Below, piece after piece: positions 1-45,245 of a stretch of 45,245 nt of DNA; the first letter of the stretch is position 1, and the number at the start of each line of letters is the position of its first letter. Location: positions 1 through 45,245 of IMG/VR virus record IMGVR_UViG_3300017752_000029, one strand, 5' to 3'. The position numbers and the translations under genes were made by a program. Under the pieces are notes generated by a model. That model was not told where the DNA came from. It saw nothing but the letters and a program-made list of their open reading frames with translations, and ran no database searches. This stretch comes from a virus.

Positions 1-86
1 AAGTAAGTAAAAGTATCAGCAATATTGCCGTATCTTTCTCCTATTTTTACATCTCTTCCTTCTTTTATTAAGTGTTCTTTTATCAT
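1..86 (-). CDS. Partial small ORF, unknown function
   Basis: An ORF starts at ATG 86 and runs off the left edge of the window, so only its first 28 full codons are visible (begins MIKEHLIKEGRDVKIGERYG). It follows the preceding small gene after 6 nt and is the fourth gene of the run that starts behind the early-type promoter at 838-867. I do not recognise the family. The reading frame is open and the start spacing fits an operon, but the visible part is short, so this is moderate to low confidence. Confidence 0.45.
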   Translation of the reverse strand, partial: MIKEHLIKEGRDVKIGERYGNIADTFTY

Positions 87-92
87 AATATT

Positions 93-266
93 TTATATAT
101 ACGCTTTACTTTCGGTAAGCCAAAATTGTTCTGTTTCAAATGCGTCTTCTTTTAATTTTTTAATAGCCTTTTCTGCACTTAATTTGTTCAAAAATATTTC
201 ATACGTGTCAATTGTTCCTTCGGCAAAACAATAATAGATTATCCAGATTTTTTGTGTTTTTTCCAT
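93..266 (-). CDS. Hypothetical 57-aa protein
   Basis: Starts at ATG 266, which overlaps the end of the upstream gene (stop at 268-270) almost directly, and ends at TAA 93-95. The product is a 57-residue soluble protein (begins MEKTQKIWIIYYCFAEGTID) with an aromatic, hydrophobic first half and a lysine/glutamate-rich helical second half. No catalytic or metal-binding motif is visible and I do not recognise the family. Tight head-to-tail packing with its neighbours and coding-like composition support it as a real small accessory gene expressed from the early-type promoter at 838-867. Confidence 0.6.
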   Translation of the reverse strand: MEKTQKIWIIYYCFAEGTIDTYEIFLNKLSAEKAIKKLKEDAFETEQFWLTESKAYI

Positions 267-267
267 T

Positions 268-447
268 TTATTTTTTAAATAATTTTAGGGTGTAACCATC
301 ATCCTGAAAAGAAGGTTCCATACTCTCGGTTTCTACTATAGCTTTAGCTAGTAGTTTTTCTTGGGTATTGGCCTGATGTGTTACATACTCCCTACCTCTA
401 ATTCCTATTATTTCAATTCTAGTTATTTTGTCGTAATCAATTTTCAT
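268..447 (-). CDS. Hypothetical 59-aa protein
   Basis: Starts at ATG 447, 4 nt beyond the stop of the 112-aa gene at 452, with a modest purine stretch (AGG) in the leader, and ends at TAA 268-270. The 59-residue product begins MKIDYDKITRIEIIGIRGRE and ends KLFKK. It is mixed charged and soluble, with no recognisable domain. Position within a close-packed run of small genes behind an early promoter suggests a host-takeover or accessory role, which is inference from position only. Confidence 0.6.
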   Translation of the reverse strand: MKIDYDKITRIEIIGIRGREYVTHQANTQEKLLAKAIVETESMEPSFQDDGYTLKLFKK

Positions 448-451
448 TTAT

Positions 452-790
452 TTAACCTATAAATTGAGCGATTGGCATATTATTAATGGCTTCAGCGAAT
501 TTTGTCTTTCTTGGTATGTATTCTCCGATAATATCGACTTCTGGGTTATAATCATAAACGCTTAAAATCATTTCAATTGCCTCTTGTTCTGTATCAGCTT
601 TAACGTCTGCAAACATAGGAGGCGTAATATGCCAAGTGTGTATATAAAAATGGCGTTTGTCATAAAAATGAAATGTTTTATCGTATTGTTGATAATTACC
701 GATCTCATTATCATTTACATATAAAGTAGTTTTAGTTAAAGCGTAATCAGTGGTAGTTTCTTCTCTTGTAGTTTCTTTAGTGAATTTCAT
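452..790 (-). CDS. Hypothetical 112-aa early protein
   Basis: First gene behind the early-type promoter at 838-867, with a leader of about 40 nt that is A-rich and lacks a clear Shine-Dalgarno sequence. The protein is rich in Thr near the N-terminus (ETTREETTTDYA) and in aromatic residues and His in the middle (FHFYDKRHFYIHTWH). No enzyme motif, membrane segment or signal peptide is visible and I do not recognise the family. Being the promoter-proximal gene in an early unit, it could be an anti-host or anti-defence factor, but nothing in the sequence shows this. Confidence 0.75.
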   Translation of the reverse strand: MKFTKETTREETTTDYALTKTTLYVNDNEIGNYQQYDKTFHFYDKRHFYIHTWHITPPMFADVKADTEQEAIEMILSVYDYNPEVDIIGEYIPRKTKFAEAINNMPIAQFIG

Positions 791-837
791 ATTTTTCTTT
801 TTTCTATTGTTTTTGTTGTTATCTTGATTATGTATAT

Positions 838-867
838 ATTATATCATAAAGCACAACAAAAGTACAC
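838..867 (-). promoter_or_regulatory. Early-type promoter, cassette copy 1
   Basis: On the minus strand the -35 element GTGTAC (862-867) is followed after exactly 18 nt by -10 TATAAT (838-843) in the context TATGATATAATATATA. It belongs to a repeated cassette (about 805-936 here) that also carries AAAAGTTAAATTT about 60-70 nt upstream, a TATTGA/TCAATA hairpin just before the -35, and the 5' leader ATAATCAAGATAACAACAAA. T4 early promoters have a similar GTTTAC-type -35. It should drive the small genes from 790 leftward. Confidence 0.8.
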
Positions 868-939
868 AACTATAATATATTGACAATCAATACTTTATAA
901 AATTTATATTAAACAATATTTAAAATTTAACTTTTTTAT

Positions 940-1110
940 GAGGGCTTGTCCCTCACTTATGGAGCTTGCCGACATAAGTTCATAAGTGTTTATTAATGAA
1001 ATATTTATGAACCCTCGTTCCTCGGGTGCCCTTCGGGCAAATCTAGTATTTATAAAACTAAATTAGATTGATACGAATTGAAATTCGTTCTTGTGGTTTT
1101 AAAGGAAACT
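940..1110 (-). ncRNA. Hairpin-array ncRNA, copy A
   Basis: No gene of any length fits this stretch, but it is packed with inverted repeats read from the perfect promoter at 1117-1145. In transcript order: ACGAAT/ATTCGT (1073-1088), TGCCC-GAA-GGGCA (1027-1039), ACCC/GGGT with loop GAGGAACGA (1011-1027), a longer A/T stem (981-1009), ACTTATG-TCGGCAAGCTC-CATAAGT (955-979) and GAGGG-ACAAG-CCCTC (940-954). Several abut with no spacer. The 5' part shares ACAAGAAC plus a following hairpin with copies B and C, and TGCCCGAAGGGCACCCGAGG is shared with copy C. There is no U-tract after the last hairpin, so the 3' end is uncertain. Function is unknown. Confidence 0.6.
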
Positions 1111-1116
1111 AGTATT

Positions 1117-1145
1117 ATTATACTAAACTTTTGAAAACCTGTCAA
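1117..1145 (-). promoter_or_regulatory. Perfect sigma70-type promoter for ncRNA A
   Basis: Minus-strand TTGACA (1140-1145), a 17-nt spacer and TATAAT (1117-1122) match the bacterial housekeeping consensus at every position. The -35 overlaps the TGA stop of the GIY-YIG gene. The next protein gene in this direction starts at 790 and has its own promoter at 838-867, so the obvious product is the hairpin RNA at 940-1110. Confidence 0.85.
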
Positions 1146-1603
1146 TCTTTTAATGCTTCTAAATCTTTGATATTAATGTTTTTTATATGCGATTGATTAA
1201 TTCTGCATTGAATAATACCATTCAAATAATTATCAGACATTAAAACACCTCTAATAACTTGTACATATAATTCAGCATAACTTAATTCTCCTTTACTATA
1301 ACATATCATAAGAATTTTCCTTGAAAAATTTTCAGCACCATTCTCTTCTAATAATTTTTTTACATTATCAGAACTACCAAAATAGTCTTGCCAATCTGAT
1401 TCTTTTATGGTAATTCTTTTTCTTTTTTTACCTTTTAAAGGAGGTCTTTTTTGTTTAATGAAAAAGTTTTTTTTGCCTATATATTTTTTTCCAGTCAATA
1501 GGTCTGTTATCTCGTAAACAAAGCCTACAGCGTTTTTAGGAATATCTACTGAATTAAATTCTTTGTCTTTAAAAAACCAATTATTCTTCACCGTATAACT
1601 CAT
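1142..1603 (-). CDS. GIY-YIG family endonuclease (Seg-like)
   Basis: The N-terminal region shows the family signature as GFVYEI followed by KKYIGKK (the GIY and YIG elements), then a basic stretch (KGKKRKR) and SDWQDYFGSSDNV, which resembles stand-alone GIY-YIG nucleases of T4-type phages (Seg group). Such enzymes cut DNA and often act as free-standing homing endonucleases. I place the start at ATG 1603 (MSYTVKNN), preceded by AGGGAAG, rather than at ATG 1624, which lacks a ribosome site and lies deeper in the upstream gene. The gene overlaps the 59-aa zinc-ribbon gene by 23 nt. Its stop codon is part of the -35 of the ncRNA A promoter. The catalytic Arg and Glu were not verified individually. 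Confidence 0.75.
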   Translation of the reverse strand: MSYTVKNNWFFKDKEFNSVDIPKNAVGFVYEITDLLTGKKYIGKKNFFIKQKRPPLKGKKRKRITIKESDWQDYFGSSDNVKKLLEENGAENFSRKILMICYSKGELSYAELYVQVIRGVLMSDNYLNGIIQCRINQSHIKNINIKDLEALKD

Positions 1604-1760
1604 CGCTATCTTCCCTGTACTCATCTAAGGGATGGGCACAACAGGGGCAATAAGCCGGTTCGGGATTTTCTTCAATTGAATATAAAAGATCTTCGTCCTC
1701 TTTCCAGGTTATAGTATATTCCATTCCGCAGTTGTCACAACTGGTAATTACTTTATTCAT
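1581..1760 (-). CDS. Zinc-ribbon protein, 59 aa
   Basis: Starts at ATG 1760, overlapping the stop of the 86-aa gene, and ends at TAA 1581-1583 inside the GIY-YIG gene. The protein carries CDNCG near residues 8-12 and CPCC near residues 38-41, four cysteines spaced as in a small zinc ribbon, and ends in an acidic tail. Short proteins of this pattern are common in marine T4-type phages, with no assigned role that I know. It may bind nucleic acid or a protein partner. Overlaps on both sides indicate translational coupling. Confidence 0.7.
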   Translation of the reverse strand: MNKVITSCDNCGMEYTITWKEDEDLLYSIEENPEPAYCPCCAHPLDEYREDSDELYGEE

Positions 1761-2013
1761 TATGTGTTCTTCTAATTAATTTTAATTTTCCTGTTTTTTC
1801 ATTTTTTAAAAATATGTTAATATTAGAATTTTGTTTGACAAATTCTATGACATCTATATTTTCTTTTTCATCTAATAAAGATACCCACGAGTCAGGTTCG
1901 TATTTTTTATTTAAGAATCTTTTGAAAATATCAGGTGATACATTAAATGATTTATACTTCTTTTTTCCTAAAGGCATTGCCTTTCCAGCTACAGCTGTAG
2001 TAGTCATACTCAT
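1753..2013 (-). CDS. Hypothetical 86-aa protein
   Basis: Begins at ATG 2013 (MSMTTTAVAGKAMPLGKKKY); a second ATG two codons later is an equally possible start. The product is a basic, soluble 86-residue protein with no recognisable domain. The stop overlaps the start of the downstream zinc-ribbon gene in a compact overlap, which supports co-translation. It starts 7 nt after the stop of the 201-aa gene. The function cannot be inferred. Confidence 0.7.
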   Translation of the reverse strand: MSMTTTAVAGKAMPLGKKKYKSFNVSPDIFKRFLNKKYEPDSWVSLLDEKENIDVIEFVKQNSNINIFLKNEKTGKLKLIRRTHNE

Positions 2014-2020
2014 AATAAAT

Positions 2021-2626
2021 TTATTTTATTGTTATATTTCTATTAGTAACTAATATGATTTTATTTGTTTTAAAATGAAAACCTTCATAAACATCTAATC
2101 CGAATATTTTACCTACTGGTGCATGCTCTTCGATTTTTATAACTGAGTTTCTTTTAGTTTCATAACAATCAATATCATCATTTAAGGTATAAACGCCTTC
2201 TTTTATATAATTAACCCCTTCGACGTTTTCTTGGTACCAATTATTATCTTCTTCGCATATTAATTTAGCATTTTCTTTTATTTCTGGATATCCAGCCTCT
2301 GCTAAAACATTAAGCATTTTTTCTTCACTTATTTTGGTGTGTTCTTTTAAAAGAAATAATGCCGCAGCATAATTTGTAAGAACTGATTTGCCCACAAAAG
2401 GAATCTTTTGCAATAATCTACGAATATTAAATACTAATTTATGGAAAGTATTATACGAATTACGTTCTTTAGATGTTTCCGGTTTGCGTAATTTATTTCC
2501 TTTATCATCAATAATACCATTTTTAAATGCACCAGTCTTTCTCCAAGGCATGGTCAAAAGCCTTAAAAATCTCATTCCATATACAAAATCTACGGTGCCT
2601 AATAATCCTTCGTTTAATTTTTTCAT
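2021..2626 (-). CDS. Conserved T4-type phage protein, 201 aa, unknown
   Basis: The sequence contains FLRLLTMPWRKTGAFKNGII near the N-terminus, then a segment resembling NTFHKLVFNIRRLLQKIPF and the hydrophobic AAALFLLKEH. I recall this pattern from conserved hypothetical proteins of marine T4-type phages, but no function is known to me. It is mostly helical and amphipathic in the middle, with a beta-rich C-terminal third. The start ATG 2626 overlaps the stop of the upstream 135-aa gene (ATGA), indicating translational coupling and a possible functional pair. Confidence 0.8.
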   Translation of the reverse strand: MKKLNEGLLGTVDFVYGMRFLRLLTMPWRKTGAFKNGIIDDKGNKLRKPETSKERNSYNTFHKLVFNIRRLLQKIPFVGKSVLTNYAAALFLLKEHTKISEEKMLNVLAEAGYPEIKENAKLICEEDNNWYQENVEGVNYIKEGVYTLNDDIDCYETKRNSVIKIEEHAPVGKIFGLDVYEGFHFKTNKIILVTNRNITIK

Positions 2627-3030
2627 AATTCTTCTGTCAATCTTTTAAAGATATAATAATCTGTTTCTATTAAATGATAGTCAATTTCGTTAATATCTTT
2701 TTTTAAATGTATGTTTTGTTTTTCTGGTATTTTATTAAGAAACAATAAAAAGGCTTTTAATGCTGACCAGTATTTCTTCTCTGTTTTAAAAAACAATAGT
2801 CTAATAACTGATTTATTCTCAAAAACGTTATATAAAATAATAATATGATTTAAAATTAATCTTTCTTTTAATTCGTTATTAGAAAAATAACGAGAAAATA
2901 ATTTATTAATATAAATGAATCGACTGATGTCTTGTTTGAATTCTTTTATACTTAAACAAGTAGGATTTTCATAGTTCCTAGCTGCATAGAACTCAAAATT
3001 TTCGTTAGTTATTTTCTCGAATAAACCCAT
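2623..3030 (-). CDS. Conserved T4-type phage protein, 135 aa, unknown
   Basis: A 135-residue, mostly helical protein containing ELKERLILNHIIILYNVF and a following segment KTEKKYWSALKAFLLFLN. This architecture resembles a conserved hypothetical protein of cyanophages and other marine T4-like phages (recognition from memory, not a search). There is no signal peptide; the hydrophobic segments look like core helices of a globular domain. The stop overlaps the next gene's start by 4 nt. Function unknown. Confidence 0.8.
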   Translation of the reverse strand: MGLFEKITNENFEFYAARNYENPTCLSIKEFKQDISRFIYINKLFSRYFSNNELKERLILNHIIILYNVFENKSVIRLLFFKTEKKYWSALKAFLLFLNKIPEKQNIHLKKDINEIDYHLIETDYYIFKRLTEEL

Positions 3031-3043
3031 AAAAAGATTTATA

Positions 3044-3295
3044 TTATTTTTTTATAATAAACAGCCCCGATTCTTTTACGATCTTTCCACCAAATCTTTT
3101 TTGTGTTTGTTTCGCAACAGATTCTTCTAAGAATTGTGCTATCTTTCCTTCTTTCGTAAAAAGATATTTTCGGTCGTTATAAAGTTTCCAATCTGCAACT
3201 AAAAGTCTTTCGGTAAGTCCTTTAATTTTTTTGACTACTGGTTTAACTTTTACTTCTTTTTCTTTAGTTTTTTTCTTTTTATTGAATATTTTCAT
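3044..3295 (-). CDS. Hypothetical basic protein, 83 aa
   Basis: The first 25 residues are almost entirely Lys/Glu/Val (NKKKKTKEKEVKVKPVVKK), followed by a small domain (LTERLLVADWKLYNDRKYLF) and KRFGGKIVKESGLFIIKK. The charge pattern suggests a nucleic-acid-binding or flexible-tail protein, but no family is recognised. It is the first gene after the terminator at 3311-3345, so it may be expressed by read-through or from a promoter I did not detect. Confidence 0.7.
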   Translation of the reverse strand: MKIFNKKKKTKEKEVKVKPVVKKIKGLTERLLVADWKLYNDRKYLFTKEGKIAQFLEESVAKQTQKRFGGKIVKESGLFIIKK

Positions 3296-3310
3296 ATTTT
3301 TTTATTTATT

Positions 3311-3345
3311 AAAAAAGGCATACTCAAAATTAAGAATATGCCTTT
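3311..3345 (-). terminator. Intrinsic terminator after the 269-aa gene
   Basis: Read on the minus strand, GGCATATTC and GAGTATGCC form a stem with one G-U pair, followed by TTTTTT. It lies 22 nt beyond the stop of the gene at 3368 and before the gene starting at 3295. Confidence 0.75.
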
Positions 3346-3367
3346 AGATTGTTAATTTATTTTGAAT

Positions 3368-4177
3368 TTAAGAGATTAACCACTTTTCGTATTTTGCCTT
3401 GATTTCTGAACTTTTCATCTCTTCAGTTATATCACAAGCTTCAATGAAATTAGGTAGTAAAACATCGTCATTTTCTTCTGTTATAATAGAAACGATTTTT
3501 TCTAAACGGCTTTCAAAAATAGATTTTATGCCTTTACCTTTAGGTCTGTGTGTACCTTTCTTAGGGTAATAAATTTTTACCGGATTATTACTAACGAAAA
3601 CTAATTTGTCATCATCATCAATACCTGCGAATGTCAATAATTTTTTAGTTCCTTGTAATTTATTAAGAATACCCAATTTGATATCACCAGGACGATTTGC
3701 AGAAAAAATTCTTTGTAATTCGTGTTTTTTAATAAGTTTAGCTTCTTTAGCAGGATCTCCGTTTGTTCTTCTCCACGCTGATTCCAATTCTTTAAATGGA
3801 GCGTTGCCTTCTGCTTCTGGAATCATTTTTTCTTTAGCAGATTCTTTATTATAACCAAGTTTCTTTAGTTTCTCTTTAAATATTTTTTTCCTAGCATCAA
3901 TGCCACTAATAACTAATTCTGGCTCTTCTACCTTTTCTGCGATTTCTTTATTATAACCAAGTTTCTTTAGTTTCTCTTTAAATATTTTTTTCCTAGCATC
4001 AATGCCTAATTCTGACTCTTCTACCTTTTCTGCGAAATCATCAGTTTTAATAGTTACAGGATATTCTTTTCCTTGAAACGTAAATTTCTTTTTTCCGTCT
4101 TTTTTTGCTGCTGCTGCGGCATAAGTGAAGTCACCTTGATCTTCATGTTTTATTTTTGCTAAATTTTCTTTTTTCAT
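3368..4177 (-). CDS. Hypothetical protein with internal tandem duplication
   Basis: A 269-residue basic protein with no recognised enzyme motif. Near the N-terminus it carries AAAAAKKDGKKKFTFQGKEY, a motif I have seen in other marine T4-type phage proteins of unknown role. Residues of roughly 50-115 contain the unit GIDARKKIFKEKLKKLGYNK twice in tandem, joined by AEKVEEPEL. The C-terminal half has a compact region (KHELQRIFSANRPGDIKLGI). The gene ends before a clear terminator and starts 21 nt after the stop of the nucleotidyltransferase-like gene, at the left end of the capsid-targeting island. A virion or internal role is possible but unproven. Confidence 0.75.
   Translation of the reverse strand: MKKENLAKIKHEDQGDFTYAAAAAKKDGKKKFTFQGKEYPVTIKTDDFAEKVEESELGIDARKKIFKEKLKKLGYNKEIAEKVEEPELVISGIDARKKIFKEKLKKLGYNKESAKEKMIPEAEGNAPFKELESAWRRTNGDPAKEAKLIKKHELQRIFSANRPGDIKLGILNKLQGTKKLLTFAGIDDDDKLVFVSNNPVKIYYPKKGTHRPKGKGIKSIFESRLEKIVSIITEENDDVLLPNFIEACDITEEMKSSEIKAKYEKWLIS
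3842..4034 (-). repeat. Tandem in-frame duplication of about 100 bp
   Basis: Two direct copies start at 3842 and 3944 (offset 102). The first 62 or so bases are identical, and the copies differ mainly by a 9-bp insertion (ACTAATAAC on the plus strand) that adds three residues. The near identity indicates a recent duplication within the 269-aa gene. Confidence 0.9.
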
Positions 4178-4198
4178 GTTTTTTCTTTCTTATTCTTA

Positions 4199-4921
4199 TT
4201 AAATTTTTAAATCGTTTATAAAATACTTATTGCCGTCTTCTGCGACAATAAAATTAGTTTTCCTTTCAGATATTGTCAATACATCTCCATTTAAATTTTT
4301 TACAACATCTCCTACATTGAATATTTCTTTATTAAAATATTTTTCTCTTATATCGCTAGATTTTAAATCAACTTTAACTGCCTCGGTTATACCTAATCTA
4401 GTCCTAATTAAATTAAACATTTTACGATCATCTTTAAAATCAGTCGGTAGACCTAATTTAAATGTTTTAAAATCATTATTTACTAACGAATTTCTGATTT
4501 CCGATGTATTGGAATTATTTTTAATAGAAATTATATTTATATCTGTATTTAATAAATGACTTTCATTTAAATCTTTATTTTTATCTGTAATAATTGTAAT
4601 TTTATTAAAACCTTCTTTTTCTATTTTATTTAAGGCTTCTGAAACATTTCCAATTGACTTATCTTCGATTATATTACGGGAATGTTTAGGAAACATTTTT
4701 CGCATTATTTTTATTTTTTCGGAATAGTGTAAAGGATTTTTATTAGAATTTTGTCCAGTTGATGTGTATATACGATATTGGGCTTTCTCTGATTTAGCAA
4801 TAGACAAGGTTTTTTCAAATATCACATTATCATTTTCTGTAGGTATAGAAAAATCTTCAAACACTAAAACTAAATGTTTGTTAGAATTTGCAAAAAACTC
4901 TTTAAATGATTTTATTTCCAT
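4199..4921 (-). CDS. Degenerate cytidylyltransferase-like paralogue
   Basis: The 240-residue protein aligns by eye with the first 190 residues of the adjacent 666-aa protein: KHLVLVFEDF against KHLVFNFGRF, KNPLHYSEKIKIMRKMFP against KNPLYFDEKINFLKSMFP, and TSEIRNSL against ASKMRQAV. The active-site region has decayed: the neighbour's GRFNPPHIGH is EDFSIPTENDN here, so both histidines of the HxGH motif are gone. A catalytically dead paralogue is likely. It begins MEIKSFKEFFANS, close to the capsid-targeting N-terminus of nearby genes but without the Glu expected before the prohead-protease cut. The C-terminal 50 residues look like a small SH3/KOW-type barrel (NVGDVVKNLNGDVLTI). Confidence 0.7.
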   Translation of the reverse strand: MEIKSFKEFFANSNKHLVLVFEDFSIPTENDNVIFEKTLSIAKSEKAQYRIYTSTGQNSNKNPLHYSEKIKIMRKMFPKHSRNIIEDKSIGNVSEALNKIEKEGFNKITIITDKNKDLNESHLLNTDINIISIKNNSNTSEIRNSLVNNDFKTFKLGLPTDFKDDRKMFNLIRTRLGITEAVKVDLKSSDIREKYFNKEIFNVGDVVKNLNGDVLTISERKTNFIVAEDGNKYFINDLKI

Positions 4922-4936
4922 GTCTTTATTTATGGT

Positions 4937-6937
4937 TTATTCAGTATCTTCATTTGTACCATCATCATCATTTGACAATGCCGCAATTCTTTCTGCCTCT
5001 TTTTGTTTTATATCAGGCAAAAGTTTTTTAGCAATCTTTTTAATTGCTGCGGATTTTTTGCTTACAGCTAACTCAATTTTTTCTAGTGCAGAAACACCTA
5101 AATCTTTTGGATTTTTGCCTTTTAGAAGTTTAGCCTTTATCATTTCTCGTGCTTTCTTTTCTGCACGCTGTTTTAATTTTTCGGGCGGAGCTTTTTTCTT
5201 TAATGCTAATTCTTTCTTTTTTTGAATTTTTTTAGCATTCCTTTTCATTGCTTTTGCAATAGCCTTTCTTCCTGCTCTGCTTAAAACTTCATCTATTTCT
5301 TTTTCGTCGTCCATTTTACTCTCTTTTTTTCTTTTCTTAGAATTGTAACATAATTGTCCATCACTATCATATTCGTTTTCACCAGATAGTGTTTTAAAAT
5401 TAATTTTAGATTCTTTTACTCCGCTTAAACGAGATCTTGCCTTTTTAATAATGGCTTGTCTTTTTTTAATTTTGTTTTTTCTTCCAGTAAGCATTTTTTG
5501 CTGCTGAAAATCTGAGATATCGACATTTTTATTTTCATTCAATAACTCTAAAATTTTAGCTAAAACTTTAACCATCATTTCTACATCTGCAAAAGCATTA
5601 TGCCAATTAGTAATATCAATATCAAATGCTTTAGCTAAATCTCCTAAACGCGATGAATATTGAATACCTTTTTTGGTTTTCTTTTTCATCAAAGCAGTCA
5701 TAACTGGACGAAGTTCTTCACTATCCAATTTTTCAAGGAAAGGAATAAAATAATCTTGCGAAATTTTTAATGTATCAATTACTTTAGTTTTAGGTACTTT
5801 TAACCCAAATTTTTTAGCTCTACCTGACAAGTATTTCATATCAAAAGAAGCATTATGTGCAATCATAATAGGATTCTTTTGTTTATTGATAATATTCAAA
5901 AACTTTTCAATCATGTCTTTTTCTTCAGTAAATTCAGCAGTTTTTGAATAATACTGAGTCATTTGAAGAATATCATTTAATGTCAATGAAGGTTTAGTCG
6001 GTGATTTACCAGCTGCAACTCTTTTAGCATTTTCGGCATCTTTTTCTTTTTGTCTTGCTTGATATTTTTTATAAATTTCTGAATTTACATTGTTGTCCAA
6101 CAGATCTTTAATTTCTTGAGAAAGATTAGCTTTTAAATTAAATTCTTTTATGGTTTCCATGGTGTCACCATCGACTACCCAAGCACCAATTTCAGTCATA
6201 AGTGATATGTCTTTAAAAGGATCAAAACCTGTAGTTTCCGTATCAAAAAATATAAGTGTTTTGCCTTTAAAATTTAAATTATCTTTTAATAAATCAGAAA
6301 TAGATTTATAACCTATCGCTTCATTTAAATTTAAACAATTTAACGCCTTTTCAATTAAATTATTTTCATTCATATTTTTTTGTAAGGTATTAAATAATTT
6401 TTCTGTATTTTTAAAACCTCTAATTATTCCTTTTTTAAAGAGTTCAATGTCATCATCTTTTACTGCTTGACGCATTTTAGAAGCAGACATTCCTGACACA
6501 TCATCTGAGTCTGGATCTCTTTGTCCTGCTGAAACTACATCGAATTCTTCAAAATCAAAAAAACCGTGTCTCCCTTTTATTCCATTATATTTAATATGAC
6601 TATTAAAAGAGTTCAACCTATCTTCTCCAACTACTAGCGTAATAGAAGTATATCCCATATCATAAATGGCCGGTAAAATTTGCCACATTACTCTAGGACC
6701 AGAATATTTTTTATTATCCCAAAAATTGTTTTTAAATTTTGGAAACATCGATTTTAAAAAATTAATTTTTTCGTCGAAATATAAAGGGTTTTTTTCTTTA
6801 TCTTGAGATTTACTAGGAATGATCGCCATATCAGCATTTTTACTTTTGGCGATCTTGTTAACCGTATTTATTAAAAGCTCATGACCTATATGCGGAGGAT
6901 TAAATCTTCCAAAATTGAAAACCAAATGTTTTTTCAT
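4937..6937 (-). CDS. Nucleotidyltransferase-DnaQ exonuclease fusion
   Basis: Three regions can be read. Residues 1-190 form a nicotinamide-nucleotide/cytidylyltransferase-type domain with HIGH at 16-19 and SGMSASKMR near 148-156. Residues about 225-470 form a DEDDh 3'-5' exonuclease: DTETTG (232-237), HNASFD (361-366) and HNAFAD (446-451). Residues about 540-666 are a very basic helical tail (RKAIAKAMKRNAKKIQKKKE) ending in acidic residues; similar tails occur in marine T4-type phage proteins. The NMNAT part may make NAD from NMN; the exonuclease part may degrade nucleic acid or NAD-linked ends (inference). The gene is followed closely by its degenerate paralogue and preceded after 5 nt by the ligase-like gene. 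Confidence 0.8.
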   Translation of the reverse strand: MKKHLVFNFGRFNPPHIGHELLINTVNKIAKSKNADMAIIPSKSQDKEKNPLYFDEKINFLKSMFPKFKNNFWDNKKYSGPRVMWQILPAIYDMGYTSITLVVGEDRLNSFNSHIKYNGIKGRHGFFDFEEFDVVSAGQRDPDSDDVSGMSASKMRQAVKDDDIELFKKGIIRGFKNTEKLFNTLQKNMNENNLIEKALNCLNLNEAIGYKSISDLLKDNLNFKGKTLIFFDTETTGFDPFKDISLMTEIGAWVVDGDTMETIKEFNLKANLSQEIKDLLDNNVNSEIYKKYQARQKEKDAENAKRVAAGKSPTKPSLTLNDILQMTQYYSKTAEFTEEKDMIEKFLNIINKQKNPIMIAHNASFDMKYLSGRAKKFGLKVPKTKVIDTLKISQDYFIPFLEKLDSEELRPVMTALMKKKTKKGIQYSSRLGDLAKAFDIDITNWHNAFADVEMMVKVLAKILELLNENKNVDISDFQQQKMLTGRKNKIKKRQAIIKKARSRLSGVKESKINFKTLSGENEYDSDGQLCYNSKKRKKESKMDDEKEIDEVLSRAGRKAIAKAMKRNAKKIQKKKELALKKKAPPEKLKQRAEKKAREMIKAKLLKGKNPKDLGVSALEKIELAVSKKSAAIKKIAKKLLPDIKQKEAERIAALSNDDDGTNEDTE

Positions 6938-6942
6938 AATAT

Positions 6943-8190
6943 TTATTTATCCCAGCCTTTTATTATGTCAGCATTAAAATTAGCATAAGAAAATTCCATT
7001 CTGTCAACTAATTTTACCGCATCATTTGTTAATTTATCTGTGGCCACAAAACCTTCACCTGATGTTACTTCGAATCCGTTTTTAGTTTTTAGAAAACTTT
7101 TCATGTCACTAATACTATTTAATTTTTCAATAATCATTAATTTAATATCAGTTAATTCGTTTTGTAGATCAAAAATCATTTTTAAATTTTTGAGGTTGTT
7201 TTTAGAAAAGAAACTCATTGCCTTTTCCTTTTTTTCAATATAAGGTGCTTTGCCTTTTTCAGTTTTTCGTTTATCTACTTCTTTTTGGAATTTTTCTTCT
7301 ACAAATTTAATAATTTTTTTAGTGTGAGAATTAGTATCTTTTATTCTTTCGCCTTTACGTACAAGACTATTATTAAAAGATTCAATTCTCATTGCTAAGT
7401 CTGGGTTGTTTTCAATTTCTCTTATAGTAGACCCTGCAATTTTTCTAAATATTTTTCCTGCATTACTTAATTTAGCATTAATAACATCTGTTTCTTTAGC
7501 GGTAAAAGATGCCTTACCAGAAGCGTTAGTAAATTTTGAAGAAATTGCCCAAAGGGTTGGAGTAGAATTTATTTTTGAAAGATCTACTTCAAATTTGGCA
7601 CTCATTTCTGGAATAGTTTTTCCTTCATATGTAGTATGTAGAACTATTCCCATATTACTTGATGCTATTTTATTTCCTAAATCTGAATTTTTTGGTATGG
7701 CATACACGATGGTGTTTGGATGAAATGTAATGTACTCATTACCATCTATTTTTTGATATTCCAAATCATCTTTTGTAAACATCATATCGCCTTGAACGAT
7801 ATTTTTAATGCCTAAAGGTTTCATTTCAGTATATGCAATTTTTAATTTTTCAGCAAGATCACTAGATAATTTAGTATCAGCATCAATATCGGCATAAGAC
7901 TTATAAAACTTAGGACCAGTTTTAGCAAATAATCCTTTTTTAGCAATAAAAAATTCACCATCTTCAGGGTCAGTTCCAGCAAATATTGCTGGTGCACCAT
8001 CAAATTTTTGATTTATTTCTACAGGGTTTTTAGCATTACCAGAAAGAATATCTCTAAATTCTCTGAATGCATTTATGACCATTCTTGTTCCTTCAACACC
8101 ACGCCATAAAATGACTTCTTCCGCATGAAGAAGATGGGTATTCTTACCATCTTTAGCGCCTTCTTTTATGTATTTTTTAAAACTTAACAT
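6943..8190 (-). CDS. Ligase-type nucleotidyltransferase with capsid-targeting N-terminus
   Basis: The protein has the hallmarks of the DNA/RNA ligase superfamily: NQKFDGAPA with KxDG at 62-65 (Lys62 the likely AMP-accepting residue), then GEFFIAKKG, NIVQGDMMF and, near the C-terminus, GEGFVATD followed by AVKLVDR, matching motifs III, IV and V in order. Marine phage relatives are usually annotated only as uncharacterised. The substrate (DNA or RNA) is unknown. It begins MLSFKKYIKEG, like the T4 internal-protein targeting sequence, with IKE before the probable cleavage point. A late promoter TATAAATA lies 11 nt upstream of the start, which fits synthesis in time for head assembly. Confidence 0.75.
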   Translation of the reverse strand: MLSFKKYIKEGAKDGKNTHLLHAEEVILWRGVEGTRMVINAFREFRDILSGNAKNPVEINQKFDGAPAIFAGTDPEDGEFFIAKKGLFAKTGPKFYKSYADIDADTKLSSDLAEKLKIAYTEMKPLGIKNIVQGDMMFTKDDLEYQKIDGNEYITFHPNTIVYAIPKNSDLGNKIASSNMGIVLHTTYEGKTIPEMSAKFEVDLSKINSTPTLWAISSKFTNASGKASFTAKETDVINAKLSNAGKIFRKIAGSTIREIENNPDLAMRIESFNNSLVRKGERIKDTNSHTKKIIKFVEEKFQKEVDKRKTEKGKAPYIEKKEKAMSFFSKNNLKNLKMIFDLQNELTDIKLMIIEKLNSISDMKSFLKTKNGFEVTSGEGFVATDKLTNDAVKLVDRMEFSYANFNADIIKGWDK

Positions 8191-8201
8191 GATATTTATT
8201 T

Positions 8202-8209
8202 TATTTATA
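8202..8209 (-). promoter_or_regulatory. Late promoter TATAAATA (ligase-like gene)
   Basis: Exact match on the minus strand to the T4 late -10 element recognised by gp55. It lies 11 nt upstream of ATG 8190, so the leader would be only a few bases long. Confidence 0.55.
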
Positions 8210-8232
8210 CTAAAGGTTTCGTATAATCAATT

Positions 8233-9762
8233 TTATTCTTCGTAAAATAAATTAGTAAAACTAGGTGTAGCTATTGCCTGAAATTGTGGTTCTGCAGTTT
8301 TTGAGCCTTTGTATCTTATTTCAATATTAATTAATGGTGACTTATCGTTATAGATAGTATATCTAACTTTAGCAGCTAAATCTTTTCCTCCATCCCACTC
8401 CCAAGGTTGGTCAATCGGACTACCATTTTTATCTAATGTTTTCCCTAAATTTAATCTATTCTTTTTAAAAACCTTTGATAATACTTCGATTGTTTTAGGA
8501 AGGTCTTTAACTTCTGCGGTATCTACAAAAACACCTGTAGCAGTTTTTCTTCCAATACCAGTAAGCAAATAAAATTTAAATTCAGCACTATTTTTGCCCA
8601 TTAACTTATTCAAATCCATTCTAAAAATAAGTTCTATGAATTTTTGACAAAATGTTTCTTTTACTTTAAACAATTCATCGTTAAATGTTTTCCAAAATAT
8701 ATTTTTAGTTGGACCTTTACCTCTAAGTCTGTCATTAATCCAATTGTTGTCAATTTTTTTAATTAAATTATTCTTTTCTTTTGAAGATAGATTTTTAATA
8801 TTTTTTCCTGCAATACCAATTATTTTTTTATCATTACTACTAAACTTAGGATAGTCTTTTATAATATTATCAAAAAAATTGATCTTAGCATCTTCTATAT
8901 TTTTTATGCCTTTACTACTAATAATACCTTTTAATCCTGACTTTTCACCTGTAATTGGTTTATTAATTAATGTAGGATCATCTGCTTCTTTAGAAGGTTT
9001 TTTCTTTAATGAAAAACCATAATAAATTCCGTCTTTTCCTAATACCACCATGTCGGATGAATTATAATCTTTTATACCTTCAACTTTAGGATTATATGGT
9101 GCAATTTCGTTATCCCAAGATTGACCAGTCCAAAATACCTTTTTTATTCCTCCTGTAATATTTAAAATAGCATTTGCAGAAGATATTGATGTGGCTAAAT
9201 CATACCAATTTTCAGTGAATTGTTCTAACAATTTATCTTTTCCAGTTGCACCAATGATATTACCCCATTCTCCCTTTGCTCCTTCAATAATTTCTGCAGC
9301 TTGTTTAACATCAATGTCAGTTCCATCGTGTGAATATTCCATTAAAACAAGGCAACAAACTAATAATTCTTGAGTGCTTTCTGATATTTTGGTTCCACCA
9401 CCTTTACCTCCATATTCTGGGGTTTTAGCTAAATCTGATAAACTTATTTTTGGATCAATAATTTTAAATCCAGCGCCGTCTGTTTCAAAATAATCTTTAA
9501 TGAAATTTTCTTTATCTTCTGCGTTAGAGGCGGAATAAACGATGTCTCCTAATTTTATTTTCTTAACGACGACAGTATTAGCATCATTTTGTATGTGTTT
9601 TACAATATCACCAGAACCCCAAACTTTATTGGCAAAAATTTCATAACGAAGAATACCACTGTTTGGCCCTGCGTTGCTAGTAGTTTTCAACGTTGCATTA
9701 CTCAATGCTTCATTCAATACTTGCAAATTTTGTTCTTTTATAAAATTTTTAAATCTTAACAT
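8233..9762 (-). CDS. Putative nuclease with capsid-targeting N-terminus
   Basis: A 509-residue protein beginning MLRFKNFIKEQN, a close match to the capsid-targeting pattern, with IKE as the likely prohead-protease site. In the middle, FWTGQSWDNEIAPYNPK leads to SSDMVVLGKD and YYGFSLKKKP. The D...(F)SLKxK arrangement resembles a PD-(D/E)xK nuclease core, with Asp in SSD and the Lys of SLKKK as candidate catalytic residues. This is a pattern match, not proof. No signal peptide is present. The gene lies between two other candidate packaged proteins. The strong bidirectional terminator at 9778-9811 lies just upstream, so a promoter is needed between it and ATG 9762, but only TAATAAATC, an imperfect late element, is visible there. 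Confidence 0.65.
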   Translation of the reverse strand: MLRFKNFIKEQNLQVLNEALSNATLKTTSNAGPNSGILRYEIFANKVWGSGDIVKHIQNDANTVVVKKIKLGDIVYSASNAEDKENFIKDYFETDGAGFKIIDPKISLSDLAKTPEYGGKGGGTKISESTQELLVCCLVLMEYSHDGTDIDVKQAAEIIEGAKGEWGNIIGATGKDKLLEQFTENWYDLATSISSANAILNITGGIKKVFWTGQSWDNEIAPYNPKVEGIKDYNSSDMVVLGKDGIYYGFSLKKKPSKEADDPTLINKPITGEKSGLKGIISSKGIKNIEDAKINFFDNIIKDYPKFSSNDKKIIGIAGKNIKNLSSKEKNNLIKKIDNNWINDRLRGKGPTKNIFWKTFNDELFKVKETFCQKFIELIFRMDLNKLMGKNSAEFKFYLLTGIGRKTATGVFVDTAEVKDLPKTIEVLSKVFKKNRLNLGKTLDKNGSPIDQPWEWDGGKDLAAKVRYTIYNDKSPLINIEIRYKGSKTAEPQFQAIATPSFTNLFYEE

Positions 9763-9777
9763 ACTATGATTTATTAG

Positions 9778-9811
9778 AAAAAAAGCTGATAAACAATTAT
9801 CAGCTTTTTTA
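9778..9811 (-). terminator. Strong bidirectional terminator
   Basis: AGCTGATAA and TTATCAGCT form a perfect 9-bp stem with a 4-nt loop, flanked by A and T runs on both sides, so it can work in either direction. It separates the 174-aa gene (stop at 9834) from the putative nuclease gene. Confidence 0.9.
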
Positions 9812-9833
9812 ATACGTTTGTAGTTTATATTAT

Positions 9834-10358
9834 TTAAATTTTTACGCCAAATACAGTTTTGATCTTATTTTCTTTAAATGTTGCGGAAATTATGTCTCCT
9901 ATCCCGGTTTTCTCGTAGGTTTGCGCAAGATCTGTACCATTATAAGACAATCTTTCTCCATCTCTCATAAACTGAATTGTCAAATGTCCGTTGTTTGGAA
10001 TTAATTTGTCGTCTACATAGGTGCTGTCAACCTTTTTCCGTGCAACTTTAAAATCTTTTATAACCCTATTAGTTTTTAAATTGAAACCATACAATAACGC
10101 ATATTTCCCTGGTTGCGTGTTACTTACAATAAATACGCTTTCTTCGCTAAGACCTATTGAAATAGAGAATCTTTTAAATTTACTCTTTATATTGCCTACT
10201 GTCATTTTTTCTAAACCGGCGTCAGCTGAACCGCTTTTTATACTTTCCATTTTATCTATGGCTAGTTGAGGCAAATCTAGTTCTGAAACAAGTGTCGCTT
10301 TTTTATTTTCGTTTAATATTTCTTTAGCTATGGCTATTAAATTATTGTTCATGTTCAT
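9834..10358 (-). CDS. Hypothetical 174-aa protein, possible internal head protein
   Basis: Begins MNMNNNLIAIAKEILNENKK. The amphipathic N-terminal helix ending in LNE fits the L/I-x-E cleavage rule of the T4 gp21 prohead protease, although it departs from the SFKEF-type sequence of its neighbours. The rest is a soluble beta-rich domain (KRFSISIGLSEESVFIVSNT, QPGKYALLYGFNLKT) with no motif I recognise. A late promoter lies 38 nt upstream (10397-10404) and a strong terminator downstream, so it is a one-gene late unit. A role inside the head is inferred from context. Confidence 0.7.
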   Translation of the reverse strand: MNMNNNLIAIAKEILNENKKATLVSELDLPQLAIDKMESIKSGSADAGLEKMTVGNIKSKFKRFSISIGLSEESVFIVSNTQPGKYALLYGFNLKTNRVIKDFKVARKKVDSTYVDDKLIPNNGHLTIQFMRDGERLSYNGTDLAQTYEKTGIGDIISATFKENKIKTVFGVKI

Positions 10359-10396
10359 GTTATTTATTTTTAGTTTAATTTACTTACTTATTTATT

Positions 10397-10404
10397 TATT
10401 TATA
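10397..10404 (-). promoter_or_regulatory. Late promoter TATAAATA (174-aa gene)
   Basis: Exact T4 late -10 on the minus strand, 38 nt upstream of ATG 10358 and immediately after the stop of the AAA+ gene. It sits in an AATA/AAGTA-rich tract, so chance matches are easier here. Confidence 0.6.
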
Positions 10405-11898
10405 TTATGCAAAAAGACTAATTAACTCAGAGATATCAGATTTGACATTCACTTCATTTGCACCTGCCATCATATTGAAACCTCTTTCTGCTTTTCTAAA
10501 ATTAGCAGTTTGTTTAGATTTACCAGATTTTAACATATCGACTACTCTCAATCTATCATCATGTGATAATTGAAGTCCATCAGCTACTTTAAAATTATCT
10601 GCAAGTTTACCAATAAACTCATAAATTTCCTCTTCAGTCGGATTGATGTCAATTAAAAAGGCCCTAGTTCTTAATGCGCCGTCTGGATCTAATTTATCTG
10701 GGTCCATATTGGATATGAAAATGACCTTACCAGTAAAGTTAAAATAGCTTGGTATTTTTCCATCATCCAATAAGTCCTCTATAGATTCATAATCTTCTGG
10801 TTCTGCAACATTTCCTCCAGCCTTACTCCAAGCTATTTTTCTGACCTTTTTAGTATCTGTTGCAGCTTTAAATAAATTCCTAGATTGTTGATCTTTTAAT
10901 GCATCGTCTGAATCATCAAAAAATAATATTTTATCATGGTATTTAGCCATTAAACGATAAATACCAGCTGCTGATGCAGAACCGGTATTTTTAAAATATT
11001 CATTTCCGTCTGTCAACCCTAAATCAGAAAGAGTTTGCTCAACATTAAATGTTTTTCCAATTCCACCTCGCCCAGCAACAAACAATGCATTTGACGCACC
11101 TGAAACAACTAGTCTAGTTAAATCTTGCAGATACTGAATTTGTTTTTCAAATGCGATTCTTTCTTTATTATCTTCAAGTTCTTGAGTAGAAGAAGAGGTA
11201 GCATATGTTTCTTTTGAACCACTACTGATTTTAGTTTTAATCGCACCAATATCAGCTAAAATTTGATCTTTGGCAGAAAGTATGATAGACTCATTTCCAG
11301 ACGACCAAACAAAAGATTTTCCTTTTTTGCTGAAATTATCTGACATATTATCTCTGACATGTCTAAATATTTTAAGACCCGCAGATTTGTATTTTTTATA
11401 TATCTTACCCTCTGAATTGCCTGCAACAATATCTTTTGCTATATTTTTAAATTCTAAATCAAGATCAAATGCCTCGTTTAAAGAAGCTCCTAATGGAGCA
11501 AGAGACGCACTTCCTTTCTTAATTTTTTCTTTACCTGTAAACAAATCAGCCATAACTGGCAGAATCTGTACTAGAGATGTATCTTGCTCAAATTCAAGGT
11601 GATATTTAGGTGTTCTACTTTTGCCGTCCCACATATCGACAGAACGTAATTGATTCATTGTACTAGATGTAGATACCCAATTAAATCTAATGGATTTTTT
11701 GTCTTTAGGTGAATAAAACCTTAATCCATACCCAGAACCATTACCACCAGAATAATTTTCTAAACCTGCTGAAGCAAAAAATGATTTGTCTACTTTATTC
11801 CTAAAATATTGCCCAATTAAATCTTTAGCTTTAAGAAGACTGCCTGTTGATAATTCAGACTCTGCTAAAAACTCTTTAAAACTTTTCAATAATTCCAT
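10405..11898 (-). CDS. AAA+ ATPase with capsid-targeting N-terminus
   Basis: A 497-residue protein with a P-loop GRGGIGKT at 276-283, Walker B ILFFDD at 324-329 followed by Ser/Asp, a sensor-like strand (VIFISNMD) and an arginine-finger candidate (ALRTRAF). The first 140 residues form a separate domain of unknown kind. The N-terminus MELLKSFKEFLAESE matches the T4 capsid-targeting pattern, with LAE as the likely gp21 cut site. A late promoter lies 36 nt upstream. ATP-driven remodelling of DNA or protein is expected from the family. If the protein is packaged and injected, it would act at the start of infection (inference). Confidence 0.8.
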   Translation of the reverse strand: MELLKSFKEFLAESELSTGSLLKAKDLIGQYFRNKVDKSFFASAGLENYSGGNGSGYGLRFYSPKDKKSIRFNWVSTSSTMNQLRSVDMWDGKSRTPKYHLEFEQDTSLVQILPVMADLFTGKEKIKKGSASLAPLGASLNEAFDLDLEFKNIAKDIVAGNSEGKIYKKYKSAGLKIFRHVRDNMSDNFSKKGKSFVWSSGNESIILSAKDQILADIGAIKTKISSGSKETYATSSSTQELEDNKERIAFEKQIQYLQDLTRLVVSGASNALFVAGRGGIGKTFNVEQTLSDLGLTDGNEYFKNTGSASAAGIYRLMAKYHDKILFFDDSDDALKDQQSRNLFKAATDTKKVRKIAWSKAGGNVAEPEDYESIEDLLDDGKIPSYFNFTGKVIFISNMDPDKLDPDGALRTRAFLIDINPTEEEIYEFIGKLADNFKVADGLQLSHDDRLRVVDMLKSGKSKQTANFRKAERGFNMMAGANEVNVKSDISELISLFA

Positions 11899-11934
11899 GT
11901 TTTTTATTTTTACGTTACACTAACTAATTATTTT

Positions 11935-11942
11935 TATTTATA
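11935..11942 (-). promoter_or_regulatory. Late promoter TATAAATA (AAA+ gene)
   Basis: Exact late -10 match on the minus strand, 36 nt before ATG 11898 and directly after the stop of the SprT-like gene, a classical late-promoter distance. Confidence 0.65.
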
Positions 11943-12398
11943 TTATTTTACCAGTGAATCATGAAAAGAACTAAATAATACATTTTCTAATTTTTGTGCC
12001 TCTATTTCCCATGGTGTCATATGTGAATCATCGTACTTATCTTCAAAATATTGTTTTTTCCATCTACAACCAGGTTTTCTTACATAATCATATAATTCTT
12101 TTCGTACATATTGTTTTACGTGAATCATTTCATGGAAAATTGTTTTAAGAAAATTTTCTGTTGATAAGTTAGAATCTACACGAATTAAAAACTCTTTCGG
12201 ATTACAACAATCATTAGTATCATTATTAACACAATCTCCGTAAACTTGTTCTTTATCTAGTAGTTTATAAATTAGATCAATTTCAATATATAGTGATCTA
12301 ACACGAGGAATTAAATGTCTAATAGAAAACGAAATGGCGTCTTCTGCTAATTTTCTTTTTGATTTAGTGCCGAGATTAATATTAATTGTTATTGACAT
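11943..12398 (-). CDS. SprT-like zinc metallopeptidase
   Basis: The protein carries HEMIH at residues 89-93, the HExxH zinc-binding motif in a context (FHEMIHVKQY) typical of the SprT-like/Wss1 group. A third ligand may be a His or Glu in the C-terminal third (SHMTPWEIEAQKLE). Such enzymes cleave proteins, in some cases DNA-crosslinked proteins. It overlaps the upstream exonuclease gene by 17 nt, so the two are probably co-translated. At 151 residues it is short but complete for this family. The substrate is unknown. Confidence 0.75.
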   Translation of the reverse strand: MSITININLGTKSKRKLAEDAISFSIRHLIPRVRSLYIEIDLIYKLLDKEQVYGDCVNNDTNDCCNPKEFLIRVDSNLSTENFLKTIFHEMIHVKQYVRKELYDYVRKPGCRWKKQYFEDKYDDSHMTPWEIEAQKLENVLFSSFHDSLVK

Positions 12399-12990
12399 AA
12401 TAATTGCGTAGAGTTAATATTACGTCTAATGCATCGTCAAGAGCATCATGTGTTACAATGCCTTCAATATTAGATCTTTTTTTACAGGTAGCTAAATCTG
12501 GTATACAATCATCTTTTTGCCAATCTACAAATAACATACCAGGATCAATATAACGATGTTTTTGCCAAATTCTTTCTTCCCATTCTGGAAGCCTACGCAA
12601 AAATCGGTAATCAAATCCGCCGAAATTTTTTCCTGCAAAATTTACACATCCAACTCTAGTCTTTTTATTAATAGGAATAGTATTATAACCGCAAGATTTC
12701 AACCAATTATAAAAAACCTTTACCACTTCATTCGGTTTGAGAAAAACATATTCGTCTTCGTAATCTTTATAATTTAATATTTTGTCAATTGTTTCTTTGT
12801 TTAAGTCTATTGCATATTGATTTCCAGACATTATTTTTTCTTCAGGATAAAGAATATAACAATGGAACATGTCTAGTTCTTCCATTAATTGAATATTTTT
12901 AGTATCTTCAATTGCCGCTCCAACTTCTAATATTACATTTTTTTCTGGGCATAAACCATTAGTTTCTATATCACAACTTACGTATCGCAT
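12382..12990 (-). CDS. DEDDh 3'-5' exonuclease
   Basis: A 202-residue DnaQ-fold enzyme with CDIETNG at residues 6-12 (DxE motif), FGGFDYRFL in the middle and HDALDDALDVI near the C-terminus, which supply the four acidic residues and the catalytic His. Such phage exonucleases trim single-stranded DNA or RNA in replication and repair. It follows the gp41 helicase gene after 14 nt and overlaps the SprT-like gene. It is distinct from the exonuclease domain in the 666-aa fusion. Confidence 0.85.
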   Translation of the reverse strand: MRYVSCDIETNGLCPEKNVILEVGAAIEDTKNIQLMEELDMFHCYILYPEEKIMSGNQYAIDLNKETIDKILNYKDYEDEYVFLKPNEVVKVFYNWLKSCGYNTIPINKKTRVGCVNFAGKNFGGFDYRFLRRLPEWEERIWQKHRYIDPGMLFVDWQKDDCIPDLATCKKRSNIEGIVTHDALDDALDVILTLRNYYVNNN

Positions 12991-13004
12991 TTTATTTCCT
13001 TTTT

Positions 13005-14390
13005 TTAATATTTAAAATTTGAGTAATCGTTACTGTCTTTTTTAGTTTTAGTTAAAGCATCTACACTAGAATTTGAATTAGTTGAATTATTAGAAGATAA
13101 TCCATCCGATGCACTATTTTCAGTATCATACAAACGCATTTTTGCTTTTTCTACTCCAACAATAAATTTAGGAATTTTATCTTTGTCACCATATCTGGAC
13201 TTTAATTGTTTTATCATGTATTGATTTGCCTTAGCAAGTTGTTCATCTTGAATGGCCATAAAGGCAAAATCTGCAGTATGAGCGATACCCCAAGATTCTG
13301 CAATATTTGTCAAATCTGCATCAGTAGAAGAAAACCCAGAACGATTTAATTGAACACCCGTCCATAGGGCAACTTTGTATTCTACTGCCATACCACGTAA
13401 TTCTTCAGAAATCATCTTTAAATAACCATAAGAATCTGAACTATTTTTAGATCTTTCTGACGCACAAATGCCAAGATAATCTACACAAATAACGTCAGGT
13501 AAAAATTCTTTTTTCAATTTCAATTCATTCAAAAGGGCCCTAAAGTGACCCACATGGGCACAAGCAGTAGGGTATTCTTTAATCATTAGTTGACCTTCAG
13601 TTTTTCCACTTATTCTTTTTACATTTGACTCGAATTTTTCTTTTGTCAAAAACTTCAGATCATTTATTTCTACATCAAACAAATTAGCATCAATACGTTC
13701 TGCAATTTTTTCTTCTGCCATTTCCATTGTAATATAAAGAACATTGTAACCCATTTGTAAATATGCAGAAGATAAATGACACATAATTAATGTTTTTCCA
13801 ACATTAGTACCTCCTAAAATAACGTTTGCAGTTTTACGAGGCACACCACCATCAGTAATTTCATTGAATTTTTGTAAATCAAACTCTATCCTTTCCTCTT
13901 TACGATGGTAAAATTCGTATCGCTCTTTAGCGTTAGAAATATAATCATGACCGACATTAGTGTCAAAAGATACAGACAATGCATCTTGCAACATATTAGG
14001 AATTGCCCCTGGCGCCTTTTCCTTATTGTCTCCATCAATAATATCTACAGATTCCATAATTGCTAAATGTAGTGCTCTTTCTTTACACCATTTCTCAGTA
14101 GTATCTAGCAACCAATCGTATTCAACTTTTTCGCAAACTTTAGATTGATTAATTAGTTCTAAAACATCTGGTGCATTAGGTCTTTCAAAATCTGGTTTTT
14201 GTTGATATTCTATATCTAATGCAGACGCAGATGGTAATTTATTGTATTTTGTAAGAAAAGACAAATACAAATCATATGCGACTTTATGATTTTTAGAGAA
14301 ATATCGCGGTTCTAAGTAAGGTATTACTTTGCGACAATACTCCTCATTGTTCATTAAATTATTGAATATTACTTGTTCAAAATTTATCAT
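13005..14390 (-). CDS. 41: Replicative DNA helicase gp41 (DnaB-type)
   Basis: A 461-residue homologue of T4 gp41, the hexameric 5'-3' helicase that works with the gp61 primase. Walker A is GGTNVGKT at 193-200, followed by the RecA-type segment NVLYITMEMAEEKIAERI and the B-region VICVDYLGI. The length is close to the T4 protein (475). It is the first gene behind the early-type promoter at 14428-14457, with an A-rich leader of about 30 nt and no clear Shine-Dalgarno sequence. The C-terminus is Ser/Asn/Lys-rich and probably disordered. Confidence 0.93.
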   Translation of the reverse strand: MINFEQVIFNNLMNNEEYCRKVIPYLEPRYFSKNHKVAYDLYLSFLTKYNKLPSASALDIEYQQKPDFERPNAPDVLELINQSKVCEKVEYDWLLDTTEKWCKERALHLAIMESVDIIDGDNKEKAPGAIPNMLQDALSVSFDTNVGHDYISNAKERYEFYHRKEERIEFDLQKFNEITDGGVPRKTANVILGGTNVGKTLIMCHLSSAYLQMGYNVLYITMEMAEEKIAERIDANLFDVEINDLKFLTKEKFESNVKRISGKTEGQLMIKEYPTACAHVGHFRALLNELKLKKEFLPDVICVDYLGICASERSKNSSDSYGYLKMISEELRGMAVEYKVALWTGVQLNRSGFSSTDADLTNIAESWGIAHTADFAFMAIQDEQLAKANQYMIKQLKSRYGDKDKIPKFIVGVEKAKMRLYDTENSASDGLSSNNSTNSNSSVDALTKTKKDSNDYSNFKY

Positions 14391-14427
14391 ATTTGTTTAG
14401 TTGTATAGTTATTTTGATTAAATATAT

Positions 14428-14457
14428 ATTATATCATAAAACAAAAAAAAGGTACAC
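14428..14457 (-). promoter_or_regulatory. Early-type promoter, cassette copy 2 (gene 41)
   Basis: Minus-strand GTGTAC (14452-14457), 18-nt spacer, TATAAT (14428-14433) in TATGATATAAT. The cassette spans about 14405-14527, with AAAAGTTAAATTT at the far end and a variant leader AATCAAAATAAC. The -35 forms part of the descending arm of the terminator at 14443-14478. Confidence 0.82.
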
Positions 14458-14478
14458 AACTATGAAGTGTTGTGTACC
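14443..14478 (-). terminator. Terminator embedded in an early promoter
   Basis: On the minus strand GGTACACAAC (14469-14478) pairs perfectly with GTTGTGTACC (14451-14460) over an 8-nt loop, followed by TTTTTTTT (14443-14450). It should end transcription from the uvsX side. The descending arm and T-run are also the -35 and spacer of the gene 41 promoter. Confidence 0.85.
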
Positions 14479-14516
14479 AATACCTTATAAAACATTTTTT
14501 AAAAACTTTTAGAAAT

Positions 14517-14816
14517 TTAACTTTTTTCTTTAAGTTTTCCTATTTCAAAGATATTACCAGAACTTAAATAATCTGCTAAAACATCTCCAATATGTTTGCG
14601 AAAATTATTTGAGTTTTCTAGTTCTTGGTGCGTATATTTATCGGTTGAGTCAAGTATTTCGTAATCAAATTTTAAAACGCATTGATCGTTTTTATCATCT
14701 TCCATTACTGCAACTTTCCCAAATCGAAATTTGACATCAAAATACTTTTTGTCTGTCAACCTCATAGGTAGGGTTGACAGACTAGAATCTTCTTCTGTAA
14801 TAAAAGAATTATTCAT
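14517..14816 (-). CDS. Hypothetical 99-aa protein next to uvsX
   Basis: The start ATG 14816 overlaps the uvsX stop, and the C-terminus (KLKEKS) ends inside the AAAAGTTAA element of the promoter cassette. The protein reads as a small mixed domain with FDVKFRFGKVAVMEDDKNDQ and ILDSTDKYTHQELENSN. I do not recognise the family. Close coupling to uvsX suggests a role in recombination or replication, which is inference from position. Confidence 0.75.
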   Translation of the reverse strand: MNNSFITEEDSSLSTLPMRLTDKKYFDVKFRFGKVAVMEDDKNDQCVLKFDYEILDSTDKYTHQELENSNNFRKHIGDVLADYLSSGNIFEIGKLKEKS

Positions 14817-15897
14817 CGCTCGACATTAATTCTTCGACATCATCTTCAAGCGCCGAGTCTAATGCTTCCATATCATATTCGGTTTGTATATCTGAACCGT
14901 ATTTGTATTTAGCAGTAACAAGTTTTTGAAAGTCTTTATCTGAAATAATAGGCTTCCAAAATTCTAATGAATTTGTATCTTTTGCTCGATGTTTTGTGGT
15001 TTCTATTTCTCCACTAATTTTGCGAGAATACCATCCATTTGAAGGCTTTACTACCCAACCTAATTCTAATGCAATCTCTAATAGACTTGACCATTTATTA
15101 ATACCAGATGTCATATTTACCGAAAAGGCAAATTTGCTCTTTTCTTTTACAAATCTGGATTTGTGCACATTGAGAGTAAATTTATATCCAGTAACATCAG
15201 TACCATCTTTTTCTTGAGCTTTGCTAATTACGAAGATTTGATTTGCAGAATACTCTACGGCAGAGCCACCAGGGATAATTGTTTTCGGAAACAAACCCTG
15301 TTCTTTATAAACATGATTGATTACAAAACATGGAATATTTTTCTGAGCAATATGCGGAGTAGTGATACGGAAAAAAGAACGAATTGCTTTTGCTCTACTC
15401 ATATCAGCTACTGATTTTTCATTTTCAGCATCTTCGACTTCTTTTTTTGAAGCAAGATTACCTAATGAATCTACCATAATAAAAATATTATCTTTCCGAG
15501 TAATATTTTCAAGTTTCTTTGCCATGTCAAACTTTAAATGTTCTACATGTTCAATTGGAATATGTAAGATTCTTGTTGCATCAATTCCAAATGATTTTAA
15601 GTATTGTGGGGTAATTCCATATTCACAATCATAAAACAAACAAACACCATCTTTGTACTTATCTTGAAATGCTTTTAATGCATACAATGTAAGACAACTT
15701 TTAAATGTTTTAGACTCTCCTGCCAGAATCGTTAATCCTGTGGTAAACCCTCCGAATAATTCACCAGAAAATGCCATGTTAATAATTGGAATTCCTGTTG
15801 GTATAAGGTCTTTCTGATTGAAAAAAGACGATTCACTTAATACTGCACTTCCTCCGGCCCTAGAGCCGGTTTTACTTAGTTTTTCTAATAGACTCAT
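14809..15897 (-). CDS. uvsX: UvsX recombinase (RecA-like)
   Basis: A 362-residue RecA-family strand-exchange protein. The P-loop is GESKTFKS at 60-67, as in T4 UvsX-type proteins rather than bacterial RecA. VCLFYDCEYG, FIMVDSLGNL and the loop region before VVKPSNGWYSRK follow in the expected order, and the tail is acidic (EDDVEELMSSDE), as in T4 UvsX. It works with UvsY (28910-29368), gp46/47 and UvsW, all in this window. The leader is A-rich with no clear Shine-Dalgarno. A TATAAATA lies about 50 nt upstream. Confidence 0.93.
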   Translation of the reverse strand: MSLLEKLSKTGSRAGGSAVLSESSFFNQKDLIPTGIPIINMAFSGELFGGFTTGLTILAGESKTFKSCLTLYALKAFQDKYKDGVCLFYDCEYGITPQYLKSFGIDATRILHIPIEHVEHLKFDMAKKLENITRKDNIFIMVDSLGNLASKKEVEDAENEKSVADMSRAKAIRSFFRITTPHIAQKNIPCFVINHVYKEQGLFPKTIIPGGSAVEYSANQIFVISKAQEKDGTDVTGYKFTLNVHKSRFVKEKSKFAFSVNMTSGINKWSSLLEIALELGWVVKPSNGWYSRKISGEIETTKHRAKDTNSLEFWKPIISDKDFQKLVTAKYKYGSDIQTEYDMEALDSALEDDVEELMSSDE

Positions 15898-15950
15898 ATT
15901 TTTATTTTTTACTGTTTGATTTTATATAAGGAGTTACCTCATAGAAACTA

Positions 15951-15958
15951 TATTTATA
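15951..15958 (-). promoter_or_regulatory. Possible late-type element upstream of uvsX
   Basis: Minus-strand TATAAATA overlaps the end of the methyltransferase gene and lies about 53 nt before the uvsX start. Recombinase genes are normally early or middle in T4, so this could be a chance match in A+T-rich DNA. Confidence 0.3.
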
Positions 15959-17171
15959 CAAAGAATTTTTCAATGGTATTACTATTTTCTTTAATACCTT
16001 GAATTTCTCGTTTTTTATTATTCTGCATAACAATTGTACTAGGAATAGCTTTACACTTACCATCAAGAAAAGATAATACACCAGAAGCAACATCAGCAGC
16101 CGTTGAAACTGGAACATTTTGACAAATATGATTTATAACTCTTTCTGGTTTATCTCCACACAAAATCATATCTTCAGGCATTTTCATAATCCTAAGACAT
16201 TCTCGTATTGTTAAAAATTTCTGAGTATAAGGATTGATTAAAGAATGAGGTAGTACTGCAACAAAAGAAGGTATTATACCTTTGCCAACCATCAACCCAT
16301 GACCCCAGTAATTTAAATTTGCGTCTAGTTTTTTCTGAATTACTCGGCATCTTTTTGCATTTTTATCATAACCACGTTCTTCAAACCAATTAGCCGCCTC
16401 TGCAAATCCACCTTCTTTTTCAATATTTGTAACGAGATTTACTGAATTTTCTATAACGTTGAAAAAATCTGAAACGTTAGAAGTACGTGTTTTATCTAAT
16501 GCAAACTTAACTAAAGGGTCTTCGTTAGGATTGTTATTATTAACTAAAATATTCATTGGATCATCTTCACTGACTGGTTTCTGTAATATCGCTTCAATTG
16601 GCTCAACTTCCTTTTTCCAATAAGGAAACTCTACGCCTTTATCACCTTTTGTGAAGAAATAGAAAGATCTAGGTCTTTTTTGGCATAACCCATGAACCCT
16701 TGATTCAGTGAAATAAACGTTTAAAGAATAACCATATTTCAAACCAATTTCATGCAATTTCATTCTTACTTTTTCGCCCTTTTTAGTATAAAGAGCAGGA
16801 GCATTTTCTCCGAAAAATACTTTAGGTTTTACTTGACTTAATACATACTCTGCAGACGTATACATCCATTCATTAATTTCAGAATCAGCATTTGAGGTTA
16901 CAGACAGCGCAGATAATCCTGCACAAGGACAAGTAGAATTTACTATGTCTACTTGTTTAGGTTTATGATTAGGTGATTCATCTAAAAATGTATAGTCTCC
17001 TTTCCAATTTTTTACATTACGCAAATATTCAATATGATGCGAGTCATTGGCCTCAAATGGTTTCCAACTTAAAACCTCTTCAGGTAATTGTCCTTTTAGT
17101 GCATCCATTACGCCTAATGGTAAACCACCTATTAAAGGAATAATAGAAGAATATGTGTATTTTTTATTCAT
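15954..17171 (-). CDS. C5-cytosine DNA methyltransferase homologue
   Basis: The 405-residue protein shows the Dcm-type motif order: a motif I-like IPLIGGLPLG near the N-terminus, motif IV as STCPCAGLS with the candidate catalytic Cys83, motif VI as GENAP (121-125), motif VIII as QKRPRS (164-169), then LTIRECLRIMKMPEDM and NVPVSTAADV for motifs IX-X. Family enzymes transfer a methyl group from SAM to C5 of cytosine. Departures from the textbook motifs (PCAG for PCQ, ENAP for ENV) and its place in a hydroxymethylcytosine cluster make the true reaction uncertain. The gene overlaps the upstream glycosyltransferase by 4 nt (ATGA). Confidence 0.8.
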   Translation of the reverse strand: MNKKYTYSSIIPLIGGLPLGVMDALKGQLPEEVLSWKPFEANDSHHIEYLRNVKNWKGDYTFLDESPNHKPKQVDIVNSTCPCAGLSALSVTSNADSEINEWMYTSAEYVLSQVKPKVFFGENAPALYTKKGEKVRMKLHEIGLKYGYSLNVYFTESRVHGLCQKRPRSFYFFTKGDKGVEFPYWKKEVEPIEAILQKPVSEDDPMNILVNNNNPNEDPLVKFALDKTRTSNVSDFFNVIENSVNLVTNIEKEGGFAEAANWFEERGYDKNAKRCRVIQKKLDANLNYWGHGLMVGKGIIPSFVAVLPHSLINPYTQKFLTIRECLRIMKMPEDMILCGDKPERVINHICQNVPVSTAADVASGVLSFLDGKCKAIPSTIVMQNNKKREIQGIKENSNTIEKFFV

Positions 17172-18268
17172 AATGTAAGATATTGAGGTTCTGCAAAAAA
17201 TCTAGTTTTTAAGTAAGATAATAATTCTAATCTTTCAGTTTCGCTCATTTTGATTTTATCGGTTTTAAAGTCGATCATAATATCATTTATAATGTCTTTG
17301 TTTAAGCTAAATGTTTCTATAACATCTTTAATATAACAATCATTTGCAACCAATGGTAAACAATCCATTGATAAAGCTTCTACAAATCGAAATATAGAAA
17401 ATGTATTTTGGCAATATGCAGGTAAAATACAGGTAAAACGTGCTTTAGAAATATAATCTACATATGTAGGTCTTTCTACAAATGTGTCAATATCTTTAAA
17501 CTTATCATAAACAAATATTTTATTATTCAAATTACCATTGCGTTCTACAAAGTCATTTACTAATTCAAAATATTTCTGCCTTTGTTTCTTTACTGACGTG
17601 TAACCAAAGACTAAATCATATTCTTTTGCAAACGGGCCTTGTTTACCGTGATTCTTCATGTAATACTGCATACTATCACATCGTTCTGTTTCTAACGTAG
17701 GTGATTTATAACCATAATAAGATTTAAATGTTTTTACGTTTTTAAAAGGAAACTTGCTAATAGATAATTCAAGGGGATCATATTTTAATTCATGAATTTG
17801 AGCAGACTCTCTTTCTGCTAATTTTATTAATTGTAATGTGTTTGCAATATATTTCCCATTTGACTGATAACGCATACTGTTGGCGGTTTCAAATACCTGA
17901 GAGTTAAAATTTCTTATATTTCCATTCAGACCTAAACTAGGTCCCATAATAAAAATAATTGCTTCTACATTTTTGATATCTTTGTACCAATCATATTCTG
18001 AATAAAAATCTTTCCACTTTTTTTCTTTATTGAAGTACATACCATTATATACTTGATCAATATACAAATTATTATAACGAAATTTCTTGTCAATTTTTAT
18101 ATGTGCTAAATCTTCAATATAGTTAAAACCCTTATCAGTTTTAATGGGCAAAGAACAAATAATATTATAATCTTTATATTCATTTAATTGGGCCAACATT
18201 TCAATTGCTGGAGTGATATACTTTGACGTCACTCCATAATTTACTGTTATAACTATATTTTTTTTCAT
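17168..18268 (-). CDS. Putative DNA-modifying glycosyltransferase (GT-B type)
   Basis: A 366-residue protein with a GT-B-like layout: an N-terminal Rossmann-type half (MKKNIVITVNYGVTSKYITP) and a C-terminal half with YDLVFGYTSVKKQRQKYFEL and ARFTCILPAYCQNTFSIFRF followed by VEALSMDCLPLV. The latter parallels the region of T4 beta-glucosyltransferase ending in TLRVWETMASDAVMLI, but identity is low by eye. It directly precedes the methyltransferase homologue and follows the alpha-glucosyltransferase homologue, with 2 nt between stop and start. A second sugar transfer onto hydroxymethylcytosine is the natural suggestion; sugar and linkage are unknown. Confidence 0.65.
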   Translation of the reverse strand: MKKNIVITVNYGVTSKYITPAIEMLAQLNEYKDYNIICSLPIKTDKGFNYIEDLAHIKIDKKFRYNNLYIDQVYNGMYFNKEKKWKDFYSEYDWYKDIKNVEAIIFIMGPSLGLNGNIRNFNSQVFETANSMRYQSNGKYIANTLQLIKLAERESAQIHELKYDPLELSISKFPFKNVKTFKSYYGYKSPTLETERCDSMQYYMKNHGKQGPFAKEYDLVFGYTSVKKQRQKYFELVNDFVERNGNLNNKIFVYDKFKDIDTFVERPTYVDYISKARFTCILPAYCQNTFSIFRFVEALSMDCLPLVANDCYIKDVIETFSLNKDIINDIMIDFKTDKIKMSETERLELLSYLKTRFFAEPQYLTL

Positions 18269-18270
18269 TT

Positions 18271-19545
18271 TTATTCAAATAAACTAGGAAAAACGTTCAT
18301 CGTATCTTGGTGTTCTTTGTAAAAATCAAAGGCCATTTCGCGATATTCATTTCTCATTATCTTATCATTTATAAGTTTTTCAATAAGATCTGCAGACTCT
18401 TTATAATTCGATGGGTCAAGCCAAATAGTTCCTGAGTTTTTACATTCTGTTAAAGGAATATTTTTGGTTCGGTGAATACAATAATCTCCGAATGTTTTAC
18501 GAAAAATTGGAACTACACCTGTAGCTGCAACTTCGCAATGTGTTCCTTCTAATGACTTACCTACGTATTTCTTTTCTAATCTACTTAATTGTAAACCAAA
18601 TCCGCACTTAGACATTCTTTCTAATAATTCTGTATTATTATAGATACCAAATACGCAAGGCAATTTACCATAAAATGAAGTCAAATCAGTATCTTCAATT
18701 TTTTTAACACCATGTAAACCGTATTCATCTAAATTAAGATTATGTTGTTTACCCAAATTAATAACTGATGGCATTTCTGCCGAACGAATAAAACAGTTAT
18801 GTGGAATTTTAATAAAGAAATCAACAAAGGCAATAGAAGTTTCAATTCCTTCAATGGTTATTAAATAATCTTTTTCTTTTAAAGCATTATGATAGAAATC
18901 AAAAACCATATCATAACCTTTCCATGCTACACATCTTCCAAGCCATTTCAAATGTTTTGGGTCTTGTTCGTCAATATCTTTCCAATATTTCGCTCTGGCT
19001 TCATCGAAATTAAACGCCGGCTGAGTTGTTTTCAAGGGAAGAGTTTTAACATCATCATTGCCCATAAACATTTTAAGCGGATTACCTCTATTCTTATTTT
19101 TTACTAATCCTGCTACATAATTAGTTTTAGTATGAGTATAAAAGGCGTCTATAGAATCAAAGGTTTCATCAATACATGCATTTCTCTGAATAGAAGAAGA
19201 ATTATGATCAAATAAAATAGCGTATTTTTTTATTTTAACTTCTTTTAATAATTTTTTAAAAGATTCTTTTATAATCTCGTCATGTGACACGGCCGGTAAG
19301 GAATTAATAACTACTAAATCACCTTTTGTGTTTATTTCATCTATTAAAGACTGAACCGCATCAGTATTTTTAAATTTTACTCTTTCAATAGTTGAATCAA
19401 ACGCGTTATCTCTAGTCCATTTTTTGTCGTCGACTGCTACAATTTTGCAAGGTTCATTTATTCTTGCAAAATATTTTGACATTTCTGTAGAAAATTGGGT
19501 AGGTCCGCAACCTTCAACGCCTCTTCCTAAAATAATGTATTTCAT
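18271..19545 (-). CDS. agt: DNA alpha-glucosyltransferase homologue (T4 Agt)
   Basis: The 424-residue sequence follows T4 alpha-glucosyltransferase across its length: GRGVEGCGPTQFS at the N-terminus (T4 ARGLEGCGVTKFS), INSLPA (T4 INSVPA), YWKDI, LGRCVAWKGYDMVFDF (T4 IGRTTTWKGFYQMFDF), LLERMSKCGFGLQLSRLEKK, SLEGTHCEVAATGVVPIF and IWLDP, ending with EHQDT. T4 Agt transfers glucose from UDP-glucose to 5-hydroxymethylcytosine in DNA. With dCMP hydroxymethylase nearby, this phage probably carries glycosylated hydroxymethylcytosine. The actual sugar donor cannot be read from sequence. Confidence 0.88.
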   Translation of the reverse strand: MKYIILGRGVEGCGPTQFSTEMSKYFARINEPCKIVAVDDKKWTRDNAFDSTIERVKFKNTDAVQSLIDEINTKGDLVVINSLPAVSHDEIIKESFKKLLKEVKIKKYAILFDHNSSSIQRNACIDETFDSIDAFYTHTKTNYVAGLVKNKNRGNPLKMFMGNDDVKTLPLKTTQPAFNFDEARAKYWKDIDEQDPKHLKWLGRCVAWKGYDMVFDFYHNALKEKDYLITIEGIETSIAFVDFFIKIPHNCFIRSAEMPSVINLGKQHNLNLDEYGLHGVKKIEDTDLTSFYGKLPCVFGIYNNTELLERMSKCGFGLQLSRLEKKYVGKSLEGTHCEVAATGVVPIFRKTFGDYCIHRTKNIPLTECKNSGTIWLDPSNYKESADLIEKLINDKIMRNEYREMAFDFYKEHQDTMNVFPSLFE

Positions 19546-19994
19546 AGTTTTACCTCTTCTATTTTTATATTCGCTTCTTGTAACATATCTTTAGTAAATT
19601 TATAGGATTTTTTCCATTTATCTTCTATTTTTTCAGCAGCAGACCAGTAAACTCTTTTTATACCAACTTGTATAATACCTTTTGAGCATTCTGAACAGAC
19701 AGGCAAACCCCATACAAACATTTTTGCACCATCTAAAGATATTCCATTATAAGTAGCATTGTAAATACAATTCATTTCTGCATGCACTACATACTTATAT
19801 TTTTCTTCTCTAATATCAAGTCTATAATCATCCAAAATATTTCGCGGAAATCCATTAAACCCTTGAGCTAAGACTTGTCCTTTATTTCCTATTGCAACTG
19901 CACCTATTTTTCTTGAGGGGTCGCGACTCCAAGTAGAAACTTCTTTAGCGAGTCTAATGTATCTTTTAACCCATTTATCGTTTTCTATCTTCAT
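19542..19994 (-). CDS. cd: dCMP deaminase
   Basis: A zinc deaminase with HAE at residues 71-73 and PVCSEC at 98-103, the zinc ligands and catalytic Glu of the dCMP deaminase family. It converts dCMP to dUMP, feeding thymidylate synthesis and helping balance pools when dCMP is being hydroxymethylated. At 150 residues it is shorter than T4 Cd (193), lacking the extra T4 insertion. The gene overlaps the glucosyltransferase by 4 nt and the upstream DUF1599-type gene by 4 nt, so the cluster is translationally coupled. Confidence 0.9.
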   Translation of the reverse strand: MKIENDKWVKRYIRLAKEVSTWSRDPSRKIGAVAIGNKGQVLAQGFNGFPRNILDDYRLDIREEKYKYVVHAEMNCIYNATYNGISLDGAKMFVWGLPVCSECSKGIIQVGIKRVYWSAAEKIEDKWKKSYKFTKDMLQEANIKIEEVKL

Positions 19995-20332
19995 TTATTT
20001 TTTCTATTTAAAAAATCTCTATTAGGGTCTTGTCCGTCAATACCATTTCTAATATAACTTACTAAAAATGACGAGTAATTAATAAGATCTTTTCCAGAAT
20101 CTTCAAGCGATTCAAAGTTAGGTTGATAATTTTTATCGTGTTGCATTGCCTCAATTACCGATCTAAGTCTTAATGTTTTAGCATGAACAATATCTAAAAT
20201 GGTCATAATGCCATTCGGATAATAATCTGCTTGTTTCACAATTGAATTAGGGTTTTGGTAATCTCTTCCCTTTTTTTCTTGTAACTCAACGCATTCACGT
20301 AATATTTTTACTGATTCTTTTTCTTCTTCCAT
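19991..20332 (-). CDS. DUF1599-type nucleotide-modification-associated protein
   Basis: The 113-residue helical protein contains LQEKKGRDYQNPNSIVKQAD, then YPNGIMTILDIVHAKTLRLR and NFESLEDSGKDLINYSSFLV. This matches my recollection of the DUF1599 family, also called nucleotide modification associated domain 1, found beside phage nucleotide-modification genes. Its biochemical role is not known to me. It overlaps dCMP deaminase downstream and the hydroxymethylase upstream, which fits a role in handling modified nucleotides. Confidence 0.75.
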   Translation of the reverse strand: MEEEKESVKILRECVELQEKKGRDYQNPNSIVKQADYYPNGIMTILDIVHAKTLRLRSVIEAMQHDKNYQPNFESLEDSGKDLINYSSFLVSYIRNGIDGQDPNRDFLNRKNK

Positions 20333-20979
20333 AATTTTTCTACAAATTTAAAATGTCTTTCATACACATGTAAAGATGCTGCTTGCCAATGGATATCTCC
20401 ACAAGGGATATTTAATTGCTTAGCCATTTTTTCTTGAATGTATTTAGCCCAATGATAATCATTAACATATCCAAATACTGCATCGTTTGAGCGCATCATT
20501 ACTACAACATTAAGTTTACCATTTCTGATAAGATAAGTATGAGCAAAGGTACATATAAAATCTGACATACCATCAACATTAAAATCTGTATGCATTGACG
20601 GTCTTTGATAAATCATTGTGGCTCTGCGAGAATCTGGATTTCTGATTAATTCAGATACGACATTATCGTATTGATAACCATTATTTTTTGAATATATTAA
20701 ATATCCATAATTGGAATTTATTTTTCCATTGTCAGATGCAACTGCATTCCAGATTGCGGGTGTTTCACCAGGAATATCATCAACCTTTAAAGATTGACTT
20801 TCGTACCATTTAATTTCTCTTTTTACATAATCTAAATTAGGCTTACGTATTATTGTATCTTGATCTGCTAAGAATGAAGCACCTACAATCTCTAGCGTTT
20901 TTACTCCAGTTTTATCAATAACTAATTCATTGTTTTTGAGTTTATCAATAAAAATATTTCTAATATCTTTAATTTTCAT
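20308..20979 (-). CDS. 42: dCMP hydroxymethylase (T4 gp42)
   Basis: The 223-residue protein aligns closely with T4 gp42: VIDKTGVKTLEIVGASFLAD, WYESQSLKVDDIPGETPAIW, SNYGYLIYS, NPDSRRATMIYQRPSM, DGMSDFICT with nucleophile Cys143, and MRSNDAVFGYVNDYHW. Asp174 in VND corresponds to the T4 Asp that replaces the Asn of thymidylate synthase and selects dCMP. The enzyme makes 5-hydroxymethyl-dCMP using methylene-tetrahydrofolate. It is shorter than T4 gp42 (246) at the C-terminus. The early-type promoter at 20987-21016 ends so close to the ATG that the mRNA may be nearly leaderless. Confidence 0.93.
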   Translation of the reverse strand: MKIKDIRNIFIDKLKNNELVIDKTGVKTLEIVGASFLADQDTIIRKPNLDYVKREIKWYESQSLKVDDIPGETPAIWNAVASDNGKINSNYGYLIYSKNNGYQYDNVVSELIRNPDSRRATMIYQRPSMHTDFNVDGMSDFICTFAHTYLIRNGKLNVVVMMRSNDAVFGYVNDYHWAKYIQEKMAKQLNIPCGDIHWQAASLHVYERHFKFVEKLWKKKKNQ

Positions 20980-20986
20980 AATGCTA

Positions 20987-21016
20987 ATTATATCATATTT
21001 TTAGACGATTGTAAAC
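20987..21016 (-). promoter_or_regulatory. Early-type promoter for gene 42
   Basis: Minus-strand GTTTAC (21011-21016), 18 nt, TATAAT (20987-20992) in TATGATATAAT. This single copy lacks the longer cassette. The predicted +1 falls within about one or two bases of the gene 42 ATG at 20979. Confidence 0.8.
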
Positions 21017-21022
21017 AATATT

Positions 21023-21502
21023 TTATTCTGATATTAAATTACGTAGTGATTTATAATCTTCTCCGTAAGCGTTAGAGTATTTTCTGAGTGTATTAGCAAC
21101 ATTAACATTATATATTACTGCTAAAGAAATCATTTCTTTAATATACCATTTCATTTTTCTTAAACCTGAATTAGTAGTATATCTAACGTAATTATTTTTG
21201 TTTATAACTTCCCATATTTTTATATAAGATGTATCATCATATTCAACAAATATTAAACGATCAATATTTAAACATTTTTTACTTTGCGACAATGCACAAG
21301 AAAGAGTATGATCATAATGCATTCTGGCTTGCGTTTTAACTTCAAAGGATTTTCCGAAAAAATCATAACCATCTTTTACGTTATCATAATAATTTTCAGA
21401 AAGGTTTGCAGAAAAATGATGTTTTATTATCGCTTCGCCTATATCTCCTACTATTTTAGAATCGTGTTCTTTGTAGTTTATCTTTTCAAGTATTATGTCC
21501 AT
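21023..21502 (-). CDS. Putative PD-(D/E)xK-type nuclease, 159 aa
   Basis: The N-terminal half reads GDIGEAIIKHHFSA followed by KDGYDFFGKSFEVKTQARMH. The E...D...EVK spacing is that of a PD-(D/E)xK nuclease core (Glu of GEA, Asp of GYDF, Glu-Val-Lys of FEVK). It is a small stand-alone domain with no recognised DNA-binding region. The gene overlaps the stop of the upstream 148-aa gene and ends just before the gene 42 promoter. A phage nuclease beside the hydroxymethylase could attack unmodified DNA, which is speculation from position. Confidence 0.6.
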   Translation of the reverse strand: MDIILEKINYKEHDSKIVGDIGEAIIKHHFSANLSENYYDNVKDGYDFFGKSFEVKTQARMHYDHTLSCALSQSKKCLNIDRLIFVEYDDTSYIKIWEVINKNNYVRYTTNSGLRKMKWYIKEMISLAVIYNVNVANTLRKYSNAYGEDYKSLRNLISE

Positions 21503-21939
21503 AAATGATGCCTATTTTCTATAGTCCAAATAAACCATTTTGTATCTAAGTTTATAATTCTTTTTTCTATATCGTCGTATAATCCATAAGTTTCTTCGTA
21601 ACTATATTTGAATGTTATCGAGCCATTTTCTCTTATTTGCATATCATCAGTGGGTACCTTATCTAGTTCTTCCTCTTGCATCTTTAAAAGCTCAGGTTTT
21701 TCTTCTTTAAACCATTTATATGCCATTTTTAGATTTTCCGCAAATAGAGCATGTTCTTCTTCTTCAAAGTCAAAATGTTCCAATGGTTGTTCTTCTTCGA
21801 CTAATTCAATGATCACGCCAGAAAGAAATCCCTCCATTAAAACATCTTTATCTTGCCATTTATTCCAATTAACGTATTTTTTTATCCATCGTTGTTGAGG
21901 GAAAAAAAAATCTTTAATATTATAATAAATATTTTTCAT
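21493..21939 (-). CDS. Hypothetical 148-aa protein
   Basis: I use ATG 21939 (MKNIYYNIKDFFF), one base after the upstream stop codon, instead of an in-frame TTG eight codons earlier. The protein contains PQQRWIKKYVNWNKWQDKD and an acidic middle region (EHFDFEEEEHALF). Similar proteins occur in many phages without known function, as far as I recall. It overlaps the downstream nuclease-like gene by 10 nt. No membrane segment or catalytic motif is seen. Confidence 0.7.
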   Translation of the reverse strand: MKNIYYNIKDFFFPQQRWIKKYVNWNKWQDKDVLMEGFLSGVIIELVEEEQPLEHFDFEEEEHALFAENLKMAYKWFKEEKPELLKMQEEELDKVPTDDMQIRENGSITFKYSYEETYGLYDDIEKRIINLDTKWFIWTIENRHHLWT

Positions 21940-21940
21940 T

Positions 21941-22222
21941 TTATTCAATTTCAAAGTTTTCAAATGTATATTCTTTTAATTTAACAGATTGAATACGATT
22001 AAAATTAAAACTTCTCCATCCTTTTGATTCTAAATCAAAAACTCTAATTTGTTCAGAAGCATCTTGATCAAAATTTGATGTTCCTTTTGGTACGAATTCT
22101 TCTGCAAGAGATTCAATTTGGCGAGTACAACTCATTACCCGAGTATCGCCATTCGCCTTTTCAAAAGTAACAATTGCGCGAGAGTTTGTTTTTAATAGAT
22201 CTAATAGTATTTTTTTGTTCAT
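21941..22222 (-). CDS. Small SH3-barrel-like phage protein
   Basis: The 93-residue product contains AIVTFEKANGDTRVMSCT and, near the C-terminus, QIRVFDLESKGWRSFNFNRI. This pair of motifs marks a widespread small phage family resembling T4-type DUF2693 proteins with an SH3-like beta barrel (recognition from memory). The function is unknown. Its stop is directly followed by the ATG of the next gene. Confidence 0.75.
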   Translation of the reverse strand: MNKKILLDLLKTNSRAIVTFEKANGDTRVMSCTRQIESLAEEFVPKGTSNFDQDASEQIRVFDLESKGWRSFNFNRIQSVKLKEYTFENFEIE

Positions 22223-22253
22223 AATATTTCGTGGTTATCGTTAGTTAAAGTGT

Positions 22254-22316
22254 TTATCCTTGCAACAATAAAAGCAAGAATAATATAATAATTAATGTTA
22301 AAAAAATCGTTGTCAT
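22254..22316 (-). CDS. Possible 20-aa membrane peptide
   Basis: An ATG at 22316 overlaps the stop of the 65-aa gene (ATGA) and opens a 20-codon frame, MTTIFLTLIIILFLLLLLQG, nearly all hydrophobic, which would form a single transmembrane helix. It fills the only gap between two small genes. Length gives no statistical support, so it is a candidate only. Confidence 0.4.
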   Translation of the reverse strand: MTTIFLTLIIILFLLLLLQG

Positions 22317-22510
22317 ATTTTTATTCTCATGTTTATTAGATCGAATTCTTTGATTTTAAATTCGCCTCTTCTTGTATTACAAATCCATTCATTTACTGAA
22401 ACCTTTTCTTTAAGCTTACACCTACCATAACATCTGGAATATAAAATCCTACCTTTAAAAAGATCACAACTCATTACTTTTCTTGTAACTCCTAGTCTAG
22501 TATTTTTCAT
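22313..22510 (-). CDS. Hypothetical 65-aa cysteine-containing protein
   Basis: The frame starts at ATG 22510 with MKNTRLGVTRKVMSCDLFKG and contains Cys in SRCYGRCKL and in WICNTRRG, a possible metal-binding or disulfide arrangement. It is strongly basic. It lies between two tiny candidate ORFs in the same orientation and overlaps the downstream one by 4 nt. I do not recognise a family. Confidence 0.6.
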   Translation of the reverse strand: MKNTRLGVTRKVMSCDLFKGRILYSRCYGRCKLKEKVSVNEWICNTRRGEFKIKEFDLINMRIKI

Positions 22511-22515
22511 ATTGA

Positions 22516-22572
22516 TTAAAGTCTGCCATAAGATTTTGCATTTTTAGCTTCTTCTTGCTTTCTTTTAGTCAT
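22516..22572 (-). CDS. Possible 18-aa basic peptide
   Basis: An ATG at 22572, two bases after the stop of the beta-helix gene, opens MTKRKQEEAKNAKSYGRL and a stop. It fits the close-packed layout and has a sensible charged composition, but is too short for certainty. Confidence 0.3.
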   Translation of the reverse strand: MTKRKQEEAKNAKSYGRL

Positions 22573-22574
22573 AA

Positions 22575-23156
22575 CTAGCAAATCAAAACACCTTCAGAAA
22601 CTTTAGCATTTCCAAAAACTTGAGCATCTCCAGAAACTACCGCATCTTCAAAAACTTCAGCATTTCCAGAAACTTTAGCATCTCCAAAAACTGCAGCATT
22701 ATCATAAACTTGAGCTTTTCCATAAACTTCAGCATATCCAGTAACTTGAGAATTTCCAAAAACTTGAGCATTTTCAAAAACTTCAGCACTTCCAGAAACT
22801 ACTGCATATTCAGAAACTTCAGCTTTTCCAGAAACTGCTGCATATTCAGAAACTGCTACACTACCAGAAACTTTAGCGTTTCCATAAACTTTAGCGTTTC
22901 CAAAAACTTCAGCATATCCAGTAACTTTAGCGTTTCCAGAAACTACCGCATCTCCAGAAACTTGAGAACTTCCAGAAACTAAAGCAGTTCCAGAAACTTC
23001 AGCATTATCAGAAACCCAAGCATATCCTTCTTGGCTCAAGTTAGATTCTGATTCAATAAAACCGCCTAAGTCGCCCTTTTTAATAAAACCGAAATCCTTA
23101 AGGGCTCTTATTTGAGTTAAATTTTCTTTTTTATTTGTTGTCAATTCGTATTTCAT
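22575..23156 (-). CDS. Left-handed beta-helix repeat protein
   Basis: After about 40 N-terminal residues (including FIKKGDLGGFIESESNLSQ), the remaining 150 residues consist of hexapeptide repeats of the form (A/S)xVxG(N/S/D), such as GNAKVTGYAEVFGNAKVYGN. This is the hexapeptide pattern of a left-handed parallel beta-helix. The DNA shows the matching 18-bp periodicity. Similar repeat proteins are common in phages; most have no known role and lack transferase residues. It is the first gene behind the early-type promoter at 23193-23222, so it is probably made early and is not obviously structural. Repeat number is likely to vary between relatives. Confidence 0.85.
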   Translation of the reverse strand: MKYELTTNKKENLTQIRALKDFGFIKKGDLGGFIESESNLSQEGYAWVSDNAEVSGTALVSGSSQVSGDAVVSGNAKVTGYAEVFGNAKVYGNAKVSGSVAVSEYAAVSGKAEVSEYAVVSGSAEVFENAQVFGNSQVTGYAEVYGKAQVYDNAAVFGDAKVSGNAEVFEDAVVSGDAQVFGNAKVSEGVLIC

Positions 23157-23192
23157 ATTTGTCGTTTTTGTTGTTATCTTGATTATGTATAT

Positions 23193-23222
23193 ATTATATC
23201 ATAAAGCACAACAAAAGTACAC
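23193..23222 (-). promoter_or_regulatory. Early-type promoter, cassette copy 3
   Basis: Minus-strand GTGTAC (23217-23222), 18 nt, TATAAT (23193-23198). The cassette spans about 23160-23290 and shares ATAATCAAGATAACAACAAA in the leader with copies 1 and 5. The gene 46 stop lies in its AAAAGTTAAATTT element. It drives the beta-helix gene and the small genes downstream. Confidence 0.82.
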
Positions 23223-23281
23223 TACTATACTGTATTGATATTCAATAACTTAAGAAATTTTATGAAACTAATTTTAAAAAT

Positions 23282-24997
23282 TTAACTTTTTATTTCACTG
23301 AAATTATTATTTTTTATAATTTCTATTTTACGGTCAAATTTATTTTCCATAAGATTAGAATCATGAGTAATAATAAATGTGTTAGTATCTTTGGGTTGAT
23401 CGTAAATTAGTTTCATTAAATTTTCAGAACCATCTGTGTCTAAATTTCCAGAAAAAACTTCATCCAGAATTAAAAGATTAGTGAATGCAGAATTTTTAAG
23501 TCTAGCAATATGTCTCCAAGTAAATAAAAATGCTAAATCAATTCTTGCCTTTTCTCCTTCACTAAAACTCGAGTATTTAAAAACATCGCGATGTCGTGAT
23601 TTTATAACTTCATCAAATGTATCATCGAGTTCAAGCTTGACAAACAAATCTAAATCATTCAAATATTTATTAATCAGTTTATTCATTACTGGTAGATATT
23701 TGGCAATAATTTTTGCCTTTATACCAGAATCTCGTAACAACTCACTTGCTGCTAAATAATACTCTTGAGTTTCTTGTAAATCACCTTTTTCATTAAGTAG
23801 GTTTTCTTTTTTATCTTTGTTTTGATCTAAAAATGATTGAATTTTTTCTATTTTAGAAACATCTACTTTTTCGTCTTCGGAATCCAATACGATCAGTTGC
23901 TTATCTAAATTAGAAATAAGCTGTACATTCATTCGTATGTTTTCTTCCAAATCTTTCAGTTGCGTTATAGCATCTGATAATTCATTTATTTTAGAGTTTT
24001 TAGCATCTGCAGCAATCTCCAAATCTTTTTTATTTTCATCAAGTTTTAATAATTTTTTATTATACTCTTCAGCTTTTAAAGACGCTATTTCTGAGTTAAT
24101 TTTTTGTTCACAAGTTGGACATACATCAGTTTCTGAGAAAAATTTATGATGTCTTTTTGTATTTTTAATTTCATTATTAGTTTGAGAAATATCATTCTTG
24201 TATTTGTTATATTCTTCGTTTTTCTTCTGTATCTTTTTGTTAATCACCGGAAGATGTTTTGTAACAATAGAAACATTTTTTATATTTCTTTTATTTAATA
24301 ATTCTTTTTCTTTTTCTAACTCTTTTCTTTTCTTTTCGTTTTTTACAGATTCTTTCAATGAAATTTCTTTAAGCTCTTTAATATGTTTTTCGTTTAAACG
24401 AATTTCAGTATTAGTAAGTTCTATTTTATTATTTAAATCTTTTAGTTCATTTTTTGAAACCGCAAACTTCTCTTTTAGCAAACGATTCATATTAGCAAAA
24501 ACAGAAATATCTAACAAATCCTCAATTACTATTCTTCTTTGTCCAGTCGGTAATTGCATAAAAGGAATAAAATTTCCAGAACCTAATACCACAACTTGGT
24601 GAAAAGATTTATAATTGAGTTTTAATATATTATCTTCAAGTATTTTTTGATAATCGCGATTATGTGATTCTTGATTAATTATATTACCGTTCAAATATAT
24701 TTCAAAAATATTAGGTTTTAATCCTCTAATAATTTTGTATTTTTTTGAACCTATACTAAAATCCAATTCAACTATACAATTTTTGTCATTTATAGAATTT
24801 ACTAATGCTGGTTTATTAATATTCCTGTGGGCCTTTCCAAATAAGGCAAAAGAAATTGTATCTAGTAAACAAGAACTTTTTCCTGCTCCATTTGTACCAG
24901 ATAACAAAGTTGTGGATGTTTTATTTAAAGAAATTTCTATAGGATTGTTACCGATTCCTAAGAAATTTTTTGCAGACAGTTTTTCAAATATAATCAT
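23282..24997 (-). CDS. 46: Recombination nuclease subunit gp46 (SbcC/Rad50-like)
   Basis: A 571-residue SMC-like ATPase. Walker A is GTNGAGKS at 34-41. A long coiled coil follows, interrupted by the zinc hook CPTC at 293-296. The C-terminal ATPase half has SEGEKARIDLAFLF as signature and LLILDEVFSGNLD as Walker B/D-loop. With gp47 it forms the nuclease that resects DNA ends for recombination-dependent replication. The length is close to T4 gp46 (560). The gene starts 11 nt after the gp47 stop. Confidence 0.95.
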   Translation of the reverse strand: MIIFEKLSAKNFLGIGNNPIEISLNKTSTTLLSGTNGAGKSSCLLDTISFALFGKAHRNINKPALVNSINDKNCIVELDFSIGSKKYKIIRGLKPNIFEIYLNGNIINQESHNRDYQKILEDNILKLNYKSFHQVVVLGSGNFIPFMQLPTGQRRIVIEDLLDISVFANMNRLLKEKFAVSKNELKDLNNKIELTNTEIRLNEKHIKELKEISLKESVKNEKKRKELEKEKELLNKRNIKNVSIVTKHLPVINKKIQKKNEEYNKYKNDISQTNNEIKNTKRHHKFFSETDVCPTCEQKINSEIASLKAEEYNKKLLKLDENKKDLEIAADAKNSKINELSDAITQLKDLEENIRMNVQLISNLDKQLIVLDSEDEKVDVSKIEKIQSFLDQNKDKKENLLNEKGDLQETQEYYLAASELLRDSGIKAKIIAKYLPVMNKLINKYLNDLDLFVKLELDDTFDEVIKSRHRDVFKYSSFSEGEKARIDLAFLFTWRHIARLKNSAFTNLLILDEVFSGNLDTDGSENLMKLIYDQPKDTNTFIITHDSNLMENKFDRKIEIIKNNNFSEIKS

Positions 24998-25008
24998 AAT
25001 TTAATTGT

Positions 25009-26067
25009 TTATAAACCGATTTGTTGGGCCTCAATAAGCAGCTTTTGCATAACATTATTTAAAACATCTTTGTTTAAATTAGTATTTAACGAATTAATAT
25101 AACCCTCCATTAATCTAGGAGTGTCAAGAACTTCTAAGTCTTTATCATCAATTTTATCTGCAGAATATTCATCATAAGATTCTATTATTTTTAAGTCAGC
25201 CGGTTCACAACTTTCAATTTCAGTAATCCATTTATCAAATTCATACAAATCATCTTTTTTTACTACAATCGCCTTAACAAAAGTATTATTTAATTGATCT
25301 TTTTGTATTATCGTTTTATCTTTTGACGACGTATAGCATACCTTATTAAATAATGTTTTGCTGTTTCTTATAGGTGTCATTTCTCTAGTATCAGTATCTA
25401 ATACATGAAAATGTTTAGGGTCCCAAGAATCAGCCCAGGTCAATTCATATTGAGTACCCAAATAATGAATATTGTCTTGGCTGGATTTAGTATGATAGTG
25501 TCCCGTATACACATCATCAAATTTAGCAAAGGTTTCTTTTGAAAAACCATCAGTAGATTTGGCAATTCCTCCTTGTATCATATCAAAACCAACTACATCA
25601 AGATGTCCAAATAAAATCTGAGCATTAGTTTGTTTAATATATGACATTATACTTTCTTCATTTTCTGGACAAATCCAAGGCAATATACCTATTTCTAAAT
25701 CATCAAATTTTTTAGTCAAAGGATTTTCTACGACTTCAATGTTTTCATAACGAGACAGTAATAATTTAAGACTATTTAATGAATTAGTGTTTTTCCAGAA
25801 ACAATCGTGATTACCTAAAGAAACGGTCATTTTAAAACCTAAAGATTTGATCTTATCTAAAATTCTTTTTTCAACTTTATTTAATGTTTTAAAATCAATA
25901 GTTCGCCTGTTATCAAAAAAATCACCTAGATGGGCAATTTCTTTTATATTGTTTTCAATCAAATAAGGAAAAAATTTATCTTCAAAAAAAGAGAGTTGAT
26001 ATTCTAATAAAAGATCATTTCCTTTTTTGGCACCAAAGTGAGTATCGTTTATAACTGCTATTTTCAT
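25009..26067 (-). CDS. 47: Recombination nuclease subunit gp47 (SbcD/Mre11-like)
   Basis: A 352-residue calcineurin-like phosphoesterase. NDTHFG at residues 7-12, HLGDFFDN, SLGNHDCFW, FGHLDVVGF and YTGHYHTKS supply the two-metal site in the expected order. It is the catalytic partner of gp46. Length is close to T4 gp47 (339). It follows gene 55 after 7 nt, the same neighbourhood as in T4-type genomes. Confidence 0.95.
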   Translation of the reverse strand: MKIAVINDTHFGAKKGNDLLLEYQLSFFEDKFFPYLIENNIKEIAHLGDFFDNRRTIDFKTLNKVEKRILDKIKSLGFKMTVSLGNHDCFWKNTNSLNSLKLLLSRYENIEVVENPLTKKFDDLEIGILPWICPENEESIMSYIKQTNAQILFGHLDVVGFDMIQGGIAKSTDGFSKETFAKFDDVYTGHYHTKSSQDNIHYLGTQYELTWADSWDPKHFHVLDTDTREMTPIRNSKTLFNKVCYTSSKDKTIIQKDQLNNTFVKAIVVKKDDLYEFDKWITEIESCEPADLKIIESYDEYSADKIDDKDLEVLDTPRLMEGYINSLNTNLNKDVLNNVMQKLLIEAQQIGL

Positions 26068-26074
26068 ATTTTAC

Positions 26075-26686
26075 TCAAAAAAATTTACTTAAACGTTCAA
26101 TTTTTTTTCTTTCACTCTTTTTTCGTTTTTTATTTTTAGGGACGTATTTTTCTATTAGTTTGTCAAGTTTTTCTTTATCATTAAGTGCATCAGTATTATT
26201 ACGTATTTTATTAACAATTGAACCGGAATCTGAAAAGTCATCGCTGACATTAGCATATCCACTAATATCTGCTTGGTCCATAAACATTAATTTAGTTACA
26301 TATTGTTTTTCCTCTTTTTGGATACGCCTTAAAAATGCAAACCAAGCAATCTGAGAAAAATAAGAAAAGGCATTAAGCTTTTGACTTTTTGTAATACCAG
26401 TATGTGTTTTCCCTGGCTTCAACGCCTTTTCCTTATCGAAATTAGTTACAGCCTTTAAACAATTTTCTACAGCATCTGCGATCATTTCGTCTTTAAATGA
26501 ATACGAATAGAAACTAGATCTTGATCCTAGCTTTCGACATATTTTCAGAATACACTCTCCGATATAATGAGGTACAATAGGTATGTCTTTTTTATCTTTC
26601 TTAGCATTATCAACTTCTGTTACATAATCGACAACGGCTTGAGAAAAATCTTTATTATTTACATAATGTTCTTTTTTATTACTCAT
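26075..26686 (-). CDS. 55: Late sigma factor gp55
   Basis: A 203-residue relative of T4 gp55, the small sigma factor that directs host RNA polymerase to TATAAATA late promoters together with gp33 and the gp45 clamp. Recognisable parts are KDEMIADAVENCLKAVTNFD and NAFSYFSQIAWFAFLRRIQK, the conserved sigma region 2-like segment, followed by a basic tail (KKNKKRKKSERKKIERLSKF). It is transcribed from its own early-type promoter at 26719-26748. Many exact TATAAATA elements in the window support a working gp55. Confidence 0.9.
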   Translation of the reverse strand: MSNKKEHYVNNKDFSQAVVDYVTEVDNAKKDKKDIPIVPHYIGECILKICRKLGSRSSFYSYSFKDEMIADAVENCLKAVTNFDKEKALKPGKTHTGITKSQKLNAFSYFSQIAWFAFLRRIQKEEKQYVTKLMFMDQADISGYANVSDDFSDSGSIVNKIRNNTDALNDKEKLDKLIEKYVPKNKKRKKSERKKIERLSKFF

Positions 26687-26718
26687 ATTTGTTTTCTATT
26701 TTTTATTAATTATACTTA

Positions 26719-26748
26719 ATTATATCATAAAAAAGGCCACTTGTAAAC
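26719..26748 (-). promoter_or_regulatory. Early-type promoter for gene 55
   Basis: Minus-strand GTTTAC (26743-26748), 18 nt, TATAAT (26719-26724) in TATGATATAAT. The leader to ATG 26686 is about 26 nt. It lies back to back with the plus-strand ncRNA B promoter 60 nt away, so the two diverge. Confidence 0.82.
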
Positions 26749-26798
26749 ACAATTCTTATAAGATAACATATTGAATAAAAAAATTCAATAGTGTTGCA

Positions 26799-26898
26799 TT
26801 ATAGTGTTGACAGGTTTTTAAAAATTCATTATAATATTCTAAGACAAACTAAAATAAACAAGAACTGAATTCAATATAATTGAATTGCCCGAAGGGCA
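26799..26898 (+). repeat. 100-bp dispersed repeat, copy in ncRNA B
   Basis: Matches 45129-45228 base for base with about six substitutions and no indel. It covers the perfect promoter, an identical unstructured leader (AAGACAAACTAAAATAAACA), an A/T hairpin and TGCCCGAAGGGCA. Confidence 0.92.
26807..26835 (+). promoter_or_regulatory. Perfect sigma70-type promoter for ncRNA B
   Basis: Plus-strand TTGACA (26807-26812), 17-nt spacer, TATAAT (26830-26835). It points opposite to every protein gene in the window and towards the 3' end of the Sm-like gene. Confidence 0.88.
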
Positions 26899-26981
26899 TT
26901 TAGTGGAGCCTGCGACACTAAATTAATTAAAGATCTTTTGACTCGACAAGCTCGTCAAAAGAGCGGCAAGCCGCAAATCTT
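26842..26981 (+). ncRNA. Hairpin-array ncRNA, copy B
   Basis: Downstream of the promoter an unstructured leader is followed by five stems: AATTCAAT-ATA-ATTGAATT (26868-26886), TGCCC-GAA-GGGCA (26886-26898), TTTAGTG-GAGCCTGCGA-CACTAAA (26899-26922), TCTTTTGAC-TCGACAAGCTC-GTCAAAAGA (26934-26962) and GCGG-CAAG-CCGC (26963-26974). AAGAT (26930-26934) and ATCTT (26977-26981) could close the last two into a Y-shaped unit, sharing one base with the longer stem. There is no plus-strand gene. The transcript would end just before the stop of the convergent Sm-like gene at 26984, with no clear U-tract. Function unknown. Confidence 0.65.
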
Positions 26982-26983
26982 AT

Positions 26984-27292
26984 TTAAATCATTGGATTTT
27001 CTAATAACTCTTTTGTAATTATATTAAGAAATATTAAAGACATGGTATTATTTGGTTCAGAAAATGCTACTACATGATTTTTATTAATTTCTACGAATGC
27101 ATCTGTTTTATTATTAAATAATGAACAATAAAAATATTCATCATCTACTATTTTAATTAACAACGCATATTCTACTAAGATAATATCATCGAATCTATCT
27201 ATTACATTAGCGAAAACTTCTTCTCCAGACGATAGTTTTAAAACTACTAATTCTAGTTCTTCTTTTATTTTTTCGATTTCTAAATCTATCAT
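26984..27292 (-). CDS. Sm-like small phage protein (tentative)
   Basis: A 102-residue beta-rich protein: LVVLKLSSGEEVFANVIDRF, then DDIILVEYALLI and a distal NKNHVVAFSEPN. The layout recalls the Sm fold (strand-G-strand, conserved Asp, then a second short motif), and similar proteins with a GEEV element occur throughout marine T4-type phages. RNA binding is possible but not shown. It overlaps nothing, starts one base after the uvsW stop, and converges with the ncRNA B locus on the opposite strand. Confidence 0.6.
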   Translation of the reverse strand: MIDLEIEKIKEELELVVLKLSSGEEVFANVIDRFDDIILVEYALLIKIVDDEYFYCSLFNNKTDAFVEINKNHVVAFSEPNNTMSLIFLNIITKELLENPMI

Positions 27293-27293
27293 A

Positions 27294-28793
27294 TTAAAGA
27301 TTTATAGGAAAAATATTGAAATCAAATTTTTCTTTGTTATATATTTCTATTCTTTTTTTGCCATGATTGTAGGTATAATTTTTTCTTCTTTTCCACGTTA
27401 TATCATCAGTAATATCAAATAAATTAGTAACATTTCGGTTATTTGAAATACGTAATCCTCTGCCGATAGATTGTAAAACCTTTATTTGAGATTTTATTGG
27501 TGCAGCAAAAATGATATTTTCAAGACATTTAATATCAATTCCTTGCGAGAAACTTCCGAGTGATGCACAAATAATTGCCCCTTGTTGTTTTTCTAATAAC
27601 CCGCGAATTCTTTCTCTTTCTTCTACCTTTATTTCGCCAGAAATATAATAACATAAATCTTTTCTTTCTTTTGGTAACTTTTCTTGTATAAGTTTAAATA
27701 AGGGTTTACCATGTTTTTCTACATAATTAAATAAAACTAAAGTATTAGTATCATCTTGATCTACTGCTAAGTTAGCAATAAAATTATTTCTTTTTCTATT
27801 TGAAACTAAAAAATTAATTTCATCTTGATATGTTATTTTTCCAAATGCTTTGCGGTCTTCTTCGGGGTGCTTTAATACTAAACATTGGATATCTAATTTT
27901 GCGAGAAAATTTCTGTCTTGAAGGTCTTTAGTTTTTACTGCGTTATATTGTGGTCCAAAAGAACCTTCTAAAACTAATTCGTGAACCTGAGAATCATCTG
28001 CTGTTAATGTTCCAGTTGTTCCTATTCTAACATAAGCATTACTCATATTATTAGAAATTTTTTGTAAAGAGGCCCCTTTTGCGGCATGCACTTCATCACA
28101 CAAAAACATTCCAAATTGCTCAAACCATAATTTATCTAAACGGAAAATGCTTTGCCACGTTGATATAATTACAGATTTTTCAGTATTCTTTTCTTTCCCA
28201 CTGAAAATTTGGTGAATATCTTCTTCATTGAATGAATCATCAATTGAAGAATAAAATAAAAAATCTTTAGTTAATTGTGAAACCAATTGCACGTTAGGAA
28301 CTACTATTAATACTTTGTTATCTAAATCATGCTCAAGAAAATAACGTATCATTAAATACATCATAAATGATTTTCCAGAACCTGTTGGCGAAATTAACAA
28401 CCCTCTTTGTTGTTTCATCATTTGAAAAAATGAGTTAATTTGGTAATCTCTTTTCTCTATTTTTTCTGGTATTTGTATATTATTAATGAACTCTTCTAAT
28501 ACACGCTTCGATGCAGGAAGTCTAGGTTTTTTTAGATCTTCAGATATTGAAACATCGTATTGTCTTGTATTTGCAAAATCTATTATTTTTTCAATTAATC
28601 CAAACGCAATAGAGTTATTTCTTTTATTGAATAACCTTATTTTCCCATCCCATTGACCACTTTTAAATGCTGGAGTATATTTTGCGTTAGGAACTTCAAA
28701 TGTAAAATGTTCCGATAATTCTAATGCTATACCTTGATCAGTTTCTATTTGTAAAGTAGCCTCATTTATCTTCTTTAGGTGTAGTTTGTCCAT
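27294..28793 (-). CDS. uvsW: UvsW RNA-DNA/DNA helicase
   Basis: A 499-residue superfamily 2 helicase. Walker A is PTGSGKS at 136-142, DEVH at 233-236 (T4 UvsW has DECH), then GTTGTL, and the C-terminal RecA domain shows QSIGRGLR. UvsW unwinds branched DNA and R-loops and shuts off origin replication in T4. Its start lies inside the small zinc-ribbon gene, an overlap of 32 nt. The neighbourhood uvsW, small gene, uvsY is the T4 arrangement. Confidence 0.94.
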   Translation of the reverse strand: MDKLHLKKINEATLQIETDQGIALELSEHFTFEVPNAKYTPAFKSGQWDGKIRLFNKRNNSIAFGLIEKIIDFANTRQYDVSISEDLKKPRLPASKRVLEEFINNIQIPEKIEKRDYQINSFFQMMKQQRGLLISPTGSGKSFMMYLMIRYFLEHDLDNKVLIVVPNVQLVSQLTKDFLFYSSIDDSFNEEDIHQIFSGKEKNTEKSVIISTWQSIFRLDKLWFEQFGMFLCDEVHAAKGASLQKISNNMSNAYVRIGTTGTLTADDSQVHELVLEGSFGPQYNAVKTKDLQDRNFLAKLDIQCLVLKHPEEDRKAFGKITYQDEINFLVSNRKRNNFIANLAVDQDDTNTLVLFNYVEKHGKPLFKLIQEKLPKERKDLCYYISGEIKVEERERIRGLLEKQQGAIICASLGSFSQGIDIKCLENIIFAAPIKSQIKVLQSIGRGLRISNNRNVTNLFDITDDITWKRRKNYTYNHGKKRIEIYNKEKFDFNIFPINL

Positions 28794-28920
28794 GATTAGA
28801 TTTATCTAATTTTTTAGACACAGACTCACACACAACACATATATCATTTTCTACATCTTTATGTTCGTAATATATTTTATTACAACTCGAGCATCTTCTT
28901 GATTCTAAATTAGTTTCCAT
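28762..28920 (-). CDS. Zinc-ribbon protein between uvsW and uvsY
   Basis: I take ATG 28920 as the start (METNLESRRCSSCNK), which overlaps the last codons of uvsY, because upstream in-frame codons lie within uvsY. The 52-residue product has CSSC near residue 10 and CVVC near residue 30, a four-cysteine zinc ribbon, and a hydrophilic tail. T4 has small uvsY.-1/-2 genes at this place; true orthology is uncertain. It overlaps uvsW by 32 nt. Confidence 0.7.
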   Translation of the reverse strand: METNLESRRCSSCNKIYYEHKDVENDICVVCESVSKKLDKSNHGQTTPKEDK

Positions 28921-29368
28921 TAATAAACTTTTTCCACTCGAGTACATTCTTAACATGGGTGTGACGCCAACGTAATGTTTGAATAATATCATCGAGTGTT
29001 TCAATTATAACTTTTATATATTCTAACTTATCGTTTAGTTTAATAAGGTCTGGGTCTGCATTATACCAATTATCCAAATCGCTTTTTAATGGTTTACTAC
29101 AACCAGAAAATGGATCATAATCCCAGTCTCTTTTATCCATTTCAGCTTTAGACATTTTACCAGAATAATAAAGTTGTTTATCCTTTTTGATAATATCACC
29201 TTTTACTTTATTCTTTCTTAATTGTAACTTATATAAAGAAAACATTTCTAAATATTTGGCATGCAATCTTGAGGTTTTGATTGTCTCTGAATCAAGGTTA
29301 TTTTCGTCAAATTTGGCGTCTTCTGCCCATTGAGCTAAAATATCTTCTAAGGATAATAATGTTTTCAT
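28910..29368 (-). CDS. uvsY: UvsY recombination mediator
   Basis: A 152-residue helical protein with the UvsY pattern: an N-terminal EDILAQWAEDAKFDENNLD, SRLHAKYLEMFSLYKLQLRK, KKDKQLYYSGKMSKAEMD, and a C-terminal helical bundle ending LRWRHTHVKNVLEWKKFING. UvsY loads UvsX onto single-stranded DNA coated by gp32. Length is close to T4 UvsY (137). It follows the terminator at 29396-29420, so it needs a promoter in the 27 nt between, or read-through. Confidence 0.9.
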   Translation of the reverse strand: MKTLLSLEDILAQWAEDAKFDENNLDSETIKTSRLHAKYLEMFSLYKLQLRKNKVKGDIIKKDKQLYYSGKMSKAEMDKRDWDYDPFSGCSKPLKSDLDNWYNADPDLIKLNDKLEYIKVIIETLDDIIQTLRWRHTHVKNVLEWKKFINGN

Positions 29369-29395
29369 AATATAATTTATTAACAGAAAAAGTCA

Positions 29396-29420
29396 TCAGT
29401 AACATATAACGTGTTACTGA
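29396..29420 (-). terminator. Hairpin terminator upstream of uvsY
   Basis: TCAGTAACA and TGTTACTGA form a perfect 9-bp stem with a 7-nt loop. On the minus strand TGACTTTTT follows, a moderate U-tract. It lies between the tail-tube-like gene and uvsY. Confidence 0.7.
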
Positions 29421-29435
29421 AAATATTATTTGTTA

Positions 29436-29897
29436 CTAATATTGTGAGACCATTTCAAATCGGTCATATCTAAAAGTTACAGACGCCTGTTGATATGTAA
29501 CATCAGTCGCCCTTAAATCAAAATTCAAAGATGGTAAATTTGTAGGAAAACACGAAATAAATTTGAATTGTCTATTTGTAGTGTTATGCGAATTTAATAT
29601 TGATAATGTAATATCTTTGAATTTAATTCCTTCACGATTTGCCATTATCCAGTTATAAATTTCTTCATAGTTTTTCATTTCTTCGTCAATGGCAAAAGAT
29701 ACCGTTAAGGGATCATAATTTATTGTATCACCATTAAAATACCCTTCTTCATTTCTAAAGGGACTAGCACTTTCTCCTAATGTTAAACCGGGCAAATCTA
29801 CATTAGTTATGAAATACTCGACATTTGCAAATTCATCTCCTTCAATTACTATCTTGAATGCGAGATTGCCTAAAAAATTTTGATTATCTGTTATCAT
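29436..29897 (-). CDS. Tail-tube (gp19)-like paralogue
   Basis: The 153-residue protein has the features of the T4 gp19 tail-tube fold: NVEYFITNVDLPGLTLGESA, NYDPLTVSFAIDEEMKNYEE and a C-terminal FISCFPTNLPSLNFDLRATD that parallels FGCFPTNVSAIDLAYDSNDA in the gp19 at 36778-37299. It may be a baseplate or tail-tube-extension protein (T4 gp48 and gp54 share this fold). It lies apart from the main tail genes, between uvsY and a GNAT-like gene. Confidence 0.7.
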   Translation of the reverse strand: MITDNQNFLGNLAFKIVIEGDEFANVEYFITNVDLPGLTLGESASPFRNEEGYFNGDTINYDPLTVSFAIDEEMKNYEEIYNWIMANREGIKFKDITLSILNSHNTTNRQFKFISCFPTNLPSLNFDLRATDVTYQQASVTFRYDRFEMVSQY

Positions 29898-29902
29898 TTA
29901 AT

Positions 29903-30520
29903 TTATTTTATTGTTTTTCCAGTAGAACCAAACAACACTTTAAATATTTGGCTTTTGCCGATTTTTCTGATGTAACCATAATTTAATAATTCTGGAAACT
30001 TGTCAATTGAAACTTTAGCGTCTGCTGGCCAATCTTTTTTATCAATATCTTTAATTGCAGTAAGATCTTTTTTAAGAATACTTTTTACTTCAGATGGTTT
30101 TTTAGCAAATAATTCCAGAACTGACCAAGGAACTGTCTTTAAAAGAAAGCCTAAAGCGCTTTTACTTTTTTCGCCAAAAGATCTTTCTAGGTCAGCTTTA
30201 ATCATACCCTTTGCAATTTCTTTTGCCTTAGAATTATCTTGCTTTATGGCTAACGCAACTGATTTTCTTCCACCCTTATCTTTATATAATATTACTGCTA
30301 AAACTATTTTATTTTTAACATATAATTTCCAGAAAGGTATATTGTCAATCATATCATTTTTGGAATTAAAACCAGAACCTTTTATTCCACCAATATCTGC
30401 ATAAGCAATCTCTAACAAATTCCAAACTTGATCTACGTAGAATTTTTTAGTTTCAATATCATCAATAAGATTTAAAAAAGTCTCCGATAATATCGCCTCA
30501 GCCGTTTCTATGATATTCAT
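29903..30520 (-). CDS. GNAT-like conserved T4-type protein, possible internal protein
   Basis: Begins MNIIETAEAILSETFLNLID. The rest contains YVDQVWNLLEIAYADIGGIK, FWKLYVKNKIVLAVILYKDK and GGRKSVALAIKQD, a pattern I know from conserved hypothetical proteins of marine T4-type phages; the strand order recalls an acetyltransferase (GNAT) fold. The N-terminal helix ending in LSE fits the L-x-E rule of the gp21 protease, so it may be a capsid internal protein like those at 6.9-11.9 kb. No acetyl-CoA motif is certain. Confidence 0.65.
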   Translation of the reverse strand: MNIIETAEAILSETFLNLIDDIETKKFYVDQVWNLLEIAYADIGGIKGSGFNSKNDMIDNIPFWKLYVKNKIVLAVILYKDKGGRKSVALAIKQDNSKAKEIAKGMIKADLERSFGEKSKSALGFLLKTVPWSVLELFAKKPSEVKSILKKDLTAIKDIDKKDWPADAKVSIDKFPELLNYGYIRKIGKSQIFKVLFGSTGKTIK

Positions 30521-30531
30521 AATATTATTTA

Positions 30532-31074
30532 TTAAAAACCATACGAGACATCAGCAATATCTTTAAATAAACGAATAATATCTAAAGACTCACTCATATG
30601 ATCGAATCTATGGCTTCCGCCATTAAACATTTTCATATTGTTGAAATTTTTAAGCTTGAGTTTTTCTAGTGTTTCTTCGCTATCAAATAACTCATCATCT
30701 TTATCCAAAAGAATTAAGCCCATATCATTGTCTGGAAAGTTTGGATAAGATTTATAAATGTCTTCGTTTACTTTAAACCGATTTTTAAGATTTTTTTCTG
30801 GATTCAAACTAGGATTAATAGATACAAATGGTAGACCCGCTTTTACACCTAAATGAGCGGCCATAAATCCTCCTAAAGAAGTACCAACTAGAAGATCTAT
30901 TTTTTGTGCAAGAATTTTTTCTAAAATTTCATTATATAAGTCTATGAAATTTTTGTCTTTATAATCTAAATCAATGATAAAGACATTGCCTAATTTTTCT
31001 AATTCTTTTACTTTATTGGATTTTTTGTAAACATCATCGTTATGTTTCCACCCGTGTAAATATAGTATATTCAT
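30532..31074 (-). CDS. YqiA-like alpha/beta-hydrolase esterase
   Basis: From ATG 31074 the protein begins MNILYLHGWKHND, with the nucleophile elbow GTSLGG, then SINPSLNP, LLDKDDELF with the likely acid, and GGSHRFDHM with the catalytic His. This is the pattern of the small YqiA/UPF0227 esterase group found in several T4-type marine phages. An ATG five codons upstream (31089) would coincide with the predicted transcription start, so I prefer 31074. Substrate unknown. It is the first gene behind the early-type promoter at 31096-31125. Confidence 0.8.
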   Translation of the reverse strand: MNILYLHGWKHNDDVYKKSNKVKELEKLGNVFIIDLDYKDKNFIDLYNEILEKILAQKIDLLVGTSLGGFMAAHLGVKAGLPFVSINPSLNPEKNLKNRFKVNEDIYKSYPNFPDNDMGLILLDKDDELFDSEETLEKLKLKNFNNMKMFNGGSHRFDHMSESLDIIRLFKDIADVSYGF

Positions 31075-31095
31075 ATTATTGTCTTTCATGTATAT

Positions 31096-31125
31096 ATTAT
31101 ATCATAATTAATCGCAAAAGTACAC
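31096..31125 (-). promoter_or_regulatory. Early-type promoter, cassette copy 4 (esterase)
   Basis: Minus-strand GTGTAC (31120-31125), 18 nt, TATAAT (31096-31101) in TATGATATAATATATA. The spacer sequence differs from the other copies while both boxes and the upstream AAAAAGTGAAATTT element (to about 31195) are kept. Confidence 0.8.
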
Positions 31126-31202
31126 AAATATAATTCATTGACTGATAATAACCTATAAAATTATTTTAAAGAACTTTTAAAAATTTCACTTTTTTACGAC
31201 AT

Positions 31203-31233
31203 AAAAAAAGACTGACTCCGAAAAGTCAGTCTT
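31203..31233 (-). terminator. Terminator after the major capsid gene
   Basis: AAGACTGACT and AGTCAGTCTT form a perfect 10-bp stem with a 6-nt loop, followed on the minus strand by TTTTT. It lies 26 nt beyond the gene 23 stop, where T4-type phages also terminate. Confidence 0.92.
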
Positions 31234-31259
31234 AAAAGAATTAAATTCTTTGTAATAGC

Positions 31260-32528
31260 TTAGGCTACATTGATGTTCAATACCTTAAAGATACGACCAT
31301 AGTTGTTAGAGCGATTAGCTCCTGGGCCAGTACTAGTTGATACATAAGGATTCGCTTGAATCGCATAACGAGTCTTGAATCCGATACGTGGTTGAAATGT
31401 ATCTTCAGCAGTTGCTTTAACCATGCTCAATGGTACATATGGGCAATAGAACCAACCTGCATCATAAGGATTATTTCCGCGATATACTAATGTAGCATAA
31501 TCAACAGTTGAATAAGGATCGATGTAAACACCAATTCTTCCACCAACCATACCCGCAAAAGTACTTCCAGTGTCATCAACATTAAGTTGAGTGCTCATTG
31601 CTGGAGTGTAATCGAGTACACCTGCAGCTGAAAGAGCAGAAGCAACATTAGAGGAACAGATAAGTTTATTACCTTTACCACGACGAGTTCCTTTAGCAAT
31701 TGCATTAGCTTCTAATTCGATTTGAAAAAGAAGAGATTTGAATTTTTCAACTGCCCAACGACCGTCTGCATCAGCACTCAAATCGAATGTTCCAGATACA
31801 GAAGTTCCAGAACAACCTAATACTGATTTAGTATTAATTGTACGGATCATTTCACGATTGATTTCAGCAAGAACTTCAGTGCTAAGAATCTTAGCAAGCT
31901 CATTTTCTGCATCAAGACCATGAATCAACTTCATGTCGTGAGCCATTTCTGTAGTGTAATCCGCAGAGATACCACGACCGACCGCTTCAACTGTCGCACG
32001 CTCGATGGTGAAACCCATTTTGCTGAATTCATTTCCAGAAGTTCCAAGACCTTCAAGAGTAGTAGTATCTACACCTGTACCTGCACCATAAGTTGATACA
32101 TCAAATGGATCGTTTCCAGTTTGACCAGAAGTTCCAGTGAAAGCAGTATCTGCTTCATTGAATAGTGCTTCAGTATCACTAGTAGTAACAGTATTAGTTC
32201 CTTTTCCATTGTAGCGACTCTTCATTGCGAAGATGTAACCAGTAGGACCGTTCATGGGCTGAACACCCGCGACATCAAAAGCTACCAAATTTGGCATTGA
32301 TCTACGAACCATGGAAATGATTACGGGATCAAAATTAGCAATTGCTGCTGTAGTTTGAGTTGGAGCTGCAGATTCTGTCAACATACCAAGTTCTTCATTA
32401 TGAACTTGTTTAGTGTTTTCGAGTAATTTAGCAGTAACAATTTTACGATAGTTATCGTTGATTGCTGGGACATCTTTATGCTCAAGAAGAGCTTCCCAAC
32501 GAGTTAATAGTTCGTTTTTATCTTTCAT
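31260..32528 (-). CDS. 23: Major capsid protein gp23
   Basis: A 422-residue HK97-fold capsid protein of the T4 type. Visible conserved parts are NFDPVIISMVRRSMPNLVAF, DVAGVQPMNGPTGYIFAMKS, the E-loop-like region, EFSKMGFTIERATVEAVGRG and DYTPAMSTQLNVDD. LTE at 50-52 followed by SAAPTQTT marks the expected gp21 protease cut that removes the N-terminal delta domain. It ends before a strong terminator. No exact TATAAATA lies in the 33-nt gap to gene 22, so transcription probably comes from upstream. Confidence 0.96.
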   Translation of the reverse strand: MKDKNELLTRWEALLEHKDVPAINDNYRKIVTAKLLENTKQVHNEELGMLTESAAPTQTTAAIANFDPVIISMVRRSMPNLVAFDVAGVQPMNGPTGYIFAMKSRYNGKGTNTVTTSDTEALFNEADTAFTGTSGQTGNDPFDVSTYGAGTGVDTTTLEGLGTSGNEFSKMGFTIERATVEAVGRGISADYTTEMAHDMKLIHGLDAENELAKILSTEVLAEINREMIRTINTKSVLGCSGTSVSGTFDLSADADGRWAVEKFKSLLFQIELEANAIAKGTRRGKGNKLICSSNVASALSAAGVLDYTPAMSTQLNVDDTGSTFAGMVGGRIGVYIDPYSTVDYATLVYRGNNPYDAGWFYCPYVPLSMVKATAEDTFQPRIGFKTRYAIQANPYVSTSTGPGANRSNNYGRIFKVLNINVA

Positions 32529-32561
32529 TTTGTTTCAATTATTATGGTTTATAATTATAAT

Positions 32562-33608
32562 TTAATGACTTAAGAAACTGACATATTTGGCAATTTCTGG
32601 ATCAATTCTTTTTGGTTGATCGCCTTCGGGTTGAATTTCTTCACCTTCAACGATGGTTTGAGTTTCGGACGTTTCAACTTCTTCAAAAAGCTCTTCAGCT
32701 TCTTCTTCGATTGCATCTTCAGTTCTGACGTTAAACACCGATTCTTTAATCGTATTGAGTTTGCTTTGGAATTTTTCAACAGACTGAAAATCTAGTTCAG
32801 CAGTCAATCTTTGCAATTTTTCTGCTTCAGTATCAGTCAAATCTTTAGAAGATTCTGCTAAAACTTGTTCACGTTTTAAAGAAATAACACCCTCAGCCAA
32901 GCTTTGTAAGTCGGAAGCAGATTCTTCTAATTCATCTCTTGTTTGCTCAAGCTCAGATGATAGTTCTTCTACTAGATCACGTTTGCTTTCTGGAACCTCA
33001 ATATAAGATTCTACGAAAACGCCTTGAAGCTTTTTCATAAAATTCTCTGCGATTTCAGTTCTACAAACAGATTCTACAAGCCCTTGATTTTCTTCTACAA
33101 ACGCCTCAACTACATACCCAAGGTATGAATCAATTTGGTCTGTAAAATGGTCTCGTACTTGTTCTAATTCGCTGCGAAGTTTTTCTTCGTGTAGTTCTTC
33201 TAGTCTTTCCTTCTCAATAACAATCTTTTCAGAAATGGCCGCTTCAAATAAGGTTTGAGCCTTTTCTTTAAATCCTTCAGAAAGATTGGCTTCAGCAGAA
33301 ACTAAAATTTCTAAGCCTTCTTTCATCTTTTTTCCAGATTTTTTGTATTCGGTCATTTTTTTGTCTTCGTCTTCTGTTTCATCTTCAGATTCGTCTTTGT
33401 CTTCGTCCTCAGATTCGTCTTTGTCCTCAGATTCGTCTTCTGTTTCATCTTCAGATTCGTGTTCGTCTTCGTGTTTGACTTTCTTTTTCTTAGAATCAGC
33501 CTCAAGAATTCTGTCAATTTCTTCCGAAATAGAAAGCTCTTCCTGCTCTTCTTGAGAAAGTAAATCTGCATCCACGTCTTCAACTATATCTAGTTTTTCT
33601 TCGTTCAT
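32562..33608 (-). CDS. 22: Prohead core scaffold gp22
   Basis: A 348-residue highly acidic, mostly helical protein. It has an Asp/Glu/Ser tract (DESEDKDESEDEDKDESED) near residues 50-85 and long heptad-like helices (ELSSELEQTRDELEESASDL). Position between gene 21 and gene 23, charge and coiled-coil content match gp22, the main core protein that is cut to small peptides by gp21 during head maturation. The acidic tract is encoded by a low-complexity GA-rich repeat. Confidence 0.85.
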   Translation of the reverse strand: MNEEKLDIVEDVDADLLSQEEQEELSISEEIDRILEADSKKKKVKHEDEHESEDETEDESEDKDESEDEDKDESEDETEDEDKKMTEYKKSGKKMKEGLEILVSAEANLSEGFKEKAQTLFEAAISEKIVIEKERLEELHEEKLRSELEQVRDHFTDQIDSYLGYVVEAFVEENQGLVESVCRTEIAENFMKKLQGVFVESYIEVPESKRDLVEELSSELEQTRDELEESASDLQSLAEGVISLKREQVLAESSKDLTDTEAEKLQRLTAELDFQSVEKFQSKLNTIKESVFNVRTEDAIEEEAEELFEEVETSETQTIVEGEEIQPEGDQPKRIDPEIAKYVSFLSH

Positions 33609-33620
33609 TTTATTTTTGAT

Positions 33621-33686
33621 TTACATTTTTCTAGTTTGAGAGGAAATCGCTAAGACTTCTGTCTCCTTATTTTTCATATAACCCAT
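33621..33686 (-). CDS. Possible 21-aa leader ORF before gene 22
   Basis: ATG 33686 opens MGYMKNKETEVLAISSQTRK plus one residue and a stop 12 nt before the gene 22 ATG. It lies downstream of the late promoter at 33735-33742. It is too short to judge; it might couple to gene 22 translation or be chance. Confidence 0.25.
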   Translation of the reverse strand: MGYMKNKETEVLAISSQTRKM

Positions 33687-33734
33687 AATTTAAACTATCA
33701 CTATATCCATTTTATAAAAAAATCTTATTGTATT

Positions 33735-33742
33735 TATTTATA
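33735..33742 (-). promoter_or_regulatory. Late promoter TATAAATA (genes 22-23)
   Basis: Exact late -10 on the minus strand in a gene-free gap, 126 nt upstream of gene 22. It probably drives the scaffold and capsid genes. Confidence 0.7.
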
Positions 33743-33759
33743 CAAAGTACAAATTCGTC

Positions 33760-34053
33760 TTACTTAAATAACTCGGGGAAAAAATCTTCTATATCTTCTT
33801 TTTCTAAACCATAAAAATCAGATTCCAAATATTTAATTATGTCTTCAGCTTCACCTGTTAGATCTGCTGTTAGATTTGCTGAAGGACCTGATCCTTCAGC
33901 TGGAACTAATTTGACTTTAAATTTTTTAGCAGCCTTAATAGAATCTTTATCAGTTGTTCCAGGGCTATAATCTACGTTTATCGTAATTTTCTTTTCAGAA
34001 AGAATTGTTAGTGCCTTACTAATTAAGGCGTCATCAAATTGTGATATATCCAT
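33760..34053 (-). CDS. Conserved 97-aa protein between genes 21 and 22
   Basis: A small acidic protein: MDISQFDDALISKALTILSE at the N-terminus and YLESDFYGLEKEDIEDFFPE at the C-terminus. The same ends occur, as I recall, in a conserved hypothetical gene located between the protease and core genes of marine T4-type phages. A head-assembly role (core component or protease regulator) is inferred from position. The leader is a run of AAAAAT repeats. Confidence 0.75.
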   Translation of the reverse strand: MDISQFDDALISKALTILSEKKITINVDYSPGTTDKDSIKAAKKFKVKLVPAEGSGPSANLTADLTGEAEDIIKYLESDFYGLEKEDIEDFFPELFK

Positions 34054-34072
34054 TTTATTTTTATTTTTATTT

Positions 34073-34723
34073 TTATTTTATTTGTTGTAAGAAATCGGCG
34101 AAAATTTTAATTTGTTGTTCTTCAATCTGTCTTAAAGATAATTTTTTAATTTTCTTTTTAGCTTTTTCAGAAATTTTAGCAACAAGTTCGTTACCCTCAA
34201 AAAAATATTCAACGCCTTCCATTATACCATTGACAAACGCAGCTGGTGCAGAAGGATCTAAAACGACATCAACTGTATTTACCATAAAATCTTCGTTGAC
34301 GATTGTTTTTCCACTTTTTTTAGCAACAGTTCCAACGCCTCTTGAAGAAACACCAATTTGTCCTCCACTCTCCATTAGTCCTTTAACAGTTTGACCGCAA
34401 GGAGTATTGAGAATAAGTGCTTTACCTATTACATCATTTTCTTTAAAATTTAATTCAGTAATTCTATGAGAAACTCTGTCTGGATTAATCTTCGGTGAAG
34501 AAGGGTGTTCCAATTCTCCAAATGCCCGGTTAGTATCAACAAAATCTTTAACATATTTATTGACTGCAGATTCTAGTACAGGTTTAGGATATATTCTTTT
34601 GTTACGATTTTCTACTTCACTTTGCATAAAAATTCCTTCAATAAAAGAATTTTTATTTCCGTCTTTGGTTTCTTCAGTGAGTAATTTTACCTCAGTGTCA
34701 AGAGCTTCTACAATAAATTTCAT
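34073..34723 (-). CDS. 21: Prohead core protease gp21
   Basis: A 216-residue homologue of T4 gp21, the serine protease that matures the prohead. GELEHPSSP provides His73, and GQIGVSSRGVG provides the nucleophile Ser (126 or 127), as in this herpes-type protease clan. RNKRIYPKPVLESAV is also typical. Family specificity is (L/I)-x-E, which is important for the N-termini at 6.9-11.9 kb and for gp23. A TATAAATA lies directly upstream. Confidence 0.93.
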   Translation of the reverse strand: MKFIVEALDTEVKLLTEETKDGNKNSFIEGIFMQSEVENRNKRIYPKPVLESAVNKYVKDFVDTNRAFGELEHPSSPKINPDRVSHRITELNFKENDVIGKALILNTPCGQTVKGLMESGGQIGVSSRGVGTVAKKSGKTIVNEDFMVNTVDVVLDPSAPAAFVNGIMEGVEYFFEGNELVAKISEKAKKKIKKLSLRQIEEQQIKIFADFLQQIK

Positions 34724-34728
34724 AATTA

Positions 34729-34736
34729 TATTTATA
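34729..34736 (-). promoter_or_regulatory. Late-type element TATAAATA before gene 21
   Basis: Exact match only 5 nt before ATG 34723, so a transcript from it would be leaderless. It may be a real late promoter or an A-rich translation leader. Confidence 0.35.
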
Positions 34737-34742
34737 TATTTA

Positions 34743-35144
34743 TTAGCCTCTAGCTAACTCGATCTGTTGTGCCAATTGAAAAATATGAAAATCTGCCGTA
34801 TCTTTTTTAAATATATTTTTACCTTCAGGATCTCTTTCTCCTTGCTGATATGCCTTTGTTTTTATCAATTGTTTAGTTAATTTGGCATCGTCATAGATAT
34901 CACCGATAATTTTTTCTACGTCAGCATCAGTAGTTTTTGCGTTTCCACCTTTTACAAAATCTTTAGCATCAACTGATTCTGTTACAGAAGATAACGCAAA
35001 TATTTTACTTGCCGTTTTAAGCTTTTGTACTTCCATTTCATCTTTAAAACGGTCGTTTAATGCCGTTTGTGTATTTGAAATAATTTCGTCGTGATCATCA
35101 TTTATGATCGAATTAAAAATGTCTTGTGCAATTTGGCTACTCAT
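34743..35144 (-). CDS. Prohead core protein (gp68-like)
   Basis: A 133-residue helical protein located between the portal and protease genes, the place of genes 67/68 in T4. AQDIFNSIINDDHDEIISNT and ALNDRFKDEMEVQKLKTASK resemble the N-terminal half of core proteins called gp68 in cyanophages; the C-terminal part (GERDPEGKNIF) is less familiar. Internal L/I-x-E sites would allow cleavage. Assignment rests mainly on position and general pattern. Confidence 0.55.
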   Translation of the reverse strand: MSSQIAQDIFNSIINDDHDEIISNTQTALNDRFKDEMEVQKLKTASKIFALSSVTESVDAKDFVKGGNAKTTDADVEKIIGDIYDDAKLTKQLIKTKAYQQGERDPEGKNIFKKDTADFHIFQLAQQIELARG

Positions 35145-35153
35145 AATTATATT

Positions 35154-35161
35154 TATTTATA
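35154..35161 (-). promoter_or_regulatory. Late-type element TATAAATA before the core gene
   Basis: Exact match 9 nt before ATG 35144, in the short gap after the portal gene. Confidence is limited because of the A+T-rich context and short leader. Confidence 0.4.
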
Positions 35162-35166
35162 TGTTA

Positions 35167-36720
35167 TTAAAAATCGTCGTCTTCGTCGTCACCTTTATCT
35201 TTTTTCTCTTGTTCAATTTCTTTATTCATCTGTTCAATTTCTCCGTCGCTTTGACGAAGAATATTTTTACGAACCCAATTATCTGAAAAATATTTACCAG
35301 TATATTCTTCAATACTTTGTATCATTTCAAGTCTTTCTCTGAGAAGTTCTGTTTCTTTAAGCTCTGAAAAATAATTATCTTCAATGAAATCTATCGAAAT
35401 TTGCTCTTCTAGTTTTGACCATTCTTGTCTAGTAATTACCTTTTTTAGTAAAAGCTGAATTCGTAAAGCGTCAATTAAGATAAAAGAAAAGTTTTTACGA
35501 ATATTATTAATATATCTTTGAAAATTAACTTCGTCTCGCGTAATTTCTGATGCTCTCCCAACTGAAAATGCGTTTTCAGCCTCTAGGCGTGATGTTGGAA
35601 TATTTAAAGACTTAAACATTTTCCTTTGAAAATAAATGACGTCTTCAATATCTCCTAAAGATTGACCTGCACCAAGAGTAGTAACTTCAGTACCTCTACC
35701 ACCTTCAGTTCTTGGTAACCAAAAATCTTCTAACATCGACATATGTCTGGCATCATCTTTAATTTCGCCTGAATTAGCATCATAAACTAATTTGTTGCGA
35801 TATTTAGCCATTAAGCTTTGAACGTGTTGTTCAGCTTTAGTCTTAGGTAAATTACCAGTATCAATATAAAATATTCTTCTTTCTGGTGCTCTTACAATTC
35901 TATATACTACTAAGGCATCTTCAAGCATTTTCAGATTATTAATTGCCTTAAGAGCTTTATGTAAATGTGAAATAATTCGCATATTCGTTTCATCAGTCTT
36001 ACCAGAAGTGGCAGAAACGATTGCATCTTTTGCTATTTTTAATGACTGCGTAACACCTCTTTGTGCAACTTGAGAACTTATAGTATTGGCATCAGAATAT
36101 AAAAAATATTCATCTATAACCTTCAATCTTTCAAATTGTTTATTGCCTTCTCCGAGTTTTTCTTTTTTTATTTCTTTTACCTTCTTTATACTTAGAGGAT
36201 CTAATAATCTTAGTTCTTTTATTCCTTCAGATAACTTTTTGTCATTAACAATCACATGAAAATAAATTCGGCCATCTATATACCAATCCCTGAAATATTC
36301 TTCTGCACGGCGATTAAATTTAAACAAACGTAAAATCTTATCGAATTCATCGTTTATCTTTTCTTTAATATCATCCGATAAATCGACATTATTTTGCATA
36401 TCTAATTTAACAGGGGCACCTTCTAAACCAGAAGAAATCGCACCATTTACAATATGGTTTATGGCCAAATCTACTTCTGGAAAATTTGATGCACCTCTAT
36501 ATTTCAAGATCAAATCACTATCGGATGCGCCATATCCAGCATCAAGATTGACATATTCACCAGTCAATCCTCCAGCATCTACAATATGTGTTGCTCCATC
36601 ATTGGTTTGCGCTGGAGCAATAGTTTCGTAGTTTTTATCTACGACTTTGTCTCTAGGATCACCAATTTTTTTAGTTATTTTCCAACCGAATATGTTAAAT
36701 TCTTTATCTGTTAATGCCAT
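35167..36720 (-). CDS. 20: Portal protein gp20
   Basis: A 517-residue portal of T4 type. Conserved stretches include NFPEVDLAINHIVNGAISSG, VYRIVRAPERRIFYIDTGNL, HMSMLEDFWLPRTEGGRGTE and IPTSRLEAENAFSVGRASEI. It forms the dodecameric vertex through which gp17 pumps DNA. Length is close to T4 gp20 (524). The acidic C-terminus (KKDKGDDEDDDF) is typical. It follows the terminator at 36735-36763. Confidence 0.96.
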   Translation of the reverse strand: MALTDKEFNIFGWKITKKIGDPRDKVVDKNYETIAPAQTNDGATHIVDAGGLTGEYVNLDAGYGASDSDLILKYRGASNFPEVDLAINHIVNGAISSGLEGAPVKLDMQNNVDLSDDIKEKINDEFDKILRLFKFNRRAEEYFRDWYIDGRIYFHVIVNDKKLSEGIKELRLLDPLSIKKVKEIKKEKLGEGNKQFERLKVIDEYFLYSDANTISSQVAQRGVTQSLKIAKDAIVSATSGKTDETNMRIISHLHKALKAINNLKMLEDALVVYRIVRAPERRIFYIDTGNLPKTKAEQHVQSLMAKYRNKLVYDANSGEIKDDARHMSMLEDFWLPRTEGGRGTEVTTLGAGQSLGDIEDVIYFQRKMFKSLNIPTSRLEAENAFSVGRASEITRDEVNFQRYINNIRKNFSFILIDALRIQLLLKKVITRQEWSKLEEQISIDFIEDNYFSELKETELLRERLEMIQSIEEYTGKYFSDNWVRKNILRQSDGEIEQMNKEIEQEKKDKGDDEDDDF

Positions 36721-36734
36721 AATATAATTTATAT

Positions 36735-36763
36735 AAAATTAGGAGTTTAGCGCTCCTAATTTT
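36735..36763 (-). terminator. Terminator between genes 19 and 20
   Basis: AAAATTAGGAG and CTCCTAATTTT form a perfect 11-bp stem with a 7-nt loop. On the minus strand ATATAAATT follows, a near-late element 8 nt before the gene 20 ATG. Confidence 0.75.
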
Positions 36764-36777
36764 ATATTCGTTTTTAA

Positions 36778-37299
36778 TTAACTTGTAGTGTCTGAAGTCC
36801 AGTAACTTACTTGCAATTCTACAGTAAATTCCTCAATTGCATCATTTGAATCATAAGCCAAATCTATAGCAGAAACATTTGTAGGAAAACAACCAAACAA
36901 TTGTACCTCTTTTATTACGTTTTCTTGACGGTCCATTTGCTGAACGGACATATCTGTTTGATACTCCGATGGATTTTGTAAACCTTTATTATTTCTATGT
37001 TCATTAATCGCATTCATCCAACGTTCCATAGCATTACGGACTGCGAAATCTGTATCATTAATGATAGTTATTGTCCAAGGTTCAAATGTACGATCTCCTG
37101 CAATGTTAATATTTCTTCCTCTAAACGGAACTGCAATATTTCCAACAACACTTGCTGGTAATTGTGCCGCTTTACATAAGAACGACGTTAACTCGGTATC
37201 ACCTCCAGCAAAACCTGGAAAAGTAATTATCGCACGAAAGAGATTCGCTCTCGCTCCTCCACCTTGTAACCGTGCTTTAAAATCATCTATTGTTGGCAT
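36778..37299 (-). CDS. 19: Tail tube protein gp19
   Basis: A 173-residue homologue of T4 gp19 (163 residues). ANLFRAIITFPGFAGGDTEL, KAAQLPASVVGNIAVPFRGR, NINIAGDRTFEPWTITIIND and the C-terminal FGCFPTNVSAIDLAYDSNDA are family hallmarks. It polymerises into the inner tube of the contractile tail. An AAGGAAAG ribosome site lies upstream, one of few clear ones in the window. Confidence 0.94.
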   Translation of the reverse strand: MPTIDDFKARLQGGGARANLFRAIITFPGFAGGDTELTSFLCKAAQLPASVVGNIAVPFRGRNINIAGDRTFEPWTITIINDTDFAVRNAMERWMNAINEHRNNKGLQNPSEYQTDMSVQQMDRQENVIKEVQLFGCFPTNVSAIDLAYDSNDAIEEFTVELQVSYWTSDTTS

Positions 37300-37300
37300 T

Positions 37301-37375
37301 TTATAATCTTTCCTTAGTTATTCCACAATATTTTACATCATGAAAAATAAAATTTATGGTGTTTTGTTTACTCAT
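37301..37375 (-). CDS. Possible 24-aa ORF before gene 19
   Basis: ATG 37375 opens MSKQNTINFIFHDVKYCGIT and four more residues; its stop abuts the gene 19 ATG and its last codons contain the gene 19 ribosome site. It may be a leader peptide or chance. Confidence 0.3.
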   Translation of the reverse strand: MSKQNTINFIFHDVKYCGITKERL

Positions 37376-37410
37376 TTTTATTTATTATTATTTTTTAGTT
37401 TAAGAATAAA

Positions 37411-37447
37411 TTAACAGCAAACAAAATATTTTATTGCTTGCTGTTAA
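37411..37447 (-). terminator. Hairpin after gene 18
   Basis: TTAACAGCAA and TTGCTGTTAA form a perfect 10-bp stem over a 17-nt A/T-rich loop. The following minus-strand sequence TTTATTCTT is only moderately U-rich. It lies 10 nt past the gene 18 stop. Confidence 0.6.
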
Positions 37448-37457
37448 ATCTTATTAA

Positions 37458-39332
37458 TTATGATCTACCTATAATTTCTTCAAAATTAACGCCGGTACGA
37501 GTAGCAATAAATGTAAGATTGATAAAATTAATACTCTTAGCTGGAGCAATATAAATGTCAGCCACAAAGCGATTACCGTCAATTACTTGAGGAGTATTAT
37601 TTCTTTCGTCACAATGTACATAAAAATCATACATGCCACGTCTACCTTTTACATCTCGTAAAAATGGTTCAACCATATTACGGAAATTAACACGAGTAAA
37701 TTCATCGTTTAATTCAAATAATTGAAACTTAGCCGCAGTTGCAATGGCCTTTTCTAAAACAATAAACAATCTACGAACATTAATTCTATCAAACGCTGAT
37801 GGTTTAGCCTGTAATGTTTTATCACCAAAAAGAACTAATCCTGTTCCAGACTGATTAAGCAAGAAGTTTAATCCGAATTTATATAAAGAATCTCTTTCAG
37901 CTTGTTTAGGTAAAAACGCCGCTTTAACTACGCCTTTAATAGAACCACGATTAAATCCAGCAGGAGAAAACCAAGGTTCTGCAACATCATCAGTATTGGC
38001 ACAAAGACCTGCGATAATTCCTTGATCGCCTATCCATAGAAATTTATCTCTGTATTTGTCATAAACATAAACTGCTGTAGTAGAACCAACTGCGTAAGAA
38101 CCATCTGCATCTCTTACCGTAATACCTGAGCCCCAATCGAGAACATCAGTTAAAGGATCATTACCAGTAGAATCGGCAATTGGCGGAGATAAAAATGCTA
38201 CACAATCTTTACGTGAATACGCAATTTCGTGTGCTTTATTCATTATCACATTTGAACCATCTGGGTCTGTTACAGAAGAAAATATCAAAGATATATCTAC
38301 ATTTTCAGAATCATTGAATATGTCAAGTGCAGCAGTAATATTTCCAGCTTCAGCCATTTCAGTGGCATCAGTATCAGAACCATATACTAATGAATAAGAA
38401 CCTGCAGAAACACTTGCATCTTCATTAAAATAAATCCAATCAGAGTTTTCGTTGATTACATCTTTATAATAATTATTTGAACCATCGTCTTTTAATGCTC
38501 CGTCAGTAGTTTGAAGAAACGCCCATTTTTCAACGATAGTACCAGCAGTTCCAGCAAATTCACCATCTTCATCAATGATAATAAGATGAACTTCGTCTCC
38601 AGTTGGAGCTGCATCAAATTCATCAGAGTTATTAGAAGTAGCCCAATTAGAGGGACCAATAATTTCAACTTGAAGAGAATTTCCTAATGCTCCAGCATAT
38701 CTTGCATAAATCGCAGATTGCAAAAGAGTTAAATATTCAAACTGTTCTTCGTTCTTAATTACTACAGAGGCGTCTTTGATTGCAAATGCTGCACCATCAG
38801 CTGGAACAGAACTTAACGCAGTCCCTAAAGTAAATACAACAAAACCAGCAGTTCCAGTCGCGTCTGAGTCTGTAATCTCAACAGTATCATCGCCAATAGT
38901 AATAAATTTACCATTATAAGCGTCATCAGTTGTAACTAAACCAGAAATAGAATCTGCGACTGCCACAGAGGTTGTAGTAAAAGTTATTGCTCCTGTATTA
39001 TCATCTAATACATCAGATAATCCGTTTTCATCGGATTGAGCATTAGCATATTTTCCTCCGACGCCAGAATCATCATTTGCTCTTACTGTTTTTAATGCAG
39101 AACCATATTTTAAAAATGAGGTTGCAGTGAAAAAAGATTCAGCGGTTAGAGCATCTGGTTCACCAAATACTTTAATTAAATCCGATTCGGAAGATAATAG
39201 TTTAATTTTTTCCATCGGTCCCCAGCGGAAATATCCAGCGGTTGCCCCAATAGAAGTAGAAACGGCAGGTATAATTGAGCTTAAATCGAGCTCTTTAACG
39301 CTTACGCCAGGTGATACTAAAAATGCACACAT
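37458..39332 (-). CDS. 18: Tail sheath protein gp18
   Basis: A 624-residue contractile sheath protein. The N-terminus FLVSPGVSVKELDLSSIIPA and SIGATAGYFRWGPMEKIKLL, the central NKAHEIAYSRKDCVAFLSPP, and the C-terminal FVADIYIAPAKSINFINLTF followed by FIATRTGVNFEEI are typical of T4 gp18 (659 residues). The variable middle (about 100-330) is an Asp/Ser/Thr-rich inserted region likely exposed on the tail. GAAAGGATAA upstream provides a ribosome site. Confidence 0.95.
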   Translation of the reverse strand: MCAFLVSPGVSVKELDLSSIIPAVSTSIGATAGYFRWGPMEKIKLLSSESDLIKVFGEPDALTAESFFTATSFLKYGSALKTVRANDDSGVGGKYANAQSDENGLSDVLDDNTGAITFTTTSVAVADSISGLVTTDDAYNGKFITIGDDTVEITDSDATGTAGFVVFTLGTALSSVPADGAAFAIKDASVVIKNEEQFEYLTLLQSAIYARYAGALGNSLQVEIIGPSNWATSNNSDEFDAAPTGDEVHLIIIDEDGEFAGTAGTIVEKWAFLQTTDGALKDDGSNNYYKDVINENSDWIYFNEDASVSAGSYSLVYGSDTDATEMAEAGNITAALDIFNDSENVDISLIFSSVTDPDGSNVIMNKAHEIAYSRKDCVAFLSPPIADSTGNDPLTDVLDWGSGITVRDADGSYAVGSTTAVYVYDKYRDKFLWIGDQGIIAGLCANTDDVAEPWFSPAGFNRGSIKGVVKAAFLPKQAERDSLYKFGLNFLLNQSGTGLVLFGDKTLQAKPSAFDRINVRRLFIVLEKAIATAAKFQLFELNDEFTRVNFRNMVEPFLRDVKGRRGMYDFYVHCDERNNTPQVIDGNRFVADIYIAPAKSINFINLTFIATRTGVNFEEIIGRS

Positions 39333-39338
39333 TTTGCA

Positions 39339-39395
39339 TTATCCTTTCAATTTATAATAATTCATTTTAAGAGTTTGCATAATAAGGTAATTCAT
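39339..39395 (-). CDS. Possible 18-aa leader ORF before gene 18
   Basis: ATG 39395 opens MNYLIMQTLKMNYYKLKG and stops 6 nt before the gene 18 ATG. It lies just after the late promoter at 39401-39408, and its last codons include the gene 18 ribosome site. Too short to support strongly. Confidence 0.25.
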   Translation of the reverse strand: MNYLIMQTLKMNYYKLKG

Positions 39396-39400
39396 GTAAT

Positions 39401-39408
39401 TATTTATA
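39401..39408 (-). promoter_or_regulatory. Late promoter TATAAATA (gene 18)
   Basis: Exact late -10 on the minus strand, 68 nt upstream of gene 18 in a gene-free gap. A good candidate for sheath gene expression. Confidence 0.7.
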
Positions 39409-39428
39409 AAATCGTCAATTTCAGATTA

Positions 39429-39818
39429 TTATTTTTTAAATTCATCTAATTCATAAATGTCACTGACCAAAAATTCATAATGCGATTTAGATGACCTAAT
39501 ATTGCCGGTAACTACAATTCTTACTTTTTTATTTTTTAATTTTTTTATTTCATCTGTACCATAAAGATCAACAATTTGGTCGTTTAACTTTAATTGTAAG
39601 GATTGATCTTTAGGAATAAGACTATCTTCTTTAAATAACTCCAAAGATTCGCCATCTTCGACATATACTTTATAAAGATAAAAACCTTTTTCAGAAATGT
39701 CGATAAGTTTACCTACAAATTCGTAATCACCTGGAACGAAAATTTCTCTTTTTCCATATAATAAAGTTGTAGCAAATATTAAAAATGCAATAAATATGTG
39801 ATGTAGTTTTATATTCAT
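39429..39818 (-). CDS. Membrane-anchored or secreted 129-aa protein
   Basis: I use ATG 39818 (MNIKLHHIFIAFLIFATTLL) rather than a GTG seven codons upstream. Residues 5-21 form one hydrophobic helix after a short positive start, so it is a signal sequence or N-terminal anchor. The rest is a small soluble beta-rich domain (FVPGDYEFVGKLIDISEKGF, KVRIVVTGNIRSSKSHYEFL), similar in look to an OB-type fold. I do not recognise it. Its place between the terminase and sheath genes is unusual for a membrane protein. TATAAATG, one base from the late element, precedes the ATG. Confidence 0.7.
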   Translation of the reverse strand: MNIKLHHIFIAFLIFATTLLYGKREIFVPGDYEFVGKLIDISEKGFYLYKVYVEDGESLELFKEDSLIPKDQSLQLKLNDQIVDLYGTDEIKKLKNKKVRIVVTGNIRSSKSHYEFLVSDIYELDEFKK

Positions 39819-39826
39819 ATAATCAT

Positions 39827-41440
39827 TTATAACGCCCACACATCTTGTCTTTGAATATCACCATACGTGCCTAATCCATCATCTATAATACCGAATAAAG
39901 GAATGTCGTCCAAATCATCTTCATGTTTTTCAAATAATAATTTCTTTAAATCTACGTCTGTTAAATCGGCAAAGAAATCAGATGAAACTATATATGCAAA
40001 AAGAACTAAATTCATTGCCATATCATCGTGACCATTTCCACCTGCTGCGTAGCTTGCACCTTTAATTACAAAATTACTTAATTCTTGAATTGTAACTTTA
40101 TCACATACTTTCAATTTATCTAATTCTATTAAATCTTTTAAATTAGAGCACCCAATTGATTTTACCTTTTTAGTCATAGTAACGCCGATTCCTCCGGCTT
40201 TAACCATGCTTTCTACAAAGGTATTTTCATATTCAAAATCATAATAAACACCATTACAAACTACTTGTCCAGCATCATTATTTTCAATAACCACTAACGC
40301 TTCATTATATGCTTTTGCGTACTTTACAATAATTGCAGGAAAATGTAATGGCGAAATCATATTATCTCTAAACGTGCATACTTGATAAAATTTATTATCT
40401 TCTCCAATTTTTATAATTGTAAAAGTAGAATAATCGACGCCTCTACCCTTTGCCACATCAACTGTCATGACATATTGAGTTGCTGGCTGAGGTTTTTCAA
40501 AAACTAAAACATGTTCAATTTGTCTTTCTAAAGGCTCTTCAGCACGTAATCTTAATAACGCTGTTCCAGATATTAAAGAATTAGAAGCCGATACACATTC
40601 ATTTCCAAACTCTTGACGGAATTTTTCTTCTCCTATATTAGCGATAGTCTCTTTTTTCCAATTTTCGTCTCGTCCAGGCATATCATGCCAATCTACTCTA
40701 AATGGAAAGAAATTATTAGTTCCTTGTACTGCCTTTTCGTACATAGTATAAAAAAGATTAGAAGGTCCATTTAAAGTCGATACGATAATTACGTTAGATT
40801 TTGTACCACTTGAAATCACTGGATATGTGGATTCAAAAAACTTTTCAGCATTATCTACGAATGCAAACTCATCAAGTAACAAATCAGAAACAGAAAAACC
40901 ACGAATTGAACTTGAAGAAGTTGCGGCGGCCATAATTTGAGTATTATTACTAAATTCTATATTACCCTTATTCAATGTCTTACATCCAGGCTGTAGAAAA
41001 TACGGTAAATTCTCTAATGCTAACGTAATTCTACCTAATAATTCTTTGGCTACAGATGCTTTATTTGCAAGAATCGCTATAAATTTTTCTGGATGGAAAC
41101 AAGCTCTCCATAGATAGTAACCAACTGCTACGGTCGACTTACCTACTTGACGTGAACATAAATTTATTACGAAACGATTATTGACATAATTTTCAATCAT
41201 CTTTTCTTGGTAATCATAGAGATTGAAAGGAACTAACCCATGATCAATATGAATGACCATCATATAAGTCTTAATAAAATATATGGGGTCTATTGAGCAT
41301 TTTATATACTCATCTAATTGCTCTTGAGTATAAGGTAATGTAACACCGTTTCGCTTGACTAAAGTATTTCCCAAATATCCATACTCTCTACACTTGGGTA
41401 CAGTATCTGCTACTCTTTTAGGATGTTGAATTTGTGACAT
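39827..41440 (-). CDS. 17: Large terminase gp17
   Basis: From ATG 41440 the protein has 537 residues. Walker A is SRQVGKST (96-103), Walker B VSDLLLDEFAF, and the C-terminal RNase H-like nuclease shows MTVDVAKGRGVDYST, ALVVIENNDAG and GHDDMAMNLVLF with its metal-binding acids. It packages DNA into proheads. An in-frame GTG 17 codons upstream lies within gene 16 and is less likely. The 23-nt overlap with gene 16 indicates coupling, as in T4. Confidence 0.96.
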   Translation of the reverse strand: MSQIQHPKRVADTVPKCREYGYLGNTLVKRNGVTLPYTQEQLDEYIKCSIDPIYFIKTYMMVIHIDHGLVPFNLYDYQEKMIENYVNNRFVINLCSRQVGKSTVAVGYYLWRACFHPEKFIAILANKASVAKELLGRITLALENLPYFLQPGCKTLNKGNIEFSNNTQIMAAATSSSSIRGFSVSDLLLDEFAFVDNAEKFFESTYPVISSGTKSNVIIVSTLNGPSNLFYTMYEKAVQGTNNFFPFRVDWHDMPGRDENWKKETIANIGEEKFRQEFGNECVSASNSLISGTALLRLRAEEPLERQIEHVLVFEKPQPATQYVMTVDVAKGRGVDYSTFTIIKIGEDNKFYQVCTFRDNMISPLHFPAIIVKYAKAYNEALVVIENNDAGQVVCNGVYYDFEYENTFVESMVKAGGIGVTMTKKVKSIGCSNLKDLIELDKLKVCDKVTIQELSNFVIKGASYAAGGNGHDDMAMNLVLFAYIVSSDFFADLTDVDLKKLLFEKHEDDLDDIPLFGIIDDGLGTYGDIQRQDVWAL

Positions 41441-41876
41441 CTTTTGCCTCTCGTTCTTTCTGAATCTGTTTTTGCAGAGACGCAGTATCACCTATATAAA
41501 CGTTAGTTTGAGTTAAATTTTTGCCGTTGACGGATTCAGTATTATTTTCTCCTTTTTCTTGTTTGACAATATCTTTACGTTTCTTTTGTAGATCAATTAG
41601 TTTTTCGTTTGAATCTACGAATGCTTTTAATAAAGTCCCTAAAGATTCTATTGCCCTAGGGTGATCTGCATCTTGTGCTAAAATGGCAGCAGATTCTACT
41701 GCATCTGCAGCTTTTTCTAGTGCATTTTTTATATTGCTTCGAACAAATTCTACATCATCTTCAGTATCTATAATTATTTGCTTGTCAAGTTTAGCTAAAG
41801 ATTTTTCTATTTCTTTGGGATCTACTGGCAAATTTTCTTTTAACTTATCTAATAATGTAGACTTTTCTTTCTTCAT
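41418..41876 (-). CDS. 16: Small terminase gp16
   Basis: A 152-residue, mostly helical protein directly upstream of and overlapping gene 17, the T4 position of gp16 (164 residues). DDVEFVRSNIKNALEKAADA and SNEKLIDLQKKRKDIVKQEK correspond to the central coiled-coil region, and the polar C-terminus is typical. It recognises DNA and stimulates gp17. A stem CTTCAT/ATGAAG spans the start codon on the minus strand. Confidence 0.85.
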   Translation of the reverse strand: MKKEKSTLLDKLKENLPVDPKEIEKSLAKLDKQIIIDTEDDVEFVRSNIKNALEKAADAVESAAILAQDADHPRAIESLGTLLKAFVDSNEKLIDLQKKRKDIVKQEKGENNTESVNGKNLTQTNVYIGDTASLQKQIQKEREAKDVTNSTS

Positions 41877-41906
41877 AGTTGTATTTATGAAGAATTATTT
41901 TTTTTT

Positions 41907-42689
41907 TTAATTCTGTTTGGTGAAACCAAAATCTGTAGTAATCGTAAAACTATTTGGAGTATCATTGGTGCCTACTGAAACTTTCACTCCGCTTAAAGAT
42001 TTTTTATCTGCGGCCCAAGCAATTAAATCTTCAGATTTCATTTCTACATCATACGGAACTGCCCAATTTGAAGCTTCAACTGATTTTATTAAAGGTTGTT
42101 GAACAACTTCGCCGAAAAACTTAATTTTCATTGCAAAATCCAGTGTGTATATTATAGTTCTACGAGACTCCATATCTCCTTCATAATCATCTTGTACTGA
42201 TAAACTATTTAATGTCACAGGAACATCTGCGTCTTTACCTTCGCCTTCAAAATCTTTTATGGTTATAGTATATTCTGGTACAAATGAAGGTAAAATCTGT
42301 TCAACAATTTGTAATGCCGTATCCATTTCTTTTGCGAAAACATTTAATTGCATTCCAATAGTATAAGGTACAGATTGATAAACGAAAGACTTATCAGTTG
42401 AATTTTCAGAAATTGTCTTTTTATTAAATCTACTTAATTTGTTGTCTGCGTCGTACGATATATCCGTGATTTCAAACGCCATTCTTGGTAACTTAATGGC
42501 TACAGATTCATCTTCATAATCTGCTTCGGAGTGGATTCTTTGTAAATACTTTTGTTTATTTGAATAACTTAGAGGGACTCTTTCTTCGGTTCCTCCAACT
42601 CTTAGAATTTTTAAATTATTAAATAAAGTTCCAAACACTGCCACTACTTTTTGAAGCGTACGATTATAGTTGTGATTTCCTGAGAGCAT
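41907..42689 (-). CDS. 15: Tail completion/sheath stabiliser gp15
   Basis: A 260-residue homologue of T4 gp15 (272). The N-terminus MLSGNHNYNRTLQKVVAVFG, TEERVPLSYSNKQKYLQRIH, KLPRMAFEITDISYDADNKL, and VPYTIGMQLNVFAKEMDTAL are characteristic. The protein caps the tail and joins it to the neck. A late promoter abuts the start. Confidence 0.94.
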   Translation of the reverse strand: MLSGNHNYNRTLQKVVAVFGTLFNNLKILRVGGTEERVPLSYSNKQKYLQRIHSEADYEDESVAIKLPRMAFEITDISYDADNKLSRFNKKTISENSTDKSFVYQSVPYTIGMQLNVFAKEMDTALQIVEQILPSFVPEYTITIKDFEGEGKDADVPVTLNSLSVQDDYEGDMESRRTIIYTLDFAMKIKFFGEVVQQPLIKSVEASNWAVPYDVEMKSEDLIAWAADKKSLSGVKVSVGTNDTPNSFTITTDFGFTKQN

Positions 42690-42694
42690 AGTAT

Positions 42695-42702
42695 TATTTA
42701 TA
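42695..42702 (-). promoter_or_regulatory. Late-type element TATAAATA before gene 15
   Basis: Exact match 5 nt before ATG 42689, formed partly from the U-tract of the terminator immediately upstream. If used, the gene 15 mRNA would be nearly leaderless. Confidence 0.45.
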
Positions 42703-42733
42703 AAAAAGGCTCAGAAGTAAATACCTCTGAGCC
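42702..42733 (-). terminator. Terminator between the 124-aa gene and gene 15
   Basis: GGCTCAGA and TCTGAGCC form a perfect 8-bp stem over a 10-nt loop, followed on the minus strand by TTTTTT. It isolates early transcription of the 124-aa gene from the late gene 15. Confidence 0.9.
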
Positions 42734-42764
42734 CTACAACAACAACAAGAAAAAATTATTTATT

Positions 42765-43139
42765 TTATACAAATTCTTCTAATCTTTTAAATGTAGATTC
42801 TGGTTTTCTTACATACCAACAATTATCTTCTTCTTTAAAAAGGTACAAATAAAAATATGATGGATTACTATTTGTAAATTTATCGCAATTAGGATAGATT
42901 TCTGATTCTACCTCTTGGTGATCACCACCATTAGATTTTACGTAATACGGCGTTGAGTGATAATCTTCACCTAGTTGTGACATATCTCCGTGCATTATCA
43001 TTTCTTCTGCCGCTTCTAAATTATTGTATTTCTTAAATAATATTTCGCCAGTGTGTTTAATATATCCGTCAAAATGACAATATATAGATTTTACCATTTC
43101 AGTCTTATAATGAATTGCTATTTTTGCGTTAGTTGACAT
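42765..43139 (-). CDS. Conserved small phage protein, 124 aa
   Basis: The protein contains KIAIHYKTEMVKSIYCHFDG and YIKHTGEILFKKYNNLEAAE, a pattern common to a small phage family of unknown function (YCHWDGY-type). GGAG 8 nt before the ATG is a clear ribosome site. It is the only gene between an early-type promoter (43196-43225) and a terminator (42702-42733), an early island inside the late structural block. Confidence 0.78.
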   Translation of the reverse strand: MSTNAKIAIHYKTEMVKSIYCHFDGYIKHTGEILFKKYNNLEAAEEMIMHGDMSQLGEDYHSTPYYVKSNGGDHQEVESEIYPNCDKFTNSNPSYFYLYLFKEEDNCWYVRKPESTFKRLEEFV

Positions 43140-43195
43140 ATTATCTCCAATTATTTAATAAGTTTCATATTTGTTGTTATCTTGATTATGTATAT

Positions 43196-43225
43196 ATTAT
43201 ATCATAAAACACAACAAAAGTACAC
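43196..43225 (-). promoter_or_regulatory. Early-type promoter, cassette copy 5
   Basis: Minus-strand GTGTAC (43220-43225), 18 nt, TATAAT (43196-43201). The cassette spans about 43165-43298 and shares the ATAATCAAGATAACAACAAA leader. The leader contains a five-codon ORF (MKLIK) before the ribosome site of the 124-aa gene. Confidence 0.82.
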
Positions 43226-43293
43226 AACTATATTATGTTGATAATTAATAACTTAGGAAACGTTTTAAAACTTAATTTAAAAATTTAACCTTT

Positions 43294-44181
43294 TTAAATT
43301 GCATCTGGCATGCCAAACGGATTTACTTTAGTAAAGTCGATAAAATTGTTCCCATCTATTTCAAAATCAGTATTTTCTACCATTTGATCTTTTGCCATTG
43401 GTGTCCAATCATCTACAGTTTGGATAGTAGCCGTTGTACCAGAACTATCTCCTGTAATCGTAATCCCAGCAATAAGTGAGGTGTTGGAACCATCATCTGC
43501 CTTTTCTGTTACAATTTCTATTGCGCTTCCATCATCTTCAATACCGGCTACCTCAGCAATTACATTAACACCATTTACATTACCAAAAATATCTTCGCCT
43601 ATATAAAAATCTCCACTTGAAGCAGTAATTTCTAATTTGGTTCTTGGTGCAAAATTTCTTTCAATTACGTTTATTTCGTCTACATCTGTGTCAATTTCTT
43701 CAGAAGAGTATTCAAACATTTCTAGTGTAATTGAGTACCCAAATGCACCAAATAATTTAACACCATCATTTTGTAAATCTGCATATTTTATTTCCCATAA
43801 GGCCTTGGCATCTGGAATATAAATTAAATCGCCTTCATAAGGTCTTACTTGTTCTGTGTCAGTAATATATTTGCCAACAAATGCAGACCAAGCTCTTTTT
43901 GGTATAGTGATCTTTAATTGATCTCTAATACTCATTCCAAATTTTTCAATTAAATCGCCGTCGCCTTCAAAACTATCAAATGACTCAACAGTTGCTTCTA
44001 TAATATATTGAGAACCAAACTTGACTAGAGATTCTTCATTAAAAATACCATTATAATTAATTATCGTTCTTGGTAAATAATAAACATTAATTCCAGAAAA
44101 TCTACAAGCTTCTCCGTACAAATCTTCATAAAGACTTGATTCTTCTCTATCGTATTTAGTTAAAAAAGGATTTATTGGCAT
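43294..44181 (-). CDS. 14: Neck protein gp14
   Basis: A 295-residue homologue of T4 gp14 (256). MPINPFLTKYDREESSLYED, FSGINVYYLPRTIINYNGIF, FGMSIRDQLKITIPKRAW and GDLIYIPDAKALWEIKY are typical. The C-terminal region has an inserted Asp/Ser/Thr-rich domain (SGDFYIGEDIFGNVNGVNVI) that makes it longer than in T4, probably exposed. It helps join head and tail. Confidence 0.92.
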   Translation of the reverse strand: MPINPFLTKYDREESSLYEDLYGEACRFSGINVYYLPRTIINYNGIFNEESLVKFGSQYIIEATVESFDSFEGDGDLIEKFGMSIRDQLKITIPKRAWSAFVGKYITDTEQVRPYEGDLIYIPDAKALWEIKYADLQNDGVKLFGAFGYSITLEMFEYSSEEIDTDVDEINVIERNFAPRTKLEITASSGDFYIGEDIFGNVNGVNVIAEVAGIEDDGSAIEIVTEKADDGSNTSLIAGITITGDSSGTTATIQTVDDWTPMAKDQMVENTDFEIDGNNFIDFTKVNPFGMPDAI

Positions 44182-44189
44182 AATGGTAT

Positions 44190-45113
44190 TTATTTAGTTA
44201 ATGTCCACTCTTTAAAACTTAATAATTTTCTTGAACTAATAATTTCAAAAAAGGTTTTAGCATCTGGTCCATTTAATTTATCATATTTAAAATGAACGCT
44301 AGAGTATAAAGGACGATAATGTAAAGTCATATCAGACGGTACGATCATTAATTGCCCTGTAGTAACCATTTCTTTTTTTTCTGTATTTCCAGTTCTTATT
44401 GGATTCAAAAATTTATCTTTGTTTGGACTAACTGAAATGCCATTTAATATATCAGAAGGTTCTAAAACGTTTTCTTTTTTTATTTCTTTTAACGCCACTT
44501 CATAACGAACATCCGAACTAAGACGAGCTCTTTTATAATACTCATCATCTGTATTCTTTTTATATCCTAATTGAGGTAATAATACTCCGTGATTACTTCT
44601 TACGATGACATCGTCGTCTTTTAATTTAACAAGTTTATGTATGTATTCTCTTGGATTTTCTTTGCTGGCATTTTTTAATTTAACAGTAAAACCTCCTTCT
44701 AATAAGTACGCCTCATTATTATTAAAAATAATTGTAGCGCCAGACAACTCTCTTTCAATTAATATTTTTGCTGCGGCCTCTGGAGTTTTTTCAAATAAAG
44801 CGACTCTTATCGTTTTACCATCTGGAGCATAATAACCCTGAGTAAATCTTTTACCTTTTTTATTTTTTGTTTTTGATATTATTTTTCCAGCCTCTTTTTC
44901 ATCTGATTTTACTGCGAAACTAGCAGATAAAATGGAAACACCAAATTCGTTTATTCCTTCAGTCCAACGAGAAGTCATATCATCAATATAAAGGCGTTGA
45001 ATATCATTTCTATTAGATTGAATTATTTGAATATCGCATTTATAATTACGGTCTCGGTTTTTTACTCCTACCCAACCGTATTTCTCTAATTTTTTTATAG
45101 CAATAACACACAT
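44190..45113 (-). CDS. Ntn-hydrolase-like protein (NRDE/acylase type)
   Basis: The 307-residue product starts MCVIAIKKLEKYGWVGVKNR, placing Cys at position 2 and NRD shortly after, the arrangement of N-terminal nucleophile hydrolases such as the NRDE and penicillin-acylase-like families. SRWTEGINEFGVSILSASFA and the later VRSNHGVLLP fit the fold, with Asn/Arg candidates. Removal of Met would expose the Cys. The substrate is unknown, possibly an amide or peptide. It is unusual next to neck genes. A TATAAATA lies just upstream of the start. Confidence 0.65.
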   Translation of the reverse strand: MCVIAIKKLEKYGWVGVKNRDRNYKCDIQIIQSNRNDIQRLYIDDMTSRWTEGINEFGVSILSASFAVKSDEKEAGKIISKTKNKKGKRFTQGYYAPDGKTIRVALFEKTPEAAAKILIERELSGATIIFNNNEAYLLEGGFTVKLKNASKENPREYIHKLVKLKDDDVIVRSNHGVLLPQLGYKKNTDDEYYKRARLSSDVRYEVALKEIKKENVLEPSDILNGISVSPNKDKFLNPIRTGNTEKKEMVTTGQLMIVPSDMTLHYRPLYSSVHFKYDKLNGPDAKTFFEIISSRKLLSFKEWTLTK

Positions 45114-45120
45114 AAGATAT

Positions 45121-45128
45121 TATTTATA
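45121..45128 (-). promoter_or_regulatory. Late-type element TATAAATA (Ntn-hydrolase gene)
   Basis: Exact match on the minus strand 7 nt before ATG 45113. It is back to back with the plus-strand ncRNA C promoter, whose -35 begins 9 nt away. Confidence 0.45.
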
Positions 45129-45228
45129 TTATAGTATTGACAGGTTTTTAAAAATTCATTATAATATTCTAAGACAAACTAAAATAAACAAGAACTAAAT
45201 TTAATTATATTGAATTGCCCGAAGGGCA
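45129..45228 (+). repeat. 100-bp dispersed repeat, copy in ncRNA C
   Basis: Second copy of the repeat at 26799-26898. The two differ at about six positions, mainly in the A/T hairpin, where one change keeps the stem through a G-U pair and the 3-nt loop changes from ATA to TAT. Confidence 0.92.
45137..45165 (+). promoter_or_regulatory. Perfect sigma70-type promoter for ncRNA C
   Basis: Plus-strand TTGACA (45137-45142), 17-nt spacer, TATAAT (45160-45165), identical in sequence through the spacer to the ncRNA B promoter. Confidence 0.88.
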
Positions 45229-45245
45229 CCCGAGGAACGAGGGTC
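45172..45245 (+). ncRNA. Hairpin-array ncRNA, copy C (truncated by window)
   Basis: The leader is identical to copy B. It is followed by AATTTAAT-TAT-ATTGAATT (45198-45216), TGCCC-GAA-GGGCA (45216-45228) and ACCC/GGGT with loop GAGGAACGA (45228-45244), then the window ends. The last two elements are shared with copy A, so C links A and B into one family. Confidence 0.6.

Follow-up and report, generated by a model that had tools for sequence, protein, structure and literature searches.

Why does a phage carry perfect host-type promoters that lead into chains of hairpins? This question is raised by positions 26,799 to 26,981 of the window, a stretch of 45,245 bases that is the entire IMG/VR virus record IMGVR_UViG_3300017752_000029. 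An initial annotation had read this locus (B), together with two others (A and C), as a three-copy family of hairpin-array RNAs. We found that the promoter-plus-hairpin family is real and that it has at least four copies, the fourth of which (D) lies in the viral contig L004 (5,870 b). Locus B is composed of the following features.

26800..26805, plus strand: TATAGT box, 24 nt before TATAAT, common to C, D and three gene promoters
26807..26835, plus strand: promoter TTGACA GGTTTTTAAAAATTCAT TATAAT, 12 of 12 consensus positions, spacer 17
26836..26867, plus strand: leader with ACAAGAAC (26858-26865), common to A and C and absent in D
26868..26886, plus strand: hairpin H0, AATTCAAT-ATA-ATTGAATT, one C-G pair of which is U-G in C
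26886..26898, plus strand: hairpin H1, TGCCC-GAA-GGGCA, identical in four of four copies
26898..26923, plus strand: hairpin H2, ATTTAGTG-GAGCCTGCGA-CACTAAAT, of the type of D's H3 with the loop inverted
26934..26962, plus strand: hairpin H3, TCTTTTGAC-TCGACAAGCTC-GTCAAAAGA, 48.9 bits with model R1, itself built from this hairpin
26963..26974, plus strand: hairpin H4, GCGG-CAAG-CCGC, abutting H3 and without a U-tract after it

The record has 30% G+C, and no tRNA genes were found in its 45,245 bases. Judged by its head, tail, terminase and replication/recombination genes, it is a distant, little-known myovirus of the T4 superfamily, because the major head protein, portal, sheath, terminase, gp46/gp47, UvsX and a DnaB-type helicase are encoded. 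The nearest cultured relatives by protein are phage C48C1 (OQ984149), Methylophilales phages (Melnitz) and Pelagibacter phage HTVC008M, with about 40-57% protein identity over most of the head, tail, terminase, recombination and replication genes. In addition, C48C1 is colinear with the record across the structural and replication genes. All recognisable genes of the record are carried by the minus strand.

The copies have a common plan, namely promoter, leader, an optional H0, H1, H2, H3 and H4, in which H1 abuts H2 and H3 abuts H4. The features of the other copies are as follows.

1117..1145, minus strand: promoter of A, TTGACA GGTTTTCAAAAGTTTAG TATAAT, its -35 overlapping the stop codon of a SegE-like gene
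1027..1039, minus strand: H1 of A, TGCCC-GAA-GGGCA
1011..1027, minus strand: H2 of A, ACCC-GAGGAACGA-GGGT
955..979, minus strand: H3 of A, ACTTATG-TCGGCAAGCTC-CATAAGT
939..955, minus strand: H4 of A, TGAGGG-ACAAG-CCCTCA
45137..45165, plus strand: promoter of C, identical to that of B over 29 nt
45166..45245, plus strand: leader, H0, H1 (45216-45228) and an H2 of the A/D type (45228-45244) of C, ending with the record
L004 4241-4213, minus strand: perfect promoter of D, with hairpins extending to about 4087

D was found by the string TGCCCGAAGGGCACCCGAGGAACGAGGGT. Since the window is the complete record, C is broken off inside or just after its second hairpin. The homology of about 100 bp that had been described between B and C was recovered as 101 nt at 94% (26798-26898 versus 45128-45228). 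The string said to be common to A and C is also real, but it is longer than the 20 nt noted at first, extending over 33 nt at 97% (1011-1043 versus 45212-45244).

The pattern TTGACA-N17-TATAAT occurs exactly three times in the record, at 1145-1117 (minus), 26807-26835 (plus) and 45137-45165 (plus). As the initial annotation had claimed, A, B and C match the sigma70 consensus at all 12 positions with a spacer of 17, whereas a mean of 0.03 occurrences is expected by chance (100 dinucleotide shuffles, none of them with three). The -35, the GGTTTTnAAAA half of the spacer and the -10 are invariant across the copies, and the extended promoter of D retains GGTTTTTAAAA. The TATAGT box found at 24 nt upstream of TATAAT in B, C and D stands 25 nt before it in three of the phage's own gene promoters. 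Furthermore, all four copies have their promoter at the H1 side of the hairpin array. This fixed side and the retention of all 12 consensus positions argue that transcription of the array matters.

The extended promoter TTGACAGGTTTTnAAAA was found again in unrelated phages, ahead of protein genes. Thus, it is a general strong promoter and no mark of the cassette family. For instance, in contigs L005-L020 from other phages, TTGACAGGTTTTnAAAA-N6-TATAAT precedes a gene starting MRNYWTC..PFADW, and the strong promoter form is what they have in common. The promoter pattern alone was present in 17 viral contigs; all but L004 were without the array, and their promoters drive protein genes where genes are readable.

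The chain of nearly abutting stem-loops that had been noticed downstream of the promoters is well above expectation. There were four strong chains of abutting hairpins in the record, against a mean of 0.05 per shuffled window, and one of the four is an ordinary terminator region.

939-979: chain of A
26868-26923 and 26934-26974: two chains of B
31208-31251: ordinary terminator region

When RNA folding was compared with that of shuffles, z was -4.3 for B and -3.2 for A; D, folded whole, was no better than shuffles (z = -1.2). The H1 loop GAA is conserved, and the H2 loop is GAG-GAA-CGA in A, C and D and GAG-CCTG-CGA in B. The loops of H3 (TCG-n-CAAG-CTC) and H4 (n-CAAG) are nearly invariant between copies. 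In contrast, the stems differ between copies, and their pairing is kept by matched changes. In the H3 stem, aligned from three copies and the inverted H2 of B, 28 of 28 cells are paired and six of the seven pairs are changed on both sides (0 of 500 shuffles), and the covariation is 0.95, compared with 0.34 after shuffling and no more than 0.11 after sliding. For H3 and H4 together, 97% of cells are paired and eight pairs have double changes; all these counts come from three or four sequences, two of them from the record, in alignments padded by hand with N to line up unequal loops. The stems are also preserved, by compensatory changes, in the one homologous locus found (D), and loss of the stems in such a locus had been set beforehand as the observation that would speak against an RNA family.

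A covariance model of H3-H4 built from A and B recovers A and B, and it independently detects the inverted copy in B (minus strand 26922-26887, 22.1 bits, E 0.0019). The H2 stem of B differs from the H3 stem of D by a single compensatory pair, and its loop has the opposite orientation. We also considered kissing between the H2 and H3 loops (GAG..CGA with TCG..CTC). A and D were no better than shuffled loops (1053 and 1159 of 2000) and B was marginal (82 of 2000 shuffled loops), and the idea was dropped.

The compensatory stems and the perfect sigma70 consensus support the reading of the arrays as structured RNA. However, the complementary strand of the arrays folds equally well, and only 1 of the 78 stem pairs is G-U, the rest being Watson-Crick, a count that is biased because the stems were located by Watson-Crick extension. 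The sole G-U pair, in H0 of C (C-G in B), is a standard pair on the promoter strand only. The initial structured-RNA reading is therefore weakened in its strand-specific part, because the complementary strand folds, G-U pairs are nearly absent and one hairpin of B is loop-inverted relative to the D type. That the loop inversion is tolerated in B likewise counts against a purely RNA reading. In addition, B and C switch to different second hairpins exactly past H1, which looks like module exchange. Near-total Watson-Crick pairing, folding of both strands and this partner switch together leave room for a role at the DNA level.

Such a role could be that of a PeSL-like DNA cassette, a possible but somewhat doubtful explanation in our judgment. 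Dispersed repeats of promoter and stem-loops would give short homologies for recombination and gene shuffling, the hairpins would act as DNA (cruciform or single-strand hairpins), and any RNA would be a by-product. The 101 nt of likeness between B and C up to their switch, the inverted-loop H2 of B, the Watson-Crick pairing on two strands that both fold, and the termination of the record inside a repeated hairpin all agree with it. It does not account for hairpins without a U-tract or for promoters that oppose the genes in B, C and D, and recombination does not need a perfect promoter at a fixed place. PeSLs are cited as promoter/stem-loop elements mediating shuffling between T4-like phages (PMC4503421). 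The cassettes resemble them in being intergenic, scattered over a T4-superfamily genome and built from stem-loops and a strong sigma70-like promoter, and in showing hints of exchanged modules; as to dispersed, recombining copies, we saw four copies and a single apparent change of partner, between B and C. They differ in having at least four abutting hairpins downstream of the promoter, with conserved loops on covarying stems. From the work of Arbiol in 2010 and Comeau in 2014, the stem-loops of PeSLs (promoter-early stem-loops) are reportedly terminators, beside promoters serving genes. In the cassettes, the consensus scan found no intrinsic terminator at A or B, and the promoters of B, C and D point against genes.

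The same scan found no U-tract after the hairpins and no terminator-like site on either strand of A or B. Long T-tracts mark the intrinsic terminators that the phage does have (42735-42706; 31233-31208), so the look of an intrinsic terminator is absent from the arrays. The hairpins do sit at gene ends, as ordinary intrinsic terminators or 3′ mRNA stabilisers would, but we consider this explanation highly improbable, for A and B lack the U-tract that the phage uses elsewhere and a promoter is always attached. On the promoter strand, the arrays are followed by no terminator that would set a 3′ end for the predicted RNA. One of the phage's own terminators, at window 31208-31233, is a clear one, with a UUCG hairpin and then TTTTTTT just past the major head protein gene.

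The surroundings of the copies vary. B and C had been said to run against every gene, which is correct for all recognisable genes; D is also opposed to its genes, and A is co-directional. The statement that no protein gene lies behind the promoters holds strictly for B, C and D only, since A is followed by gene 790-452, which has its own promoter cassette. No start codon opens a frame of at least 30 aa within about 200 nt of the predicted transcript start of A or B, and the predicted transcript of D has an 84-aa open reading frame that is not common to A or B. D is flanked by a 165-aa ORF and gp25 of a T4-like baseplate operon. B is in the gp55-uvsW interval, near a uvsY homologue, and its neighbour is an unnamed 102-aa ORF next to uvsW. 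Directly upstream of A, there is a SegE-like GIY-YIG homing endonuclease gene (window 1142-1624, minus strand; PF19835, E 5.8e-34).

These positions could suit an antisense or interfering unit, in which the strong promoter would send transcripts into the upstream late gene at its 3′ end. Late expression would thereby fall early in infection, while the hairpins would slow or protect the antisense RNA. In line with this, the arrays of B and D, which oppose the genes, stop a few nt from the stop codon of the upstream gene, and C, also opposed, is separated by 23 nt from the start of the gene that lies below it. However, A is co-directional with the genes, and the targets differ (the 102-aa ORF next to uvsW; the 165-aa ORF of the baseplate operon) and fit no single target. 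We regard an antisense unit as unlikely.

In the colinear relatives whose sequence was read, C48C1 among them, the cassette is absent from the site of B, and the interval upstream of gp55 holds only an ordinary sense promoter. The gaps that hold cassettes are short or empty in relatives. This bears on a further explanation, an origin-type R-loop site, at which the promoter transcript would serve as a replication primer, like that of T4 ori(uvsY). The presence of several such promoters in a genome and the position of B near the uvsY homologue would fit; the copies are hairpin-rich with no unwinding element, though, and an origin should be retained in relatives, whereas all those read lack the cassette at this site. 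We give this explanation scarcely any credence.

To find further copies, several collections were searched. The record had no Rfam match at the gathering score, and only chance-level matches at relaxed thresholds. When the elements were compared by BlastN with 50,697 phage genomes and 72,556 plasmids, all matches were short and at chance level; judged by these, convincing copies are absent from cultured phages and plasmids. A covariance-model search had been proposed in the initial annotation, where many matches were to count in favour of an RNA family; with the H3-H4 model, it found 0 homologues besides L004 in 30 other phage records, and its one match (E 3.2) was noise. In exact and loop-based scans of 2.9 million viral contigs, L004 was the sole true homologue among the matches listed. 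A hairpin-pattern match in L021 was due to chance, and, apart from L004, so were at least 79 new loci of the broadest loop pattern, among the matches listed, and seven loci of another loop-pattern scan. In bacterial genomes, neither the exact hairpin pair nor SbcD relatives were found.

A REP/REPIN-like hairpin element, spread by a Y1 (RAYT/TnpA-REP) transposase, is very unlikely in our view. Like REPs and REPINs, the cassettes are intergenic and have short palindromic hairpins in pairs, some inverted, with conserved mismatch-flanked loops, and similar loops (CTTCGACAAGCTCAGG) exist in the unrelated GC-rich viral contig L167. REPs are defined by a GTAG-type tetranucleotide 5′ of the palindrome (PMC8266576), whereas no GTAG is beside any hairpin here, the copies are few and carry their own promoter, which REPs lack, and no Y1_Tnp gene was found in the 45-kb record, a genome fragment. 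The REP-like hairpins of L167 are CCTGAGCTTGTCGAAGG, with a loop equal to the H3 loop of B. Since the terminators and gene-driving promoters of PeSLs are not seen and REPs fail on GTAG, we placed the cassette in no family.

Taken together, one of two things is probable: the cassette gives rise to a structured non-coding RNA, or it moves between genes by shuffling. We tentatively prefer, as the best single explanation and short of an even chance, a dispersed cassette that would be transcribed early by the host polymerase into a structured non-coding RNA with protein-recognised loops, and copied or shuffled between sites in the manner of T4 PeSLs. The cassette would be a self-contained unit of about 160-210 bp, in which a host-type sigma70 promoter is followed by a leader and by an array of four to six hairpins that almost touch. 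Its RNA, structured and about 110-180 nt long, would be produced by the unmodified host RNA polymerase as soon as infection begins, from several copies per genome. Conserved loops on freely varying stems suggest recognition by a protein, hence a regulator or a decoy. The cassette would occupy intergenic gaps in either orientation and be copied and shuffled by recombination between copies. This explanation is built on the promoters, the homology of four copies, the conserved loops with compensatory stems, the empty site in relatives and the lack of intrinsic terminators, from which we infer transcription, the RNA ends, protein binding and the decoy role. We placed the RNA gene somewhat above the PeSL-like cassette because recombination alone leaves the perfect, fixed, array-facing promoter unexplained. 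The decoy, R-loop primer and recombination roles named in the initial annotation are possible ones.

In a more specific and rather doubtful form of the RNA explanation, the copies would belong to a multi-copy class of phage non-coding RNAs, whose fixed loops on interchangeable stems titrate a host protein (e.g. a nuclease or a defence sensor). Such RNAs would be made from the first minutes by unmodified host polymerase and would spread in phage genomes as promoter-plus-RNA cassettes. Small phage RNAs and decoys like type III antitoxin RNAs combine a strong promoter with a compact structured non-coding RNA, and the cassettes have the same general build, with no sequence or Rfam match to them. 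The put elements of HK022 have two stem-loops and serve a long early operon. They are similar in placing a structured RNA (predicted here) directly downstream of a strong phage promoter, but no operon is behind B, C or D. To our knowledge, dedicated non-coding RNA genes are nearly unknown in phages of the T4 superfamily. A cassette in which the strongest possible host promoter is joined to hairpins with covarying stems, and which has copies at different intergenic sites, would be new either as a phage RNA decoy or regulator or as a form of shuffling cassette.

The record has other repeats. A 143-nt upstream cassette occurs in five copies (window 794-936, 14384-14526, 23149-23291, 31052-31194 and 43152-43294), which are 66-85% alike to the reference. 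It carries GTGTACTTTTGTTGTG...TATGATATAAT, in several copies with a TATTGAnTnTCAATA dyad, and each copy immediately precedes a minus-strand gene; it is probably the phage's own promoter class. At window 22535-23092, there are 21 tandem 18-nt units in a 193-aa ORF with a match to a beta-solenoid repeat (YdcK) and a weak one to bactofilin. In addition, a perfect 63-nt direct repeat is present at window 3842-3904 and 3944-4006, 102 nt apart, inside ORF 3368-4177.
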